Positions 1 through 64,000 of a DNA stretch of 64,000 nucleotides are shown here, in pieces. The notes under the pieces were generated by a model that ran no database searches, had not been told where the DNA came from, and saw only the letters and a program-made list of their open reading frames with translations. Made by a program: the position numbers and the translations under genes. Origin of the DNA: Alphaproteobacteria bacterium (GTDB taxonomy: Bacteria; Pseudomonadota; Alphaproteobacteria; ATCC43930; CGMCC-115725); assembly GCA_028871055.1 (NCBI GenBank), contig JAGWON010000001.1, positions 248,001 to 312,000 on the forward strand. The letters are read 5' to 3'. Position 1 is the first letter of the stretch, and every line of letters begins with the position of its first letter.

Positions 1-1014
1 GCGAGGACGCTCGCGGCCGACGGCACGGCCGATCACGTCACGCAGGGCGCACTCGTCGCCATGTCGCCCGACGGCGCCATCCGCGCCATGGTCGGCGGCA
101 GCGATTACAATGACAGCCAGTTCAACCGCGCCACCCAGGCGCTGCGCCAACCGGGGTCGAGCTTCAAGCCCTTCGTCTATCTGACGGCGCTCGAGCACGG
201 CATCAAGCCGAGCGACCACTTCAACGACGCGCCGATCCGCATCGGCGACTGGGAGCCGCACAACTACGAGAACAAGTATCGCGGCGACGTCACTGTGGCC
301 GACGCCGTGGCTTATTCGATCAACACCGTCGCCGCGCAGGTCATCGAGCGCGTCGGGGCGAACAACGTCATCGCCACCGCGCGGCGCCTCGGCATCACCA
401 CGCCGTTGCCGCACGACGACAGCCTGGCACTCGGCACCGGCAGCGTCTCGCTCATGGAGCTCACCGCGGCCTATGCCGCCTTCGCCAGCGGCGGCGTCGC
501 CGCCTGGCCGCACGCCGTGCTCGAAATCCACGACGCGCACGGCGGCGCCGTGCTCTATCGCCGCGCCGGATCGGGCGCGCCGCGTGTCATCGACGCCGGC
601 ATCGCGGGCGAAATGAACCAGCTGCTCGAGGGCGTGATCGAGCGCGGCACCGGCCGCGCCGCCGCGCTCGACCGGCCGGATGCCGGCAAGACCGGCACGA
701 CGCAGGATTTCCGCGATGCGCTGTTCGTCGGCTACACCGCCAACCTGGTGTGCGGCGTCTGGTTCGGCAACGACGACAATTCGCCGATGAAGCGGGTGGT
801 GGGCGGCACGCTGCCGGCGCGCACCTGGCATAGCTTCATGGTCGCGGCGACGCGCGACCTGCCGGTGCGTGAACTACCCGGGCCGAGCGCTTTTGTCGCT
901 CTCGGCAATCTCTTCGGTCGCGGCGCGCCGCCGGCTCCGGCCCAGCAGCCCCGACCGAGCAGCAGTCCGGGTCTCCTCCAAAGCCTGATCCACGCGATTT
1001 TCGGCTCGCGCTAG
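1..1014 (+). CDS. Class A penicillin-binding protein (PBP1A type), C-terminal part
   Basis: The gene enters from the left edge, so only the last 337 codons are seen and the transglycosylase half is outside. What remains is a transpeptidase domain, which cross-links peptidoglycan stem peptides in the periplasm. All three active-site motifs are visible: SSFK (catalytic Ser codon at 157-159), SIN (about 318), and KTGT (about 690). The phrase DGAIRAMVGG just before the active site is typical of PBP1A proteins. The tail after about 880 is Pro/Ser-rich and of low complexity. It converges on the thioesterase gene with a 7-nt gap. The family is certain; the exact paralogue (mrcA or a pbpC-like gene) cannot be decided from this part. 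Confidence 0.93.
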   Translation, partial: ARTLAADGTADHVTQGALVAMSPDGAIRAMVGGSDYNDSQFNRATQALRQPGSSFKPFVYLTALEHGIKPSDHFNDAPIRIGDWEPHNYENKYRGDVTVADAVAYSINTVAAQVIERVGANNVIATARRLGITTPLPHDDSLALGTGSVSLMELTAAYAAFASGGVAAWPHAVLEIHDAHGGAVLYRRAGSGAPRVIDAGIAGEMNQLLEGVIERGTGRAAALDRPDAGKTGTTQDFRDALFVGYTANLVCGVWFGNDDNSPMKRVVGGTLPARTWHSFMVAATRDLPVRELPGPSAFVALGNLFGRGAPPAPAQQPRPSSSPGLLQSLIHAIFGSR

Positions 1015-1021
1015 GCGCCGC

Positions 1022-1447
1022 TCAGGCGGTGGCTTCGGCCGCCGGGACGAAGGGCCGCGGCCGGCCCTCGGCATCGAGCGCGACGAAGGTGAACTCTGCG
1101 GACGTGACTTTGCAGCGCGTGCCGCGGCTGCCGCGCAGCACCCAGACTTCGATGTGGAACGTGGCCGAGGTGCGGCCGACGCGCGCCAGATCGGTATAAC
1201 AGCAGACGACGTCGCCGACCTTGACCGGGCAATGGAAGGCCATGTTCGTGACGGCGACGGTGGTGACGCGTCCCTGGGCGTGCCGCGTCGCCGTCATCAT
1301 GCCGGCGGAATCCATCTGCGACATGATCCAGCCGCCGAAGATCTCGCCCGACGGATTGGTGTCGGCCGGCATGGCAACGGTGCGCGCGGCCAACTCGCCG
1401 CGGGGACCGCTCAATGCATCGGCTTCCTCGACCGTGTCAGGCCACAT
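1022..1447 (-). CDS. yciA: Acyl-CoA thioesterase, YciA-like hotdog fold
   Basis: A 141-residue single-hotdog protein that should hydrolyse acyl-CoA thioesters in the cytoplasm. The segment PADTNPSGEIFGGWIMSQMD carries the hallmark N-x-x-G-x-x-F-G-G-x-x-M/L-x-x-x-D pattern, with the catalytic Asp at the end of the run. Length matches the YciA/BFIT-type family (about 130-160). The ATG is preceded by GGGAG about 9 nt upstream, which supports this start. It stands alone on the minus strand. The region in front of it holds a paired TGC-N3-GCA element (1499-1560) that may regulate it. Confidence 0.85.
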   Translation of the reverse strand: MWPDTVEEADALSGPRGELAARTVAMPADTNPSGEIFGGWIMSQMDSAGMMTATRHAQGRVTTVAVTNMAFHCPVKVGDVVCCYTDLARVGRTSATFHIEVWVLRGSRGTRCKVTSAEFTFVALDAEGRPRPFVPAAEATA

Positions 1448-1498
1448 GGCAAAAACTCCCGTGCAATGCCCGCGGCGTTTCCAACCCGACAGCTATAT

Positions 1499-1560
1499 TG
1501 CATCGCACAATACAATTTTCAAGGTATTGATAACACGCAAATTTTACTAGGTGCGATGCA
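1499..1560. promoter_or_regulatory. Paired TGC-N3-GCA inverted elements upstream of the thioesterase gene
   Basis: TGCATCGCAC (1499-1508) and GTGCGATGCA (1551-1560) form a perfect 10-bp inverted repeat. Each arm is itself a small dyad, TGC-ATC-GCA and TGC-GAT-GCA, and both are flanked by CACAA. The dyad centres are 53 bp apart, close to five helical turns, in a clearly AT-richer stretch. This resembles the TGC-N3-GCA style sites bound by PhaR-type polyhydroxyalkanoate regulators. That assignment is inference, because no phasin or PHA gene lies next to it. Confidence 0.4.
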
Positions 1561-1589
1561 CAATTATCGAGCAGGACAGGCGCCGAAGG

Positions 1590-2381
1590 TCAGCTTTCGG
1601 CGGCCTCGATCAGGCGCCGATAGAACTCGGCGAGCACCACGGCATCGAGCGCCTCGATCAGGAAATCGGCGACCGTGCCGACCAGGCCGCGCAGGATGAA
1701 CAAGCCCATCGGCGCTCGTGTCGCGCCGCCGCCGACACCGGCGAAGGCCGCGCCCATGACGATCTGCACGCCGATGAGAAGCGGCGCGGTGGCGAAGAAC
1801 CAGCACAGCACGATCCGCCAGGCGTTGCCGCGGGTCGCGCGCCAGGCGCCGCGCAAGCCGATCGGCTCGCCGGCGGCTGCTGCCGGAAACAGCAGCGACA
1901 GCCGCGCCATCGTGAACAACAGCGCGACGGCGACCGCGAGATCGACCAGGAACGAAACGATCTCGATCGCCAAGCCCCGATCCTGGGCGGCTGTCGCCAG
2001 GACGAACACCGAAGCGACCGCCGCTCCGAGCACGACGTAGAGCACGAAGGTGTAGAGCAGGAAGCGGCCCCATGGTCCGACCCACGGCCGTGCGGCCGCG
2101 CCGGCATGGCCGAAGAGCTGCGCCTGGTACCAGCGCACGCCGAAGGCGTTGAGGCAAAGCGCGCCAGCGACCAGATCGAGGAAATCGGGCAAGGCGCGCA
2201 GCGCCGTGTTGTCGGCGCCGAAATCCACCGGCAGCACCGCGGGCACGATCGAGACGCCGAGCAGGATCAGCAGCGGCAGCCAACCGATCTCGAGCACGGC
2301 GCCGAGCCGGCTGAACACGGCGCGGTAGGCCGCCACCGTCACCTCCGGCACGGGAACCTTCACGATCGGCGACTCGCTCAT
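1590..2381 (-). CDS. Conserved integral membrane protein of unknown function
   Basis: 263 residues starting MSESPIVKVPVPEV, with about six hydrophobic helices. A long helix follows at about residue 33 (GWLPLLILLGVSIVPAVL), then ones near 60, 105, 135 and 185, and a final amphipathic stretch. The internal AWRATRGNAWRI segment resembles the cytoplasmic turn of DUF-type glycerophosphoryl-diester-phosphodiesterase membrane domains. The 283-residue protein at 14946-15797 has the same layout (AAWRRGRRNTPRL), so the two may be paralogues. The start is the first Met with a G-rich ribosome site (GGGGG, about 12 nt upstream). The frame stays open further upstream but runs antisense to phoB there, so that extension is not coding. 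No function is proposed. Confidence 0.75.
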   Translation of the reverse strand: MSESPIVKVPVPEVTVAAYRAVFSRLGAVLEIGWLPLLILLGVSIVPAVLPVDFGADNTALRALPDFLDLVAGALCLNAFGVRWYQAQLFGHAGAAARPWVGPWGRFLLYTFVLYVVLGAAVASVFVLATAAQDRGLAIEIVSFLVDLAVAVALLFTMARLSLLFPAAAAGEPIGLRGAWRATRGNAWRIVLCWFFATAPLLIGVQIVMGAAFAGVGGGATRAPMGLFILRGLVGTVADFLIEALDAVVLAEFYRRLIEAAES

Positions 2382-2419
2382 CGGAAACGGCCCCCTGGCG
2401 GCGGGCCGTATGCTATCGG

Positions 2420-3112
2420 CTATTGCGCGGTCTCGTCGAGGGCATAGCCGGCGGCCCGCACCGTGCGGATGACGTCGGTGCGACCGCCGCCGTTCAACGC
2501 CTTGCGCAGCCGCCGGATGTGGACGTCGACGGTCCGGAGCTCGACCTCGGCGTCGCGGCCCCACACCGCATCGAGAAGCTGCTCCCGCGAGAACACGCGC
2601 CCCGGACGCTCCATCAGGAAGCGCAGCAAGCGGAATTCGGTCGGTCCCAGATGGATCGGCTTGCCGCCGCGCGCCACCTTGTGCGCCGAGAGATCGACGG
2701 CAAGATCGGCGAAGCGCAGCGTCTCGGCTGCGGCCGCCGGGCGGGCGCGGCGGATCACTGCCCGGAGACGCGCAACCAGCTCGTTCGGGCTGAACGGCTT
2801 GGCGACGTAATCGTCGGCGCCCGAATCGAGGCCGCGCACGCGGTCGGCTTCGTCGCCGCGCGCGGTCAGGATGATCACCGGCAGGTCCCGCCACGCCGGC
2901 GTCCGCCGTATCTGGCGGCAGACCTCGATGCCGGAGACGCGCGGCAGCATCCAATCGAGCAGCACGGCATCCGGTTTCGATTCCTTGAGCTGCAGCAAGG
3001 CTTCCTCGCCGTCATGCGCGGCGTTGACGGTGAAGCCTTCCTTCTCCAGGTTGTAGCGCAGCAGTGTCAGCAGCGCGCTCTCGTCTTCGACGATCAGGAC
3101 CGAGGGTCGCAT
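2420..3112 (-). CDS. phoB: Phosphate regulon response regulator PhoB
   Basis: 230 residues: an N-terminal receiver domain with acidic pocket E9/D10, phospho-acceptor D53 (LLDWMLPR) and the conserved Lys in VAKPFSP near 104. It ends in an OmpR/PhoB winged helix (about 135-230) with the recognition segment VDVHIRRLRKAL. Phosphorylated by PhoR, it activates Pho-box promoters. The ATG overlaps the phoU stop by one base (TGATG), so phoB is translationally coupled as the last gene of phoR-pstCAB-phoU-phoB. The frame is open upstream of this Met, but that part lies inside phoU. Confidence 0.96.
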   Translation of the reverse strand: MRPSVLIVEDESALLTLLRYNLEKEGFTVNAAHDGEEALLQLKESKPDAVLLDWMLPRVSGIEVCRQIRRTPAWRDLPVIILTARGDEADRVRGLDSGADDYVAKPFSPNELVARLRAVIRRARPAAAAETLRFADLAVDLSAHKVARGGKPIHLGPTEFRLLRFLMERPGRVFSREQLLDAVWGRDAEVELRTVDVHIRRLRKALNGGGRTDVIRTVRAAGYALDETAQ

Positions 3113-3852
3113 CAGTCTTCGTCTCCTTCGACGTCGCCGACATCCGTGTCGGGCGCGAGCGCCAGGCTGGTGCGGTCCCGCTTCGGCCGCACCTGGGCCA
3201 AGGGCGTGCCGTGCACCAGGAAATAGAGCGTCTCGGCGATGTTGGTGGCGTGGTCGCCGATGCGCTCGAGGTTCTTCGCCATGAAGAGCAGATGGGTGCA
3301 AGCGGTGATGTTGCGCGGGTCCTCGATCATGTAAGTGAGAAGCTCGCGGAACAGGCTGGTGTAGAGATCATCCATCTCTTCGTCGCGCAGCCATACCGCC
3401 AGCGCCTTTTCAGCGTCGCGCTCGACGAAGGCGTCGAGCACGTCCTTGATCATGGCGCTGCCCAGTCGGCCCATGCGCGGAATGCCGGAAACCGGCTTCA
3501 CCGGCGGCGCCTGGTTGAGCGCGATCGCGCGTTTGGCCACGTTGGCGGCATAGTCGCCGATGCGCTCGAGGTCCGAGGCGATCTTGAGGCCGGCGATGAT
3601 CTGGCGCAGGTCGCGGGCCATCGGCTGGCGGAGCGCGAGAAGGCGCACCACCAGGCTCTCGACCTCGCGCTCGAGCTCGTCGACCTGCGCGTCCGACTTG
3701 ACCACGCGCGCCGCCAGCTCGCTGTCGCGCTTGGCCACCGCCTCGATCGCCGCGGCGAGCTGGCTTTCCGCCATGCCGCCCATCTCGGCGAGGATGTTGT
3801 CGAGCCGCTGGAGCTCCTGGTCGTAACTCTTGATGATGTGTTCGGAGACCAT
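3112..3852 (-). CDS. phoU: Phosphate-specific transport system regulator PhoU
   Basis: 246 residues, mostly helical, made of two PhoU repeats. Each carries the metal-binding E/D-x-x-R-I-G-D signature: LERIGDYAANVA in the first half and LERIGDHATNIAE in the second. PhoU connects the Pst transporter to PhoR and keeps the Pho response off when phosphate is plentiful. It is a peripheral cytoplasmic protein. It lies 10 nt after pstB and overlaps phoB by one base. Length is as expected. The C-terminal tail is unusually acidic (DTDVGDVEGDED). Confidence 0.96.
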   Translation of the reverse strand: MVSEHIIKSYDQELQRLDNILAEMGGMAESQLAAAIEAVAKRDSELAARVVKSDAQVDELEREVESLVVRLLALRQPMARDLRQIIAGLKIASDLERIGDYAANVAKRAIALNQAPPVKPVSGIPRMGRLGSAMIKDVLDAFVERDAEKALAVWLRDEEMDDLYTSLFRELLTYMIEDPRNITACTHLLFMAKNLERIGDHATNIAETLYFLVHGTPLAQVRPKRDRTSLALAPDTDVGDVEGDED

Positions 3853-3862
3853 GGTGTGTTCC

Positions 3863-4738
3863 TCAGCCGAAGCGGCCGGTGATGTAGTCCTCGGTCTGGC
3901 GTTCCTTGGGGTGGGTGAAGATGGTCTCGGTCGTGTCGAACTCGATCATCTGGCCCAAGTACATGAACGCCGTGTAGTCCGAGCTGCGCGCCGCCTGCTG
4001 CATATTGTGCGTGACGATCACGATGCAATAGTCGGACTTGAGATCGGCGATCAGCTCCTCGATGCGCTGGGTCGAGATCGGATCGAGGGCGGATGCGGGT
4101 TCATCAAGGAGCAGGATCTCGGGCTTGACCGCGACGGCGCGCGCGATGCACAGTCGCTGCTGCTGGCCGCCCGAGAGCGACAGCCCGCTCTCGCGCAGCT
4201 TGTCCTTCACCTCGTCCCACAGCGCCGCGCGGCGGAGCGCTTCTTCGACGCGCTCGTCGAGCCGGCGGGGGCCGAGGCGCTCGTAGAGCCGCACGCCAAA
4301 GGCGACGTTGTCGTAGATCGACATCGGAAACGGCGTCGGCTTCTGGAACACCATGCCGATGCGCGCGCGCAGCAGGTTCAGGTCCTGGCGCGGGTCGAGG
4401 ATGTCCTGGCCGTCGACCAGCACCTCGCCGGTCGCGCGCTGATCGGGATAGAGCTCGTAGATGCGGTTGAGGACGCGCAACAACGTCGACTTGCCGCAGC
4501 CCGAAGGACCGATGAAGGCGGTGACGCGCTTGTCGTGCAGCGTCAGGTTGATGCCTTTCAGCGCCTCGTAGGCCTTGTAATAGAAGCGCAGATCCTTGAT
4601 CTCGACCTTGGCCTGCGCCTGGTCCGCGGCTTCCTTGGCCTGGGCGACGGTGGGCTTGGGCGGTTCCACGGCGGGCATTTGTATCAGACGCGGGCGCGGC
4701 GAGGCGGATGTTTCGATCGGCTGGATTTCGTAGGTCAT
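3863..4738 (-). CDS. pstB: Phosphate ABC transporter ATP-binding protein PstB
   Basis: 291 residues. Walker A is GPSGCGKST, the ABC signature is [14 protein letters not shown], Walker B is [13 protein letters not shown], followed by the H-loop [21 protein letters not shown]. The phrase [20 protein letters not shown] is diagnostic for PstB. It powers phosphate import through PstC/PstA. An extra N-terminal tail of about 45 residues precedes the ABC core. The start ATG overlaps the pstA stop (ATGA), which fixes the start. Confidence 0.97.
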
Positions 4739-5577
4739 TTGCTGAAGCTGCTCCAACTCGCCATGAGCCGTGCGAAAATGTTCAATCCCAGGATGGTGAG
4801 GGTGATGAGCAACGCACCGCCCCACGCCAGAAGCTGCCAATCGGCATAAGGGCTGAGCGCGAACTGGAAGATCACCACCGGCAGATTGGCCATCGGCGCA
4901 TTCATGTCGGTGCTCCAGAACTGGTTGTTGAGCGCCGTGAAGAGAAGCGGCGCGGACTCGCCGGCGACGCGCGCCACGGCCAGTATCACGCCGGTCAACA
5001 CGCCTTGGACGGCGGCGCGGTAGACCACCATGACGACGACTTTCCAGCGCGGCGCGCCCAGCGCCACCGCCGCCTCGCGCAGGCTCGCCGGCACCAGCAC
5101 CAGCATGTTCTCGGTGGTGCGCACCACCACCGGCACGAAGATGATGGTGAGCGACGCCGCCCCGGCCCATGCCGAGAAATGGCCCATGCGGACCACCATC
5201 ACCTCGTAAACGAAGAGGCCGACGACGATCGACGGCGCCGACAGCAGGATGTCGTTGATGAAGCGCACCACCTGGGCGAGGTGCGAGCCGCGCGAGAACT
5301 CGGCGAGGTAGGTGCCGGTCAGGATGCCGACCGGCGCGCCGACCAGGGTCGCCACCACGGTCATTACCGCGCTGCCATAGATCGCGTTGATCATCCCGCC
5401 GACATTGCCGGGCGCCGGCGTGCTTTGACTGAAGAAAGCGAGCGACAGCGCGGGCACGCCGTGCCGCAGCAGCGACCAAAGGATCAGGAACAGCACCAGC
5501 AGACCGGCCGCCGTGGCCAGCAGCGACAGCGACAGGATGGCGAAATTGGTGGCGCGGCGGCGGGCGTAGATGTTCAT
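4735..5577 (-). CDS. pstA: Phosphate ABC transporter permease PstA
   Basis: 280 residues with about six membrane helices and the binding-protein-dependent permease signature around [17 protein letters not shown]-type sequence (here [20 protein letters not shown], about residue 165). It pairs with PstC to form the inner-membrane phosphate channel. Both ends are coupled: its ATG overlaps the pstC stop (ATGA), and its stop overlaps the pstB start. The conserved [20 protein letters not shown] stretch is typical of PstA. Confidence 0.96.
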
Positions 5578-6563
5578 GCGCCGTCTTTCGCCGAGAGGCG
5601 CCAGAGCAGGAAGTTGGCGGCGCCCAGGACGATGAAGGTGATGACGAAGAGGATTAGGCCGAGCGCGATCAGCGACGAGGTGTAGGTGTCGCTCACCGCC
5701 TCGGTGAACTCGTTGGCCAGCGTCGCCGAGATCGTCGTTCCCGGCGCCAGCAGCGATGCCGTGATGTGATGGTTGTTGCCGATAACGAAGGTGACCGCCA
5801 TGGTCTCGCCGAGCGCGCGGCCGAGGCCCAGCATCACGCCGCCGACGATGCCGATGCGCGAATGGGGAATGACGATCGCGCGCACGACTTCGGCCGTTGT
5901 CGCGCCCATGCCGTAGGCGCTCTCACGCAGCATCGCCGGCACGGTCATGAACACGTCGCGGGTCACCGCGGCGACGAACGGCAGCACCATGACCGCCAGA
6001 ATCAGGCCGGCGGTCAGTATGCCCAGGCCATAAGGTGCGCCGCTGAACAGGGCGCCGACGATCGGCACGTTGCCCAGCGTATCGATCAGCGCCGGTTGCA
6101 GCGTCGTCTGCAGCACCGGCGCCATCACGAACAGGCCCCAGACGCCGTAAATAACGCTCGGGATCGCCGCGAGGAGTTCCACCAGGACCCCAATGGGCCG
6201 ACGCAGCGCCCGCGGGCAGAGCTCGGTCAGGAAGACGGCGATGCCGAAGGCCACCGGCACCGCCAGCAGCATGGCGATCAGCGAGGTGACGACGGTGCCG
6301 TAGATCGCCGGCAGCGCGCCGAAGACCTCCTTGACCGGGTTCCAGGTTTCGCTCACCAGGAAGCCCAGGCCGAACTTTTGGAAGGCGGTGACCGAGCCGG
6401 CGGCAAGCGCGGCGATGACCGCGCCCAGCAGCAACAGGACGCCGATGGCGAAGCTCTGGGTCAGGCCGCGGAACAGCGTGTCGCCCAGGCGCTGGCGCCG
6501 CATGGCGTGGGGCGCAAGCCCCACGGCGGTCAGCGCCGCCGGGCCGTGCGAGCGAGCCTCCAC
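5574..6563 (-). CDS. pstC: Phosphate ABC transporter permease PstC
   Basis: 329 residues with about six helices; the coupling motif [20 protein letters not shown] and [19 protein letters not shown] identify PstC. It forms the phosphate channel with PstA. The N-terminal 22 residues before [11 protein letters not shown] look unconserved, so the true start may be that internal Met. It is the first gene after the Pho box at 6616-6633 and is separated from phoR by 94 nt. The phosphate-binding protein PstS, which feeds this channel, is not present in the window. Confidence 0.95.
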
Positions 6564-6615
6564 GCTGTTCCCCGTGTCCTCGAATGCTTCGGGACGACAG
6601 GGTTACGCGTGTTCC

Positions 6616-6633
6616 ATTGCGCTTTTATGACAG
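6616..6633 (-). promoter_or_regulatory. Candidate Pho box upstream of pstC
   Basis: On the minus strand the site reads CTGTCATAAAAGCGCAAT. The first 7-mer is a perfect PhoB half-site (CTGTCAT), followed by the usual 4-base A-rich spacer. The second half keeps only three of seven consensus bases. It ends 52 nt upstream of the pstC start codon, in the only sizeable gap of the operon. A promoter here would let pstCAB-phoUB be induced separately from phoR. The half-site match is seen; PhoB binding is inferred. Confidence 0.65.
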
Positions 6634-6657
6634 TCGCCCGGAATTCCAGGCGACCGG

Positions 6658-8064
6658 CTAAGCCGCTGTTCCGGCTTGAATTTTCTGGCTGGCCGCGACC
6701 GGCAGATGGACGGTGAAGGTCGAGCCCTGGCCGAGCTCGCTGTCGATCTCGAAGACGCCGCGGTGGTGGCTGACGATGTGCTTGACGATGGCCAGGCCCA
6801 GACCGGTGCCGCCCAGCGCGCGCGAGCGCGCGGCGTCGACGCGGTAAAAGCGCTCGGTCAGCCGGGGGATATGGTCGTGGGCAATGCCGGGGCCGTAGTC
6901 GTGAACGGCGATGGCGACGCCGGCGACGCGTTCGCCCGGCCGCGTCCCGGGCAGCGCCTTGGTCGACGGCCGCGCCACCACCTCGATCGCGGTCCCCTGA
7001 TCACCGTATTTGATGGCGTTGTCGAACAGGTTCTGGAACACCTGCACGAGCTCGTCGCCGTCGCCGATTACCGGCGGCAGGTCGGGCGCGATGTCGTAGA
7101 CGAAGCGCATGCCCCGCGCCTTGGCGCGCGGCTCGAGCGGGTCGGCCGCCTGGCGCAGCGCGGTCTCGACCTGCACCGCCTCGGTCGGCGGTCGGTGCTC
7201 GTTCATCTCGATGCGCGACAGCGACAACAGATCCTCGACCAGCCGCGTCATGCGCGCGCCTTGCTCGGCCATGATGCCGAGGAAGCGGTCGCGCGCGGCG
7301 GAGTCGTCGCGCGCCGTGCCGCGCAGCGTCTCGATGAAGCCGACCAGCGTCGCCAGCGGCGTGCGCAGCTCGTGGCTGGCATTGGCGACGAAATCGGCGC
7401 GCAGCCGCTCGGTGCGCTTCAATTCGGTCAGGTCGTGCAGCACCAGCACTGCCGCGGCACCCTCGGCCTCGGGCACCAGGCGCGCCACCAGCGCGCGCAG
7501 ATGGCGCTCGACCGGGCTGGTCAGCTCGAACTCGACGGCGCGCATCGCCTCGCCCTTGAGCACCTGGTCGCTCGCCGCCAGCACCAGCGGATGGCGCAGC
7601 GCGCCGGCGAGGTCGCGGCCCTCGATATGGGCGCCAAACAGCGCGGTGGCGGCGGCGTTGGCGCGCACCACGCGCCGGCCGGCATCGAGCAGCAGCAGCG
7701 GCTCGGGCAGGGCCGCCAGCACCGAGCGCGCCGAATCGAGTGCGGCGTCGCGGGCGCGGATCTCGGCGCGCACGTTCCGCGCCCAGCGACCGAGCGCCAG
7801 CCACAGCTCGCGCACCGACGGGCTCAGGCTCCGGACCTCGGGCGCCGGCTCGTTTGCCGCCATGCGGTCGAGTGCGTTGCGCACGCCAAGGATGCCGCCG
7901 ATCAGCGGTGCGAGCAGCAGCGCCACGCCGGCGTAGATCGCGATCGCGGCGGCCAAGGCCGGGCCGGGCGCCAGCCAGCCGCCGATGGCCAGCACCGCCA
8001 GGACTGCGAAGGCGGGCACCGCCGGCGCCAGCGCGCCCAGCAGCACGCGCGCGACCGTGTTCAT
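6658..8064 (-). CDS. phoR: Phosphate regulon sensor histidine kinase PhoR
   Basis: 468 residues starting MNTVARVLLGA. Two N-terminal membrane helices (about 6-32 and 36-60) are followed by a PAS-like segment (about 108-215, PEPLLLLDAGRRVVRANAAA). The H-box is ASHELRTPL with phospho-acceptor His231. Next come the N-box NLFDNAIKYGD and the G-boxes GPGIAHDHIPRLTERFYRVD and GTGLGLAIVKHI. The near-absent periplasmic loop is typical of PhoR, which senses phosphate through Pst/PhoU rather than by itself. It is first in the phosphate block and divergent from mutS. Confidence 0.95.
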   Translation of the reverse strand: MNTVARVLLGALAPAVPAFAVLAVLAIGGWLAPGPALAAAIAIYAGVALLLAPLIGGILGVRNALDRMAANEPAPEVRSLSPSVRELWLALGRWARNVRAEIRARDAALDSARSVLAALPEPLLLLDAGRRVVRANAAATALFGAHIEGRDLAGALRHPLVLAASDQVLKGEAMRAVEFELTSPVERHLRALVARLVPEAEGAAAVLVLHDLTELKRTERLRADFVANASHELRTPLATLVGFIETLRGTARDDSAARDRFLGIMAEQGARMTRLVEDLLSLSRIEMNEHRPPTEAVQVETALRQAADPLEPRAKARGMRFVYDIAPDLPPVIGDGDELVQVFQNLFDNAIKYGDQGTAIEVVARPSTKALPGTRPGERVAGVAIAVHDYGPGIAHDHIPRLTERFYRVDAARSRALGGTGLGLAIVKHIVSHHRGVFEIDSELGQGSTFTVHLPVAASQKIQAGTAA

Positions 8065-8205
8065 CGCGTGTCCCGTGAACGGAGCGGATGTCGGGCGGAT
8101 CGCATGGCCGACAGTGTAGCCGGTCCGGCGCGCCGGCGGCAGTTGCATGCGCTCGGCCGTATCCCGCCGGTTTTCGGCGCCGCTTCGAGATGCTAGCTTG
8201 CGGCC

Positions 8206-10899
8206 ATGACGCAGGGGGTCCGGGCCGGCGCGGCGGCGAACGAGTCCGAGACGCAGGCGGGGCGGCCGGTCGCGGCAGTGAGCCTTGCCGCCGACGCGAC
8301 GCCGCTGATGGCGCAATATCTCGAGATCAAGCGTGCCCATCCCGACTGCCTGCTGTTCTACCGCATGGGCGATTTCTACGAGCTGTTCTTCGACGACGCC
8401 GCCAAGGCGGCGCGCGCGCTCGACATCACGCTCACCAAGCGCGGCAAGCACGACGGCGAGGACATTCCGATGTGCGGCGTCCCCGTCCACGCCGCCGAGG
8501 CCTATCTCGCCCGGCTGATCCGCCAGGGCTTCCGCGTCGCCGTCTGCGAGCAGATGGAGGACCCGGCCGAGGCCAAGAAGCGCGGCAACAAGGCACCGGT
8601 GAAGCGCGCCGTCATCCGGATCGTCACGCCCGGCACGCTGACCGAGGACAATCTTCTCGACGCGCGGCGCAACAACTACCTTGCGGCGCTGGCCGAGGCG
8701 CAGGGCGAGCTGGCGCTCGCCTGGCTCGATCTCTCGACCGGCGATTTCGCACTCCAAGGCGTCGCCGCCAAGGATCTGGCCGCCGCGCTGGCGCGGCTTG
8801 CGCCCGGCGAGATCCTGCTGCCCGAACGGCTCGTCCAGCGGCCGGCGCTGTTCGAGCTGCTGGGCGAATGGAAAGCGGCGCTGACGCCGCTGCCCAATCC
8901 GCGCTTCGAGTCCGAGAACGGCCGCAAGCGGCTTGAGGCGCTCTACGGCGTCGCGGCGCTCGACGCCTTCGGCGCCTTCGCCCGCGCCGAGATCGCCGCC
9001 GCCGGTGCGCTGGTCGACTACGTCGCACTGACGCAGCAGGGCCGGCTGCCGGCGCTGATGCCGCCGCGGCACGTCGCGGGCGGCGCCTTCATGGCGATCG
9101 ATCCGGCGACCCGGCGCAATCTGGAGCTCGCCGAGACTCTTGCCGGCGATCGCAAGGGCAGTCTGCTGGCGGCGCTCGATCGCACCGCGACCGGCGGCGG
9201 CGCGCGGCTCTTGGCCGAGCATCTGGCGGCGCCGCTGACCGACCGGGCGGCGATCGAGGCGCGGCTCGACGCAGTCGCCTTCTTCCGCGCCGACGAGCGC
9301 TTACGCGAAGCGGCGCGCGCCATCTTCCGCCGCTGCGGCGACATGGCGCGCGCCATGGCGCGCCTCGCGCTCGGCCGCGGCGGGCCGCGCGATCTCGCGT
9401 GCCTGCGCGATGCGCTGCGCGAAAGCGCCGCGTTGCGCGCGCTGCTCGACGGCGCGGCGCCGCAGCTCGTCGCCGCCGCGCGGCGCGATTTGGGCGAGCA
9501 TTCGACCTTCGTCGACCGCTTGGCGCGCGCGCTCGCGGTCGAGCTGCCGCTCCTGGCGCGCGACGGCGGCTTCATCGCGGTCGGCTATGCTGCCGAACTC
9601 GACGCGCTGCGGCGCCTGCGGGACGACGGCAAGCGCCTCATCGTCGAGCTCCAGGCGCGCTACGCCGGCGAGACCGGCATCCCGGCGCTCAAGATCCGCT
9701 TCAACAACGTCTTGGGCTATCACATCGACGTGACGCCGGCGCAGGCGGGCAAGCTCGGCCCCGCCTTCATCCATCGCCAGACGCTCGCCTCGTCGATGCG
9801 CTATGCCACGACCGAGCTTGCCGAGCTCGAAAGCAAGATCGCGTCGGCGGCCGACAAGGCGCTGGCGCTCGAATTGAAGCTCTTCGACGACCTGGTCGGC
9901 GAGGCGCGTTTCCGCGCCGAGATGATCCAGCGCGCGGCCGCGGCGCTGGCCGCGCTCGACGTCGCAGCATCGCAGGCCCAGCTCGCCGCCGAGCGCGGTT
10001 ATTGCCGGCCGGCGATCACCGAGGGCACCGACTTTGCCGTCGCCGCCGGCTGCCATCCGGTGGTCGAGCTTGCGCTCAACACCGCGAGCCGGCCCTTTGT
10101 CGCCAACGACTGCGACCTCAAGCCGGGCCAGCGGCTCTGGCTCCTGACCGGGCCCAACATGGCTGGCAAGAGCACCTTCCTGCGCCAGAACGCGCTCGTC
10201 GCGGTGATGGCGCAGATGGGCGGCTACGTGCCGGCCGAGGCGGCGACGCTCGGCGTCGTCGACCGGCTGTTCTCGCGCGTCGGCGCCGCCGACGATTTGG
10301 CGCGCGGCCGCTCGACCTTCATGGTCGAGATGGTTGAGACCGCCGCAATCCTGAACCAGGCGACGGTGCGCTCGCTCGTCATCCTCGACGAGATCGGCCG
10401 CGGAACGTCCACCTTCGACGGCCTCTCGATCGCCTGGGCGACGCTCGAACATCTCCACGACGTCAACCGCTGCCGGGCGCTGTTCGCGACGCATTACCAC
10501 GAGCTCACCGGACTCGCATCGAAGCTCGCCGACCTTTCCTGCCGCACCATGCGGGTCAAGGAGTGGCAGGGCGAGGTCGTGTTCCTGCACGAGGTGGCGG
10601 CAGGCGCGGCCGACCGCTCCTACGGTATCCACGTGGCGAAGCTCGCCGGTCTGCCGCCGGCAGTGATCGCACGCGCCGAGGCGGTGCTGGCGATCCTGGA
10701 AAAAGGCGAGCAGCGCGGCCAACTCGCCCGGCTTGCCGATGACCTGCCGCTGTTCACCGCCGCGTCACCGGCGAAGCCCGCCGCCGGCCCGTCGGCGGTC
10801 GAAGCACTGCTTCAGAGCCTGCGCCCGGACGAGCTTTCACCCAAAGCGGCGCTCGAATTCCTTTATAAGCTCAAAGGCTTGCTCGACGGGGGCGGCTGA
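8206..10899 (+). CDS. mutS: DNA mismatch repair protein MutS
   Basis: 897 residues. The N-terminal mismatch-binding domain carries the F-x-E motif in MGDFYELFF (about residues 62-70). The C-terminal ATPase has Walker [10 protein letters not shown] (649-657), Walker [13 protein letters not shown] and the signature [11 protein letters not shown]. It recognises mismatches and starts repair as a dimer. A Pro/Ala-rich linker (about 845-860) precedes the tetramerisation helix. There is no clear ribosome site. Instead TAGCTT lies at 8194-8199, exactly six bases before the ATG, one of several such arrangements in the window. Confidence 0.97.
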
Positions 10900-10951
10900 T
10901 TCGCGCGGCGTTGCGGGCGACAGGAAACGGCCGCCCGTGTAAACTGACCCC

Positions 10952-13705
10952 ATGCCCATGATCACCCGGCCGCGCGCGGTGCTCGACCGCCGCGCGCTCC
11001 AGGCGACGCTCGACGAGCTGGCCGAAAACGGCGCGCCGACACCGCAGCAGCTCGTCGCGTCCCTCAAGGTCGCACTCGCCGCCGGCCGCGCCGAAATCCG
11101 CCAGCGCTTCGACGAGAACGGCTCGGGCAGCGACGCCGTGCACGCGCTCTCGTTCCTGATGGATCAGCTCATTCGCGTGCTCTACGACTTCACCGTCGCG
11201 CACGTCTATCCCGCCGCCAACCCGACCGAGGGCGAGCGCATGGCGGTGGTCGCGGTCGGCGGTTACGGCCGCGGCGAGCTTGCGCCCTATTCCGACGTCG
11301 ATCTGCTGTTCCTGCTGCCCTACAAGGCGACGCCGCACACCGAGCAGGTCGTCGAATACATGCTCTACGCGCTGTGGGATTTGGGCCTCAAGGTCGGCCA
11401 GTCGACGCGTTCGATCACCGAAACCATCGCCCAGGCGAAATCCGATCTCACCATCCGCACCGCCATCCTCGAGGCGCGCTACGTCTGGGGCGACCAGGAG
11501 ATTTTCGACGCGATGAAGGCGGCCTTCGACGCCGAGATCGTCAAGGGCAACGCCGCCGCCTATGTCCGGGACAAGCTCGCCGAGCGCAACGAGCGCCACC
11601 AGCGCCTCGGCGATTCACGCTATGTCGTCGAGCCCAACGTCAAGGAGGGCAAGGGGGGCTTGCGCGACCTGCACACCTTGTTCTGGATCGCCAAGTTCGC
11701 CTATCGCGTCGACGACGTCTCGAAGCTCGTCGAGCTCGAGGTGTTCTCCGAGGACGAAGCTGCGCGCTTCGCCCGGGCGCAGAACTTCCTGTGGACCGTG
11801 CGCTGCCACCTGCATTTCCTAGCCTCCCGCGCCGAGGACCGCCTGACCTTCGAGTACCAGGCCGAGATCGGTCGCCGCATGGGCTACACCGATCACGCCG
11901 GCACGCGCGGCGTCGAGCGCTTCATGAAGCATTATTTCCTGGTCGCCAAGGACGTCGGCGACCTGACGCGCATCATCTGCGCCGTGCTCGAATCCGAGCA
12001 CAAGGCGCGGCCGCTGCTGGCCTGGCGGCCGTGGGGCGGCGGCAAGAAGCTCGACGGCTTCATCGTCGAGGGCGGCCGCATCGACGTCGACGGCGAGAAC
12101 GCCTTCCGCCGGAATCGAGTGGATCTGCTGCGCCTGTTTCACGTCGCCGAGGAGCACGACCTCGACATCCATCCGCACGCGCTGCGCCTGATCACGCACA
12201 ACCTGCGGCTGATCGACGCCGACCTGCGCGCCGATCCCGAAGCCAATCGCCTGTTCATGGATATCCTGACCTCGCGCAAGGATCCCGAGGTCGCGCTCAG
12301 GCGCTTGAACGAGGCCGGCGTCTTCGGCCGCTTCGTGCCGGATTTTGGCCGCGTGGTGGCGCAGATGCAGTACGACATGTATCACATCTACACCGTCGAC
12401 GAGCACACCATCTTCGCCATCGGCATCCTGGCGAAGATCGAGAAGGGCCTGCTCGCGGACGAGCTGCCGCTGGCGACATCGCTGGTGCCGACGATCGATG
12501 CAGGCTCGCGCCGCGCTCTCTATCTCGCCGTGCTCTGCCACGACATCGCCAAGGGCCGCGGCGGCGACCATTCGATCCTGGGCGAGGACGTGGCGCAGAA
12601 GCTCGGGCCGCGGCTTGGGCTCTCGGCCGAGGAGACCGAGACCGTCGCCTGGCTGGTGCGCTGGCACCTGCTGATGAGTGCGACCGCGTTCAAGCTCGAC
12701 ATCGACGATGCGCAGACGATATCCGACTTCGTCGCCCGGGTGCAGTCGCCCGAGCGGCTGAAGCTGCTCCTGGTGCTGACCGTGGTCGACATCCGCGCCG
12801 TCGGGCCCAAGGTGTGGAACGGCTGGAAGGCGACGCTCTTGCGCGAGCTCTATCACCGCGCTGCCGAGCTGATGGCCGGCGGCCTGGTCGAGGAGGCGCG
12901 CGGCCAGCGCATCGCCGCGGCGCAGGAGGCGGTCCGCAAGCTGCTCACCGACTTCACGCCCGACGAGATCGAGAGCTTCGTCGCCAAGGGCTATCCGTTC
13001 TACTGGCTGTCGTTCGAGCCCGAGACCATGGCGCGGCACGCGCGCCTCATCCGCGAGGCCGAGCGCAGCGCCAAGCCGCTCACGCTCGAGACCCGGGTCG
13101 ACGCCGGCCGCGCGGTGACCGAAGTCACGCTCTACACCGCCGATCACGCCGGGCTGTTCTCGCGCATCGCCGGCGCGTTCGCCATCGCCGGCGCCAACAT
13201 CGTCGACGCCAAGATTCTCACCATGCAGAACGGCATGGCGCTCGATACCTTCTGGGTCCAGGACCAGACGGGCGGCGCCTTCGACAAGCCGGAGAAGATC
13301 GCGCGGCTGGCGGCCACGCTCGACGGCGTTCTGTCGGGCGCGATCAAGGCGCATGTCGAGCTGGCGAAGCCGCAGGCGATTCCGACGCGCACCCGCGCGC
13401 TTGCCGTGCCGCCGCGCGTCATCATCAACAACGGCGTCAGCCGCACCCACACGGTGATCGAGGTCAACGGTCGCGACCGGCCCGGCCTGCTGTTCCAGCT
13501 GACTCGCGCCCTGACCGCGCTCAATCTGCAGATCTCGAGCGCCAAGATCTCGACCTACGGCGAAAAGGTGGTCGACGTCTTCTACGTGAAGGATCTTTTC
13601 GGCCACAAGATCGACGACGAGGCGCGGCTCAAGACCATCCGCGAGGGCCTGCTCGCGGCGCTCGCCGACGAGGCGGCGAAAAGCTCGACCGCCGCGGCGG
13701 AGTAG
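10952..13705 (+). CDS. glnD: Bifunctional [protein-PII] uridylyltransferase / uridylyl-removing enzyme
   Basis: 917 residues. The nucleotidyltransferase motif GGYGRGELAPYSDVD is at 103-117, with the metal Asp pair D115/D117. An HD hydrolase domain follows near 525 (LCHDIAKGRGGDH), then two ACT domains (about 720-790 and 832-905: TADHAGLFSRIAGAFA and GRDRPGLLFQLTRAL) that bind glutamine. It adds UMP to PII when nitrogen is scarce and removes it when glutamine is high. A second Met lies two codons in. TAAACT at 10940-10945 ends six bases before the ATG and no strong ribosome site is seen. It follows mutS by 52 nt. Confidence 0.97.
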   Translation: MPMITRPRAVLDRRALQATLDELAENGAPTPQQLVASLKVALAAGRAEIRQRFDENGSGSDAVHALSFLMDQLIRVLYDFTVAHVYPAANPTEGERMAVVAVGGYGRGELAPYSDVDLLFLLPYKATPHTEQVVEYMLYALWDLGLKVGQSTRSITETIAQAKSDLTIRTAILEARYVWGDQEIFDAMKAAFDAEIVKGNAAAYVRDKLAERNERHQRLGDSRYVVEPNVKEGKGGLRDLHTLFWIAKFAYRVDDVSKLVELEVFSEDEAARFARAQNFLWTVRCHLHFLASRAEDRLTFEYQAEIGRRMGYTDHAGTRGVERFMKHYFLVAKDVGDLTRIICAVLESEHKARPLLAWRPWGGGKKLDGFIVEGGRIDVDGENAFRRNRVDLLRLFHVAEEHDLDIHPHALRLITHNLRLIDADLRADPEANRLFMDILTSRKDPEVALRRLNEAGVFGRFVPDFGRVVAQMQYDMYHIYTVDEHTIFAIGILAKIEKGLLADELPLATSLVPTIDAGSRRALYLAVLCHDIAKGRGGDHSILGEDVAQKLGPRLGLSAEETETVAWLVRWHLLMSATAFKLDIDDAQTISDFVARVQSPERLKLLLVLTVVDIRAVGPKVWNGWKATLLRELYHRAAELMAGGLVEEARGQRIAAAQEAVRKLLTDFTPDEIESFVAKGYPFYWLSFEPETMARHARLIREAERSAKPLTLETRVDAGRAVTEVTLYTADHAGLFSRIAGAFAIAGANIVDAKILTMQNGMALDTFWVQDQTGGAFDKPEKIARLAATLDGVLSGAIKAHVELAKPQAIPTRTRALAVPPRVIINNGVSRTHTVIEVNGRDRPGLLFQLTRALTALNLQISSAKISTYGEKVVDVFYVKDLFGHKIDDEARLKTIREGLLAALADEAAKSSTAAAE

Positions 13706-13711
13706 GCTCAG

Positions 13712-14869
13712 TCACCCGGCGCCGCGGTGGAAGTCGATGGTCGGCGTCAGCGCGATGATCGCGATCGCCGCCAGCGCCGCCGGCACGAAGGCGAAGGCCG
13801 CCCAGCCGCTCGCGTCCCAGGCGAAACCGGCGAGGATCGGCAGCACCACCGCCGTCGGGTAGGAGATGGTGAACATCGCCGCGGTGACGCGATGGATGTC
13901 GTCGTGGCCGGCGAGCAACGCCGGCAGCGCCAGCATCAGCACCAGCATCGCCGAATTGGCGAACCCCATGACCCCGGACCAGACGACGATCCAGACGCCA
14001 GGCATGAAGGCGAGGCCGGCGGCGCTCGCCAGCACCAGCGCGCCGAGCACGACATAGGCGGCGCGCCGCCGCACCAGCTTCTCGGCCAGAACCAGCATGG
14101 CGAACGACGCCGGCAGCTGGCAGAAATTGAGCGAGGTCAGCGCCGCGCTGATCCAGCGTCCGTCGCCGGTCGCGTGCAGATAGTCGGGCAGGAAGGTGTT
14201 GGTGGCGAAGTAGGCGGTGTTGACGCCGCCCATCGTGAACGCCAGGCGCCACACCAGCGGGTTCTTCCAGTCGGGCCACCAGCGCCGCGGCACCGACGAT
14301 TTCGCAGCGGGCTCAAGCGGCGCGACCAGCAGGACCAGGAACGCGGTTGCCAGCACCGGGGCCGACCACACGACGAAGCTCCAGCGCCAGCTTCCGACCA
14401 ACGGGAGGACGAGGGGGAGGGTCAGCGCCACCGGCAGCGTCTCGCTCGTAAGCAGGCCGTTGGTATAGACCGCGGTGGCAAAGCCGATGCGGTTTGGCAC
14501 CCAGGCGCGCACCAGCGGCGGCAGCGCCGGCTGCATGATGGCGACGCCGGCGCTCATCGCCACGGTGGCGAGATAGAGCGTGACGATGCCGCCGGCGGCG
14601 CCGCGCGCCGCCGAGGCCAGCGCGGTCAACACGAGGCCGGCGATCAGCGTCGGCACCGCGCCGGTCCGCGCGATCAGGAGCGAGCCCGGCACCGCGGCGA
14701 AGGCGAACAGCAGCGAGGGCAGCGAGCCCAGCGTGCCGACCTCGGTCTCGCTCATCTGCAGATCGGCGTGGATGAGCGGGATCACCGGCGGCACGGCCAG
14801 CACGGTAAGGCGCAGGCCCATGCCGGCGAGCCACAGGATCGCGAGCGGGAGAAGCAGCTTTCGGGACAC
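13712..14869 (-). CDS. Major facilitator superfamily transporter, CynX/NimT-like
   Basis: 385 residues with about 12 membrane helices and an Arg-rich loop in the middle (EPAAKSSVPRRWWPDWKNP, about 190-210). The first helices read LLLPLAILWLAGMGLRLTVLAVPPVIPLIHADLQMSE-like, and LIARTGAVPTLIAGLVLTA sits at the usual loop 2-3 position. This layout resembles the cyanate/nitroimidazole transporter group. The substrate is not predictable. It converges on glnD with a 6-nt gap and has no obvious operon partner. Confidence 0.8.
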   Translation of the reverse strand: MSRKLLLPLAILWLAGMGLRLTVLAVPPVIPLIHADLQMSETEVGTLGSLPSLLFAFAAVPGSLLIARTGAVPTLIAGLVLTALASAARGAAGGIVTLYLATVAMSAGVAIMQPALPPLVRAWVPNRIGFATAVYTNGLLTSETLPVALTLPLVLPLVGSWRWSFVVWSAPVLATAFLVLLVAPLEPAAKSSVPRRWWPDWKNPLVWRLAFTMGGVNTAYFATNTFLPDYLHATGDGRWISAALTSLNFCQLPASFAMLVLAEKLVRRRAAYVVLGALVLASAAGLAFMPGVWIVVWSGVMGFANSAMLVLMLALPALLAGHDDIHRVTAAMFTISYPTAVVLPILAGFAWDASGWAAFAFVPAALAAIAIIALTPTIDFHRGAG

Positions 14870-14945
14870 GGTGCGCGGGGGCTGAACCAGGGGACGGGAC
14901 GAACGGTTTAGCCGAACCGCGGCTCGGCGTCGAGCGGCGTCGGCT

Positions 14946-15797
14946 TCAGGTCTCGAACTGTGCGGCCGCCAGCGCCGGTGGCGGCTTCCAGTTCACCGCG
15001 AGCTGGCGGTAGGCCAAGGCGTTGAACGCGGCGCCGAACGCGCCGACGACGAGCTGGACGGCGGCTTGCGCGAGTCCCAGCGCGGTGCGGCCGACGAAGC
15101 CAAGCTGCGCGATCCATGCGCCCGCCGATTCCGGTCCGTGCATGGCGACAAAGATCACGGCGACGATGCCGCCGCCGATGGCGGTAACGATCACGGCGGG
15201 CAGGACCATCAGCAGCCAGCCGAAGAACAGCCGCGGCGTATTGCGCCGACCGCGCCGCCACGCGGCGCGGATGGCTTTGGCCGGATCGTCGGTCGCGATC
15301 GCGGGGGCGATGAGATAGAGGCGGGTCACGGCGACAATGAAGGCGACGGCCGCCGCCACGATCACAACGATGCCGGCGACCAGTGCCGCTCCGCCGAGAT
15401 GAGCGGCGACGACGCCGACGACGACCGCGACCGCAGCGGCCGGCACCAGGATCAGCATCAGCAGCAGGGTGACGCCGACGATTCGCCAGTGGCGCCGGCG
15501 GAATTGCAACGCCGCGGTCCACGAATGCTCGCCCAGCAGGATGGTGCGTAGAAACGCGACGTGCCAAGCGATGCTCGCGGCGATGACCAGCACGGTCACG
15601 GCGAAGGCGAGCACGGCTAGCGAAAGCGGCCGGTGCGGCCCGCCGTTGCGAAACGAGAAATTGACGCCGTTGATGACCAGATACGCCCAGCCCGTGCGCA
15701 CGATGGTCAGCGGATGGGTGAAGACGAAGCGGTAGGCGCTGTTGACCGTGTCCCAGAACGCGAGCTTGACCACCCGGCTTCTCCCCCGAAAAGCCAC
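14946..15797 (-). CDS. Conserved integral membrane protein of unknown function
   Basis: 283 residues from a GTG; a later GTG at about residue 9 (VVKLAFWDTV) is also possible. The N-terminus AFWDTVNSAYRFVFTHP looks cytoplasmic, followed by six hydrophobic stretches. The loop PAKAIRAAWRRGRRNTPRL falls in the same relative place as in the membrane protein at 1590-2381, suggesting a shared family. TATAGT (15806-15811, minus) lies eight bases before the GTG, a possible -10 box for a leaderless message. It is downstream of dnaJ but separated by a strong hairpin, so it is probably its own unit. No function is assigned. Confidence 0.72.
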   Translation of the reverse strand: MAFRGRSRVVKLAFWDTVNSAYRFVFTHPLTIVRTGWAYLVINGVNFSFRNGGPHRPLSLAVLAFAVTVLVIAASIAWHVAFLRTILLGEHSWTAALQFRRRHWRIVGVTLLLMLILVPAAAVAVVVGVVAAHLGGAALVAGIVVIVAAAVAFIVAVTRLYLIAPAIATDDPAKAIRAAWRRGRRNTPRLFFGWLLMVLPAVIVTAIGGGIVAVIFVAMHGPESAGAWIAQLGFVGRTALGLAQAAVQLVVGAFGAAFNALAYRQLAVNWKPPPALAAAQFET

Positions 15798-15830
15798 CCC
15801 GCGCGACTATAGCATGCGATGCGTAGCACA

Positions 15831-15856
15831 GGCGCGGACCGATCTGGGTCCGCGCC
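15831..15856. terminator. GC-rich hairpin downstream of dnaJ
   Basis: GGCGCGGACC and GGTCCGCGCC form a perfect 10-bp stem with loop GATCTG, 25 nt after the dnaJ stop codon. It is not followed by a run of T in the minus direction, so it is not a classical intrinsic terminator. It may still end or stabilise the dnaKJ transcript. Confidence 0.45.
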
Positions 15857-15880
15857 GTCGTGCGAAGCCGAATAAAATGG

Positions 15881-17020
15881 CTATTCGGTCAGGTCGCCGA
15901 AGAACTCTTTGACCTTGGCAAAGAAGCTTTCGGCCTCGGGCTGGGTCTTGCGCGCGTCGCCGGCGGCTTCGAACTCGCGCAGCAGCTCCTGTTGCCGCTT
16001 CGACAGCTGCACCGGCGTCTCGACGCGGACTTCGACGTACATGTCGCCGCGCGCCGCGGAGCGCAGCGTCGACATGCCCTTGCCCTTGAGGCGGAGCTGA
16101 TGGCCGTTCTGCGTGCCGGCGGGAATGGTCACGCGCGCGCGGCTGCCGTCGATTGCCGGTACTTCGAGCGCGCCGCCGAGCGCCGCCGTCGCCATCGACA
16201 CCGGCACGCGCACGTGGATGTTGCTGCCGTCGCGCTGGAACAGGCGGTGCGGCTTGATGGTGAGGAAGATGTAGAGATCGCCGGCGCCGCCGCCGCGCAC
16301 GCCGGCCTCGCCCTCGCCGGCGAGGCGGATGCGCGTGCCGTCCTCGACGCCCGCCGGAATCGACACCGCCAGCGCGCGCTCCTTGTGGACGCGGCCCTGA
16401 CCGCCGCATTGGCGGCACGGATTCTCGATGACGCGGCCGGCGCCGTGGCACGACGGGCAGGTGCGCTCGACGGTGAAGAAGCCTTGTTGCGCGCGCACGC
16501 GGCCCTGGCCGTGGCAGGTCGGGCAGTTGATCGGCCGCGAGCCCGCCTCGGCGCCGGTGCCCTTGCACGCCTCGCAGCTTGACAGCGTCGGTACGCGCAC
16601 GGTGGTCTGCTTGCCGTGGAACGCCTCCTCGAGCGCGATCTCGAGGTTGTAGCGCAGGTCGCTGCCGCGCAGGTTCGCGCCTTGCTGGCGCCGGCCGCCC
16701 ATGAACTCGCCGAACATCTCGTCGAAGATGTCGGCGAAGCCGGCGCCGAAGCCGGCGCCGAAGCCGAAGTCGCCGCCGCGCCCGCCGCCGGCGTTTTCGA
16801 AGGCGGCGTGGCCGAAGCGGTCGTAGGCGGCGCGCTTCTGCTCGTCCTTCAGGACGTCGTAGGCCTCGTTGATTTCCTTGAAGCGGTGCTCGGCCTTGGT
16901 GTCGCCCGGATTGCGGTCCGGATGATACTGCATGGCGAGCTTGCGATAGGCCTTCTTGAGGTCCTCCGACGAGGCGCTCCGCGTCACGCCGAGAATCTCG
17001 TAAAAATCGCGCTTCGCCAT
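15881..17020 (-). CDS. dnaJ: Chaperone protein DnaJ
   Basis: 379 residues. The J domain (1-70) has the HPD tripeptide in [12 protein letters not shown] Gly/Phe-rich linker ([19 protein letters not shown]) follows. The four zinc repeats [24 protein letters not shown] and CRQCGGQG lie between about 145 and 215, ahead of the C-terminal substrate-binding barrels. It stimulates DnaK ATPase and delivers unfolded clients. It lies 55 nt after dnaK on the same strand. Confidence 0.97.
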
Positions 17021-17075
17021 CGCCCGTTTATTACGCTTTTGGTTTCAAGGTGGCGACGAAAAAGGCGGCGCCGCC

Positions 17076-19034
<1,959 letters not shown>

Positions 19035-19092
19035 ATGCTCTCTCTCCTTGGGCGGGCCCGCGCGGCCCGAAGCGCCGCTCGAGCCCCCGTTC

Positions 19093-19118
19093 TAAATGGG
19101 GTCGTCCCGGAAGCCGAG
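19093..19118 (-). promoter_or_regulatory. Candidate heat-shock (sigma-32) promoter for dnaKJ
   Basis: On the minus strand CCCCATTTA (19101 down to 19093) is a close match to the sigma-32 -10 element (CCCCATnT). A weak -35 match CTCG (19118-19115; consensus CTTG) lies 13 nt upstream. The predicted start gives a leader of about 50 nt ending in the dnaK ribosome site. No CIRCE inverted repeat is visible between this site and dnaK. The -10 is convincing, the -35 is poor. Confidence 0.45.
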
Positions 19119-19257
19119 GGGATATATATGGAGCGCCGGACCCGGCTGCAACGTCCGTCCGGCCTTTCCCCCGGCCGTTTTCCGGCCTAATAGATGGGTG
19201 AGCCGGGCGCCGGGCTCAAGGGTGGCGCCGCGGAAAGCCGCCCGGCGGCTTGGTTCC

Positions 19258-20127
19258 ATGATCGTCTCGGCCAGCTATCGCACCGACATTCCGGCGTTCT
19301 ATCCCGGCTGGCTGATGGCGCGCCTCGCGGCCGGCTTTGCCCGGGTCAAGAGCCCCTATGGCGGCCGGTCGAGCACCATCGCGCTGCGGCCGGACGCGGT
19401 CGACGGTTTCGTCTTCTGGACCCGGAACGCGGCGCCGATGGCACCCCATTGGGAGCGGGTCCGGCGCGTCGCGCCCTTCTATCTCCAGTTCACTCTGACC
19501 GGCTATCCGCGCGCGCTCGAGGCCGGCACCTTGGCGCCGGCGGCGGCGCTCCGCCAGATGCGCAGTGTGGCCCGCCGCTTCGGCCCGCGCGCGGTGGTCT
19601 GGCGCTACGATCCGATCGTGCTGTCGACGGCGACGCCGCCCGACTGGCACGCGGCGAATTTCGCGCGTCTCGCGCGCGCGCTCGCCGCCACCGCCGACGA
19701 AGTCGTCGTCTCGTTCGTCCAACCCTATCGCAAGACGGTGCGCAATCTCGACGCGGCGGCGCACGCGCACGGCTTCGCCTGGCGCGATCCGAGCGACGAC
19801 GAGAAGCGCGACCTCATCGCGCGGCTCGTGCCGGTCGCGCAGGCGCGCGGCATGCGGTTGACGCTCTGCACCCAGCCGCAGCTCGTCGCCGCGGGCGCCG
19901 GCGAAGCGCGCTGCATCGACGCGGCGCGGCTCTCGGCCGTCGCTGGACGGCCGATCGCGGCACGCGAGAAGGGCAATCGTTTGGGCTGCCGCTGCGCCGA
20001 GAGCCGCGACATCGGCGCCTACGACAGCTGTGCCCAGGGCTGCGTCTATTGCTACGCGGTCGCCGATCGCGTCCGCGCCGCCGCGCAATTGAAACGCCAC
20101 GATCCGGCGGCGCCGGCGCTGGGTTGA
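19258..20127 (+). CDS. DUF1848 family protein with C-terminal cysteine cluster
   Basis: 289 residues from the Met in MIVSASYRTDIPAFYPGWLM, the usual N-terminus of DUF1848 proteins (the open frame runs further upstream but is unlike the family). The C-terminus holds C244-x-C246 and then C258-x3-C262-x2-C265 (DSCAQGCVYCYAV). The latter is spaced exactly like the radical-SAM iron-sulphur motif, but sits at the end of the protein instead of the beginning. A TIM-barrel-like pattern (VVWRYDPIVLS, VVVSFVQPYRKTV, LTLCTQPQL) fits an iron-sulphur enzyme, but its reaction is not known to me. Stand-alone gene, divergent from dnaK. Confidence 0.8.
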   Translation: MIVSASYRTDIPAFYPGWLMARLAAGFARVKSPYGGRSSTIALRPDAVDGFVFWTRNAAPMAPHWERVRRVAPFYLQFTLTGYPRALEAGTLAPAAALRQMRSVARRFGPRAVVWRYDPIVLSTATPPDWHAANFARLARALAATADEVVVSFVQPYRKTVRNLDAAAHAHGFAWRDPSDDEKRDLIARLVPVAQARGMRLTLCTQPQLVAAGAGEARCIDAARLSAVAGRPIAAREKGNRLGCRCAESRDIGAYDSCAQGCVYCYAVADRVRAAAQLKRHDPAAPALG

Positions 20128-20185
20128 GGCGGCGAGCGGGCTTCGGTGTCAAGATTAGCGACATTTCGAGCGCATTCGACTCAAG

Positions 20186-20202
20186 CTTTATTCTAAATAA
20201 AG
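20186..20202. promoter_or_regulatory. AT-rich inverted repeat before the PEP-CTERM/TPR gene
   Basis: CTTTATT-CTA-AATAAAG is a perfect 7-bp inverted repeat in a markedly AT-rich patch, 36 nt before the ATG of the next gene. It could be an operator or part of a promoter (TATTCT and TAAATA are -10-like). An AAGAAGGA run follows immediately but is too far from the ATG to be its ribosome site. Confidence 0.35.
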
Positions 20203-20238
20203 AAGGATTTAACGCGAGGCCCCTAGAGTTTTGGGCGC

Positions 20239-21642
20239 ATGAAACGCGCCCTTGTCATCGTTCTGCTCGCTTCGGGCTTGTCCGCCGCGCTGGCGCCGTC
20301 GTCGCGCGCCGCGCCGGTCGACGGCACTCTCCCGCTGAACGGCTTCGCCGCGATGCATGCGCCGAACGCCGGCGCTACGCTCGATCCGCTCGACGAGCCG
20401 GCGATGGACGCGTCGTCGATCGCCCGGGCCTGGCCGGCCGACGCCTACGGTATCGAAGGCATGCCCGCGACCTTCGGCCGGCCGACGCACGGTGCCGCGT
20501 TCGCGCCGGCCGCCGATTTCGAGGCGCTGTTGCGCGCGACCGCGGGTCGCGTGCCGCAGGCCGGGCCCGGCTTCGGCGGCAATCCCTATTTCGCGCTCGG
20601 CACCTGGGGCGGCGACGGTCGCGACATCGTCCATCGCGTGATCGCCGCCGATAACGGCCTCCATCCGTCCGACTACGCCGCCACCGGCTATGCCGTCGAG
20701 ATGAGCTTCAAGGGTTTTGCCGTGCGCGGCGGCGGCGCCGACGACGACGTCAAGCCGCTGGCGCCGTTCGACGGCGATCCCCTGTTCATTCCGAATCAAC
20801 TCGCCTTCTCGACCGGCACCAACGGTTCGAGCAGCGGCAGCGGCGTTACCGGCGGCACCACGCCCGGCGATAATGGTATCGGCACCGGCACCGGTGATAA
20901 CGGCGGTACCGGCGGTACCGGTTCCGGCGGCGATAGCGGCAGCGGCGCTGCCAATGGCAACGGAGTCGGCAATGGCGATCCCGGCGGCACCGCCGCCGGC
21001 CCGGTCGGCGCGCCGCGTCCAGTGCCCGAGCCGAGCGGCCTCGCGCTGCTGTTGATGGCGATTCCCGCGGTGTTGTTGATGAACCGCCGGCGCGCGCTGG
21101 CGCGCATCGCGGCGCCGGCCGCGGTGGCTGCGGCGGCGCTCATGTTCGCCCCCGGCGCCGCCCAGGCGCAGCTCCGCGACTGGGAGCAATTGTGCAACGG
21201 CACCGGCGGCGCCACGCCCGAGGTGATCGTCGAGGGCTGCTCAGCCGTCATCAAGTCCGACGACGAGAGCCTCAACAACGTTGCCATCGCCTACAACAAC
21301 CGCGGCAATGCGCTGCGCGAGCTCTCGCGCTTCGACGAAGCCGAGGCCGATTACGACAACGCGATCATCCTTGCGCCGAGCGATCCGTTTCCCTATCGCA
21401 ATCGCGGCGTAACCTACGGCCTGCTGGGCGATTACGCCCGCGCCCTCACCGATTTCAACCGCGCCATCACGCTTGCGCCGAAATACGCCTCGGCTTATCT
21501 CGGCCGCGCCTTCGCGCTCGAGCAGCTCGGCAATGCCCGCGCCGCCGCCGCCGATTTCGCGCGCGCCGCGCGTCTCGATCCGAAGCTGGTCGCCCAAGTG
21601 CGCGCGCCGCAGGCGGCGGCGCTGACGGAGTCGCCCCGCTAG
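20239..21642 (+). CDS. Secreted PEP-CTERM protein fused in frame to a TPR protein
   Basis: 467 residues in one frame. Residues 1-24 are a signal peptide (MKRALVIVLLASGLSAALAP). Residues 25-195 are an unrecognised secreted domain. Residues 196-255 are a Gly/Thr/Ser/Asn-rich linker. VPEP at 262-265, a hydrophobic helix and NRRR at 282-285 make a textbook PEP-CTERM (exosortase) sorting tail, normally the last residues of a protein. Here the frame continues into a second signal-peptide-like stretch (281-310, ending GAAQA before Q311) and then three TPR repeats (about 335-450). Met281 (ATG 21079) could start a separate 187-residue secreted TPR protein. No exosortase is in the window. Confidence 0.8.
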   Translation: MKRALVIVLLASGLSAALAPSSRAAPVDGTLPLNGFAAMHAPNAGATLDPLDEPAMDASSIARAWPADAYGIEGMPATFGRPTHGAAFAPAADFEALLRATAGRVPQAGPGFGGNPYFALGTWGGDGRDIVHRVIAADNGLHPSDYAATGYAVEMSFKGFAVRGGGADDDVKPLAPFDGDPLFIPNQLAFSTGTNGSSSGSGVTGGTTPGDNGIGTGTGDNGGTGGTGSGGDSGSGAANGNGVGNGDPGGTAAGPVGAPRPVPEPSGLALLLMAIPAVLLMNRRRALARIAAPAAVAAAALMFAPGAAQAQLRDWEQLCNGTGGATPEVIVEGCSAVIKSDDESLNNVAIAYNNRGNALRELSRFDEAEADYDNAIILAPSDPFPYRNRGVTYGLLGDYARALTDFNRAITLAPKYASAYLGRAFALEQLGNARAAAADFARAARLDPKLVAQVRAPQAAALTESPR

Positions 21643-21643
21643 G

Positions 21644-21730
21644 CTAGGGCTTCGCCGCGTACCAGATCGCGATCAGGACGCACCAGATCAACGCCGCGTA
21701 AACCAGGATCCACGCCAGTCGCGGGGGCAT
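21644..21730 (-). CDS. Possible 28-residue single-helix membrane peptide
   Basis: A short frame downstream of grpE on the same strand encodes a 28-residue peptide. It has a basic start (MPPRLAW), one hydrophobic helix (ILVYAALIWCVLIAIWY) and a short AAKP tail. The composition is that of small membrane proteins, and a hydrophobic run this long is not expected by chance. There is no good ribosome site, and the gap to the grpE stop is 23 nt, so it may be co-transcribed with hrcA-grpE. Conservation cannot be checked here. Confidence 0.35.
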   Translation of the reverse strand: MPPRLAWILVYAALIWCVLIAIWYAAKP

Positions 21731-21753
21731 CGCCGTCGATCTATCGCCGGCGC

Positions 21754-22323
21754 TCAGCCGGCGGGCGACGCCTCGGCCGTCGCCGCCTTGGCGACGCCGA
21801 CCAGCGCCGGCCGCAGCAGCCGGTCGTGCATGACGTAGCCCGGCTGCAGCACCTGGGCGATGGTGCCGGGGGGTTGATCGGAGCCCGGCACCTCGAACAT
21901 CGCCTCGTGCCGATTATGATCGAAGGGCTCGCCCAGCGCGGGTTCGACCCGTTTGATGCCGTGGCGCTCGAAGATCGCCAGCAGCTCGCGCTCGGTCGCG
22001 GCGACGCCCTCGATCACGCCGCGCGCGGTCGAATCGGCGCCGGGCACGGCGTCGATCGCGCGCCGCAGATTGTCGGCCACGTTCAAGAGCTCGCGCGCGA
22101 ATTCGAACGCGGCGTAGCGCTGCGCCTCCTGGCGGTCGCGCTGGTGGCGCTGGCGCTGGTTCTCGGTCTCGGCGAGCGCGCGCAGCAGCCGGTCCTTGGT
22201 CTCGGCCAGCTCGGCCTCGAGCCGGGCGACCGTTTCCTCGGGCCCGGCCGACGGCGCGGCCGGTTCGGGCGCCGTCGCGGGCTCGCCGTCGAAGGTCTTG
22301 TCGAATGCATCGTCGCCGTTCAT
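21754..22323 (-). CDS. grpE: Nucleotide exchange factor GrpE
   Basis: 189 residues. An acidic, Pro/Ala-rich N-terminus is followed by a long coiled coil (about 30-90) and the beta-wing domain with FDHNRHEAMFEVPGSDQPPGTI and the conserved VLQPGYVMHDRLLRPALVGV. It releases ADP from DnaK. It lies 4 nt after hrcA, the usual pairing, while dnaKJ is at a separate locus about 2.7 kb away. Confidence 0.96.
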   Translation of the reverse strand: MNGDDAFDKTFDGEPATAPEPAAPSAGPEETVARLEAELAETKDRLLRALAETENQRQRHQRDRQEAQRYAAFEFARELLNVADNLRRAIDAVPGADSTARGVIEGVAATERELLAIFERHGIKRVEPALGEPFDHNRHEAMFEVPGSDQPPGTIAQVLQPGYVMHDRLLRPALVGVAKAATAEASPAG

Positions 22324-22327
22324 TGCC

Positions 22328-23422
22328 TCAACCCATGAGCCGGCCGATTACCTTGGCGGTGTAATCGACCATCGGAATGATGCGCGCGTAATTGAGCCGG
22401 GTCGGTCCGATCACGCCGATCGCGCCGACGACCTGCTCGCGCGAATTGCTGTAGGGCGCGACGATCATCGAGCAGCCGGTGACGCCGAAAAGCGGCGTCG
22501 CGGCGCCAATATAGATCTGGACGCCCTCGCCGGCGCGCGTCGCGTCGAGGAGGCGCACCATCGCTTCCTTGGTCTCGAGCATCTCGAAGAGCGCCCGCAG
22601 GCGCTCGAGATCGGCGAGCGCGGTCACGTCCTCGAGGAGCTTGGCCTGGCCCCTGACGATGAGCGCGCTCTCGGATGGGCTGCCCGACCACGACGCCAGG
22701 CCCGCCGAGATCAGCTTCGCCGTCAGCTCGTCGATCTCGCCCTTGCGCTGGGCGATCTCGGCGAGAATCGCCGCGCGCGATTCGTCGATCGTCCGGCCCA
22801 CCATGCGCGCGTTGAGGTAGTTGCTCGCCGCCGTCATCGAGGACGGCAGCGTGCCGGTCGGCGAATCGATGATGCGGTTCTCGACCAGGCCGTCTTCGGT
22901 CACCAGCACCACGAGCGCGCGCCCGGGCGCCAGTGGCACGAACTCGACGTGCTTCAAGGCGCGCTCGGTCTTGGGCGCGATCACCAGGCCGGCGCAGTGC
23001 GACAGGCCGGCGAGCGCCGACGTCGCCTGTTCGAGCGCCTGCGGCAGGCTCTTGCCGGCGGCGGCGCATTGCACCTCGATGTTGCGCCGCTCGTCCTCGG
23101 AGATGCCGCCGAGCTCGAGCAGGCCGTTGACGAAGAGGCGCAGGCCGGTCTCGGTCGGTAGCCGGCCGGCCGAGGTATGAGGAGCAAAAAGCAGCCCCTG
23201 CTCTTCGAGATCGGCCATGACGTTGCGGATGGTCGCCGGCGACAGCTCGAGGCCGCCGCGCCGCGCGAGCGTGCGCGAGCCGACCGGCTCGCCGGTCTCG
23301 ACATAGGCCTCGACGATCATGCGGAAGATTTCGCGCGAACGCTCGTTGAGCTCGCCGATCGCGAAGGTATCCGCGGTCGCGAGCTTGACCGAGGCGGGCT
23401 TGCTGGTTCCGGTGTCGGGCAC
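22328..23422 (-). CDS. hrcA: Heat-inducible transcription repressor HrcA
   Basis: 364 residues from a GTG. The N-terminal winged helix (about 28-95) contains [40 protein letters not shown]-type sequence, diagnostic for HrcA. A GAF-like middle domain and the C-terminal [37 protein letters not shown]-like region follow. It represses chaperone genes through CIRCE, but no CIRCE is visible before hrcA or dnaK here. No ribosome site precedes the GTG. GATAAT ends five bases before it, so the message may be leaderless. Confidence 0.95.
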
Positions 23423-23445
23423 GGCGCATTATCTAGGAAGGTCGG

Positions 23446-23467
23446 GCGCTTGGGTCAACCCAAGCGC
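23446..23467. promoter_or_regulatory. 22-bp palindrome in the hrcA/rph divergent promoter region
   Basis: GCGCTTGGG-TCAA-CCCAAGCGC is a perfect 9-bp inverted repeat with a 4-base centre. On the minus strand its centre supplies TTGACC (23458-23453), which with GATAAT (23433-23428) makes a candidate hrcA promoter with a 19-bp spacer. On the plus strand TTTACC begins just after it, and TAGCTT 17 bp later gives a candidate rph promoter. The position suggests an operator shared by both genes. It is not CIRCE. Confidence 0.5.
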
Positions 23468-23525
23468 TTTACCTGCCGGTGGCTTCAGACTAGCTTGCTG
23501 CCGCCACCCCGCGAAAGGGACCCGA

Positions 23526-24248
23526 ATGCCGCGCCCCTCCGGCCGCGCCCCGACCGAGTTGCGCCCGGTGCGCCTCGAGCCGAACTACGTCAAATACGCC
23601 GAGGGCTCGTGCCTCGCCTGCTTCGGCGAGACTCGCGTGCTGTGCTGCGCCACCGTCGAGGAGAAGGTGCCGCCGTTCTTGCGCAACACCGGCCGCGGCT
23701 GGATCACCGCCGAATACGGCATGCTGCCACGCTCGACCCACACCCGCACCGAGCGCGAGGCAGCCCGCGGCCGCCAGACCGGCCGCACCCACGAGATCCA
23801 GCGCCTGATCGGACGCAGCTTGCGCGCCATCGTCGATCTCAACGCGCTCGGCGAGCGCCAAATTCGCGTCGATTGCGACGTGCTCCAGGCCGACGGCGGC
23901 ACCCGCACCGCCGCCGTCACCGGTAGCTACGTCGCGCTCTACCTCGCGCTCAAGAGTCCGCTGGCCCAAGCCGCTCTGGCGGTCTTTCCGCTGACCGATT
24001 CGGTCGCCGCGGTGAGCTGCGGCATCGTCGCCGGCGCGCCGGTGCTCGATCTCGACTACGCCGAGGACTCGACCGCCGAGGCCGACGCCAATTTCGTCAT
24101 CACCGGCACCGGCGGCATCGTCGAGATCCAGGCGACGGCAGAGAAGGGCCATTTCGCCGAGGCGCGCTTCGTCGAGATGCTGGCGCTGGCGCGCCAGGGG
24201 ATCGCGGAGCTCGCCAAGCTGCAGCGCCAGGCGATCGGCATTGGCTGA
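23526..24248 (+). CDS. rph: Ribonuclease PH
   Basis: 240 residues starting [20 protein letters not shown], placed by the ribosome site GAAAGGGA a few bases upstream. The phosphorolytic core shows [14 protein letters not shown], the Arg-rich [15 protein letters not shown] and [19 protein letters not shown]. It trims tRNA 3' ends using phosphate as attacking group, and works as a hexamer. The stop lies inside the next gene (8-nt overlap), so rph-rdgB-hemW form one operon. Confidence 0.96.
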
Positions 24249-24852
24249 GGCGCGGCGCATCACCGGGGGACGCCTGGCGATCGCGACGCACAATCCGGGC
24301 AAGCTGGTCGAGATCGCCGAATTGCTGCGGCCCTATGGCATCGACGCCGTCGGCGCCGCCGCGCTCGGCCTGCCCGAGCCCTTGGAGACCGGCGCGACGT
24401 TCGAGGAGAATGCGCGCCTCAAGGCGCTCGCCGCCGCGCGCGCCGGCGGTCTGCCGGCGCTCGCCGACGATTCGGGACTCGCGGTCGCGGCGCTGGGCGG
24501 CGCTCCGGGCGTCTACTCGGCGCGCTGGGCCGGACCGGACAAGGATTTCGCCGCGGCGATGCAGCATGTCGAGCGCGCGCTGGCGGGCACGGCCGACCGG
24601 CGCGCCGCCTTCGTCGCGGTGCTGGCGCTCGCCTGGCCCGATGGCCACCTCGCCACGTTCCGCGGCGAGGTGCGCGGCCATCTCGTCTTTCCGCCGCGCG
24701 GCAGCCGCGGCTTCGGCTACGATCCGATCTTCGTGCCCGAGGGCGGCCATGAGACCTTCGGCGAGATGGAGCCCGCCGCCAAGCACGCGATCAGCCATCG
24801 CGCCCGCGCCTTCGCCGCGCTGACGGCGGCCTGCTTCGGAGCCGCCGCGTGA
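24241..24852 (+). CDS. rdgB: XTP/dITP diphosphatase (non-canonical purine NTP pyrophosphatase)
   Basis: 203 residues. The family start motif appears as [11 protein letters not shown], followed by [25 protein letters not shown] and the C-terminal [12 protein letters not shown] and ISHRARAF. It removes dITP and XTP from the nucleotide pool. The only plausible start is a TTG inside the rph stop region, so translation is coupled. Length is normal for the family. Confidence 0.95.
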
Positions 24853-25994
24853 GCCCGCTCGCGGTCTATGTCCATTGGCCGTTCTGCAAGTCGAAATGTC
24901 CCTATTGCGACTTCAACAGCCACGTGCGCGAGCGCATCGACGAAGCGCGCTGGCGCCGGGCGCTCTTGGCCGAGCTCGCCTGGTGGGCCGAGCAGACCGA
25001 GGGCGCGACCGTCACCAGCGTCTTCTTCGGCGGCGGCACGCCGTCGCTGATGGCGCCCGAGACGGTGGCGGCGATCCTGGAATCGGTCGGTCGCCATTGG
25101 CGGCACGCTTCCGATTGCGAGGTGACGCTCGAAGCCAATCCGACCTCGGTCGAAGCGGCGCGCTTCGCCGCGCTGCGTCAGGCGGGCGTGGGCCGCGTCT
25201 CGCTCGGCGTCCAGGCGCTCGACGATGCCGCGCTCAAGTTCCTCGGCCGCGGCCACAGCGCCGCCGAGGCGCGGACGGCGCTCGATCTCGCGCGCGCGAC
25301 CTTTCCGCGCTTTTCCTTCGATCTCATCTATGCGCGGCCGGGCCAGACCGTGGCATCCTGGGAGCGCGAGCTCGCTGCGGCGCTTGCGCTCGCCGGCGAT
25401 CATCTCTCGCTCTACCAACTCACCATCGAGCCGGGCACCGCTTTCGCGATGTCCTTCGCGCGCGGCGATTTCGCTCTTCCAGACGGAGACGCCGCCGGCG
25501 CGCTCTACGAGGCGACGCAGGCCGTACTCGAGTCCGTCGGTCTGCCGGCCTACGAGATCTCGAACCACGCGCGGCCGGGCCAGGAGTGCCGCCACAACCT
25601 TGCCTATTGGCGCGGCCAGGATTATCTCGGCGTCGGTCCCGGCGCTCACGGCCGGCTTACCAGCGGCCCGGCACGGTTCGCGACGCGCCAACGCAAGGCG
25701 CCGGAGACCTGGCTCGCGTCGGTCGAATCGGTGGGCCACGGCACCGAGGACATGGTGCGCCTCGCGCCCGAGGAGCGGCGCAGCGAGCTGGCGATGATGG
25801 GGCTGCGCCTCGCCGAGGGCGTGCCGCGCGACCGCTTCTTCGCCGCGACCGGACTCGGCTTCGAGGACGCGTTCGGTGCGCGCCTTGCGCCGCTGCTCGA
25901 AGGCGGCTTCCTCGAACTGGACGAGCGTGCGCTGCGGGCGACGCCGGCGGGCCGCCAGTGCCTCAATGCCGTGCTCGGCCGGCTACTCGCCTAG
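24849..25994 (+). CDS. hemW: Heme chaperone HemW (radical SAM)
   Basis: 381 residues from a GTG that overlaps the rdgB stop (GTGA). The radical-SAM cluster is C13-x3-C17-x2-C20 in [14 protein letters not shown], the form found in HemW, and [10 protein letters not shown] follows. HemW, often mislabelled as coproporphyrinogen III oxidase, carries heme to respiratory enzymes. The C-terminal HemN_C domain is present. Its 3' end overlaps the convergent lipoprotein gene by 12 nt. Confidence 0.92.
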
Positions 25995-27308
25995 ACTGCG
26001 GAAATCGGTCGGTGCTGGGTCGACCACCGTCGGCTGGCCACGTTCCACTTGGAGTACGGCGAGGCCGCGCTGGGTGATGCCGCTCGGCAGCAGCCGGAAG
26101 ATGCCGTCGACGCCCGCGAAGCCGTTGGCGTTGGTGAGCGCCGCGCTCGAGAGGTCGCCGCCGCTATGCACCAGCGTCACCACCAGCGACACGGCGTCAT
26201 AAGGCAGCGTCGCGAGCCGCGGCGGCGTCTGGCCGTAGATCGTCTTGTAGCGGCTTTCGAAAGCGGCGCGCGCGGCGGGCGCCGGCGCAGCGTACCAGCC
26301 GCCGGCGAGCGCCGGCTCGGTGCCGAGACCGGGCACGTCCCAAAGCCCGGTGCCGAGAAATTTGACCGTGTCGGGATCGATGTTGTCGTAGGGCAGCAGC
26401 GGCGCCAGCAGGCGCAGCCGCGTGCCGCCCTCGGGTAGCAGCAGCGCGTCGAAATCGGCGCCCTGGGCGAAGCTTTGCACGATCGGCGCGAGATCGGTCG
26501 TCGCCGGATCGTAGGTCGCGACGCGGACGACGCCGGCGCCGCTGGCGGCGGCGACCACGCTCTTGAGCGTGTCGATCGCGAGATTGCCGTAGGGCGAATC
26601 GGGCGCCAGCACGCCGAAGCGCTGATGACCCTTGGCCAGCGCGTACTGCACGATGCGGGTGATCTCCTGTTGCGGCTGGAAGCCCAGCAGGAACACGCCG
26701 CCGCCGGCGACCGCGGTCGAGTTGGAGAACGCCAAGACCGGCACGTTGGCGGCGGCGGCGATCGGCTTCACCGCCTCGACCTCGGCGGCGAGCAGCGGCC
26801 CGATGATGATTTGCGCGCCCTGCTGGATCGCGTCGTGCGCCGCGGCGACGGCGCCGTCGGGCACGCCCTGGGTGTCGCGCGGCAGCAGCACGATGCCGCT
26901 GTCGGGCTGATCGAAGAGCGCCATCTCCGCCGCGGCCAGCATGGCGTTGCCGAGCGTGGCGGTCGGTCCCGACAGCGGCAGCAGCAATCCCACATGCGGC
27001 GGGCCGGACGGCGTCGGCGCCACCGGCGTGGCGAGGGCCGGCGGCTGCGGCGTCGCGGCGCCGGGCTGCGTCGGCTGCGCCGCCGGCGGGGCCTGCGCTT
27101 GCGGCCGCTTCTCGGGTCCCACTATGTTCAGGACGGAGCACGAAACCAGCGCAAGCGCGGAAAGGGCCAGCCATGCCGCGATCCAAACGCGCGGCCGGCG
27201 CCGCGGTGCGGCGCGGCGCGGAACGCGGGACGAAATCCGGAACGGCAAGCGCGTTCTCCCTTGGCAACGCGGCGCGGGGCGCCGAGGGTAATGGGGAGGC
27301 CGAGCCAA
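25983..27308 (-). CDS. LpoA-like lipoprotein with periplasmic-binding-protein fold
   Basis: 441 residues. A long basic N-terminus (about 40 residues) leads to the helix [15 protein letters not shown] and a lipobox (LVSC). A Pro/Ala/Gln-rich linker (65-105) follows. The rest is a type-I periplasmic binding fold: VGLLLPLSGPTATLGNAMLAAAEMALFD, IIGPLLAAEVEAVKPIAAAANVPVLAFSN. This matches the penicillin-binding-protein activator (LpoA/PBP6a-like) family that stimulates PBP1A. The start is uncertain, since no other Met precedes the signal sequence. As annotated it overlaps the divergent rsmI by 136 nt. Confidence 0.8.
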   Translation of the reverse strand: MARPPHYPRRPAPRCQGRTRLPFRISSRVPRRAAPRRRPRVWIAAWLALSALALVSCSVLNIVGPEKRPQAQAPPAAQPTQPGAATPQPPALATPVAPTPSGPPHVGLLLPLSGPTATLGNAMLAAAEMALFDQPDSGIVLLPRDTQGVPDGAVAAAHDAIQQGAQIIIGPLLAAEVEAVKPIAAAANVPVLAFSNSTAVAGGGVFLLGFQPQQEITRIVQYALAKGHQRFGVLAPDSPYGNLAIDTLKSVVAAASGAGVVRVATYDPATTDLAPIVQSFAQGADFDALLLPEGGTRLRLLAPLLPYDNIDPDTVKFLGTGLWDVPGLGTEPALAGGWYAAPAPAARAAFESRYKTIYGQTPPRLATLPYDAVSLVVTLVHSGGDLSSAALTNANGFAGVDGIFRLLPSGITQRGLAVLQVERGQPTVVDPAPTDFRSLGE

Positions 27309-28144
27309 GTAAACTCGCTCCCGGGCTTTATCTCGTCGCCACGCCGATCGGCAATTTGGCGGACGTGACGCTGCGTGCGCTCCGGGTGCTGCGCAGCGCC
27401 GATGCGGTGCTGTGCGAGGATACGCGGGTGACCGCCAAGCTGCTGGCGCGCTATGGCATCGCCGCCGCGACCCAACCTTATCACGATCACAACGCCGAGC
27501 GCGTGCGGCCCGGCATCCTGGCGCGGCTCAAGGCCGGCGCGGCGCTGGCGCTGGTCTCGGACGCGGGCACGCCGCTCGTCTCGGATCCCGGCTTTAAACT
27601 CGTCCGCGCTGCGCTTGCCGACGGCATCGCGGTCACCGCGGTGCCGGGCCCGTCGGCGGCGCTCGCGGCGCTGCTCGCCTCGGGTCTGCCGCCCGACCGG
27701 TTTCTGTTCGCGGGCTTCCTGCCGCCCAAGGAAGCGGCGCGGCGGCGCAGCCTCGACGAGCTCAAAGACGTCGACGCGACGCTCGTCTTCTTCGAAAGCG
27801 CGCCGCGGCTTGCCGCCAGCCTCGCCGACATGGCGGCGATTCTCGGCCCGCGGCCGGCCGCCGTCGCGCGCGAGCTGACCAAGCTGCACGAGGAAGTGCG
27901 GCGCGGATCGCTCGCCGAACTGGCGGCGCAATACCGGGCGTCCGGTCCGCCCAAGGGCGAACTCGTCGTGGTGGTCGGGCCGCCGGAGCGGACGGCGACG
28001 AGCGACGCCGAGATCGACCGCGCCCTCGGCGTAACACTCGCCCATAAGAGCCTGCGCGAGGCGGTCGAAGACGTCGCATCCGCCACCGGCGCGCGCCGCC
28101 GCCACGTCTATGCTCGGGCGCTGGCGCTCAAGGGCGGACGATGA
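27173..28144 (+). CDS. rsmI: 16S rRNA (cytidine(1402)-2'-O)-methyltransferase
   Basis: Up to 323 residues. The conserved part begins at about residue 50 ([23 protein letters not shown]), with [14 protein letters not shown] and [15 protein letters not shown], the SAM-binding loops of the family. The first 45 residues are basic, unconserved and lie opposite the lipoprotein N-terminus, so a later non-ATG start is possible. The stop overlaps the yraN start (ATGA). Confidence 0.93.
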
Positions 28145-28515
28145 ACGTCCGGGCGCGTCGCGGCGCGGCCGCGCACCGGCGCGGCGCCTGGGCCGAGCGC
28201 CTCTGCCTGTGGCACCTGCGTTTGCAGGGCTATCGCATCCTGGCGCGGCGCTATCGCACGCCGGTCGGCGAGATCGACCTGATCGCGCGGCGCGGCCGCA
28301 CCGTCGCCGCGATCGAGGTCAAGGCGCGCGCCGACGACGCGCGCGCCGCGGAGGCGATCCTGTGGAAACAGCGCGGCCGCATCGCCCGCGCGCTCGAGCA
28401 TTTCCTCAAAAGCCGGCCGGAGCTCGGCGGTGCCGAGCTGCGCTTCGACGTCATGCTGGTGGCGCCGCGCCGCTGGCCGCGTCACCTGCGGAACGCCTGG
28501 CGCGTCGGCGAGTAG
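28141..28515 (+). CDS. yraN: UPF0102 (YraN) family endonuclease-like protein
   Basis: 124 residues. The core [25 protein letters not shown] has the E-x-D and E-x-K residues of the PD-(D/E)xK nuclease fold. The N-terminal [22 protein letters not shown] helix is also typical. Its neighbour rsmI is a common partner in proteobacteria. No activity is firmly known for the family. Confidence 0.9.
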
Positions 28516-28592
28516 CGACTCGTCCAAGGGTCTTGCCCGCGGCACGGCTTGCCTCGATAGTTCCCGCGACGGTTTGTTTCGAGGAGTCGCGC

Positions 28593-29336
28593 TTGTCACG
28601 CTCACGCCTACGCACATTGATCCCGCTCGGCCTGCCGGTCCTGTTGGCGGGCTGTCTCGCCGTCGCCGCCGCCGGCACCGGTAGCAGCATCGGCTACGTC
28701 GCCACCGAGGACCGCTCGCTGCGGCAGAACGCCGACGACATCGTCACCTGCACCCAGGCGATCCAGCTCTGGGCCCAGTTCAATACCCGGCTCAACGACG
28801 ACCTCAACTGCCATACCTACGAGGGGCGCATGCTGGTGACCGGCACGGTGCCGACCGAGGCGTGGCGCGACGAAGCGATCAAGCGCGCCTGGCAGGCGAG
28901 GAACGTCAAGGAGGTCTACGACGAGATCACCGTCGGCACGGGCTCGGGATTCATGGACAACGCGCACGACGCGGTGACGACGCAGAAGCTCAAGGCCCAG
29001 TTGCTGACCGATGCCGACGTGCATTCCAACAACTACATCGTCACCACCGAGAACGGCGTGATCTACATCATCGGCTCGGCGCACAGCCAGGCCGAGGAGC
29101 AGCGCGTCATCGACCGCGCCCGCGCCATGAGCCACGTCAGGCGCGTCGTCACCTATATCCGCATCAACGCCAGCGAGCAGCCGGCCACCGCCGCCGGTGC
29201 CGGCTCGACCAATGGCGGCCCGGCGGGCGCCGCCAGCGCCGCGCCGCCGCCGTCTCCGCCGCCGCCGGGGCCCGAAGACACCGCGCCCAACGCGCCGACG
29301 CCGCGCGGCGACATCACCGTCACGCCGCTGCAATAG
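28593..29336 (+). CDS. BON-domain lipoprotein (OsmY/DolP type)
   Basis: 247 residues from a TTG chosen because GAGGAG (28581-28586) lies six bases upstream and a lipoprotein signal begins right there (LSRSRLRTLIPLGLPVLLAGC, lipobox LAGC at 18-21). Two BON domains follow: about 60-120 (LNCHTYEGRMLVTGTVPTE) and 130-195 (VHSNNYIVTTENGVIYIIGS). The tail is a long Pro/Ala-rich run (about 205-245). Such proteins sit in the periplasm on the outer membrane and bind phospholipid; DolP in E. coli supports envelope integrity. A neighbour of rsmI-yraN in many proteobacteria, as here. Confidence 0.88.
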   Translation: MSRSRLRTLIPLGLPVLLAGCLAVAAAGTGSSIGYVATEDRSLRQNADDIVTCTQAIQLWAQFNTRLNDDLNCHTYEGRMLVTGTVPTEAWRDEAIKRAWQARNVKEVYDEITVGTGSGFMDNAHDAVTTQKLKAQLLTDADVHSNNYIVTTENGVIYIIGSAHSQAEEQRVIDRARAMSHVRRVVTYIRINASEQPATAAGAGSTNGGPAGAASAAPPPSPPPPGPEDTAPNAPTPRGDITVTPLQ

Positions 29337-29346
29337 GACGCGCGCG

Positions 29347-30312
29347 ATGGCTCTCCAGGTCGCGATCCAGATGGACCCGATGGAGGCCATCAACGTCGCG
29401 GCCGATTCGACCTTCGCCCTGGCGCTCGAGGCCCAGGCGCGCGGCCACGCGTTGTTCCATTACCTGCCGCGCGATCTGACGCTGGCGGACGGCAAGCTCA
29501 CGGCGCGGGCGCGGAGTTTGAGCGTGCGCCGCGACGCGCCCTATTACGAGCTCGGGTCCCCGCGCATCCTCGACCTCGCCGGCGTCAATCTCGTGCTGAT
29601 GCGGCAGGATCCGCCCTTCGACATGGCCTATATCACCGCGACCCACCTGCTCGAACACGTCAGCGGGCGGGTGCTGGTGGTCAACGATCCGGCGGGCGTG
29701 CGCAACGCGCCGGAGAAGCTTTTCGCCACCCATTTCATGGGACTGATGCCGCCGACGCTGATCTCCAGCGATCCGGACGCCATCGCCGATTTCCGCTGCC
29801 GTCACGGCGACATCATCCTGAAGCCGATCTTCGGCAACGGCGGCGCCGGCGTCTTCCACCTCAAGCCCGACGACGACAACCTCAACGCGCTCTTGGAGAT
29901 GTTCACCCGCCTCTATCGCGAGCCGATCATCGTCCAGCGCTACCTGCCCGAGATCCGCCAGGGCGACAAGCGCATCATCCTGGTCGAGGGCGAGCCGGTG
30001 GGCGCGGTGCTGCGCGTGCCCAAGACGGGCGAGGCGCGCGCCAATCTACATGTCGGCGGCCGGGCGAAGAAGGCGACGGTGACGCCGCGCGACCGCGAAA
30101 TCTGCGCCGCCATCGGCCCGACGCTGCGCGAGCAGGGCCTGGTCTTCGTCGGCGTCGACGTGATCGGCGACTGCCTGACGGAGATCAACGTCACCTCGCC
30201 GACGGGCATCCAGGAGATCAACCGCCTCGACGGCGTCCGGCTCGAGGTCGCGGTCTGGGACGCGATCGACGCCCGGCTCGCCGCCGGAAAGCGGCGCTAT
30301 TCGGTCTCCTGA
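29347..30312 (+). CDS. gshB: Glutathione synthetase
   Basis: 321 residues. N-terminal VAIQMDPMEAINVAADSTFALALEAQARGH is typical of GshB. ATP-grasp features include DIILKPIFGNGGAGVF, the metal/ATP loop GDKRIILVEGEPVGA and the closing DVIGDCLTEINVTSPTG. It joins gamma-glutamylcysteine and glycine with ATP. It starts 10 nt after the BON gene. The 3' end overlaps the convergent dps by 16 nt. Confidence 0.96.
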   Translation: MALQVAIQMDPMEAINVAADSTFALALEAQARGHALFHYLPRDLTLADGKLTARARSLSVRRDAPYYELGSPRILDLAGVNLVLMRQDPPFDMAYITATHLLEHVSGRVLVVNDPAGVRNAPEKLFATHFMGLMPPTLISSDPDAIADFRCRHGDIILKPIFGNGGAGVFHLKPDDDNLNALLEMFTRLYREPIIVQRYLPEIRQGDKRIILVEGEPVGAVLRVPKTGEARANLHVGGRAKKATVTPRDREICAAIGPTLREQGLVFVGVDVIGDCLTEINVTSPTGIQEINRLDGVRLEVAVWDAIDARLAAGKRRYSVS

Positions 30313-30779
30313 ACGTGAGCCTCGAGGAACCATAAGGCCTTGTCGAGCGCACGCGAATAGGCGGTGAAGATGTCGGCGGTGTCCGCGTCGCCGGCCTCGT
30401 CGGTCTGATCGATCGCGGCGCGCACCAGGTTCGCGGCCTTGGCGTAACGCTCGACGAGCGCGGCCAGATGGTCCTTGGATTTGTGGATGTCGGTCGGATA
30501 GGACCCGAGCGTACTGGCCTTGGCGACGACCTGGCTGGTTCCCAGCGCGGTGCCGCCGAGCTGGACGACGCGTTCGGCGATGGTGTCGACATGGCCGTCG
30601 ATCTCGGTGCGGAACGTGTCGATCATCTCGTGGAGCGCGATGAAGCGCGGGCCCTTGATGTTCCAGTGGGCCTGTTTGGTGAGCAGCGCGAGGTCGATCG
30701 CGTCGGCCAGGCGCGCATTCAAGATTTCGATCGATACCTTCTTGGCATTGGATCGCAGATCATTCTTCGTTCCGTACAC
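30297..30779 (-). CDS. dps: DNA-binding ferritin-like protein Dps
   Basis: 160 residues from the GTG at 30779, which has AGGAG seven bases upstream; a TTG nine codons earlier lacks a ribosome site. The ferroxidase residues are all present: H38, H50, D54, D65 and E69. The N-terminus YGTKNDLRSNAKKVS is short and lysine-bearing. Dps oxidises ferrous iron with peroxide, stores it and shields DNA. The Irr-like box at 30810-30826 overlaps the likely promoter and suggests iron control. Confidence 0.94.
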   Translation of the reverse strand: MYGTKNDLRSNAKKVSIEILNARLADAIDLALLTKQAHWNIKGPRFIALHEMIDTFRTEIDGHVDTIAERVVQLGGTALGTSQVVAKASTLGSYPTDIHKSKDHLAALVERYAKAANLVRAAIDQTDEAGDADTADIFTAYSRALDKALWFLEAHVQETE

Positions 30780-30809
30780 GGCGGAGCTCCTTTTCGCTTG
30801 CGTCAATGG

Positions 30810-30826
30810 TTTAGAATAATTCTAGA
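30810..30826 (-). promoter_or_regulatory. Irr-box-like element over the dps promoter
   Basis: TTTAGAA-TAA-TTCTAGA is an almost perfect 7-3-7 inverted repeat. It matches, with one base different, the TTTAGAA-N3-TTCTAAA type of site described for the alphaproteobacterial iron regulator Irr. It ends 31 nt before the dps GTG. The dps -10 candidate TATTCT is part of it, so bound protein would repress. Irr itself is not in the window; binding is inferred. Confidence 0.6.
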
Positions 30827-30879
30827 ATATGGCGAAACCAAGCCCCAGCAACTAACAAATTGCCGGGAGCAGCTATGAT

Positions 30880-31335
30880 TTAAAGCTTGGTCTGGCGCGT
30901 ATAGGAGGTAAGCGGCGCGAATCCACTGCGGCAGCGCGAAGCGGCCAGGCCGCGCTCCGGCACGCGGCTGCGAGTCTCGGCGTAGACCAGCTTGCTGGCG
31001 GCGCCGGCGCCGTAGAAATAGAGATTGAGGACGCAATCGGCGTTGCGGTACTGCCAGATTTCAGCCGGCGGATCGACGCGGCGGAGGTCGGGATGGCCGA
31101 TCAGCGCCGCCACTTGCTCCGGTGCCAAGCCGTCGAGGTCGCGAATTGCCGGCGCGTGGCTGAGCGCGGCCAAGGTCGGCGGCACGGCCGGATTGGCGGT
31201 CGCTTGCGGCGCGACGCTTGCCGGCCTGCCCGAGCACGCGGCGAGCAGCAAGCCGGCACCGATCGCCGCGGCGTTGAAGCGCCGTGCGATGCCGGCGGTT
31301 CGCCGGCTTTGCCCCTTGCCCACCATGCGTCGCAT
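30880..31335 (-). CDS. Small lipoprotein of unknown function
   Basis: 151 residues. A basic N-terminus and helix NAAAIGAGLLLAAC end in a lipobox (LAAC, about residue 33). The mature part has two further pairs of notable residues: the DGLAPEQVAALIGHPDLRR segment, then EIWQYRNADCVLNLYFYG and a final Cys in ASRCRSG. The pattern (short helix, then Tyr/Trp strands) resembles SmpA/OmlA (BamE-like) small lipoproteins, but this is only a suggestion. A second Met three codons later (31326) is an equally good start. Upstream of dps by 101 nt on the same strand. Confidence 0.7.
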   Translation of the reverse strand: MRRMVGKGQSRRTAGIARRFNAAAIGAGLLLAACSGRPASVAPQATANPAVPPTLAALSHAPAIRDLDGLAPEQVAALIGHPDLRRVDPPAEIWQYRNADCVLNLYFYGAGAASKLVYAETRSRVPERGLAASRCRSGFAPLTSYTRQTKL

Positions 31336-31574
31336 CCCGTCACGGCATCCCGCGGGCCGGGCGGCAGAACGAAGGAAAATTCGAACACGTGCGGACCGAC
31401 GCTCGCTTCGGGCGTCCGAAAACCGCAGAAAGCCGACAATCTCCCCCGCTGCCGCCGCCAACCGGCGGGGCGAAAAGCACCAAGTCTTTCAAGGGCCAAG
31501 ATAGCGCGACTCGTTGCGCAAGATAAAGCGCAAACTGCCGATTTTCCGCTCCGCGACGATCGGCGAGGCCGGGC

Positions 31575-31602
31575 TTGCGGGCCGCGGCGCGGTCCGTATA
31601 CT
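31575..31602 (+). promoter_or_regulatory. Candidate promoter for the PfkB-family kinase
   Basis: TTGCGG (31575-31580) and TATACT (31597-31602) are separated by 16 bp. The -10 matches five of six consensus bases, the -35 three. It would give a leader of about 50 nt before the kinase ATG. It sits in a 327-bp stretch (31336-31662) in which nothing else was recognised. Confidence 0.5.
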
Positions 31603-31662
31603 CCGCGCGCGTCGCACCGCCGGCGCTCCCGCCAACCTCTGACTTTCGCACCGGACTTTGCC

Positions 31663-32658
31663 ATGGCCGCTCCTGCGTATGACGTCGTCGGCATCGGCAA
31701 TGCCATTGTCGACGTCCTGGCCCGGACCGAAGAGGCGTTGGTCCAGCGCCAAGGCCTGGTCAAGGGCACGATGGCGCTGATCGACGCCGCGCGCGCCGAA
31801 ACGATCTACGCGGCGATGCCCGCCGGCGTCGAGAAATCGGGCGGCTCGGTCGCCAACACCGTCGCCGGCGTCGCCTCGCTCGGCGGCCGGGGCGCCTTCA
31901 TCGGCAAGGTACGCGACGACGAGCTCGGCGCGGTCTTCGCCCACGATCTCAAATCGCTCGGCGTCCGCTTCGACACCAAGCCGGCCACGTCCGGGCCGCC
32001 GACCGCGCGCTGCCTCATCCTGGTGACGCCCGATGCCCAGCGCACCATGGGCACGTTCCTTGGCGCCTGCGTCGATCTCGGCCCCGAGGATATCGACGAG
32101 TCGCTCGTGGCATCGGCGGCCGTGACCTATCTTGAGGGCTACCTGTTCGACCCGCCGCGCGCGATGGAGGCGTTCCGCGCCGCCGCCGCCGCCGCGCACC
32201 GGGCCGGCCGCAAGGTGGCGCTGTCGCTCTCCGATCCGTTCTGCGTCGATCGCCACCGCGCCGAGTTCCGCGATCTGGTCGACCGCCACGTCGACGTGCT
32301 GTTCGCCAACGAGCACGAGATCTGCTCGCTCTACGAGACCGAGCATTTCGAGATCGCGGCCGAGGCGGTGCGCGGCCATTGCGACATCGCCGTGCTGACG
32401 CGCAGCGAGCGCGGCTCCGACATCGTCACCCAGGCGGACCTGCTGCACGTGGCGCCATGGCGCGTCGCGCGCGTCGTCGACACCACCGGCGCCGGCGATC
32501 TCTACGCCGCCGGATTCCTCTATGGCCTGACGCACGGACGCGACCTCGCAACCTGCGGCAAGCTCGGCAGCCTGTGCGCCGCCGAGATCATCGCGCATGT
32601 CGGCGCCCGGCCGGGAACCTCGCTCGAGCATCTCGCCGCCGGCGAAGGCCTTATTTAG
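31663..32658 (+). CDS. PfkB-family carbohydrate/adenosine kinase
   Basis: 331 residues. The ribokinase fold shows [12 protein letters not shown] at the start, the substrate motif [24 protein letters not shown] and the catalytic [16 protein letters not shown] near 275. [10 protein letters not shown] (about 33-42) is common in adenosine-kinase-like alphaproteobacterial members. The substrate (adenosine or another nucleoside or sugar) is inferred, not shown. The ATG is 60 nt after the candidate promoter. typA follows by 29 nt. Confidence 0.85.
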
Positions 32659-32675
32659 GGGCGCGCGAAGCGCCA

Positions 32676-32681
32676 TATAGT
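32676..32681 (+). promoter_or_regulatory. -10-like box six bases before typA
   Basis: TATAGT matches the -10 consensus in five of six positions, and ends exactly six bases before the typA ATG. A transcript from it would begin at or near the start codon. No recognisable -35 is seen. The same geometry occurs at regB, glnD and mutS. Confidence 0.4.
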
Positions 32682-32687
32682 GGGTTC

Positions 32688-34511
32688 ATGGACATCCGTA
32701 ACATCGCCATCATCGCCCATGTCGACCATGGGAAGACGACGCTCGTCGACCAACTGCTGCGCCAGAGCGGCACGTTCCGCGCCAACCAGCAGGTGGCCGA
32801 GCGCGCACTCGACTCGAACGATCTCGAGCGCGAGCGCGGCATCACCATCCTGGCCAAGTGCACCTCGGTCGACTGGGGCGGCGTCCGCATCAACATCGTC
32901 GACACGCCCGGCCACGCCGATTTCGGCGGCGAGGTCGAGCGCATCCTGTCGATGGTCGACGGCGTGCTGGTGCTGGTCGACGCCGCCGAAGGGCCGATGC
33001 CGCAGACCAAGTTCGTCGTCGGCAAGGCGCTGCGCCAGGGCCTGAATCCGATCGTCGTGATCAACAAGGTCGACCGGTCCGACGCGCGGGCGCACCACGT
33101 CCACAACGAGGTGTTCGACCTCTTCGCCGCGCTCGAGGCGGCCGACGAGCAGCTCGATTTCCCCACCCTCTACGCCTCGGGTCGCGCCGGCTGGGCGGTC
33201 GCCGATCTCGCCGACGAGCGCCGCGACCTGACGCCGCTGTTCGAGCTGATCCTGCGCCACGTCCGCCCGCCGCGCGCCGCGCCCGACGGGCCGTTCGCCA
33301 TGCTGACGACGACGCTCGAATACGATCCCTATCTCGGCCGCGTCCTGACCGGCCGCATCCACCAGGGCCGCGCGCGGGTCAACATGCCGCTGAAGGCGCT
33401 CGGCGGCGACGGGCGCGTGCTCGAGGAGGGCCGCCTGACCAAGCTGCTGGCGTTCCGCGGCCTCGAGCGCCGGCCGATCGACGAAGCCGAGGCCGGCGAC
33501 ATCATCGCCGTCGCCGGGCTCGAACATGCCTCGGTCGCCGACACCATCTGCGCGCCCGAGGTCGAGGCGGCGCTGCCGGCGATGCCGGTCGATCCGCCGA
33601 CCCTGTCCATGACCTTCTCGGTCAACGACAGCCCGCTCGCCGGCCGCGAAGGCACCAAGCTCACCTCGCGGCTCGTCGTCGAGCGCCTGAAGCGCGAGGT
33701 CCAGGGCAACGTCGCGATCCGCATCACGGAGAGCGAGGACAAGGATTCGGTCGAAGTCTCGGGCCGCGGTGAATTGCAGCTCGGCGTCCTGATCGAGACC
33801 ATGCGCCGCGAGGGCTTCGAGCTCTCGATCTCGCGGCCCAAGGTGCTGATCAAGACCGAGAACGGCCAGCGCCTCGAGCCGGTCGAGGAGGTCCAGGTCG
33901 ACGTCGACGAGGACTTCGCCGGCATCGTCGTCGAGAAGCTGGCGAGCCGCAAAGGCGCGATGCAGGACATGCGGCCCTCGGGCGGCGGCAAGCTGCGCCT
34001 GGTCTTCCGCGTGCCGACGCGCGGCCTCATCGGCTATCAGGGCGAGTTTCTTACCGACACGCGCGGCACCGGCGTCCTCAGCCGCATCTTCGCCGGCTAC
34101 GAGCCGTGGAAGGGCCCAATCGAGGGCCGCCGCAACGGCGTCATGATCGCGAACGCTTCGGGCGCTGCCGTCGCTTACGCGCTGTGGAACCTCGAGGAAC
34201 GCGGACCGATGTTCATCAAGCCGGGCGACGCGGTCTATCCCGGCATGGTCATCGGCGCGCACACGCGCGGCACCGATCTCGACGTCAATCCCTTGAAGGG
34301 CAAGCAGCTCACCAACATCCGCACCACGGCGAAGGACGAGGCGGTGCGACTGACGCCGCCGATCCTGATGGGCCTCGAGCAGGCGATCGCCTATATCGCC
34401 GACGACGAGCTGGTCGAGGTCACGCCGAAGTCGATCCGCCTGCGCAAGCGCTATCTCGATCCGCACGAGCGCAAGCGCGAAAGCCGCAAGGCCGAGGCCG
34501 AAATCGGCTGA
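32688..34511 (+). CDS. typA: Ribosome-associated translational GTPase TypA/BipA
   Basis: 607 residues. The GTPase domain has [15 protein letters not shown] (P-loop), the switch region [23 protein letters not shown] and NKVDRSDAR. Domains II-V follow as in EF-G, then the TypA-specific C-terminus ([25 protein letters not shown]). It acts on ribosomes under stress and in assembly. No good ribosome site is visible; see the -10-like box at 32676. Confidence 0.97.
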
Positions 34512-34548
34512 AATCCGGGTTCCCGGCAGGCTTAAGATACGATTAAGC

Positions 34549-35019
34549 ATGCCGTCGCCATACTCGTGGATGGATGGCGACGCGCTCGTCCTCGACATCA
34601 AATCGCCCGTGCTCCAGCGGCTGCACCGCGATTGGGAAGCCCGCCGCCGCGGCCGCCTCATGCCGGCGCGCGCCGATTTCGATCCGCTCGATCTCAAATA
34701 CGTGCTCGGCAATTTGTCGCTCGTCGACGTGCGGCGCGATCCGCTGCGCTTCCGCTTCCGGCTCCACGCAACCAAGGTCGTCGAGCGCGTGGGCTTCGAG
34801 CTCACCGGCAAGGACGTCGAGGCGATCGCCGACCCGCACTACCGCAAGCTGGTGCGCGACCATTACACCGCCGTCGTCGAGCGCCGCCGGCCAGTGCTCG
34901 AGTTCCGCGATCGTGTCATGACCGACAATGTGTGTCTTCATTGCGAGGTGCTGGCGCTGCCGCTCGGCAACGACGGCGAGACCGTCGACCGCATCATGAG
35001 CGCGTTCGTCTGGTGCTGA
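34549..35019 (+). CDS. PAS domain protein (PAS_5 type)
   Basis: 156 residues without membrane segments. The central FDPLDLKYVLGNLSLVDV and LRFRFRLHATKVVERVGFELTGKDVE stretches match the PAS_5 family found almost only in alphaproteobacteria. These are short single-domain sensors of unknown ligand. A -10-like TAAGAT/TACGAT region precedes it closely. It is a single gene between typA and the cyclophilin. Confidence 0.75.
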   Translation: MPSPYSWMDGDALVLDIKSPVLQRLHRDWEARRRGRLMPARADFDPLDLKYVLGNLSLVDVRRDPLRFRFRLHATKVVERVGFELTGKDVEAIADPHYRKLVRDHYTAVVERRRPVLEFRDRVMTDNVCLHCEVLALPLGNDGETVDRIMSAFVWC

Positions 35020-35079
35020 CGGTTCCCAAGTCCTAGCGCGTAGGCTAAGGTCGCACCGTCTTCAACGGCGGAACGCGAC

Positions 35080-35637
35080 GTGTTGAAATCCTTTTGCTTG
35101 GCCGCGCTCGCCACCGCCTTCATCCTGACCAGCGGAGGTCCCGTGAGCGCAGCCGATCCCGAGAACACGATCTATCTCGACGTGCCCAACGGCCGCGTCG
35201 TCATCGAGCTGCGCCCCGACCTCGCGCCCAAGACGGTGGCGCGGATCAAGGAGCTGACGCGCAAGGGCTTCTACGACGGCATCGTCTTCCATCGCGTGAT
35301 CGCCGGCTTCATGGCGCAGACCGGCGATCCCACCGGCACCGGCACCGGCGGCTCGGGCCAGAGGCTCAAGGCGGAGTTCAGCCAGGCGCATTTCGTTCGC
35401 GGCACGGTCGGCATGGCGCGCGCCAACGATCCCGACAGCGCCGACAGCCAGTTCTTCATCTGCTTCGCGCCGGCGCCGTTCCTCGACGGCAAATACACGA
35501 TCTTCGGCCAGGTCGTCTCGGGCATGGAATCGATCGACGCGATCAAGAAGGGCGATCCGCAAAGCGGCATGGTGCAGAATCCCGACAAGATCATCCGCAT
35601 GCAGGTCGCGGCCGACGCCGACAAGCAGAAGCCGTGA
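35080..35637 (+). CDS. Secreted peptidyl-prolyl cis-trans isomerase, cyclophilin type
   Basis: 185 residues from a GTG, with a signal peptide (LKSFCLAALATAFILTSGGPVSA, then ADPEN). The cyclophilin core is complete: FHRVIAGFMAQTGDPTGTGTGG, FVRGTVGMARANDPDSADSQFFICFAP and FLDGKYTIFGQVVSGM. It speeds proline isomerisation in folding proteins of the periplasm. A TTG one codon later is an alternative start. The next gene begins 22 nt downstream. Confidence 0.93.
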   Translation: MLKSFCLAALATAFILTSGGPVSAADPENTIYLDVPNGRVVIELRPDLAPKTVARIKELTRKGFYDGIVFHRVIAGFMAQTGDPTGTGTGGSGQRLKAEFSQAHFVRGTVGMARANDPDSADSQFFICFAPAPFLDGKYTIFGQVVSGMESIDAIKKGDPQSGMVQNPDKIIRMQVAADADKQKP

Positions 35638-35659
35638 CGCGGGCATTCCCGCCAGGCCC

Positions 35660-36277
35660 ATGACGGGCACACACGAACCGCCGCTTGTCTTCTGGTTCGA
35701 GTTCGCGAGCCCCTATTCCTACATCGCCGCCAGCCGGATCGAGGCGGCCGCCCGCGCATCGCGTGTCGCGCATGCCTGGCGGCCCTTCCTCCTGGGTCCG
35801 ATCCTCACCCATCGCGGCTTCGCCGATTCACCGTTCAATCTCGATCCGCGCAAGGGCCAATATATGTGGCGCGACGTCGAGCGCCTGTGCGCGCGCGACG
35901 GCGTCCGCTGGCGCCGCCCGTCGGCGTTTCCGCGCAGCGGGCTGCTGGCGGCGCGCGTTGCCCATGCGGCGGGAGATCGGCCCTGGGTTCGCGCCTTTTG
36001 CCTGGCGGTGTTCCGCGCCAATTTCGCCGAAGATCGCGACATCGCGGCGACGGAGACGATCGGCGCCATCTTGAACGAGCTCGGGCAGGAGCCTTCGCCG
36101 ATCCTGGGGCGCGCGAATGCGCCGGACGTGAAGCAGGCGCTGCGCACCGTGACTGAAGCCGCCGAGGCGCTCGGCATCTTCGGCGCGCCGACCTTCCAGG
36201 TCGGGCAGGAGCTGTTCTGGGGGCAGGACCGGTTGGACGACGCCGTCGCCTGGGCCGGCAAGCCGGCGGCGCGATGA
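35660..36277 (+). CDS. 2-hydroxychromene-2-carboxylate isomerase-like DsbA-family protein
   Basis: 205 residues, thioredoxin/DsbA fold. The start VFWFEFASPYSYIAASRIEA carries the S-P-Y/W-S-Y motif with the active-site Ser of the kappa-class GST/HCCA isomerase group, and IFGAPTFQVGQELFWGQDRL is the typical C-terminal phrase. Family members use glutathione to isomerise aromatic breakdown intermediates. No naphthalene genes lie nearby, so the natural substrate is unknown. The stop overlaps the ampG start (ATGA). Confidence 0.87.
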   Translation: MTGTHEPPLVFWFEFASPYSYIAASRIEAAARASRVAHAWRPFLLGPILTHRGFADSPFNLDPRKGQYMWRDVERLCARDGVRWRRPSAFPRSGLLAARVAHAAGDRPWVRAFCLAVFRANFAEDRDIAATETIGAILNELGQEPSPILGRANAPDVKQALRTVTEAAEALGIFGAPTFQVGQELFWGQDRLDDAVAWAGKPAAR

Positions 36278-37545
36278 AATCCTGGCTCGCCTCCCTCAGG
36301 GTCTATGGCGATCGCCGCATGCTGGCGATCCTGCTCATGGGCTTTTCGAGCGGCCTGCCGCTGGCGCTGACCGCCTCGACCCTCGCGATCTGGCTGAAAG
36401 AGGATGGCGTTTCGCTCACCGCCATCGGCCTCTTCGCCGAGGTCGGTCTCGCCTACAACCTCAAGTTCCTGTGGGCGCCGGCGATGGACCGGTTGCGCCT
36501 GCCGCTGATCGGCCGGCTCGGCCGACGGCGCGGCTGGGCGGTGACGATCCAGCTCGCGCTGGCGGCGGCGCTCCTGGTCATGGCCGGACGCGATCCCGCC
36601 GCCGATCCCTGGTCGGTGGCGCTGGTGGCAGCCGTCGTCGCGTTTCTCTCGGCGAGCCAGGACATCGTGATCGACGCTTATCGCGTCGAGCTGCTCACGG
36701 AGCGCGAGCAGGGCGCCGGCGCGGCCGCGACCCAGATCGGCTACCGCTTCGGCATGATCGCCTCGGGCGCCGGCGCGCTCTATCTCGCGTCCTATTTCGG
36801 CTGGTTCTGGTCCTATGGCGGCATGGCGGCGCTGATGCTGGTCGGGATCGCGACGGTGCTGATGACGCGCGAGCCGCGCCTCGTCGCGCCGCCGGTGCGC
36901 GAGGGATGGTTCGCCGAAGCCGTGATCGAGCCCTTTGCCGAATTCGCCGGCCGGCGCGCCTGGCTCACCATCCTGATCTTCGTCGTGCTCTACAAGCTCG
37001 GCGACGCGCTCGCCGGCATCATGGCGAGCCCGTTCTACATCGCGCTCGGATTCAGCAAGATCGCGATCGCCAACGTCGCCAAGATCTTCGGCACCGCCGC
37101 CAGCATCGCCGGCGTGTTCCTGGGCGGCAGCGCGGTCTATCGCCTCGGATTGATGCCGGCGCTGCTGATCTGCGGCGCGCTCCAGGCGCTGTCGAACCTG
37201 ATGTACGTCGTCCAGCTCTGGGCCGGGCCCGATCCGACGGTGCTGGCGCTGACCATCGCCACCGAGAACGTCACCGGCGGCATGGCCTCGGCCGCCTTCG
37301 TCGCCTACCTGTCGCGGCTCTGCCATCCCGCCTTCACCGCCACGCAATACGCGCTGCTGTCGGCGCTCGCCGCCACCGGCCGCACGGTGCTGGCGGCGGC
37401 GGGCGGCTTCCTCGCCGACCGACTCGGCTGGCAGTCGTTCTTCCTGGTCGCGACCGCCGCCTGCGTGCCGGCGCTGCTGCTCCTGCTTTACCTGATGCGC
37501 CTACCCGAAGCGCAGCAGCCGCGCCCGGTTGCGACGCAGCCATGA
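36274..37545 (+). CDS. ampG: AmpG-family muropeptide permease
   Basis: 423 residues, about 12-14 membrane helices. AILLMGFSSGLPLALTASTLAIWLKEDGVSLTAIGLF and LGRRRGWAVTIQLALA are family hallmarks, as is SASQDIVIDAYRVELL. AmpG brings anhydro-muropeptides into the cytoplasm for cell-wall recycling. Start coupling to the previous gene is by ATGA. The 3' end overlaps the convergent metallopeptidase gene by 45 nt. Confidence 0.92.
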   Translation: MKSWLASLRVYGDRRMLAILLMGFSSGLPLALTASTLAIWLKEDGVSLTAIGLFAEVGLAYNLKFLWAPAMDRLRLPLIGRLGRRRGWAVTIQLALAAALLVMAGRDPAADPWSVALVAAVVAFLSASQDIVIDAYRVELLTEREQGAGAAATQIGYRFGMIASGAGALYLASYFGWFWSYGGMAALMLVGIATVLMTREPRLVAPPVREGWFAEAVIEPFAEFAGRRAWLTILIFVVLYKLGDALAGIMASPFYIALGFSKIAIANVAKIFGTAASIAGVFLGGSAVYRLGLMPALLICGALQALSNLMYVVQLWAGPDPTVLALTIATENVTGGMASAAFVAYLSRLCHPAFTATQYALLSALAATGRTVLAAAGGFLADRLGWQSFFLVATAACVPALLLLLYLMRLPEAQQPRPVATQP

Positions 37546-38205
37546 CCGCGGCGCGCCCGAGCCGGGCGCCAGCGCCTCGACCGCGCGCCAGAAGCGCGCG
37601 CCGTGGTTCATGTGCTTCAGGTGCGCGACCTCGTGCGCGACGACATAGTCGACGACGGCCGCCGGCGCCAGAATCAGCCGCCAGGAGAAGCACAGCGCGC
37701 CATCGTGCGAGCAACTGCCCCAGCGGCTCCTGGTGTCGCGCACGGTGATGCGCCGGATCGTTCGGCCGATCGATGCCGCCATGGTGCCCGCCCGGACGCC
37801 CAGCTCGAGCCGCGCCCGCTCGCGCAGGAAATCGGTGACGCGGCGGGCGAGATGCCGCGCATCGCCGGCGACGCACAAGGCGCCCGGCTCGAGCCACGCC
37901 GCCCCGCGGCCGCGGCTGTCGGCGCGATGGCGGATCACGTGCGGCACGCCCAGGATCGGAATCGCGACGCCGTCGGCGAAGGCGACGCGCGGCGGCAATT
38001 CCTCGAGCCGTTCCTCGATCCAGCCGCGATTGTCCTCGAGAAACCGCAGCGCCGCGGCGAACGACGCATAGCGCGGCAGCGTCAGCACCACGGCATCGTC
38101 CTCGTCGTCGAGGCGCAGGATGAAGCGCCGCGCGCTGCGCCGCCGTACGAGCTTGAGCGGCCGCTCGCCGGTCGACAGGGCAATGCGCCCGGGTATCGCG
38201 CTCAT
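37501..38205 (-). CDS. YgjP-like (SprT/M48-type) metallopeptidase domain protein
   Basis: 234 residues. The zinc-binding motif HEVAHLKHMNHGARFW (HExxH plus a third His) lies near residue 180-195, preceded by RSRWGSCSHDGALCFSWRLILAP, the RWGSC signature of the YgjP/DUF45 family. Such proteins have been linked to nucleotide-related or protease activities, but the substrate is not settled. It overlaps ampG convergently and follows the Sco gene by 6 nt on the minus strand. Confidence 0.88.
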   Translation of the reverse strand: MSAIPGRIALSTGERPLKLVRRRSARRFILRLDDEDDAVVLTLPRYASFAAALRFLEDNRGWIEERLEELPPRVAFADGVAIPILGVPHVIRHRADSRGRGAAWLEPGALCVAGDARHLARRVTDFLRERARLELGVRAGTMAASIGRTIRRITVRDTRSRWGSCSHDGALCFSWRLILAPAAVVDYVVAHEVAHLKHMNHGARFWRAVEALAPGSGAPRSWLRRNRARLLRFG

Positions 38206-38211
38206 GCCGGA

Positions 38212-38799
38212 CTAAAGGTGCTTGCGGATGTCCGCCGCCATGTCGGCGGGCGTCTCGCCCGATGGGATGAGCCGGGCCAGCTTGCCGTCGCGGCCCATCA
38301 GATAGATGAAGGACGAATGGTCCAGCAGGTAATCGTCGGGCGGACCGCCCGGCACCTTGCTGGCGTAGACGCGGTATTCGCGCTCGATGGCCTGGAGCTG
38401 CTCGGACGTGCCGGTGAGCGCGATGAGACGCGGCGAGAAATTCGCCGCATAGGACTTGAGCTGCGCCGGCGTATCGCGCGCCGGATCGACGGTGATGAAG
38501 ATCGGCTGCACCGCGTCGGCCGCGGGGCCGAGCTGGGCGAGCGCCTGCGTCATGGCCGCGAGCGTCGCCGGGCAGGTGTCGGGGCAATAGGTGTAGCCGA
38601 AATAGACCAGCATCAGCTTGCCGCGGAACTGGGCGTCGGTGCGCATCGCGCCGTTCTGGTCGGTGAGGGTGAAGGGCCCGCCGACCGGAACCGCGGTCGG
38701 CGGCGCGTTGCCGTACCAGCCATTCTCGTAGCCGAAGCCGGCAACCAGCACCGCGAGCACGACCAGGAAGACGAGAAGACCGCGATTCGCGCTCGACAT
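38212..38799 (-). CDS. SCO1/SenC family copper chaperone
   Basis: 195 residues with one N-terminal membrane anchor (about 8-24). The copper ligands are Cys72 and Cys76 in GYTYCPDTCP and His161 in LLDHSSFIYLM, all present. It delivers copper to the CuA centre of cytochrome c oxidase. TAGACT (38807-38812 on the minus strand) ends seven bases before the ATG and no ribosome site is visible. In Rhodobacter the homologue senC lies between regB and regA; here regBA is about 7 kb away. Confidence 0.95.
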   Translation of the reverse strand: MSSANRGLLVFLVVLAVLVAGFGYENGWYGNAPPTAVPVGGPFTLTDQNGAMRTDAQFRGKLMLVYFGYTYCPDTCPATLAAMTQALAQLGPAADAVQPIFITVDPARDTPAQLKSYAANFSPRLIALTGTSEQLQAIEREYRVYASKVPGGPPDDYLLDHSSFIYLMGRDGKLARLIPSGETPADMAADIRKHL

Positions 38800-38861
38800 G
38801 GCGGCAAGTCTAGGCGATCTGCGTCACGCGCCGCCAGAGGCGTTCGCCGCACGCACCGGTT

Positions 38862-39629
38862 TCACCGGCTCGGCTTCAGCCGAAGCGTGCGGCCGATCGC
38901 CAGCACCGCCGGCGGCTTGAGGCGCGCTCGTGCCACGGCGCGCGCCGCATGCGCGAGCGTCGTTTCGAGCACGCGCTGGCGCGGCGTCGTCGCGCTGGCG
39001 ATGATCGCGACCGGATCGTCGAGCGGCCGCCCCGCTTCGATCAGCCGCCGGGCGATCGCGTCCAGATGCTTCAGCGCCATGTAGACCACCAGGATCGGCG
39101 CGCCCTGCGCGAGCGCGCGCCAGTCGAGGCCGTCGGGCAAATCGCCGCCGCTGGCATGGCCAGTGACGAAGGTCACGGCGGAATTGACGTCGCGGTGGGT
39201 GAGCGGAATGCCGGCATAGGCGAGGCCGCCGATGCCGGCGGTGATGCCGGGCACGATGCGATAGCGCACGCGCGCCGCCTCGAGCGCCAGCGCCTCCTCG
39301 CCGCCGCGGCCGAAGACGAACGGATCGCCGCCCTTGAGCCGCAGCACCCGGCGCTTCTTCTGCGCAAGCTCAACCAGCTTGCGCGAAATATCGGGCTGGC
39401 GCGGCGACGGCTTGCCGCCGCGCTTGCCGGCGTAGTGCAGCGTCGCGCCCCGCCGCGCCAGCGCCAGGATGCGCCGGTCGATCAGCGCGTCGTAGACCAC
39501 GTCGTCGGCATGGCGCAGCCCGTGCAGCGCGAGCAGCGACAGGAGGCCGGGATCGCCCGGCCCGGCACCGACGAGCCAGACCGTGCCCGGTGCGAAGACG
39601 GGAAGGCGCGGCAGGCGGAAGGCGGCCAT
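38862..39629 (-). CDS. cobA: Uroporphyrinogen-III C-methyltransferase
   Basis: 255 residues from MAAFRLPRLPVF. The SAM-binding loop WLVGAGPGDPGLLSLLALHGLRHADDVVYD, RLKGGDPFVFGRGGEEALAL and GIPLTHRDVNSAVTFVTGH identify SUMT. It makes precorrin-2, the branch point to cobalamin and siroheme. TAGGCT ends seven bases before the ATG (39637-39642 on the minus strand). The frame is open upstream of this Met but that part is unlike the family. cobS, a late cobalamin step, is 3.3 kb away. Confidence 0.93.
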   Translation of the reverse strand: MAAFRLPRLPVFAPGTVWLVGAGPGDPGLLSLLALHGLRHADDVVYDALIDRRILALARRGATLHYAGKRGGKPSPRQPDISRKLVELAQKKRRVLRLKGGDPFVFGRGGEEALALEAARVRYRIVPGITAGIGGLAYAGIPLTHRDVNSAVTFVTGHASGGDLPDGLDWRALAQGAPILVVYMALKHLDAIARRLIEAGRPLDDPVAIIASATTPRQRVLETTLAHAARAVARARLKPPAVLAIGRTLRLKPSR

Positions 39630-39726
39630 GGCGCGAAGCCTAGCATGAGGCGGCGACGCGCCGGAATCGGCCCGGCGCAACGTCGAACGGCTTGAACGCC
39701 GGCGCGGCCCGGCGCACACTCGCGGC

Positions 39727-40353
39727 GTGAGGGAAATCTTCGTCCGGATGCTGCCGTCGCGTGCTGCCCTGATCGGTTTTCTGGTTGTCGCCTTCCCTAT
39801 GGCTGCGGCGGCTCAGGGCGCGACGCCGCTGCTCGACACCAATCCCAGCGGCGGCGTGCCGACGATTCCCTTCAGCGGCTTCCAGGGCTATTCGGATTCC
39901 GTCGCCGCCATCGCGGCACAGAACAACACCCGCGGCGTGCTCGGCCTGCTGGTCGGTGGCGCCAGCCCCAATAGCCAGGATTATCTCGGCCGCTCGGGGC
40001 TGATGTACGCCGCGATCTTCAACAACGCGATGATGGCGCGGGTTCTGCTCGATCACGACGCCAACCTCGAGGTGCGCGACAAGCTCGGCAACACGGCGCT
40101 GCATTGGGCGGCCGAGCGCGGCAGCGCCGATGTTCTCGGCATGCTGCTGGCGGCGCACGCCGCGGTCGACGCGCAGAACCAGCAGGGCGTCACGCCGTTG
40201 ATGCTCGCCGTTGCCAACAGCCGCTCGGCCGCGGTGCGGACGCTGCTGGCGGCGCACGCCGATCCGCACAAGCAGGATTACACCGGCCGCGACGCGTTCG
40301 GCTGGACGACCGACAATCGCGCCATCGCGCAGTTGCTGAACGGCGCGCACTGA
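39727..40353 (+). CDS. Secreted ankyrin-repeat protein
   Basis: 208 residues from a GTG; an ATG at 39748 also gives a full signal peptide (MLPSRAALIGFLVVAFPMAAAAQG). Four ankyrin repeats follow (about 65-190): SPNSQDYLGRSGLMYAAIFNN, EVRDKLGNTALHWAAERGS, DAQNQQGVTPLMLAVANSR and PHKQDYTGRDAFGWTTDNR. It is likely a periplasmic binding scaffold with unknown partner. It diverges from cobA. Confidence 0.85.
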   Translation: MREIFVRMLPSRAALIGFLVVAFPMAAAAQGATPLLDTNPSGGVPTIPFSGFQGYSDSVAAIAAQNNTRGVLGLLVGGASPNSQDYLGRSGLMYAAIFNNAMMARVLLDHDANLEVRDKLGNTALHWAAERGSADVLGMLLAAHAAVDAQNQQGVTPLMLAVANSRSAAVRTLLAAHADPHKQDYTGRDAFGWTTDNRAIAQLLNGAH

Positions 40354-40360
40354 GCCGCCT

Positions 40361-42001
40361 TCAGTCCGGCGCCGCGGCGTAGAACGTGAGCGTCATGCGC
40401 CGGCCATTGGAATAATCGATTCCGGCGACGCGGCCGATCGCATGCGGGTTGTGGCCCAGCGCCGCGACAGCGCGGCGGAAGGCGTCGTCGTCGCGCGCCT
40501 CGACCAAGGCGCGGCCGTCGCGCGCGGCGACAAGGTAGCGGGCGGCGGCGGCGGCATCGAGCGGCCTGGTCGCGGTGCCCAGGAGGAAAATAAGGCTCGG
40601 CTCGTTGTAGCCGACGACCGCGACCGGCGCGTTGCCCGGCGGACGGTCGCGTGCCACCAGCGCCGCCGCGCTGCGCGACAGCCAGATCCGATCGAGCGCC
40701 GGCACGACGCGGGCAAAGCCGGGCGCGAGCACGACGAGGGCGAGCAGCGCCGCGCCCGCCGCCAGCGCCGGCACACGCTCGGACCACGCGCGCCATAGCA
40801 ACACGCCGCCGCCGCCGAGCGCGACGAGCGCCGCGACGATGCCGGCCGGCGACGGCCCGGCGCCCAGCATCAGCGGCGCCAGCGCCAAGCCCGCCGCGAG
40901 CGCCAGCGTCGTCAGCGCCCACAGTCCCGAGACCGCGAGCCGCAGCCAGCGCGGCGCGGCGCCGGCGTTGAACAGGGCGTGGGCGGCGAGCAGCGCGAGC
41001 GCCGGCAGCACCGGCAGGATGTAGTGTGGCAGCTTGGTCGGGACGAGCTCGAGCGCGACCCAGAACGGCACGATCCACGCCAGCAGGAAGCGCTGCGACG
41101 GACGCTCACGCTCGCGCCAGGCGCGGAGCACGCCGTCGGCGGCGAACAGCGAACCGGGCCAGAAGATCGGCGTCAGCAGCAGCAGGTAGGCGCCGGGCGG
41201 CGCACCGTGGCCTTCCTGCACGCCGACGAGCTTGCCGACGAAGTCGTGGCCGAGCGAGCCGCCGATGAACGCGCCGCCGGTTGCCTGCGTCATCGCGACG
41301 AGCCACGGGCCGACGATGAGCGCCGCCAGCGGCACGCCCCAGAGCGGCCGTAGCGCCTTGAGCCAGGCGGCGTCGCGGTCGGCGAGCGACAGCGCCGCGG
41401 CGGTGAGCGCCGCGAGCAGCGGCGCGACCGGTCCCTTGATCAGCGCGGCAATGCCGAGCGCCGCCCAGAACAGCAGCGCCCACGGCCAGCGCGCCGTCGC
41501 GCCGGTGCGCGTCCGGCGATAGATTTCGCCGAGCGCGAGCTGCGCCGCGGCGATGCAGCCGAGCAGGGCGGCGTCGGTCTTGGCGAGATGCGCCTCGACG
41601 ACGAGGCTCAGCGACGATGCCAGGAGCGCCGCGCCGAGCAGCGCCGCTGGCGCGCCGACCAGGTTGCGGCCGAGCGCGAAGGTCAGCAGGACGGCGAGCG
41701 TCGCGCCGATCAGCGACGGCAGCCGATAGGGCCAGATCGCCGGGCTTGCTGCGTCGCTTGTCGCCATGACCGACAACGCCTGCAGCCAATAGATGCCCGC
41801 CGGTTTCTTGTTGCGCGCCTGGTTCTGGAAACGGATGTGGAGCCAATCGCCGGTCTCGATCATTTGGCGCGTCGCCTGGGCGAAGCGCGCCTCGTCGCGG
41901 TCGGTCGGCGGCAGCGCCGCGAGTCCCGGAAGATAGAGGCCGAGACAAAACAGGCCGAGCAGCAGATAGGGCCGCCAGCCGAGGCTCCAGCGCGTGATCA
42001 T
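40361..42001 (-). CDS. ArnT-like (PMT family) lipid-linked glycosyltransferase
   Basis: 546 residues from MITRWSLGWRPYL, with about 12 membrane helices. The first periplasmic loop has PPTDRDEARFAQATRQMIETGDWLHIRFQNQARNKKPAGIYWLQA, the catalytic-Asp signature of the ArnT/PMT group, and TKLPHYILPVLPALALL is also typical. It transfers a sugar from polyprenyl phosphate to an acceptor in the envelope, such as lipid A or protein. The start codon overlaps the stop of the mini-CobN gene (ATGA), so the two are translated together. Confidence 0.9.
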   Translation of the reverse strand: MITRWSLGWRPYLLLGLFCLGLYLPGLAALPPTDRDEARFAQATRQMIETGDWLHIRFQNQARNKKPAGIYWLQALSVMATSDAASPAIWPYRLPSLIGATLAVLLTFALGRNLVGAPAALLGAALLASSLSLVVEAHLAKTDAALLGCIAAAQLALGEIYRRTRTGATARWPWALLFWAALGIAALIKGPVAPLLAALTAAALSLADRDAAWLKALRPLWGVPLAALIVGPWLVAMTQATGGAFIGGSLGHDFVGKLVGVQEGHGAPPGAYLLLLTPIFWPGSLFAADGVLRAWRERERPSQRFLLAWIVPFWVALELVPTKLPHYILPVLPALALLAAHALFNAGAAPRWLRLAVSGLWALTTLALAAGLALAPLMLGAGPSPAGIVAALVALGGGGVLLWRAWSERVPALAAGAALLALVVLAPGFARVVPALDRIWLSRSAAALVARDRPPGNAPVAVVGYNEPSLIFLLGTATRPLDAAAAARYLVAARDGRALVEARDDDAFRRAVAALGHNPHAIGRVAGIDYSNGRRMTLTFYAAAPD

Positions 42002-42621
42002 GTCGCGTGCCACCGGCGCAGCGCCGCGGCGTCGCCGTCGAGCGCGGCCAGGAGCTCGACCGTGTCGGGTGCGTCGGCGGTCGTCGGCACCAGCACCGGC
42101 AGCGCCAGCGCGACGCCGAGCGGCGTCCACGCGATCGCCGCATCGGCGCGAAACCCGACGGCAATCCAGGCGGCGCGCGCCAGCTCATGATGGCGCGGCG
42201 GCACCGTCGCATCGTCGGGCGCTGCCTCGATCACGGCGACCGCGCCAAGGTGTAGCGCCGGCACGACGAAACGGCCGCAATCGACCCGTCCCGGGCGATA
42301 GAGCGGATCGCGCTCGGCCGCGCCCCAGCGCGCGGCAACGGCGTCGCGCAGCGCGGCCGGCAGCGTCGCGCAGAATGCGTCATAGTCGCCGAGCATGATC
42401 GCCTCGCCGTCGGCCGCCGCGAGCTGCGCGCGCAGGTCGGCGGCGCCGGCCGGCAACCCGGTGACGCGATAACCCGCCGCTGCCAACGCCGCGAGCGCCG
42501 CGGCCGCCGCGGCCATGTCGTCGACGCGCGGCATCAGGGCCAGCCGGCGGTCGCCGCGCGGCTTCCGGCGCAGGGCCTGGAGGCGGATTTCGGCGGTTTC
42601 GGCTGGAAGCGGAGCGGCCAT
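41998..42621 (-). CDS. Short CobN-like protein (fragment of the large cobaltochelatase subunit)
   Basis: 207 residues that line up with a middle slice of CobN/BchH. Its order of phrases is the CobN one: RRKPRGDRRLALM, AALAALAAAGYRV, DYDAFCATLPAALRDAVAARWGAAERDPLY, then PPRHHELARAAWIAVGFRADAAIAW and GVALALPVL. CobN is about 1200 residues, and its chelatase His motif (VHLGKHGNLEWLPG) is replaced here by IAWTPLGVALALP. It is therefore not a working chelatase. The reading frame is intact and it is coupled by ATGA to the glycosyltransferase gene, so it looks maintained. It may be a decayed paralogue or a binding-only derivative. Confidence 0.65.
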   Translation of the reverse strand: MAAPLPAETAEIRLQALRRKPRGDRRLALMPRVDDMAAAAAALAALAAAGYRVTGLPAGAADLRAQLAAADGEAIMLGDYDAFCATLPAALRDAVAARWGAAERDPLYRPGRVDCGRFVVPALHLGAVAVIEAAPDDATVPPRHHELARAAWIAVGFRADAAIAWTPLGVALALPVLVPTTADAPDTVELLAALDGDAAALRRWHAT

Positions 42622-42696
42622 CTTCGGTGGGTTTTAACCATTCCAGGGTAGGCTGGGGTGGAATTTCAGGCAGCCGCGCGCAGACAGGGAGGCAGG

Positions 42697-42951
42697 GTGG
42701 CAGAATTCCGGTGCTATCTGCTCGGCAGCGATCGCAAGGTCATGGCGATCGAGTCGATCCGCGCCCTCACCCTGCCCCGCGCGGTCACCAAAGGCATCCT
42801 GGCGATGGTGATGCGGCGCGCCGCGACCTTCGAGTTGTGGCGGAGCGATCTCTGCATCTACGTCTATCAGCCGCCCGAAGTCCCGCGCGAGGCCGTCGCC
42901 GCCGCACCGCGTCCGTCGCCGAACATGCGCCGCAGGATCCTCCGCGGTTGA
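42697..42951 (+). CDS. Small conserved-looking cytoplasmic protein
   Basis: 84 residues from a GTG chosen because GGGAGG (42688-42692) lies five bases upstream; an earlier GTG (42658) has none. It reads VAEFRCYLLGSDRKVMAIESI, then a helix and LWRSDLCIYVYQPPEVP, with a basic tail ending NMRRRILRG. It has no membrane helix or signal. Similar short alpha/beta proteins beginning with a phrase like FRCYFLD are common in alphaproteobacteria, with unknown roles. It is a single gene between the mini-CobN and cobS. Confidence 0.55.
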   Translation: MAEFRCYLLGSDRKVMAIESIRALTLPRAVTKGILAMVMRRAATFELWRSDLCIYVYQPPEVPREAVAAAPRPSPNMRRRILRG

Positions 42952-42969
42952 TCCGCGCATCGTGCGGCG

Positions 42970-43758
42970 TCATGTCCAGGCCGCCGCGACCAGAAGCACT
43001 GCGATCTCTCCCGCCTGCTCGACCGCGTTCAAGATGTCGCCGGTGAAGCCGCCGATCCGCCGATCCGCGGCATAGGCCACCGCCGCCATCGCCGCCGCGG
43101 CGACGACGATCGCCACCAGGCCGGCCTTGATGCCGAGCGCGAGCAGCGCGATGACCAAGGCGATCGCTGCGGCTGCGCCAACATTGGTCGTCTCGGGCCG
43201 GCCGGCTTCGGCCGCCCAGTCGGCCGGCGCCGCGGGCTCGCCCCAGCGCAGCGCCGCCGGCAGCAGGCCGCGCGCGATCGCGTGGCAGCCGACCAGCGCG
43301 CCGCTGACGCCGGCGGTGCCGAAGGCGTCGCCCACCGCAAAGAGCGCGCCGGCGCGCAAGCCGACGCTCAAGACGATGGCCAGAACGCCGAGCGCGCCGT
43401 TGGGACCGTCGCGCATCAGGCGCAGCCGCTCGTTGACGTCATCGCCACGCCCCAGGCCCTCGACCGCGCGGGCGAGGCCGTCCTCGTGCTGGCCGGCGGT
43501 GACCAGCGCCGTGGTCGCCACCGCGAGCAGCGCGGCCGCCGGCACCGGCACGCCGAGCCGGGCGACGATCGCATAGGCGAGCGCGCCGCAGACGCCGACC
43601 ACGAGGCCCGTCAGCGGGAAGGCCCAGCTCGCCGCGGCCAACTCGCCCAGCGCCGGCGCCGGCCGCTCGCCCCAGACGAGCCGCGTGAAGAAGGTCAGTG
43701 CCACCCGCGCGTCGGCGCGCCGTGCCGGCCAGTCGCGCGTGAAGTCCTCGAGATTCAT
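42970..43758 (-). CDS. cobS: Adenosylcobinamide-GDP ribazoletransferase (cobalamin synthase)
   Basis: 262 residues, about seven membrane helices. Family motifs are GQHEDGLARAVEGLG, RLRLMRDGPNGALGVLAIVLS and RRIGGFTGDILNAVEQAGEIAVLL. It joins adenosyl-GDP-cobinamide and alpha-ribazole in the inner membrane, the last step of cobalamin assembly. It is alone on its strand here; other late cob genes are not in the window. Confidence 0.93.
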   Translation of the reverse strand: MNLEDFTRDWPARRADARVALTFFTRLVWGERPAPALGELAAASWAFPLTGLVVGVCGALAYAIVARLGVPVPAAALLAVATTALVTAGQHEDGLARAVEGLGRGDDVNERLRLMRDGPNGALGVLAIVLSVGLRAGALFAVGDAFGTAGVSGALVGCHAIARGLLPAALRWGEPAAPADWAAEAGRPETTNVGAAAAIALVIALLALGIKAGLVAIVVAAAAMAAVAYAADRRIGGFTGDILNAVEQAGEIAVLLVAAAWT

Positions 43759-43798
43759 GGCGGCGATCCTAATGCCAAGCCGGGTTCGGGGCTACAGG

Positions 43799-44614
43799 TC
43801 ACTCGCCGCTCTGCAGCAGCGAGCCGCGCCGGCGCGCGATCTCGAAGGCGACGAGGAACGCGCCGACGCCGATGACGAGGTAGAGCGCGTCGAGCCCCAG
43901 CGCGGCCACGAAGTGCTGCAGCGGAAAGCGGCCGGTGAACATCACCGCGCGCATCCCCTCGAACACGTGCGCCGCCGGGATCGCCCAGGCGACGTCTTGC
44001 AGCCAGACCGGCAGGATCGCGACCGGGTAATAGATCGCGGCCGCCGGCGCCAGCAGGAAAGCCGCGGCCCAGGCCATGCTCTCCGCGCCCAGCCCAAAGC
44101 GCAGCAGCAATGCGCCGATGATGAAGCCGATGCTCCAGCCCATGGCCAGCAGCAGGACGAAGAACGCAATCAGCGGCAGGCCGAGGGCGAAGATCGAATA
44201 GTGATAGAGCAGGATCGCCAACAGCGCCGCCGGCGCGATGCCGATCACGACACGGACCAGGCTCATGACGACGAGCGCCGCCGCCCATTCGATCGGGCGC
44301 AGCGGACTCGCGAACAGGCTCGCCAGGTTGCGCGACCACAGCTCCTCGAGGAACGACACCGACACGCCGAGCTGGCCGCGGAACATCACGTCCCACAGCA
44401 GCACCGCGCCCAGCAGCACGCCGCCGGCGCGCGCGACATAGGAGCTGTTGGTCATCAGGAACTGGCTGGTGAAGCCCCACAGGATCATCTGCACGATCGG
44501 CCAATAGAGCAGCTCGAGCGCGCGCGGCCCGGAGCCCACCAGCAGATAGACATAGCGCCGTACCATGGCGCCGACGCGGCGGCCCGAGAACGCGGCGGCG
44601 GGTGCCGCGCTCAC
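43799..44614 (-). CDS. ABC-2 type transporter permease
   Basis: 271 residues from a GTG that overlaps the ATPase stop (GTGA). Six membrane helices; YLLVGSGPRALELLYWPIVQMILWGFTSQF and VAWAIPAAHVFEGMRAVMFTGRFP match the ABC-2 exporter family used for drugs, polysaccharides or lipids. It works with the ATPase at 44611-45360. The substrate is unknown. Confidence 0.88.
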   Translation of the reverse strand: MSAAPAAAFSGRRVGAMVRRYVYLLVGSGPRALELLYWPIVQMILWGFTSQFLMTNSSYVARAGGVLLGAVLLWDVMFRGQLGVSVSFLEELWSRNLASLFASPLRPIEWAAALVVMSLVRVVIGIAPAALLAILLYHYSIFALGLPLIAFFVLLLAMGWSIGFIIGALLLRFGLGAESMAWAAAFLLAPAAAIYYPVAILPVWLQDVAWAIPAAHVFEGMRAVMFTGRFPLQHFVAALGLDALYLVIGVGAFLVAFEIARRRGSLLQSGE

Positions 44615-45360
44615 GGCGTCACCGGCTCGGTCTCGCGCGCGAGTGCGAGGAAGACCTGCTCGAGCGTGTCGCGGCCGTGGCAGCGGACGAGCGCGCGCGG
44701 CGCGCCGCGGTCGACGATCTTGCCCCGCCGCATCATCAGCACGTCCGAGGCGAGGCGCTCGACCTCGGCCATGTTGTGCGACGCCAGCACGATGGTGGCG
44801 CCGGTGCGCGTCCGCCAGGCTTCGAGGTAGCCGCGCACCCAATCGGCGGTGTTGGGATCGAGCGAGGCGGTCGGCTCGTCGAGCAGCAGCAGCTCGGGCT
44901 CGTTCAAGAGCGCCTTGGCCAGCGCGACGCGCGTCTTCTGACCGGCCGAAAGCCGCCCGACAGCGCGGTCGAGCAGGGTCTCGAGCTGAAGGTCGCGGGC
45001 CAGCGCCGCGATGCGCGCGCCGACGTCGGCGAGGCCGTAGAGCCGGGCGTAGATGTCGAGGTTCTGCCGCACCGTCAGCCGCTGCGGCAGGTCGACATAG
45101 GGCGAGGAGAAGTTCATCCGTCCCAGCACGCGATGACGGTGGCGCAGCATGTCCTCGCCGAGGACGCGGATCGTGCCGGCGCTCGGCGTGACCAGACCCA
45201 GCAGCATCGCCAGCGTGGTGGTCTTGCCGGCGCCGTTGGTGCCGAGCAGCGCGACGCAGGCGCCGCGCGCGACGGCGAAGGCGATGCCGTCCACGGCGGT
45301 CGTGCGCTTGAAGCGCTTGACCAGATTCTCGACCTCGATCGCGGCGGCGGGATCCGGCAT
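44611..45360 (-). CDS. ABC-2 type transporter ATP-binding protein
   Basis: 249 residues. Walker A is GTNGAGKTTT, the signature is LSAGQKTRVALAKAL, Walker B is LLLLDEPTASLDP and the H-loop is VLASHNMAEVER. The close sequence match to the DrrA/NodI-like exporter group agrees with its coupled permease. It diverges from regB, with an 82-nt shared intergenic region. Confidence 0.92.
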   Translation of the reverse strand: MPDPAAAIEVENLVKRFKRTTAVDGIAFAVARGACVALLGTNGAGKTTTLAMLLGLVTPSAGTIRVLGEDMLRHRHRVLGRMNFSSPYVDLPQRLTVRQNLDIYARLYGLADVGARIAALARDLQLETLLDRAVGRLSAGQKTRVALAKALLNEPELLLLDEPTASLDPNTADWVRGYLEAWRTRTGATIVLASHNMAEVERLASDVLMMRRGKIVDRGAPRALVRCHGRDTLEQVFLALARETEPVTP

Positions 45361-45430
45361 GGGCGCGCACTATGGCGGAAAGGGGGGCGGCGGCGCCAGC
45401 CACAGCCGCTTGCCGCCCGGCGCCGCCGTG

Positions 45431-45436
45431 TATAAT
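45431..45436 (+). promoter_or_regulatory. Perfect -10 box six bases before regB
   Basis: TATAAT, a full consensus -10, ends exactly six bases before the regB ATG. The best upstream partner is TTGCCG (45410-45415) with a short 15-bp spacer. A transcript would start at the ATG itself, giving a leaderless regB message. No ribosome site is present. Confidence 0.6.
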
Positions 45437-45442
45437 AGGTAG

Positions 45443-46822
45443 ATGCTGCCGAGCGGCGAAAAACCCAGTCCCTTCAAGGCCGAAACGCCACCCGCGCCCG
45501 GGTTGGGCAGCGACGTCGCCGTCAGCCTGCGCATGCTGGTGCTGATCCGCTGGGTCGCGGTGATCGGCCAGGGGGCGGCGCTGCTGGTGGCGCATTATGC
45601 GCTCGGCTTCGCGCTGCCGCTCGAGGCGGCGCTCGGCGTCGTCGCCGTCTCGGCGCTGCTCAACGTCGTCGCCTGGCTCTCGAACCGCGCCGCGGCGCGC
45701 CTCGGCAACCGCGAGGCGGCGATCTATCTCGCCTTCGACACGCTGCAACTCGGCGTGCTGCTTTTCCTCACCGGCGGCCTGCAGAATCCGTTCGCTATGC
45801 TGATGCTGGTGCCGGTGACGGTCTCGGCGACCATCCTGAACCGCCGCACCGTCGCCGGCCTGTCGGCGCTCACCGTTGCCGCGATCACCGCGCTGGCGCT
45901 GGCGCACCTGCCGCTGCCGGCGCGACCCGGCTCGATGATCGAGCCGGCGCCGATCTACGTCCTCGGCATGTGGGTGGCGCTGGTTTCGTCGAGCCTGTTC
46001 ATCACCGGCTACAACTGGTTCGTTGCCGAGGAGGCGCGCCGCATGCGCGACGCCTATGCCGCAACGCAGCTCGCGCTGGCGCGGGAGCAGCGCGTCGCCG
46101 CAGTGGGTGCGCTCGCCGCCGCCGCGGCGCACCAGCTCGGCAGCCCGCTGGCGACGATCGCGGTGGTCGCCAAGGAGCTGGTCCGCGATCTGCCCAAGAA
46201 CAGCCCGATCGCCGAGGACGCGCAGCTGCTGCTCAGTCAGAGCGAGCGCTGCCGCACCATCCTGGCCGAACTCGGCCGCGCCCGCGAAGGCGAGGCGATG
46301 CCCTTCAACCGCGTGCCGTTCTCGGCGATCGTGCAGTCGGCGGGCGAGCCGCATCTGCGCGCCGGCATGCGCATCGTGCACGACACCGTCGCCGGCCGCG
46401 ATCCGGCGGGCGGCGCGATCGCCGAGCCGCCGGTGCCGCGCACGCCCGAGATCGTGCACGGTCTCGGCAACCTGATCGGCAACGCGATCGAATTCGCGGG
46501 CAGCGAGGTGACGGTGACGACGAGCTGGAGCGAGGACACCGTCGCGGTCGACATCGTCGACGACGGGCCTGGCTTTCCGCCGACGATGCTGGGGCGCATC
46601 GGCGAGCCCTATGTTTCGGTCCGCGCCGGCAACGGCGCGCATATGGGCCTCGGCATTTTCATCGCCCAGAGCCTGTTGGAGCGTACCGGCGCGCGGCTGT
46701 CCTTCGCCAACAATCCCGACAGCGGCGCGCATGTCGTCGTCGAGTGGCGGCGGACGCAGCTCGAAGGCGACGAGCGCAAGGCGGAAACGGCAACAGCGGC
46801 AATGGCGGTAGCGGCAAAATGA
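45443..46822 (+). CDS. regB: Redox sensor histidine kinase RegB/PrrB
   Basis: 459 residues. Six membrane helices lie between about 30 and 190. GGLQNPF at 111-117 is the ubiquinone-binding heptad that defines RegB. The H-box is AAAAHQLGSPLATI with phospho-acceptor His230. Cys270 in the SERCRTIL segment corresponds to the redox-active Cys of Rhodobacter RegB. The ATPase part has NLIGNAIEFAG, DDGPGFPP and a shortened GAHMGLGIFIAQ G-box. It senses the quinone pool and oxygen. It overlaps regA (ATGA). Confidence 0.95.
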   Translation: MLPSGEKPSPFKAETPPAPGLGSDVAVSLRMLVLIRWVAVIGQGAALLVAHYALGFALPLEAALGVVAVSALLNVVAWLSNRAAARLGNREAAIYLAFDTLQLGVLLFLTGGLQNPFAMLMLVPVTVSATILNRRTVAGLSALTVAAITALALAHLPLPARPGSMIEPAPIYVLGMWVALVSSSLFITGYNWFVAEEARRMRDAYAATQLALAREQRVAAVGALAAAAAHQLGSPLATIAVVAKELVRDLPKNSPIAEDAQLLLSQSERCRTILAELGRAREGEAMPFNRVPFSAIVQSAGEPHLRAGMRIVHDTVAGRDPAGGAIAEPPVPRTPEIVHGLGNLIGNAIEFAGSEVTVTTSWSEDTVAVDIVDDGPGFPPTMLGRIGEPYVSVRAGNGAHMGLGIFIAQSLLERTGARLSFANNPDSGAHVVVEWRRTQLEGDERKAETATAAMAVAAK

Positions 46823-47406
46823 GCGACGGAAAAAGCGACATCCAGATGAGCCCGGCGCTGGCCGGGCTGCCCGCGGGCGAGCGCACGCTGCTGATCGTCG
46901 ACGACGATGCGCCGCTGTGTCAGCGCCTGGCGCGCGCCATGGAGCGGCGCGGCTTCGTCGTCGCCACCGCCGACTCCGTCGCCGCCGGCGTGCACGCGGT
47001 CGAGAGCGGTCCGTCCGCCTTCGCCGTCGTCGACCTGCGGCTGAGCGACGGCAGCGGCCTCGACGTGGTCAGGGCGCTCCGCAAGGCGCGGCCGAGCGCA
47101 CGCGTCGTCATGCTCACCGGCTACGGCAACATCGCCACCGCGGTCGCCGCGGTGAAGGCGGGCGCCGTCGACTACATCCCGAAGCCGGTCGACGCCGACG
47201 CGGTCGAGCGGGCGCTGCTGGCGGCGAGCGAAAGCAGCCTGCCGCCGCCGCCCGATGATCCGATGTCGGCCGACCGCGTCCGCTGGGAACACATCCAGCG
47301 CGTCTTCGAGCAGTGCGACCGCAATGTTTCCGAAACGGCGCGCCGTTTGAAGATGCACCGCCGCACGCTGCAGCGCATCCTCGGCAAGCACGCGCCGCGG
47401 AGCTGA
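46819..47406 (+). CDS. regA: Redox response regulator RegA/PrrA
   Basis: 195 residues. The receiver domain has the acidic cluster DDD at 28-30, phospho-acceptor Asp72 (AVVDLRLSDGSGL), and Lys in DYIPKPVDAD. A linker rich in Pro (LPPPPDDP) leads to a Fis-type helix-turn-helix (NVSETARRLKMHRRTLQRIL) that is highly conserved in RegA. It controls respiration, nitrogen and carbon fixation genes in relatives. It starts inside the regB stop. Confidence 0.96.
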   Translation: MSDGKSDIQMSPALAGLPAGERTLLIVDDDAPLCQRLARAMERRGFVVATADSVAAGVHAVESGPSAFAVVDLRLSDGSGLDVVRALRKARPSARVVMLTGYGNIATAVAAVKAGAVDYIPKPVDADAVERALLAASESSLPPPPDDPMSADRVRWEHIQRVFEQCDRNVSETARRLKMHRRTLQRILGKHAPRS

Positions 47407-47438
47407 GAGCCAGTGCGTTGCGTGAAAATCCCCGGCGT

Positions 47439-47552
47439 GTCATTGCGAGGCGGCCGAAGGCCGACGCGGCAATCCAGACACTTATGGATTCGCGGCGCGT
47501 TTCTGGACCGCCACGGCCCCGCCGCGCTGCGCTTGCGGGTCCTCGCGATGAC
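47439..47552. repeat. REP-like inverted repeat downstream of regA
   Basis: The outer arms GTCATTGCGAGG and CCTCGCGATGAC pair with one mismatch, and inner TCCAGA/TCTGGA also pair. This is the common alphaproteobacterial intergenic element of the type GTCATTGCGAGG ... TCCAGA. It sits between regA and the phosphoesterase gene, which end towards each other, so a role in transcript ends is possible. Confidence 0.7.
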
Positions 47553-47578
47553 GAAGGAAAGACTTTTTTCGCTGCGCG

Positions 47579-48337
47579 CTAAGTCTGGATAAACCGCCGC
47601 TCGGCGCTGTCGAGCAACAGCGCGGTGAGCGTGCCGGTGGCGAAGGCGCCGGTGTCGATGCCGATGCGATTGGCGCGCTGCTCCGGCGCCTCGACGATGG
47701 TGTGACCGTGGACGACGCAGGCGCCGAAATCTTCGGCAGAATCGAGAAACTCGTTGCGGATCCACAGCAAATCCTCGGCCTGCTGCTCGGCGAGCGCGAC
47801 GCCCGGCTTGACGCCGGCGTGGACGAAAAGATAGCCGCCTTCGGCGTGGGTTAGCTTCAGGTCGCGCATGAAGGCGACATGCGCCGGCGGAATCTTGTCG
47901 GCGAGCGCCTGGCGTGCGATCTCGAAATCGTCGGCGCGCACGGTGAAGGAGGAGGGCGGCCGCACGCCGTAGCTTGCCAGCGTCTCGAGCCCGCCATAGG
48001 CGCACCAGGCCGGCCCGACCTCGGCGTTCTCGAGGAACTGGAGCAGGTAATCCTCGTGATTGCCCAGCAGATGGACCGGCTCGAAGCCGGGCAGCGGCCG
48101 GCGCAGCAGCCGCTCGATCACGCCCTGGGAATCCGGGCCGCGGTCGACGTAATCGCCGAGATAGACGATGACCCGGCGGCGCGCGTCGGCCGCGGCCGCG
48201 TCCGCCGCGATGAGCTCTTCGAGCCGGACCAGCAGGTCGAGGCGGCCGTGCACGTCGCCGACGGCGTAGACCCGCGATCCCGCCGGCACGGCCGGTAGCG
48301 CGCCTTGCCTGTCGTTAATCTTCCGCATGTCGCCCAA
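47579..48337 (-). CDS. Metallophosphoesterase, Ser/Thr protein phosphatase-like
   Basis: 252 residues. The metal ligands are clear: GDVHGR, GDYVDRGPDSQGV, GNHEDYLL and VHGHT, as in bacterial PPP phosphatases and diadenosine tetraphosphatase relatives. The substrate is not predictable. Two Met starts lie three codons apart (48337 and 48328). It diverges from hldE. Confidence 0.88.
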   Translation of the reverse strand: MGDMRKINDRQGALPAVPAGSRVYAVGDVHGRLDLLVRLEELIAADAAAADARRRVIVYLGDYVDRGPDSQGVIERLLRRPLPGFEPVHLLGNHEDYLLQFLENAEVGPAWCAYGGLETLASYGVRPPSSFTVRADDFEIARQALADKIPPAHVAFMRDLKLTHAEGGYLFVHAGVKPGVALAEQQAEDLLWIRNEFLDSAEDFGACVVHGHTIVEAPEQRANRIGIDTGAFATGTLTALLLDSAERRFIQT

Positions 48338-48401
48338 TATAGCGAGTTAACGCCGGTTTTTCTTGCCTCCGACCGGGATTCGCCACCATAAACAGGGCTC
48401 T

Positions 48402-49856
48402 ATGGCAGAGGCGGATCTCATCAAGCTGGTCGAGGCGTTCGGCCGCGCGCGGCTGATTTGCGTCGGCGACGCGATGCTCGACCATTACGTGACCGGCCGG
48501 GTCGAGCGCATTTCGCCCGAGGCGCCGGTGCCGGTGCTCCACGTCGATAGCGAGGAGCGTCGGCTCGGCGGTGCCGGCAACGTGTTGCGCAACCTGCACG
48601 CGCTCGGCGCCGAAACCTGCTTCATCTCGGTCACCGGCGCCGATGCCGCCGGCCGCGAGATCACGCGCATGGTGGCGGCGCTCGGCAACGCCGAGGCGCA
48701 TGTCTTGCCCGAGCGCGACCGGGTGACCTCGGTCAAGACGCGCTATGTCGCCGACACGCAGCAGCTGTTGCGCGCCGATCGCGAGCGCGCCGCGCCGATC
48801 GCGGCGGAGACGCGCGCCGACCTGCAGGCGCAGATCAAGGCGGCGCTGCCGCACCACCAGCTCGTGATTCTGTCGGATTACGCCAAGGGCGTGCTCGGCA
48901 ACGGCGTCGCCAAGGAGATCATCGACGTCGCGCGCGCCGCCGGCCGCAAGGTGGTGGTCGATCCCAAGGGTCACGACTATGCCGTCTATCGCGGCGCCAG
49001 CGTGCTAAAGCCGAACCGGCGCGAACTCGCCGAGGCGGCCGGCCGCGCCCTTGCCGACGACGAGGCGGTCGTCGCGGCGGCGCGCGAGCTGATCGAGCGC
49101 CACGGCTTCGGCGCCATGCTGGTGTCGTGCGGCAAGGACGGGCTGCTGGTGGTCGAGGGAACGGACGTCCATCGCCTCGCCGCCGAGGCGCGCGAGGTCT
49201 ACGACGTCTCGGGCGCGGGTGACACCGTCGTCGCCGTGGTCGGCGCCGCGCTCGCCGCGGGCGCAAGCCTGCTGGATGCGGCGCGGCTCGCCAACGCCGC
49301 GGCCGGTATCGTCGTCGGCAAAGTCGGCACTGCGGTGGTCCACGCCAACGAACTGGCCGAGACGCTGGTCGACCGCGACACGCTCAAGAGCCGCAAGGTA
49401 CTGCCACTGCCGCTGGCGCTCGATCATGTCGCGCGCTGGCGCCGCAACGGGCTCAAGATCGGCTTCACCAACGGGTGCTTCGATTTGATCCATCCGGGAC
49501 ACGTGTCGCTGCTGGGCCAAGCGCGCGCGGCGTGCGACCGGCTGGTCGTGGGATTGAACAGCGACACCTCGGTGCGGCGGCTCAAGGGGCCGGCCCGCCC
49601 GGTGCAGAACGAAGCGGCGCGCGCCGCGGTGCTCGCCTCGCTGGCGCCGGTCGATCTTGTCGTCGTGTTCGATGCCGAGACGCCGGTCGAGCTCATCCGC
49701 GAATTGCGGCCCGACGTGCTGGTCAAGGGCGCGGACTACAGCCGCGACCAGGTGGTCGGCGGCGATATCGTCGAGTCCTATGGCGGACGGGTGCTGCTGG
49801 CCGAGATCGTACCGGGCTACAGCACCACCGCGACGATCGCCCGCGCCGTGCGCTAG
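48402..49856 (+). CDS. hldE: Bifunctional heptose-7-phosphate kinase / heptose-1-phosphate adenylyltransferase
   Basis: 484 residues from MAEADLIKLVEAFG. The N-terminal ribokinase half has RLGGAGNVLRNLHALGA, DPKGHDYAVYRGASVLKPNRRE and DVSGAGDTVVAVVG. The C-terminal nucleotidyltransferase half has GFTNGCFDLIHPGHV and GLNSDTSVRRLKGPARPV. It makes ADP-heptose for the lipopolysaccharide core. The N-terminal fusion order is normal. The weak AGGG before the ATG is the only ribosome site. Confidence 0.96.
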   Translation: MAEADLIKLVEAFGRARLICVGDAMLDHYVTGRVERISPEAPVPVLHVDSEERRLGGAGNVLRNLHALGAETCFISVTGADAAGREITRMVAALGNAEAHVLPERDRVTSVKTRYVADTQQLLRADRERAAPIAAETRADLQAQIKAALPHHQLVILSDYAKGVLGNGVAKEIIDVARAAGRKVVVDPKGHDYAVYRGASVLKPNRRELAEAAGRALADDEAVVAAARELIERHGFGAMLVSCGKDGLLVVEGTDVHRLAAEAREVYDVSGAGDTVVAVVGAALAAGASLLDAARLANAAAGIVVGKVGTAVVHANELAETLVDRDTLKSRKVLPLPLALDHVARWRRNGLKIGFTNGCFDLIHPGHVSLLGQARAACDRLVVGLNSDTSVRRLKGPARPVQNEAARAAVLASLAPVDLVVVFDAETPVELIRELRPDVLVKGADYSRDQVVGGDIVESYGGRVLLAEIVPGYSTTATIARAVR

Positions 49857-49887
49857 CGCATGTTTCGCTCGGGTCGAATCACATTGT

Positions 49888-49993
49888 CGTCGTCGTTCCC
49901 GCACAAGCGGGAACCCAGGGGCAAACGACGTGCGGTCGCCCCCGGATCGAGTCCGGGGCAGGTTCTGGGCCCCCGCTTTCGCGGGGGTGACGG
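49888..49993. repeat. REP/BIME-like hairpin repeat after hldE
   Basis: Three stem-loops follow one another: GTTCCCGC-ACAA-GCGGGAAC (49895-49914), CCCCGGA-TCGAG-TCCGGGG (49940-49958) and CCCCCGC-TTTC-GCGGGGG (to about 49987). The outer phrases CGTTCCCGC...CCCAGG and CTGGG...GGGGGTGACG are the same family as the copies at 54777 and 59432. The 231-bp gap to the next gene holds nothing else recognised. Confidence 0.75.
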
Positions 49994-50087
49994 TCAAGTT
50001 GCTCCATCGCGGAGAAACTCGCGATAGCGCCACGCGGACGTGGCGGCGCCAAACGGCCTAAACCGGATCAGCCGTCGGAATGAAGGA

Positions 50088-51809
50088 ATGAACGGCAAAC
50101 GACGAACCATGCTGCGCCTCGCCTGGCACTTGGCGCGACCCTACTGGTCCTCGGACGAGCGGCGCACCGCCTGGGCGCTCGTGCTCGCCGTGATCGCGCT
50201 CAACCTCGGCAACGTCGCGGTCTCGGTGCTGATCAACAAGTGGTACAACGCGTTCTACAACGCGCTCCAGCGTTTCGACGCGCATGCTTTCTTCTACGAT
50301 ATCGGCATTTTTTGTGTGCTCGCCGCCTCCAGCGTCGTGATGTCGGTGTACGCGTACTATCTTCGCCAGATGCTGCAGATCCGCTGGCGGCGTTGGCTCA
50401 CCGGCCGCTATCTCGACCACTGGCTCGGCGAGAGCCGCTATTATCGCCTGCAGCTCGACCGCCAGACGACGGACAATCCCGATCAGCGCATCGCCGACGA
50501 TCTCAATTATTTCGTCCAATACGTGGCGTCGCTGTCGCTCGGCCTGCTGACGTCGGCGGTCTCGGTAGTCTCGTTCATGGTCATCCTGGTGGGATTATCC
50601 GGACCGGCGGCGATTCCGCTCGGCCCGCTCGGCACGCTCCACCTTCCGGCCTATCTCGCTTGGGCGGCGCTGCTCTATGCCGCGTTCGGCACTTGGTTTG
50701 CGGTCAAGATCGGCTATCCGTTGGTGCCGCTCAATTTCGCGCAGCAGCGCTTCGAAGCCGATTTCCGCTACAGCCTGGTGCGCTTGCGCGAGAACGCCGA
50801 GAGTGTCGCGCTTTACGGCGGCGAGCCGCCCGAGCGCGCGGTGTTCGACGGCCGATTCGGCAACGTCTTCGCCAATTACTGGCGCATCATGAAGCGCCAG
50901 AAGAAGCTCAATTGGTTCACCTCGTGGTATACGCAGGTCGCGATAATTTTCCCGTACGTCGTAGTGGCGCCACGCTATTTCGCCAAGCAGATCGCACTCG
51001 GCGGTCTGATGCAGGTGGGCGACGCCTTCGGCAACGTGCAGAGCTCGCTGTCGTTCATCGTCAACTCGTACACCGACATCGCCACCTGGTCGGCGGTGAC
51101 CGAACGTCTCACCACCTTCGACCAGCGCATGCAGGAGATCGAAGCCAGCTTGCGCGCGCCCCAGCCGATCCGCCTGCGCCGCGAGGGCAGCGGCATCGAC
51201 ATCCGCAATCTCGATCTCGACCTGCCCGACGGCGCGCCGCTGCTGCGCGGCGTCTCGCTCGCCGTCGATCCCGGCCGCTCGCTGCTCATCACCGGACCAT
51301 CGGGCTGCGGCAAGTCGACGCTGCTGCGCGCCGCTGCCGGCATCTGGCCCTATGGCCGCGGCGAGGTGCGGCTCGGCGGGGGCCGCGTGCTCTTCCTGCC
51401 GCAGCGGCCCTATCTGCCGCTCGGCACGCTCCGGGACGCGCTGGTCTACCCGCAGCACGAAACCTTCGCCGACGAGGCCGGCCTCGCCGCCGCGCTCGAC
51501 CGCGTCGGCCTCGGCGCGCTTGCCCCCAGCCTGGCCGAGGATGAGAACTGGCCGCTGCGGCTGTCGCTCGGCGAACAGCAGCGCATCGCCTTCGCGCGCG
51601 TGCTGCTGACGCAGCCCGACTTCATCTTCCTCGACGAGGCGAGCTCGGCGCTCGACGAGGACGTCGAGGCGCGGCTCTACGGCCTGCTGCGCGCGCGCCA
51701 TCCCGACGCCGCGATCGTCAGCATCGGCCACCGCGAGAGCCTCAAGGCGCTGCACGACCGGGTCGTCGATCTCACGCACTTCCACGCCGGCGCGCTGGTT
51801 GCGGAATAA
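50088..51809 (+). CDS. ABC transporter, fused permease/ATPase (ABCD/SbmA-BacA type)
   Basis: 573 residues from an ATG with GGAA seven bases upstream (Met24, MLRLAWHL, is the other candidate). The N-terminal half has about six helices with AWALVLAVIALNLGNVAVSVLINKWYNAFYNALQ and RWRRWLTGRYLDHWL, typical of the SbmA/YddA/ABCD membrane domain. The C-terminal ATPase has [32 protein letters not shown] and FIFLDEASSALDE. Relatives import very-long-chain acyl-CoA or peptides. The direction and substrate here are unknown. No neighbour gives a clue. Confidence 0.88.
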   Translation: MNGKRRTMLRLAWHLARPYWSSDERRTAWALVLAVIALNLGNVAVSVLINKWYNAFYNALQRFDAHAFFYDIGIFCVLAASSVVMSVYAYYLRQMLQIRWRRWLTGRYLDHWLGESRYYRLQLDRQTTDNPDQRIADDLNYFVQYVASLSLGLLTSAVSVVSFMVILVGLSGPAAIPLGPLGTLHLPAYLAWAALLYAAFGTWFAVKIGYPLVPLNFAQQRFEADFRYSLVRLRENAESVALYGGEPPERAVFDGRFGNVFANYWRIMKRQKKLNWFTSWYTQVAIIFPYVVVAPRYFAKQIALGGLMQVGDAFGNVQSSLSFIVNSYTDIATWSAVTERLTTFDQRMQEIEASLRAPQPIRLRREGSGIDIRNLDLDLPDGAPLLRGVSLAVDPGRSLLITGPSGCGKSTLLRAAAGIWPYGRGEVRLGGGRVLFLPQRPYLPLGTLRDALVYPQHETFADEAGLAAALDRVGLGALAPSLAEDENWPLRLSLGEQQRIAFARVLLTQPDFIFLDEASSALDEDVEARLYGLLRARHPDAAIVSIGHRESLKALHDRVVDLTHFHAGALVAE

Positions 51810-51847
51810 GCGGCGGCCGCTCAGCTCTAATCAAGCTTCGTTTCCGC

Positions 51848-51954
51848 GTCATGCCCGGACTTGTTCCGGGCATCCACGCCTTCACGACGTGGATGGCCGG
51901 GTCAAGCTTGTCCTCGGGCCGGCCGACGGCCGGACCCGTGGGCCCGGCCATGAC
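51848..51954. repeat. Intergenic inverted repeat before lysS
   Basis: GTCATG...CATGAC close a long imperfect hairpin of about 107 bp. Its left limb contains a further stem GCCCGGA-CTTGT-TCCGGGC and its right limb a GGCCG/CGGCC-rich stem. Similar elements are common between genes in alphaproteobacteria. It lies 83 nt before the lysS ATG, in a 227-bp gap. Confidence 0.65.
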
Positions 51955-52036
51955 AAGCGAAAAACCCGAGCCGAGAGCCTGCCGACAGCAGTTGCGCTTT
52001 GGCGCCAAATCATTACAAAGCCGCTGAGGGGAATTC

Positions 52037-53533
52037 ATGGCCGAAGAACGGGAAGAGGAAGAAAGCGGGCGCACGAATTACCGCGCCCAGCGCCTCGACA
52101 AGCTCGCGCAGCTCAAGGCGCTCGGCGTCGATCCCTATGCCGACGGCTTCGTGCCCGGCGCGCGCGCGGCCGAGCTCGATGCCAAGTACAAGACGCTCGC
52201 CGCCGGCGCCGAAACACCGGACCGCGTCAAGGTCGCCGGCCGCATCCGCGCGCTGCGCAACAGCGGCATGTTCATCGACCTGCACGACGCCACCGGCAAG
52301 ATCCAGGTCTTCTGCCACAAGGACCATCTCGCGCCGGACGCGCTCGCCGTCCTCAAACTTCTCGATCTCGGCGACCTGATCGGCGTCGAGGGCGTGATCC
52401 GGCGCACGCCGCGCGGCGAGCTCACGGTCAACGCGCACGCGCTCACCGTGCTGGCCAAGGCGCTGCTGCCGCTGCCCGAGAAGTTCCACGGCCTGACCGA
52501 CATCGAGACGCGCTATCGCCAGCGCTATCTCGACCTCATCATGAGCGAGGAATCGCGCGCGACGCTGCGCCAGCGCTCGCACATCGTCGCGGTGATGCGG
52601 CGGCTCTTGATCGAGCGCGGCTTCCTCGAAGTCGAGACGCCGATGCTGCACGCGGTTCCGGGTGGCGCCTCGGCCAAGCCGTTCGTCACCCATCACAACG
52701 CGCTCGACCTCGAGCTTTATCTCCGCATCGCGCCCGAGCTGCACCTGAAGCGGCTCATGGTCGGCGGCCTCTCGGACAAGCTGTTCGAGATCAACCGCAA
52801 CTTCCGCAACGAGGGCATAAGCCCGCGCCACAATCCCGAGTTCACTTCGCTCGAGCTCTACCAGGCCTTCGCCGATTACGCGACGATGATGGAGATGACC
52901 GAATACCTCATCGCCACCATCGCCCGCGAGGTGCTCGGCACGATGCGCATTCCCTACGGCAAGCATACGATCGAGCTTGCGCCGCCCTGGCCGCGCAAGT
53001 CCATGGCCGAATTGGTGAAAGTGAAGGCCGGCGTCGATTTCCTGAGTCTTCATGATGCCGTAGCGGCGCGCGACGCCGCCAGGAAGCTCGGCGCCGAGCT
53101 GCCCAAGGGCGCAAGCTGGGGCCAGGCGCTCGAGGCGGCGTTCGCCGCCAAGGTCGAGGACACGCTGATCCAGCCCGTTCACGTCACCGGCTTTCCGCGC
53201 GACATCTCGCCCTTGGCCAAGCCCGATCTGCGCGATCCGCGGCTGGTCGAGCGCTTCGAGACCTTCGTCAACGGCTGGGAGGTGGCGAACGCCTTCTCCG
53301 AGATCAACGACCCGCTCGATCAGCGCGAGCGCTTCGAGGCGCAGATGATGGCGCGCGACCACGGCGACGAGGAGGCGCAGCGCCTCGACGAGGACTTCGT
53401 CACCGCCCTCGAATACGGCATGCCGCCGGCGGGCGGCCTCGGCATCGGCATCGACCGGCTGGTCATGCTGCTGACCGACAGTCCCTCGATCCGCGACGTC
53501 ATCGCCTTTCCGACCATGCGGCCGAAGGGCTGA
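52037..53533 (+). CDS. lysS: Lysyl-tRNA synthetase, class II
   Basis: 498 residues from an ATG with GAGGGGA six bases upstream. The N-terminal OB fold (about 60-140) is followed by class II motif 2 (FEINRNFRNEGISPRHNPEFTS) and motif 3 (GGLGIGIDRLVMLLTD). It charges tRNA-Lys with lysine. The short acidic tail at the N-terminus (AEEREEEESG) is unremarkable. It converges on the efflux pump gene by 6 nt. Confidence 0.97.
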   Translation: MAEEREEEESGRTNYRAQRLDKLAQLKALGVDPYADGFVPGARAAELDAKYKTLAAGAETPDRVKVAGRIRALRNSGMFIDLHDATGKIQVFCHKDHLAPDALAVLKLLDLGDLIGVEGVIRRTPRGELTVNAHALTVLAKALLPLPEKFHGLTDIETRYRQRYLDLIMSEESRATLRQRSHIVAVMRRLLIERGFLEVETPMLHAVPGGASAKPFVTHHNALDLELYLRIAPELHLKRLMVGGLSDKLFEINRNFRNEGISPRHNPEFTSLELYQAFADYATMMEMTEYLIATIAREVLGTMRIPYGKHTIELAPPWPRKSMAELVKVKAGVDFLSLHDAVAARDAARKLGAELPKGASWGQALEAAFAAKVEDTLIQPVHVTGFPRDISPLAKPDLRDPRLVERFETFVNGWEVANAFSEINDPLDQRERFEAQMMARDHGDEEAQRLDEDFVTALEYGMPPAGGLGIGIDRLVMLLTDSPSIRDVIAFPTMRPKG

Positions 53534-53539
53534 CGCGCG

Positions 53540-54730
53540 TCACGCGGCGGCCGGCCGCCGCAGCATCGCGACATAGATCGCCGCCGTCGCCAGCGCCATC
53601 GTCAGGATCACCGCGCCCATCGGCACCGGCGTGCCGTCGTAGAGCGCGTTGACCGCGTAGCCGGCGAGCGCGCCACTCGCCATCTGGACCACGCCGAGGA
53701 GCGCCGCGCCGGTGCCCGCCATGTGCGGCAGCGGCTCGAGCGCCGCCGCCATCGCGTTGGGCGTCACCACCGCCTGGCCCCAGATATAAAGCATGAAACC
53801 CGCCATCACGCCGCCGGCGCCGCCCCAGCGCGTGACGCAGGCGGCGAGCACCATGGCGCCGCCGGCGATCGCCGCCGCCTGACCCATCACCAGCACGCGC
53901 TCGTGCGCGTAGCGGCGCAACAGTCGCTTGTTCGACAGCGCGCCGATCACCAGCGCGATGGCCGACGGCGCGAAATAGAGGCCGTAATCTTCGGGCGCCA
54001 CGCCGTAGATAGTGATGAACACGAACGGCGAGCCCGACAGGAAGGCGAAGATGCCGGCCCAGCACAGGCCGTTGACCAGCGCATAGCCGACGCAAACCCG
54101 GCTCGCCAGAAACGCCCGGTAGTAGCGCGCCATGCGGCCGATCTCGAGCGCCCGAGGGTCGGGCGTTTTGAGCGATTCGGCGAAGCCGAAGCCGACCACC
54201 GTCAGCAGCGTGCCGGCGAACAGCGCCAACAGCACGAAGATCGCGCGCCAGCCGAAATGCACCAGCAGCCAACCGCCGATGAGCGGCGCCACCAGCGGCG
54301 CCAGCGCGAATACCGCGGTCAGCGACGAATATATCTGCGCCGCCAGCCGGCCGCCGAAATGGTCGCGCACCACGGCGCGGCTGAGCACCGGGCCGACGCC
54401 GCCGCCAAAGCCCATGACGAGGCGCGCCGCGATCAGCACGCCGATGCTGCGGCTCAGCGCGCACGCGATCGCCGCCGCGACGTAGATCACCAATCCGCCG
54501 ATTAGCACCGGCTTGCGGCCGAAGCGGTCGGACAGCGGACCATGGACGAGCTGGCCGACGGCATAGCCGGCGATGAACAGGCTCAGCGTCAGCTGCACGC
54601 GGTCGGGCGAGGCGGCGAACGCCGCGCTCAGCGTCGGCAGCGCCGGCAGGCTCATGTCGATGGCAAGCGCGGTGAGCGCCGTCATCGCACCCAAGAGCAC
54701 AACCAGCGCGCGCGAATCGGACTGGATCAT
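53540..54730 (-). CDS. Bcr/CflA-family multidrug efflux MFS transporter
   Basis: 396 residues from MIQSDSRALVVLLGAMTALTA, with 12 helices. DMSLPALPTLSAAF, GPLSDRFGRKPVLIGGLVIY, and LVMGFGGGVGPVLSRAVVRDHFGG are the Bcr/CflA motifs. It exports drugs such as bicyclomycin, or sulfonamide-like compounds, by proton exchange. The frame runs 14 codons further upstream but without family similarity. Confidence 0.9.
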   Translation of the reverse strand: MIQSDSRALVVLLGAMTALTALAIDMSLPALPTLSAAFAASPDRVQLTLSLFIAGYAVGQLVHGPLSDRFGRKPVLIGGLVIYVAAAIACALSRSIGVLIAARLVMGFGGGVGPVLSRAVVRDHFGGRLAAQIYSSLTAVFALAPLVAPLIGGWLLVHFGWRAIFVLLALFAGTLLTVVGFGFAESLKTPDPRALEIGRMARYYRAFLASRVCVGYALVNGLCWAGIFAFLSGSPFVFITIYGVAPEDYGLYFAPSAIALVIGALSNKRLLRRYAHERVLVMGQAAAIAGGAMVLAACVTRWGGAGGVMAGFMLYIWGQAVVTPNAMAAALEPLPHMAGTGAALLGVVQMASGALAGYAVNALYDGTPVPMGAVILTMALATAAIYVAMLRRPAAA

Positions 54731-54776
54731 CGGCGAATTCCGCTGCTCCGAATGGCTAGCCGCGCGGATCAAACCA

Positions 54777-54840
54777 CGTCGTCACCCCCGCGAAAGCGGG
54801 GGTCCAGGGCTCCTGGGTCCCCGCTTGCGCGGGGACGACG
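54777..54840. repeat. REP/BIME-like hairpin repeat
   Basis: GTCACCCCCGC-GAAA-GCGGGGGTCCAGG is followed directly by CCTGGGTCCCCGC-TTGC-GCGGGGAC. The two hairpins are mirror images, forming a compact BIME. It belongs to the family also seen at 49888 and 59432, between two minus-strand genes (the efflux pump and an ABC ATPase). Confidence 0.75.
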
Positions 54841-54874
54841 AGAACTGTCCGACCGGACACGGTTCGAATGACGT

Positions 54875-56194
54875 CTACGGATTCTCGAGGCTCAAGACGC
54901 CGCTGTCGATGTCGTAGGCGAAGAGCTCGGCATAGCGGCCCCAGTTGATCACCGTCTCGAAGACCTGGCGCGCTTCCTCTTCGGACAGGTAGTCCTCGAG
55001 CTCGGCGAGAAAGCGCCCCTCCGGCGCGCTGTGGCCCGGACGCTCGTCGAGCACGCGGCGGATATGCGCAGCCAGCGGCACCGCCCGCCGCAGATGGTCG
55101 GCGTAGATCTGCTTGCGATGCTGGAGGTCCGCTGCGGCGAAGGCGCGGCCGGGCGGCAGCATCTCGATATCGCCGCCGCCGACCTGGGCGAAGCCCAGGA
55201 GCTGGAGCGTCTCGACCAGCACCATTAGGCTGTCGGTCGAAAGATGCTCGCTTTCGGCGAGTTTCGGTAGGTCGGCGCGACCCTCGTAGGGCGGCTGCGA
55301 CAGCGCGTCGAGCAGGCCGGTGAGCTGCTGGATCGACGCGTCCGGCACGCGATAGCCCAAGCCGATCGGCTCGGCTCGGCGCTTGGCGGCTTCGGCGCCG
55401 GGCACCGTGGTGAGCAGCGCGTAGACCTGGTCGACCAGGCTGCGGAAGATCGGGTTCGCCTGGTCGCGCGGCCGCGGCAAGGTCACCGGGATGTCGGCGC
55501 GGATGCAGCCCGGATCGCTGCCGAAGACGATGATGCGGTCGGCCAGCACCACGGCGTCCTCGATGTTGTGCGAGACCAGGATGATGCCCTTGGTCGGAAT
55601 GCGGCGGTCGCGCCACAGATCCTCGATGTCGCCGCGCAGCGTCTCGGCGGTCAGCACGTCGAGCTGCGAGAACGGCTCGTCGAGCAGCAGCACGTCGGGA
55701 TTGACGACCAGCGCACGGGCAAAGCCGACGCGCTGGCGCATGCCGCCCGAAAGCTCCTTGGGATAGGCCGATTCGAATCCGTCGAGGCCGATCAGATCGA
55801 TGGCGGCGATGGCGCGGCGGTGGCGGTCGTCCATCGGCACGCCCTGGGCCTCGAGCCCGAGCTCGACGTTGCCGAGCACGGTGAGCCACGGGAACAGCGC
55901 GAAGCTCTGGAACACCATCGCCATGCCCTGCACCGGCGCCGTCACCGGCCGGCCGCGATAGGTGGCGAAGCCGTCGGACGGCTCGGTCAGGCCGGCGAGG
56001 ACGCGCAGGAACGTCGACTTGCCCGAACCCGACTTGCCCAGGATGGCGACGATCTCGCCCTCCTTGAGCGCGAAATCGACGTGATCGAGCACCAGTCGGC
56101 CGGCCGCATCGCCGGTCGCATAGGTCTTGCACACGGCATTCGCGGCGATGAGGCTGGTGCCGGCTTCGACGGCGAGGGTGATCTCGGCGGGCAT
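54875..56194 (-). CDS. Nitrate/sulfonate-type ABC transporter ATP-binding protein with AAA-associated domain
   Basis: 439 residues. The ABC half has GKSGSGKSTFLRVLAG, LSGGMRQRVGFARAL and LLLDEPFSQLD. The C-terminal 170 residues (about 265-439: YRVPDASIQQLTGLLD ... FETVINWGRYAELF) form the AAA-associated extension that some nitrate/sulfonate ABC ATPases carry, with regulatory rather than catalytic character. It follows its permease gene by 15 nt. No binding protein lies beside it. Confidence 0.9.
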   Translation of the reverse strand: MPAEITLAVEAGTSLIAANAVCKTYATGDAAGRLVLDHVDFALKEGEIVAILGKSGSGKSTFLRVLAGLTEPSDGFATYRGRPVTAPVQGMAMVFQSFALFPWLTVLGNVELGLEAQGVPMDDRHRRAIAAIDLIGLDGFESAYPKELSGGMRQRVGFARALVVNPDVLLLDEPFSQLDVLTAETLRGDIEDLWRDRRIPTKGIILVSHNIEDAVVLADRIIVFGSDPGCIRADIPVTLPRPRDQANPIFRSLVDQVYALLTTVPGAEAAKRRAEPIGLGYRVPDASIQQLTGLLDALSQPPYEGRADLPKLAESEHLSTDSLMVLVETLQLLGFAQVGGGDIEMLPPGRAFAAADLQHRKQIYADHLRRAVPLAAHIRRVLDERPGHSAPEGRFLAELEDYLSEEEARQVFETVINWGRYAELFAYDIDSGVLSLENP

Positions 56195-56209
56195 CGCGGA
56201 TTTCCTTCG

Positions 56210-57946
56210 TCAGTCGAGGCGCAGCCGCTCTTCGGCCAGTTGATAGAGCCGCCGCCACAGCAGGCGATTGAGCAGCAGGACGTAAAGGCACAGCACGGCG
56301 ACGCCCAGGGCGATGCGCGGAAAGTCGCCGGCCGCGGTCTCGTTGGCGATATAAGCGCCGATCCCCGTCGCCTGCAACGACGTATCGCCCCAGCGGACCA
56401 CCTCGGCGACGATGCTGGCGTTCCACGAGCCGCCCGAGGCGGTGACGGCGCCGGTGACGAAGGCTGGAAAGATGCCGGGCAGGATCAGCCGGCGCCACCA
56501 CAGCCAGCGCCGCACGCCCAGATTGCCGGCGACGAACTGGTAGTCGGTCGGCAGCGAGAGCGTGCCGGCGATGACGTTGAACAGGATGTACCACTGCGTG
56601 CCGAGGATCATCAGCGGCGACAGCCAGACTTCGGCGTCGAGGCGGAAGGCGACGATGGCGGAGACCGCGATCGGGAAGAACAGATTGGCCGGGAACGCCG
56701 CCAGGAACTGGATCACCGGCTGGATGCGGCGGGCGAGGCGCGGCCGGAGGCCGATCCAGACGCCGATCGGGACCCAGATCAGCGCCGCCAGCACGATCAG
56801 CACGATGACCCGCACCAGCGTGATCGCGCCCAGCAGGACGACATGCGCCACTTCGTGCCAGCCAACCTCGACCCGGATATAGCGTCCGATCTCGACCGCC
56901 GCCGCCGCCGCGCCGACGGCGAGGATCGCGGTCCAGGCGAGGTCGAGGATGCGGCCGGTGCGCTGGGGCGACCGCGCAACCTGCGGCAGCGACGGCAGCG
57001 TGTGCGACACACGGCTCGACAATCGCGCGACGAGGGCGACCGCGAGCGCCAGGCCGCGGATCACGCGCGCGCGCTGCACCATCACCAGGAACCACGGCGG
57101 CTCGATCTCGTCGCCGGCGATCTCCTCGACCTTGAACCGCTGCACCCAGGCGAGCAGCGGCCGGAACAAGAGCTGGTCGTAGATCAGGATCAGCACCAGC
57201 ATGGCGAAGATGGCGTAGCCGACGGCGTGCAGGTTGCGCCGGTCGATCGCCACCGCGATGTACGAGCCGATGCCCGGCAGCAGAACGGTGTTGCCGCCGA
57301 CGCTGATCGCCTCCGACGCCACGACGAAGAACCAGCCGCCCGAGACCGACATCATCATGTTCCAGACGAGATTCGGCAGCGCGAAGGGCATCTCGAGCTG
57401 CCAGAAGCTCTGCCACGGCGACAGGCGATACATGCGCGCGGCCTCGCGTAGGTCGTGCGGCACACCGAGGAACGACTGGTACAGGCTGAACGTCATGTTC
57501 CAGGCCTGCGACGTGAAGATGGCGAAGATCGCGGCGCATTCGTAGCCGAGGAGGCTGCCGGGAAAGAGCGCGATGAAACCGGTGACGGTGATCGAGAGGA
57601 AGCCCAGGATCGGCACCGACTGCAGGATGTCGAGGACCGGGATCAGCAGCTTCTCGGCGCGCCGGCTCTTGGCCGCGGCGGCGGCGTAGACGATGCTGAA
57701 GACGAGCGACCCCACCAGCGCCAGCGCCATGCGCATCACCGTCCTGAGCGCGTATTGCGGCAGCATCCGCGGATCGAGCGCGATCGGCAGCCGCTCGCCG
57801 ACGTGGAACGGCTGGCTCATCTGCTGGCTCGCCCAGGCGAGCAGGATGACGGCGCCGAGCACCAGCGGGAGCGCGATCCCGTCCCACACGTTGGGGCGCA
57901 GGCGCGACGGCCACGCGACGATCGGCAGTCCCCAACGCTGCGCCAT
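56210..57946 (-). CDS. Fused double-permease for a nitrate/sulfonate-type ABC transporter
   Basis: 578 residues containing two permease domains in tandem (about 60-285 and 360-575). Each has about six helices and a coupling loop (LREAARMYRLSPWQSFWQLEMPFALPNLVWN in the first, GNLGVRRWLWWRRLILPGIFPAF in the second). This two-in-one layout is found in alphaproteobacterial NitT/TauT-like systems with AAA-associated ATPases, such as the downstream gene. The ligand cannot be told. AAGGA precedes the ATG. Confidence 0.88.
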   Translation of the reverse strand: MAQRWGLPIVAWPSRLRPNVWDGIALPLVLGAVILLAWASQQMSQPFHVGERLPIALDPRMLPQYALRTVMRMALALVGSLVFSIVYAAAAAKSRRAEKLLIPVLDILQSVPILGFLSITVTGFIALFPGSLLGYECAAIFAIFTSQAWNMTFSLYQSFLGVPHDLREAARMYRLSPWQSFWQLEMPFALPNLVWNMMMSVSGGWFFVVASEAISVGGNTVLLPGIGSYIAVAIDRRNLHAVGYAIFAMLVLILIYDQLLFRPLLAWVQRFKVEEIAGDEIEPPWFLVMVQRARVIRGLALAVALVARLSSRVSHTLPSLPQVARSPQRTGRILDLAWTAILAVGAAAAAVEIGRYIRVEVGWHEVAHVVLLGAITLVRVIVLIVLAALIWVPIGVWIGLRPRLARRIQPVIQFLAAFPANLFFPIAVSAIVAFRLDAEVWLSPLMILGTQWYILFNVIAGTLSLPTDYQFVAGNLGVRRWLWWRRLILPGIFPAFVTGAVTASGGSWNASIVAEVVRWGDTSLQATGIGAYIANETAAGDFPRIALGVAVLCLYVLLLNRLLWRRLYQLAEERLRLD

Positions 57947-58057
57947 GATCCTTCGCTCCGCTCGCCGGCCGTTCTAGATTGGCGCCCCGTCTTTAGCCCA
58001 AACTTGGGCCTAGATGAAAGCGTCGCGCACGGGTTGCGCACTGATGGAGACGAAATC

Positions 58058-59032
58058 ATGACACTGCGGACGCGTCTCACCGAAAAGCTCGGCATCGTCC
58101 ATCCGATCCTGCTGGCGCCGATGGGCGCGGTCTCCGGCGGGCGTCTCGCCGCCGCCGTCAGCGACGCCGGCGGCCTCGGCCTGATCGGCGGCGGCTATGG
58201 CGATACCGCGTGGCTCGATCGCGAGTTCGCCGCCGCCGGCAACCGGCGGGTCGGCTGCGGCTTCATCACCTGGTCGCTGGCGAAGAATCCCGCATTGCTC
58301 GATCGCGTGCTGGCACACGCGCCGGCGGCGATCATGCTGTCGTTCGGTGATCCGCGGCCTTTTGCGGCGCGCATCCGTGCGGCCAACAGCATTCTCATCT
58401 GCCAGGTGCAGAGCCGCGACCACGCGCTCCAGGCGCTCGATGCCGGCGCCGAGATTCTGGTCGCGCAGGGCACCGAGGCGGGCGGCCACGGCGGCACCCG
58501 CGCCACGCTGCCGCTGGTGCCGGCGCTCGCCGACCTGGTGGCGGCGCGCGCGCCCGGGGCGATGGTGGTGGCGGCCGGCGGTATCGCCGACGGACGCGGC
58601 CTCGCCGCGGCGTTGACCCTGGGCGCCGAAGGCGTGCTCGTCGGCACGCGCTTCTACGCCAGCGCCGAATCGCTCGGCCACGCCAATGCCAAGGCGCGCA
58701 TCGCCGCTGCCGCCGGCGAGGAGACGGTACGCACATCGGTCTTCGACATCGTGCGCGGCCATGATTGGCCGGACAGGATCACCGGCCGCGCTTTGCGCAA
58801 CGACTTCACGGCGCGTTGGCACGGCAGCGAACGCGCGCTGGCGGCGGCACTCGAGCGCGAGACGCCGCGTTATAAGGCGGCGGCCGAGGCGGGCGACGCG
58901 GCGACCGCCGTCATCTTTGCCGGCGAGGGCGCCGATCTGATCGACGACGTGCCGCCGGCGGGCGTGATCGTCGCCCGCATCATGGCCGAGGCCGAACGGG
59001 CGCTCGAAGCCGCGGCGCGGCGGCTGGCGTGA
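58058..59032 (+). CDS. Nitronate monooxygenase (2-nitropropane dioxygenase) family protein
   Basis: 324 residues from an ATG with GGAG about 9 nt upstream. An FMN-binding TIM barrel: PILLAPMGAVSGGRLAAAVSDAGGLGLIGGG, then VAQGTEAGGHGG with the catalytic-site His, and AAGGIADGRGLAAALTLGAEGVLVGTRF. Members oxidise alkyl nitronates using flavin, or are enoyl-reductase-like. The exact substrate is unknown. dgkA follows 11 nt downstream. Confidence 0.9.
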   Translation: MTLRTRLTEKLGIVHPILLAPMGAVSGGRLAAAVSDAGGLGLIGGGYGDTAWLDREFAAAGNRRVGCGFITWSLAKNPALLDRVLAHAPAAIMLSFGDPRPFAARIRAANSILICQVQSRDHALQALDAGAEILVAQGTEAGGHGGTRATLPLVPALADLVAARAPGAMVVAAGGIADGRGLAAALTLGAEGVLVGTRFYASAESLGHANAKARIAAAAGEETVRTSVFDIVRGHDWPDRITGRALRNDFTARWHGSERALAAALERETPRYKAAAEAGDAATAVIFAGEGADLIDDVPPAGVIVARIMAEAERALEAAARRLA

Positions 59033-59043
59033 GAGGACGGGCG

Positions 59044-59418
59044 ATGGAACACACCGGCGACGATTTCAAGAACCGGTCGCTGTGGCGGCGCACGGGCTAT
59101 GCGCTGAACGGCATCTTCGCCGGGCTCAACCGCGAGGGCAGCTTGCGGCTCGAGCTGGCCGTGGCGGCCGTGACGCTGGTTCTCCTTGCCTGGCTCCGCC
59201 CGCCGGCGGTGTGGTGGGCGGTCGGTGTGCTGATGATCGCCGCGGTGCTGGCGGCCGAGCTCATCAACTCGGCCATCGAGGCGCTCGCCGACCACCTCCA
59301 TCCGACGCTCCACCGCGAGATCCGGGTGGTCAAGGACATGGCGGCGGGCGCCATCCTGGTCTTGAACCTGGCGGCGCTGATCCTGCTTGCGCTGCTGCTG
59401 ATGACGCATTTCGGCTGA
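59044..59418 (+). CDS. dgkA: Diacylglycerol kinase
   Basis: 124 residues from MEHTGDDFKNRS, placed by GAGAGGAC a few bases upstream. Three membrane helices; AELINSAIEALADHLHPTLHREIRVVKDMAAGAILV carries the catalytic Glu and the ATP motif of DgkA. It phosphorylates diacylglycerol so that it can be recycled into phospholipid. Length matches the family. Confidence 0.95.
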   Translation: MEHTGDDFKNRSLWRRTGYALNGIFAGLNREGSLRLELAVAAVTLVLLAWLRPPAVWWAVGVLMIAAVLAAELINSAIEALADHLHPTLHREIRVVKDMAAGAILVLNLAALILLALLLMTHFG

Positions 59419-59431
59419 TGCCCCTCTCGTT

Positions 59432-59532
59432 CGTCATTCCCGCGCACGCGGGAATCCAGGGCAAGCAAACGGAGCAGCGATTACCGATCATCACGCCGCC
59501 GTCCCTGGGTCCCCGCTTTCGCGGGGACGACA
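59432..59532. repeat. REP/BIME-like hairpin repeat after dgkA
   Basis: CGTCATTCCCGCG-CA-CGCGGGAATCCAGG and CCTGGGTCCCCGC-TTTC-GCGGGGACGAC lie about 40 bp apart, as opposing arms of one element. The same words form the copies at 49888 and 54777. It fills most of the 132-bp gap between two converging genes. Confidence 0.75.
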
Positions 59533-59550
59533 GTGGAAAGAATTCGCGCG

Positions 59551-60699
59551 CTATCGCCAGAATTCGCGCGTCGCGATGCGGCAGCCTTCGGCCATCGCTG
59601 CGAGCTTGGCCCACACCACCTGCGGATCGACCGCGGCCTGGCCGACCCAGGTGCCGTAGCCGCAATCGCTGCCGGCGGTGACGTTCTCGCGCCCGACCAG
59701 CTTGGCATAGCGGCCGAGGCGCTGGGCGACGAGCTCGGGATGCTCGATGAAGTTCGACTTCGATTCGAGCACGCCAGGAACCAACACCTTGCCCGCCGGC
59801 AGCTTGACCGTCTCGAACAGCGTCCACTCGTGCGCGTGGCGCGGATTGGCCGCCTCGAACGAGATCGCCGTCGGCTTCGCCTCGAGCACCAGGTCGATGA
59901 TGTCGGCGAGGGGGACGTCGCAATGGTGCGGGCCTTCGTAATTGCCCCAGCACAAATGCATGCGCAGACGGTCGGCCGGAATGTTGCGCACCGCGTGGTT
60001 GAGCGCCTCGATGTGGAGCGCCGCCATCTTGCGGAACGCTTTGAGGTCGAGGTCGCCGAACTGGATGTGCCGTCCCATTGCCAGGTCGGGGCAATCGAGC
60101 TGCAGGATGACGCCGGCGCCGGCCACGGTCTCGTATTCCGGCCGCATCGCCTCGGCGATCGCCTCGAGATAGGCCGCGTGCGAGGGATAATGGCCGTTGT
60201 GGAAGAAGAGCGAGATCACGCCCGGCGAGGCCGCGCTCATGAACGCCGCCTCGTGGCGCACGCCCTGGAGCGCCGCCGTGAGGTTGGCGACGTCGGTGCG
60301 CGCGGCTTCAGGGTCCCTGACGGCGATGGGTCCGTTGCAGGCCGGCGTTTTGCGCCGCGCGCGGCCGGGGTCGCCGAACACCTTGCGGTGCAGGTTGGGG
60401 AAGTCGGCGAGGTCCTTGTAGCTCGTCACCGGGATGCCCTCGCCGCCGAAGCCGGCGAGACGGTCCTTGATGTAGGTGGCGTAGCTCGGCTTCGACATCT
60501 CGCCGTCGTTGACGATGTCGACGCCGGCCGCGCTCTGCTGGCGCACCACCTCGGCGACCGCGTCGCGGATATGCGCGCCGAGCTGCGCACGGTCGACCGG
60601 CACGCCTTCCTCCTTGGCGTACATGTCGCGGATCAGCCGTTCCGGCCGCGGCAGGCTGCCGGTGTGGGTGCACAGGAAGCGTTCGGTGCTGCGCTTCAT
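59551..60699 (-). CDS. MetE-like (cobalamin-independent methionine synthase family) methyltransferase
   Basis: 382 residues similar to the C-terminal half of MetE, without the N-terminal half. All four zinc ligands can be placed: His248 and Cys250 (MHLCWG), Glu282 (ISFEAANPR) and Cys346 (GSDCGYGT). Such short enzymes include methionine synthases that use another methyl donor and epoxyalkane:coenzyme M transferases. Which one this is cannot be read from sequence. GGGAGGGAC lies before the ATG. It follows the NicO transporter by 39 nt. Confidence 0.82.
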   Translation of the reverse strand: MKRSTERFLCTHTGSLPRPERLIRDMYAKEEGVPVDRAQLGAHIRDAVAEVVRQQSAAGVDIVNDGEMSKPSYATYIKDRLAGFGGEGIPVTSYKDLADFPNLHRKVFGDPGRARRKTPACNGPIAVRDPEAARTDVANLTAALQGVRHEAAFMSAASPGVISLFFHNGHYPSHAAYLEAIAEAMRPEYETVAGAGVILQLDCPDLAMGRHIQFGDLDLKAFRKMAALHIEALNHAVRNIPADRLRMHLCWGNYEGPHHCDVPLADIIDLVLEAKPTAISFEAANPRHAHEWTLFETVKLPAGKVLVPGVLESKSNFIEHPELVAQRLGRYAKLVGRENVTAGSDCGYGTWVGQAAVDPQVVWAKLAAMAEGCRIATREFWR

Positions 60700-60738
60700 C
60701 GGTCCCTCCCGGCGCGAACGCTAGCAGGCCGCGGAGGC

Positions 60739-61614
60739 CTAGAGAACCGGCCAGACCCAGAAGACGAGGCCGACCAAGGCGATGAAACCGCCGCTCAGCA
60801 CCTCGCCGTAGCGCTCGAGGGGACCGAGCGTCACCCGCTCGAGGCTTTTCGCCGAATAAGTGCATAGGAGCACGTAAGTGGCGATCGTGCTGGCCGCGAA
60901 GAGCAAGGACATGATCAAGATCAGGCCGACGCCGAATTTGCCGGCGGCGAAGAACGCCGGCACGCCTTCGATCATCGGCGACGAGCCAAGGATCAGAAGC
61001 AGCGCGCCGCGACCAGTCGCCTTATGGGCGTGATCGTGCAACGGCGGATCGGATTCGAGCGTGGATATGATCGGATGCGCCGTCGCAATAGCATGGGCAT
61101 GGAGATGGACGTGTGGCGGACGGCGTTCGTGCCGATGGATATGCACGTGCCGGATCACATCGATGCTGTGGGCATGACCATGGTCAGGCTCGTTATGGTC
61201 ATCGTCATGATGGCGAACGTGACCGCGCTCATCGCCGTGGCCATGCCCGTGACCATGCGGTCCTTGTTCGTGGCGCAGTTCGAGCAGTCCTGAAACGACG
61301 AACCATCCGCCGAATCCCATCAGCGCGAGACTGGACACGGTATCGACGAATCCGCCGAACCGTCGCGCCGTGGCGACGCCGAGCAGCCAGATGACGGCGC
61401 CGATGACGAGGGTCGAGCCGACGTGACCGATGCCGGCCTGAATGGCGGCGCGCGCGGTTTCCGCTCGCGACCAGCCGTTTTGGCGAGCGAGCACGGCGAT
61501 CGGAACCCAATGGTCCGGCACCATGGTGTGCAGGATGCCGACCGCGATGACGGCGACGATCAACAGCAGCGCGGGCGCCGTATCCAGGTCATGGAAGACA
61601 TGGAAGAAAGGCAT
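60739..61614 (-). CDS. NicO/RcnA-type nickel-cobalt transporter with His-rich loop
   Basis: 291 residues from MPFFHVFHDLDTAPALLL, six helices. The first helix region reads AVGILHTMVPDHWVPIAVLAR, the H-x(5)-D-H motif of the NicO/HupE-like group. A cytoplasmic or periplasmic loop (about 110-195) is packed with His and Asp (HGHGHGHGDERGHVRHHDDDH), likely binding metal. It moves Ni(II) or Co(II), in most RcnA relatives outward. The frame is open for a further 159 codons upstream without resemblance to the family. It may be one operon with the MetE-like gene. Confidence 0.82.
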   Translation of the reverse strand: MPFFHVFHDLDTAPALLLIVAVIAVGILHTMVPDHWVPIAVLARQNGWSRAETARAAIQAGIGHVGSTLVIGAVIWLLGVATARRFGGFVDTVSSLALMGFGGWFVVSGLLELRHEQGPHGHGHGHGDERGHVRHHDDDHNEPDHGHAHSIDVIRHVHIHRHERRPPHVHLHAHAIATAHPIISTLESDPPLHDHAHKATGRGALLLILGSSPMIEGVPAFFAAGKFGVGLILIMSLLFAASTIATYVLLCTYSAKSLERVTLGPLERYGEVLSGGFIALVGLVFWVWPVL

Positions 61615-61885
61615 CACGTTCCCAATGCTCCCATGGCGCTGGCCGTCGAATTTGTCCTCGGCGCGCCCTCTGGCGCAGCCGTGTGCTGACCCCTCGCGGT
61701 TCGGCGTTCGTACATCCTGGGCGATCCCAGCCACGATCATAGCGCCGACCCGCCGCCGGTCCATGGCGGCGCGATGGGACCAAGGCGCATGCGGCTGCTG
61801 TGGCAATGCGATGACCGCGATCATCGGTGGCTGGCGGAACCGGGGCGGGCCCATTTCGTTCTCTTGCTTGCACAAGGAGGTGCCC

Positions 61886-62257
61886 ATGACGCGTAAACCC
61901 CTCGTTCTCGCGGGGCTCTGTGTCGCCCTTCTCGCGGCGCCGGCGTTCGCCCAGCAAAGCAGCCCGGGCGGCGCCATGCCGCCGTCGTCGACCATGCCAA
62001 CCGGCGTCCAGTCGGGCGGCAGTGCCGGCCCGGCGACCGGCATGACCAAGCCGAGCCCGACCAAGCCGAAGACTACAACGGCCCGGCACAAGACCCGTCA
62101 CGTCGCGCAGGCCGAGCGGCAGAGCTGCTGGGATCTCGCCTGGCAATCGCAGGCGATGAAGAACTGCTTCGCCCTGCATCCCGAGCAGGCGGCGCAGCAT
62201 CCTCAGGCCGCTCAGATGACGAACCAGCCGAGCGGCACGCAAGGCGGATACCGCTGA
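61886..62257 (+). CDS. Small secreted protein with signal peptide
   Basis: 123 residues from an ATG with AAGGAGGT five bases upstream. Signal peptide MTRKPLVLAGLCVALLAAPAFA precedes a Ser/Pro/Thr/Gly-rich linker, KPSPTKPKTTTARHK, and a short ordered part with Cys pair (QSCWDLAWQSQAMKNCFALHPEQ). It ends before a strong terminator, so it is a one-gene unit. No function is recognised. Confidence 0.72.
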   Translation: MTRKPLVLAGLCVALLAAPAFAQQSSPGGAMPPSSTMPTGVQSGGSAGPATGMTKPSPTKPKTTTARHKTRHVAQAERQSCWDLAWQSQAMKNCFALHPEQAAQHPQAAQMTNQPSGTQGGYR

Positions 62258-62282
62258 CGCTAGCGGTCATCGGCGCAAGCGC

Positions 62283-62310
62283 AAGGGGACGCCGCGGCGT
62301 CCCCTTTTTT
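62283..62310 (+). terminator. Intrinsic terminator after the small secreted protein
   Basis: GGGGACGCC-GC-GGCGTCCCC forms a 9-bp perfect GC stem and is followed by TTTTTT. This is a textbook rho-independent terminator, 25 nt after the stop codon. No other stem with such a T tract was noticed in the window. Confidence 0.92.
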
Positions 62311-62411
62311 CCGCTAAGCGACTGCCGGTACAGGATTGTTGATCGTCCGGCAGGCCTGCCGCACTATGGCTGCGTTCGCCGCGGGCGGGCGGGAGGACGA
62401 ATTTTAATTCT

Positions 62412-63233
62412 ATGAGCATAACCGCATCGGGCATCCGACGCGCGGCGCCGGCCGCGGCGCAAGGCGGCCACATCGTCGTTCGCGGGTTGACGAAGCGCTA
62501 CGGAGCGTTGAGCGTCTTCGAGGGCGTCGATCTCGACGTCGCCGAGCGCGAGATCGTCGCGCTGGTGGGGCCCTCGGGCTGCGGAAAGACGACGCTGCTG
62601 CGCTGCGTCGACGGCCTCATCCCTGCCGAGGGCGCGGTCTTGGTCGACGGCGAGATCGTGCGCGAGCCGCGGCCCGGCATCGCCATGGTCTTCCAGCACT
62701 TCGGGCTGTTTCCGTGGAAGACGGTCTACGACAACGTCGCCTATGGCCTGCGCATGGCCGGCGTGGAATCCGCCGAGATCGCGCGTCGCGTGCCGCAATT
62801 CATCAGCCTCGTCGGCCTCGCCGGCTTCGAGAAGGCCTATCCCTATCAGCTGTCGGGCGGCATGCAGCAGCGCTGCGGCCTGGCGCGCGCGCTCGCGGTC
62901 GATCCGCGCGTGCTGCTGATGGACGAGCCCTTCGCCGCGGTCGACGCGCAGACGCGCGAGATCCTGCAATTCGAGCTGCTGCGCATCTGGGAGCGCCAGC
63001 CGACGACCATGCTGTTCGTCACCCACTCGATCGAGGAGGCGGTGCTGATGGGCGACCGCGTCGTCGTGCTCAAGGGCCGGCCGTCGCGCATCCACGAGGA
63101 CATCACCGTCGACCTGCCGCGGCCGCGCTCGCGCGCGACGTTCACCCTGCCGCGTTTTGCCGAGCTGCGCGAGCGGGTCTGGTCGACGCTGATGAGCGAA
63201 GCCAAGAAGGCCGAGTTCCAAGTCGGCCCGTAA
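62412..63233 (+). CDS. Nitrate/sulfonate/taurine-type ABC transporter ATP-binding protein
   Basis: 273 residues. Walker A GPSGCGKTTLLR, signature LSGGMQQRCGLARAL, Walker B LLMDEPFAAVDAQTRE and H-loop FVTHSIEEAVLMGDR. The phrase FGLFPWKTVYDNVAYGLRMAG is SsuB/TauB-like. It is followed 36 nt later by its likely binding protein. A permease gene would be expected next, outside the window. Confidence 0.92.
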   Translation: MSITASGIRRAAPAAAQGGHIVVRGLTKRYGALSVFEGVDLDVAEREIVALVGPSGCGKTTLLRCVDGLIPAEGAVLVDGEIVREPRPGIAMVFQHFGLFPWKTVYDNVAYGLRMAGVESAEIARRVPQFISLVGLAGFEKAYPYQLSGGMQQRCGLARALAVDPRVLLMDEPFAAVDAQTREILQFELLRIWERQPTTMLFVTHSIEEAVLMGDRVVVLKGRPSRIHEDITVDLPRPRSRATFTLPRFAELRERVWSTLMSEAKKAEFQVGP

Positions 63234-63269
63234 TCGCGACAACAACGATCGAGGGAGGGAGGACGAGCC

Positions 63270-64000
63270 GTGTTCCGCAAAACCGCCACCGCCGTTGCGC
63301 TGCTGGTCGCCGCGCTTGCCGTGCCGCTGGCGCCGCCGACGCTAGCGCAAACGCCGAAGATCGTGCTGGCGCCACCCGGCGTTCCGCCGATCTTCGGCTC
63401 GATCATCGCCTTCGTCGCGCAGGACCGGAGCTTTTTCAAGAAATACGGCGTCGATGTCGAGCTGCGGTCGTTCGACAACGGCACCGCCGCCTCGCGCGCG
63501 GTGCTGGCCGGCGATCTCGACGCCTCGATGTCGGCGACGCCGCTGCTCATCAAGCAGGTCGCCAACGCCGGCGTTCCGCTGATCGCGATCTATGGCTGGC
63601 CCAAGCCCGATTTCGAGCTCGGTACCACCGACGCCGCCAAGGCCAAATGCACCGATCTCAAGGGTCAGCAGGTCGGCATCGACACGCCGGGCGGTGCGCG
63701 CTCGATCGCGCTCAAATCCATTCTCGTCGGCGGCTGTCACATGGCGCTCGACGACGTCCAGCAGGTGGCACTCGGCTCCAACACCGCCAGCGCGATGATC
63801 GCCGGCCAGATCAAGTACGGGATTCTCCACCTCGACGACGTGCCCGAGATCGAGAGCCACGGCAAGAAGGTGACGATCATCGAGACGCTGCGCCAGGCCA
63901 GCCCGATCAACCATTGGCTGGTGATCGTCGCGCGCAAGGACACGCTCGCCAAGAAGCGCGAAGCCTTCGTGCGCATGATGGCCGGCATCATCGCCGCGGC
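63270..64000 (+). CDS. ABC transporter substrate-binding protein (NMT1/SsuA-like), partial
   Basis: The frame is open to the right edge, so only the first 243 codons are seen. A GTG start is preceded by GGGAGGGAGGAC, and a signal peptide follows (FRKTATAVALLVAALAVPL, cleavage near TLA-QTP). The mature part shows VLAPPGVPPIFGSIIAFVAQDRSFFKKYGVDVELRSFDNGTAA and ALAGDLDASMS-type words (VLAGDLDASMSATP), the usual pattern for nitrate/sulfonate/thiamine-precursor binding proteins. The ligand is unknown. It forms one system with the ATPase at 62412. Confidence 0.88.
   Translation, partial: MFRKTATAVALLVAALAVPLAPPTLAQTPKIVLAPPGVPPIFGSIIAFVAQDRSFFKKYGVDVELRSFDNGTAASRAVLAGDLDASMSATPLLIKQVANAGVPLIAIYGWPKPDFELGTTDAAKAKCTDLKGQQVGIDTPGGARSIALKSILVGGCHMALDDVQQVALGSNTASAMIAGQIKYGILHLDDVPEIESHGKKVTIIETLRQASPINHWLVIVARKDTLAKKREAFVRMMAGIIAA

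Follow-up and report, generated by a model that had tools for sequence, protein, structure and literature searches.

An in-frame fusion of a PEP-CTERM protein to an exported TPR protein is conserved in three species of one alphaproteobacterial genus

The gene for a PEP-CTERM surface protein and the gene for an exported TPR protein appear to have been joined in frame, and the joined gene is conserved in three species; at the level of sequence, the fused pair is established. In the window (the whole stretch of 64,000 nucleotides that was analysed), the fused gene occupies 20239..21642 on the forward (+) strand as a single uninterrupted frame of 467 aa plus stop, running from an ATG start to a TAG stop, and it has full-length orthologues in two other genomes of the same genus, G001 and G002 (G000 denotes the window's own genome and G003 a further genome of the genus). 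The frame encodes, in order, a signal peptide, an N-terminal domain, a Gly-rich linker, a PEP-CTERM tail, a second signal-peptide-like segment, and a TPR domain. It is a plausible reading, in which we place evenly balanced confidence, that the product of this gene undergoes two cuts, one by signal peptidase I after an AQA motif and one at the PEP motif by exosortase.

The N-terminal signal peptide (residues 1–24; 20239..20310, +), which ends at a putative cut site, contains a hydrophobic window at residues 1–21 and could be aligned in the three species; since an N-terminal hydrophobic window is present in all three orthologues, each begins as PEP-CTERM proteins do, with a signal peptide. It is followed by the N-terminal domain (residues 26–186; 20314..20796, +) and by the Gly-rich linker, delimited from the sequence and the alignment (residues 187–261; 20797..21021, +). 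The internal PEP-CTERM comprises residues 262–285 (VPEP, helix, and RRR; 21022..21093, +), the internal signal-peptide segment residues 286–310, with the c-region PGAAQA (21094..21168, +), and the TPR half, predicted to be periplasmic, residues 311–467 (21169..21639, +). Hydrophobic windows of the fused protein lie at residues 264–283 and 286–308, with Met281 and the NRRR cluster (282–285) close by. A sequence-only reading of this DNA had pointed to a PEP-CTERM signal in the middle of a protein (VPEP at 262–265, helix, NRRR) and to a frame that continues without a stop through a second signal-peptide-like segment ending in AQA to TPR repeats. Both features were seen in the frame, the former with a TIGR02595 match over the cut-off and the latter in the two orthologues as well.

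The internal PEP-CTERM, VPEPSGLALLLMAIPAVLLMNRRR, matched TIGR02595 over residues 262–285 with 18.7 bits against a cut-off of 16 (E = 0.0023), and all three orthologues scored over this curated cut-off (18.7, 24.8, and 16.3 bits). PF07589, the Pfam PEP-CTERM model, was not listed for the window's own fused protein at E up to 1. An order-wide TIGR02595 search (E up to 0.05) returned 122 matches in 18 of 43 genomes, in which the fused tail of G000 scored 24.0 bits and ranked third of the five tails of its genome, that of G001 27.8 bits (third of six), and that of G002 20.3 bits (fourth of five). By this profile, the fused tails fall inside the score range of ordinary tails from the same genomes. 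Their position is not terminal: 182, 183, and 183 residues follow the tail in the three fused orthologues. For the 121 of the 122 frames that have a visible stop (G005:C77 runs off its contig and was left out), the number of residues past the matched tail had a median of 6, with fewer than 10 in 83 frames, at least 40 in nine, and at least 100 in three. These last three are all fused orthologues, in keeping with the earlier remark that the arrangement would be unusual, and on visual inspection the six matches with 45–74 trailing residues resemble cases of a lost stop or a frame error. A passage in Haft et al. (2006, PMC1569441) states that PEP-CTERM regions lie close to the C-terminus virtually without exception, and gives fewer than 10 residues past the modelled region for 87% of the proteins, with a median of three; background on tripartite tails is provided by PMC11980579. 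No internal PEP-CTERM was described in the titles and abstract openings listed in the literature searches. The genus also encodes very short PEP-CTERM proteins in frames of 69–97 aa (L033, L096, L098, L115, and L156), whose tails, such as VPEPSTLALLGVAIPGAAAWIKHR, have an AIP or VIP element in common with the tail of the fused protein.

In a search of 61 genomes, the window's own included, near full-length matches to the fused protein were obtained in G001 (residues 1–460, 65% identity) and G002 (residues 3–465, 64% identity). The frames of both (L003 and L004, respectively) have no stops and the same architecture, and in both genomes the fused gene sits between dnaK and grpE. At the window's own locus, a DUF1848 gene lies upstream on the same strand, followed by opposite-strand genes that we take to be dnaK and dnaJ, and the downstream genes, also on the opposite strand, are presumably grpE and hrcA. 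The first half had no match in G003, in which the dnaK–grpE interval retains just a small piece of the upstream region. The DUF1848 gene beside dnaK gave short remnant matches in G003 (L077:3554-3810, G003:C61) and G002 (L087:3302-3807, G002:C34), and most of it was matched in G001, G009, and G010. The idea of a fused gene pair, one of three raised by the sequence-only reading, is thus borne out by a frame kept in three of the four searched genomes of the genus and by stand-alone paralogues of the second half that have signal peptides of their own.

Codon comparisons among the three species gave dN/dS values of 0.13–0.27 for the junction (residues 261–311), 0.58–0.78 for the N-terminal domain, and 0.20–0.35 for the TPR part; these were computed by the Nei–Gojobori method on short stretches and are rough values. 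Differences within residues 261–311 amounted to 0.39–0.57 at third codon positions versus 0.06–0.16 at second positions. VPEPSGL, RRR, P305, G306, A308, A310, and Q311 are invariant in the three species, and the linker before VPEPSGL varies. Judged by these comparisons, the junction is under purifying selection, and the fusion is kept and is not a missed stop.

The second signal-peptide-like segment ends in PGAAQA followed by QL, placing AQA at residues 308–310 and a putative cut between residues 310 and 311. At this candidate signal peptidase I site, Pro-Gly at −6/−5, Ala at −3 and −1, and Gln at +1 are invariant, and position −2 varies (Q, K, and K), a pattern that is usual for signal peptidase I sites. 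The segment has the other marks of a signal peptide, namely invariant R283–R285 and R289 as a positive n-region, a hydrophobic core, a helix breaker, and small residues at −3 and −1, and it starts about 285 residues into the frame, not at the precursor's N-terminus. The genus also encodes TPR proteins that stand alone and have a normal signal peptide. We examined 15 such loci, each with a TPR frame, and aligned seven of them with the second half; the start Met was picked by eye, and the junction alignment is short. These seven paralogues showed 28–38% identity to the second half, with homology that includes the signal peptides. The start Met of the paralogues aligned with Leu287 (codons CTG, CTG, and CTC in the three species). 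Because the paralogues start at Leu287, the former gene boundary probably lay somewhere around Arg285–Leu287, a position that can be given only approximately, with the basic end of the tail directly before the signal peptide. In the TPR half, TPR models matched within residues 349–450 (TPR_1, E = 2.1e-21 for the protein), and this half was the sole confident region of the full-length structural model, with a pLDDT of 74–88 per ten-residue block over residues 331–450.

A check for separate homologues of the two halves, suggested by the sequence-only reading, had a divided outcome: stand-alone exported TPR genes exist, and the searches yielded no separate relative of the first half. The N-terminal domain, which is fast evolving and restricted to the genus, matched nothing in Pfam at E up to 5 or in a PDB sequence search at E up to 1. 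Its relatives in the order were confined to three of 43 genomes, all of them the fused ones, with no stand-alone homologue. With at most eight candidates scored per genome, relatives were found in the own genome only among the 385 of the class sample, and in the own genome plus one match at 20.8 bits in the phylum sample of 398. The latter match, in an 845-aa frame whose product resembles an RNA helicase, was rejected as a chance match with a gappy alignment. Structure prediction was unreliable for this domain, with blocks of about 20–33 pLDDT in the full-length model and a mean of 29.5 when it was modelled alone. By these searches, the first half is an orphan domain.

Exosortase, the presence of which had likewise been proposed as a check, was represented by one match in the own genome. 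G001 and G002 also have one match each and G003 has none; in all, six of the ten relatives searched have one. The own exosortase frame at L001 (G000:C3:29468-33214) extends beyond the match into an EpsI-like region, and its neighbours resemble genes for a glycosyltransferase and a flippase, an arrangement seen in exopolysaccharide loci. The joint absence of the fused gene and of an exosortase match from G003 fits a link between the two, but this genome still encodes one VPEP protein (L102). Because of this retained protein, the co-occurrence of the fused gene and exosortase is weak evidence, and the enzyme gene may merely be absent from the G003 assembly.

The fused gene is preceded by a conserved leader (20160..20238, +) that includes AAATAAAGAAGGATTTAA at 20195–20212. 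Sixty of the 79 leader bases are invariant in the three species, whereas the corresponding counts are 770 of 1401 for the coding part and 230 of 306 for the TPR part, so that the leader is about as conserved as the latter. With up to three mismatches allowed, AAATAAAGAAGGATTTAA was found once each in G000, G001, and G002, at the leader only, and was absent from G003; its reversed control pattern occurred once, in G001. Rfam searches at E up to 5 gave three matches, all far under the gathering scores, and a sigma-70 promoter scan of 20000–21800 found none.

A polyprotein that is cut twice, also among the three options of the sequence-only reading, is the leading reading of these data in view of the conservation of both signals and the presence of an exosortase. 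Export would begin at the first signal peptide, and the PEP-CTERM helix would then lodge in the membrane, leaving the Arg-rich loop on the inner side. Export would resume at the second hydrophobic segment, so that the chain would form a hairpin and the two domains would both come to lie beyond the inner membrane; the Arg cluster that closes the PEP-CTERM tail would double as the positive n-region of the next signal peptide, with nearly no spacer between the two. Signal peptidase I would cut after residue 310 and free the TPR domain, exosortase would cut at the PEP motif and sort the N-terminal domain, and the outcome would be two mature proteins in a fixed 1:1 ratio. The ordinary scores of the fused tails, the purifying selection at the junction, and the homology through the signal peptides of the paralogues also speak for this reading. 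Points against it are the missing PF07589 match, the published suggestion on long-tailed copies cited below, the suitability of conserved hydrophobic segments for an uncut hairpin, and the confinement of the fused gene to three genomes of one genus, at least two of them metagenome assemblies. The more specific proposal, that the internal PEP-CTERM is still a substrate of exosortase while sharing its Arg cluster, and that exosortase and signal peptidase I together yield two exported proteins in a fixed ratio, is put forward somewhat more tentatively.

The same hairpin might instead be permanent: an uncut membrane protein would hold the N-terminal and TPR domains in the periplasm, and the PEP motif would be a relic. 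The two hydrophobic windows and the intervening Arg-rich loop are present in all three species, and conserved hydrophobic segments suit such a topology; moreover, a passage in Haft et al. (2006, PMC1569441) suggests that PEP-CTERM copies whose tails are much longer are possibly not functional. We nevertheless consider a permanent hairpin doubtful, as VPEPSGL is invariant beside a variable linker, P305, G306, A308, and A310 fit the signal peptidase I pattern, and the second segment aligns with the cleavable-type signal peptides of the paralogues. About as doubtful is a product cut after AQA only, in which the TPR domain would be freed, while the tail with the leftover second helix would be no substrate for exosortase, leaving the N-terminal domain anchored in the inner membrane. 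The conserved signal peptidase pattern speaks for such a single cut, as does the near-invariable C-terminal position of PEP-CTERM regions stated in the passage of PMC1569441 cited above. The PEP motif and the basic cluster have been kept, however, with dN/dS values of 0.20 and 0.07 over residues 261–285 in the two of three species pairs that were computable.

The second half could also be translated on its own, with initiation at about residues 271–281 inside the frame, and such a nested gene could coexist with the fusion product. Potential ATG, GTG, or TTG starts occur there in every species, and five positions within residues 257–313 carry one in two of the three species. Pairing of internal candidates with the 16S tail ranged from −1.7 to −4.8 kcal/mol within residues 271–281, the latter value at codons 277 and 278 of G001 (window numbering), and reached −5.1 kcal/mol at residue 302. 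The main start paired at just −2.4 kcal/mol in G000 and G001 and at −6.6 kcal/mol in G002; leader strength therefore does not favour the main start in the former two genomes, and the Shine–Dalgarno check leaves the nested start undecided because in two of the three species the main start does not outscore several internal candidates. However, no position within residues 257–313 has a start codon common to all three species, and the start of the paralogues falls on Leu287, which together make a nested start improbable, well below the two preceding alternatives. Met281 in particular (21079..21081, +), which the sequence-only reading had offered as an independent start, did not hold up, since its codon is ATG in one species, TTG in another, and ATC in the third, and a nested gene from this residue is unlikely; ribosomes from the first start would in any case meet no stop and make the fusion. 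An assembly or sequencing artefact, with a missed stop or a frameshift at the junction, has a negligible probability: G001 and G002 are metagenome assemblies, but the assemblies of the three species agree in frame, and the codon-position differences show translation across the junction. The sequence-only reading had named a missed stop, or homologues always encoded by separate genes, as grounds for abandoning the fusion, and the orthologues instead carry it intact.

We also searched for similar junctions elsewhere. A four-row model of the junction gave 15 matches in 10 of 397 phylum genomes, with at most 16 candidates scored per genome; model positions 1–60 were matched in the own genome only, and the other 14 matches end at or before position 39, in the PEP-CTERM part. 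Because fusions to an unrelated signal peptide would escape this model, the absence of the junction elsewhere is only weakly shown. In another genus, L203:1471-3685 (G025:C407) encodes a PF00174 PEP-CTERM protein followed in frame by a signal-peptide-like segment, a DNRLRE-like start, and a stop. Its tail scored 18.8 bits with TIGR02595 and 20.6 bits with PF07589 (against a cut-off of 20.7), and the remainder lies in another frame (NF033679, 58.7 bits). The first protein of L203 has matches in 12 of 39 genomes of the family; among the matches listed elsewhere, two pass residue 388, in G034:C271 (to residue 414) and G061:C419 (a short match, 361–390), each with an internal stop. L203 may be a fusion in decay, a pair of overlapping genes, or the result of a sequencing error. 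It hints that tail-to-head joining may recur where a PEP-CTERM gene lies ahead of a gene whose product is exported.

Exosortase is still little characterised, and an internal tail would offer a direct handle on it: a conserved internal PEP-CTERM would test the need of this enzyme for a free C-terminus behind the helix. If true, the two-cut reading would add a further case of a single bacterial precursor that gives rise to two exported proteins, which would be unusual in bacteria.

The fused protein shares with the PEP-CTERM/exosortase system (EpsH, XrtA; TIGR02595, PF09721) the signal peptide, VPEP motif, helix, and Arg cluster, a fast-evolving exported domain, and an exosortase in the genome; unlike in that system, its tail is internal, with 182–183 residues past it. 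It resembles the exported TPR proteins of the genus (such as L062, L067, and L074) in combining a signal peptide with TPR repeats, whereas those proteins are encoded by separate genes with their own start and the signal peptide of the fused protein is internal. FbcH of Bradyrhizobium japonicum is reportedly a cytochrome b/c1 precursor that is cut at an internal signal sequence. FbcH is likewise one bacterial gene with an internal signal sequence and two products, but these are respiratory subunits and are not known to involve a C-terminal sorting tail or an exosortase. Passages in PMC5837995, PMC6256036, and PMC11833123, the last on a bipartite protein that a different protease cleaves, have no bearing on the fused gene. 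Viral polyproteins processed by the host signal peptidase similarly use internal signal peptides to restart translocation past a membrane helix; they depend, in contrast, on the eukaryotic signal peptidase complex, and we claim no kinship between them and the fused protein.
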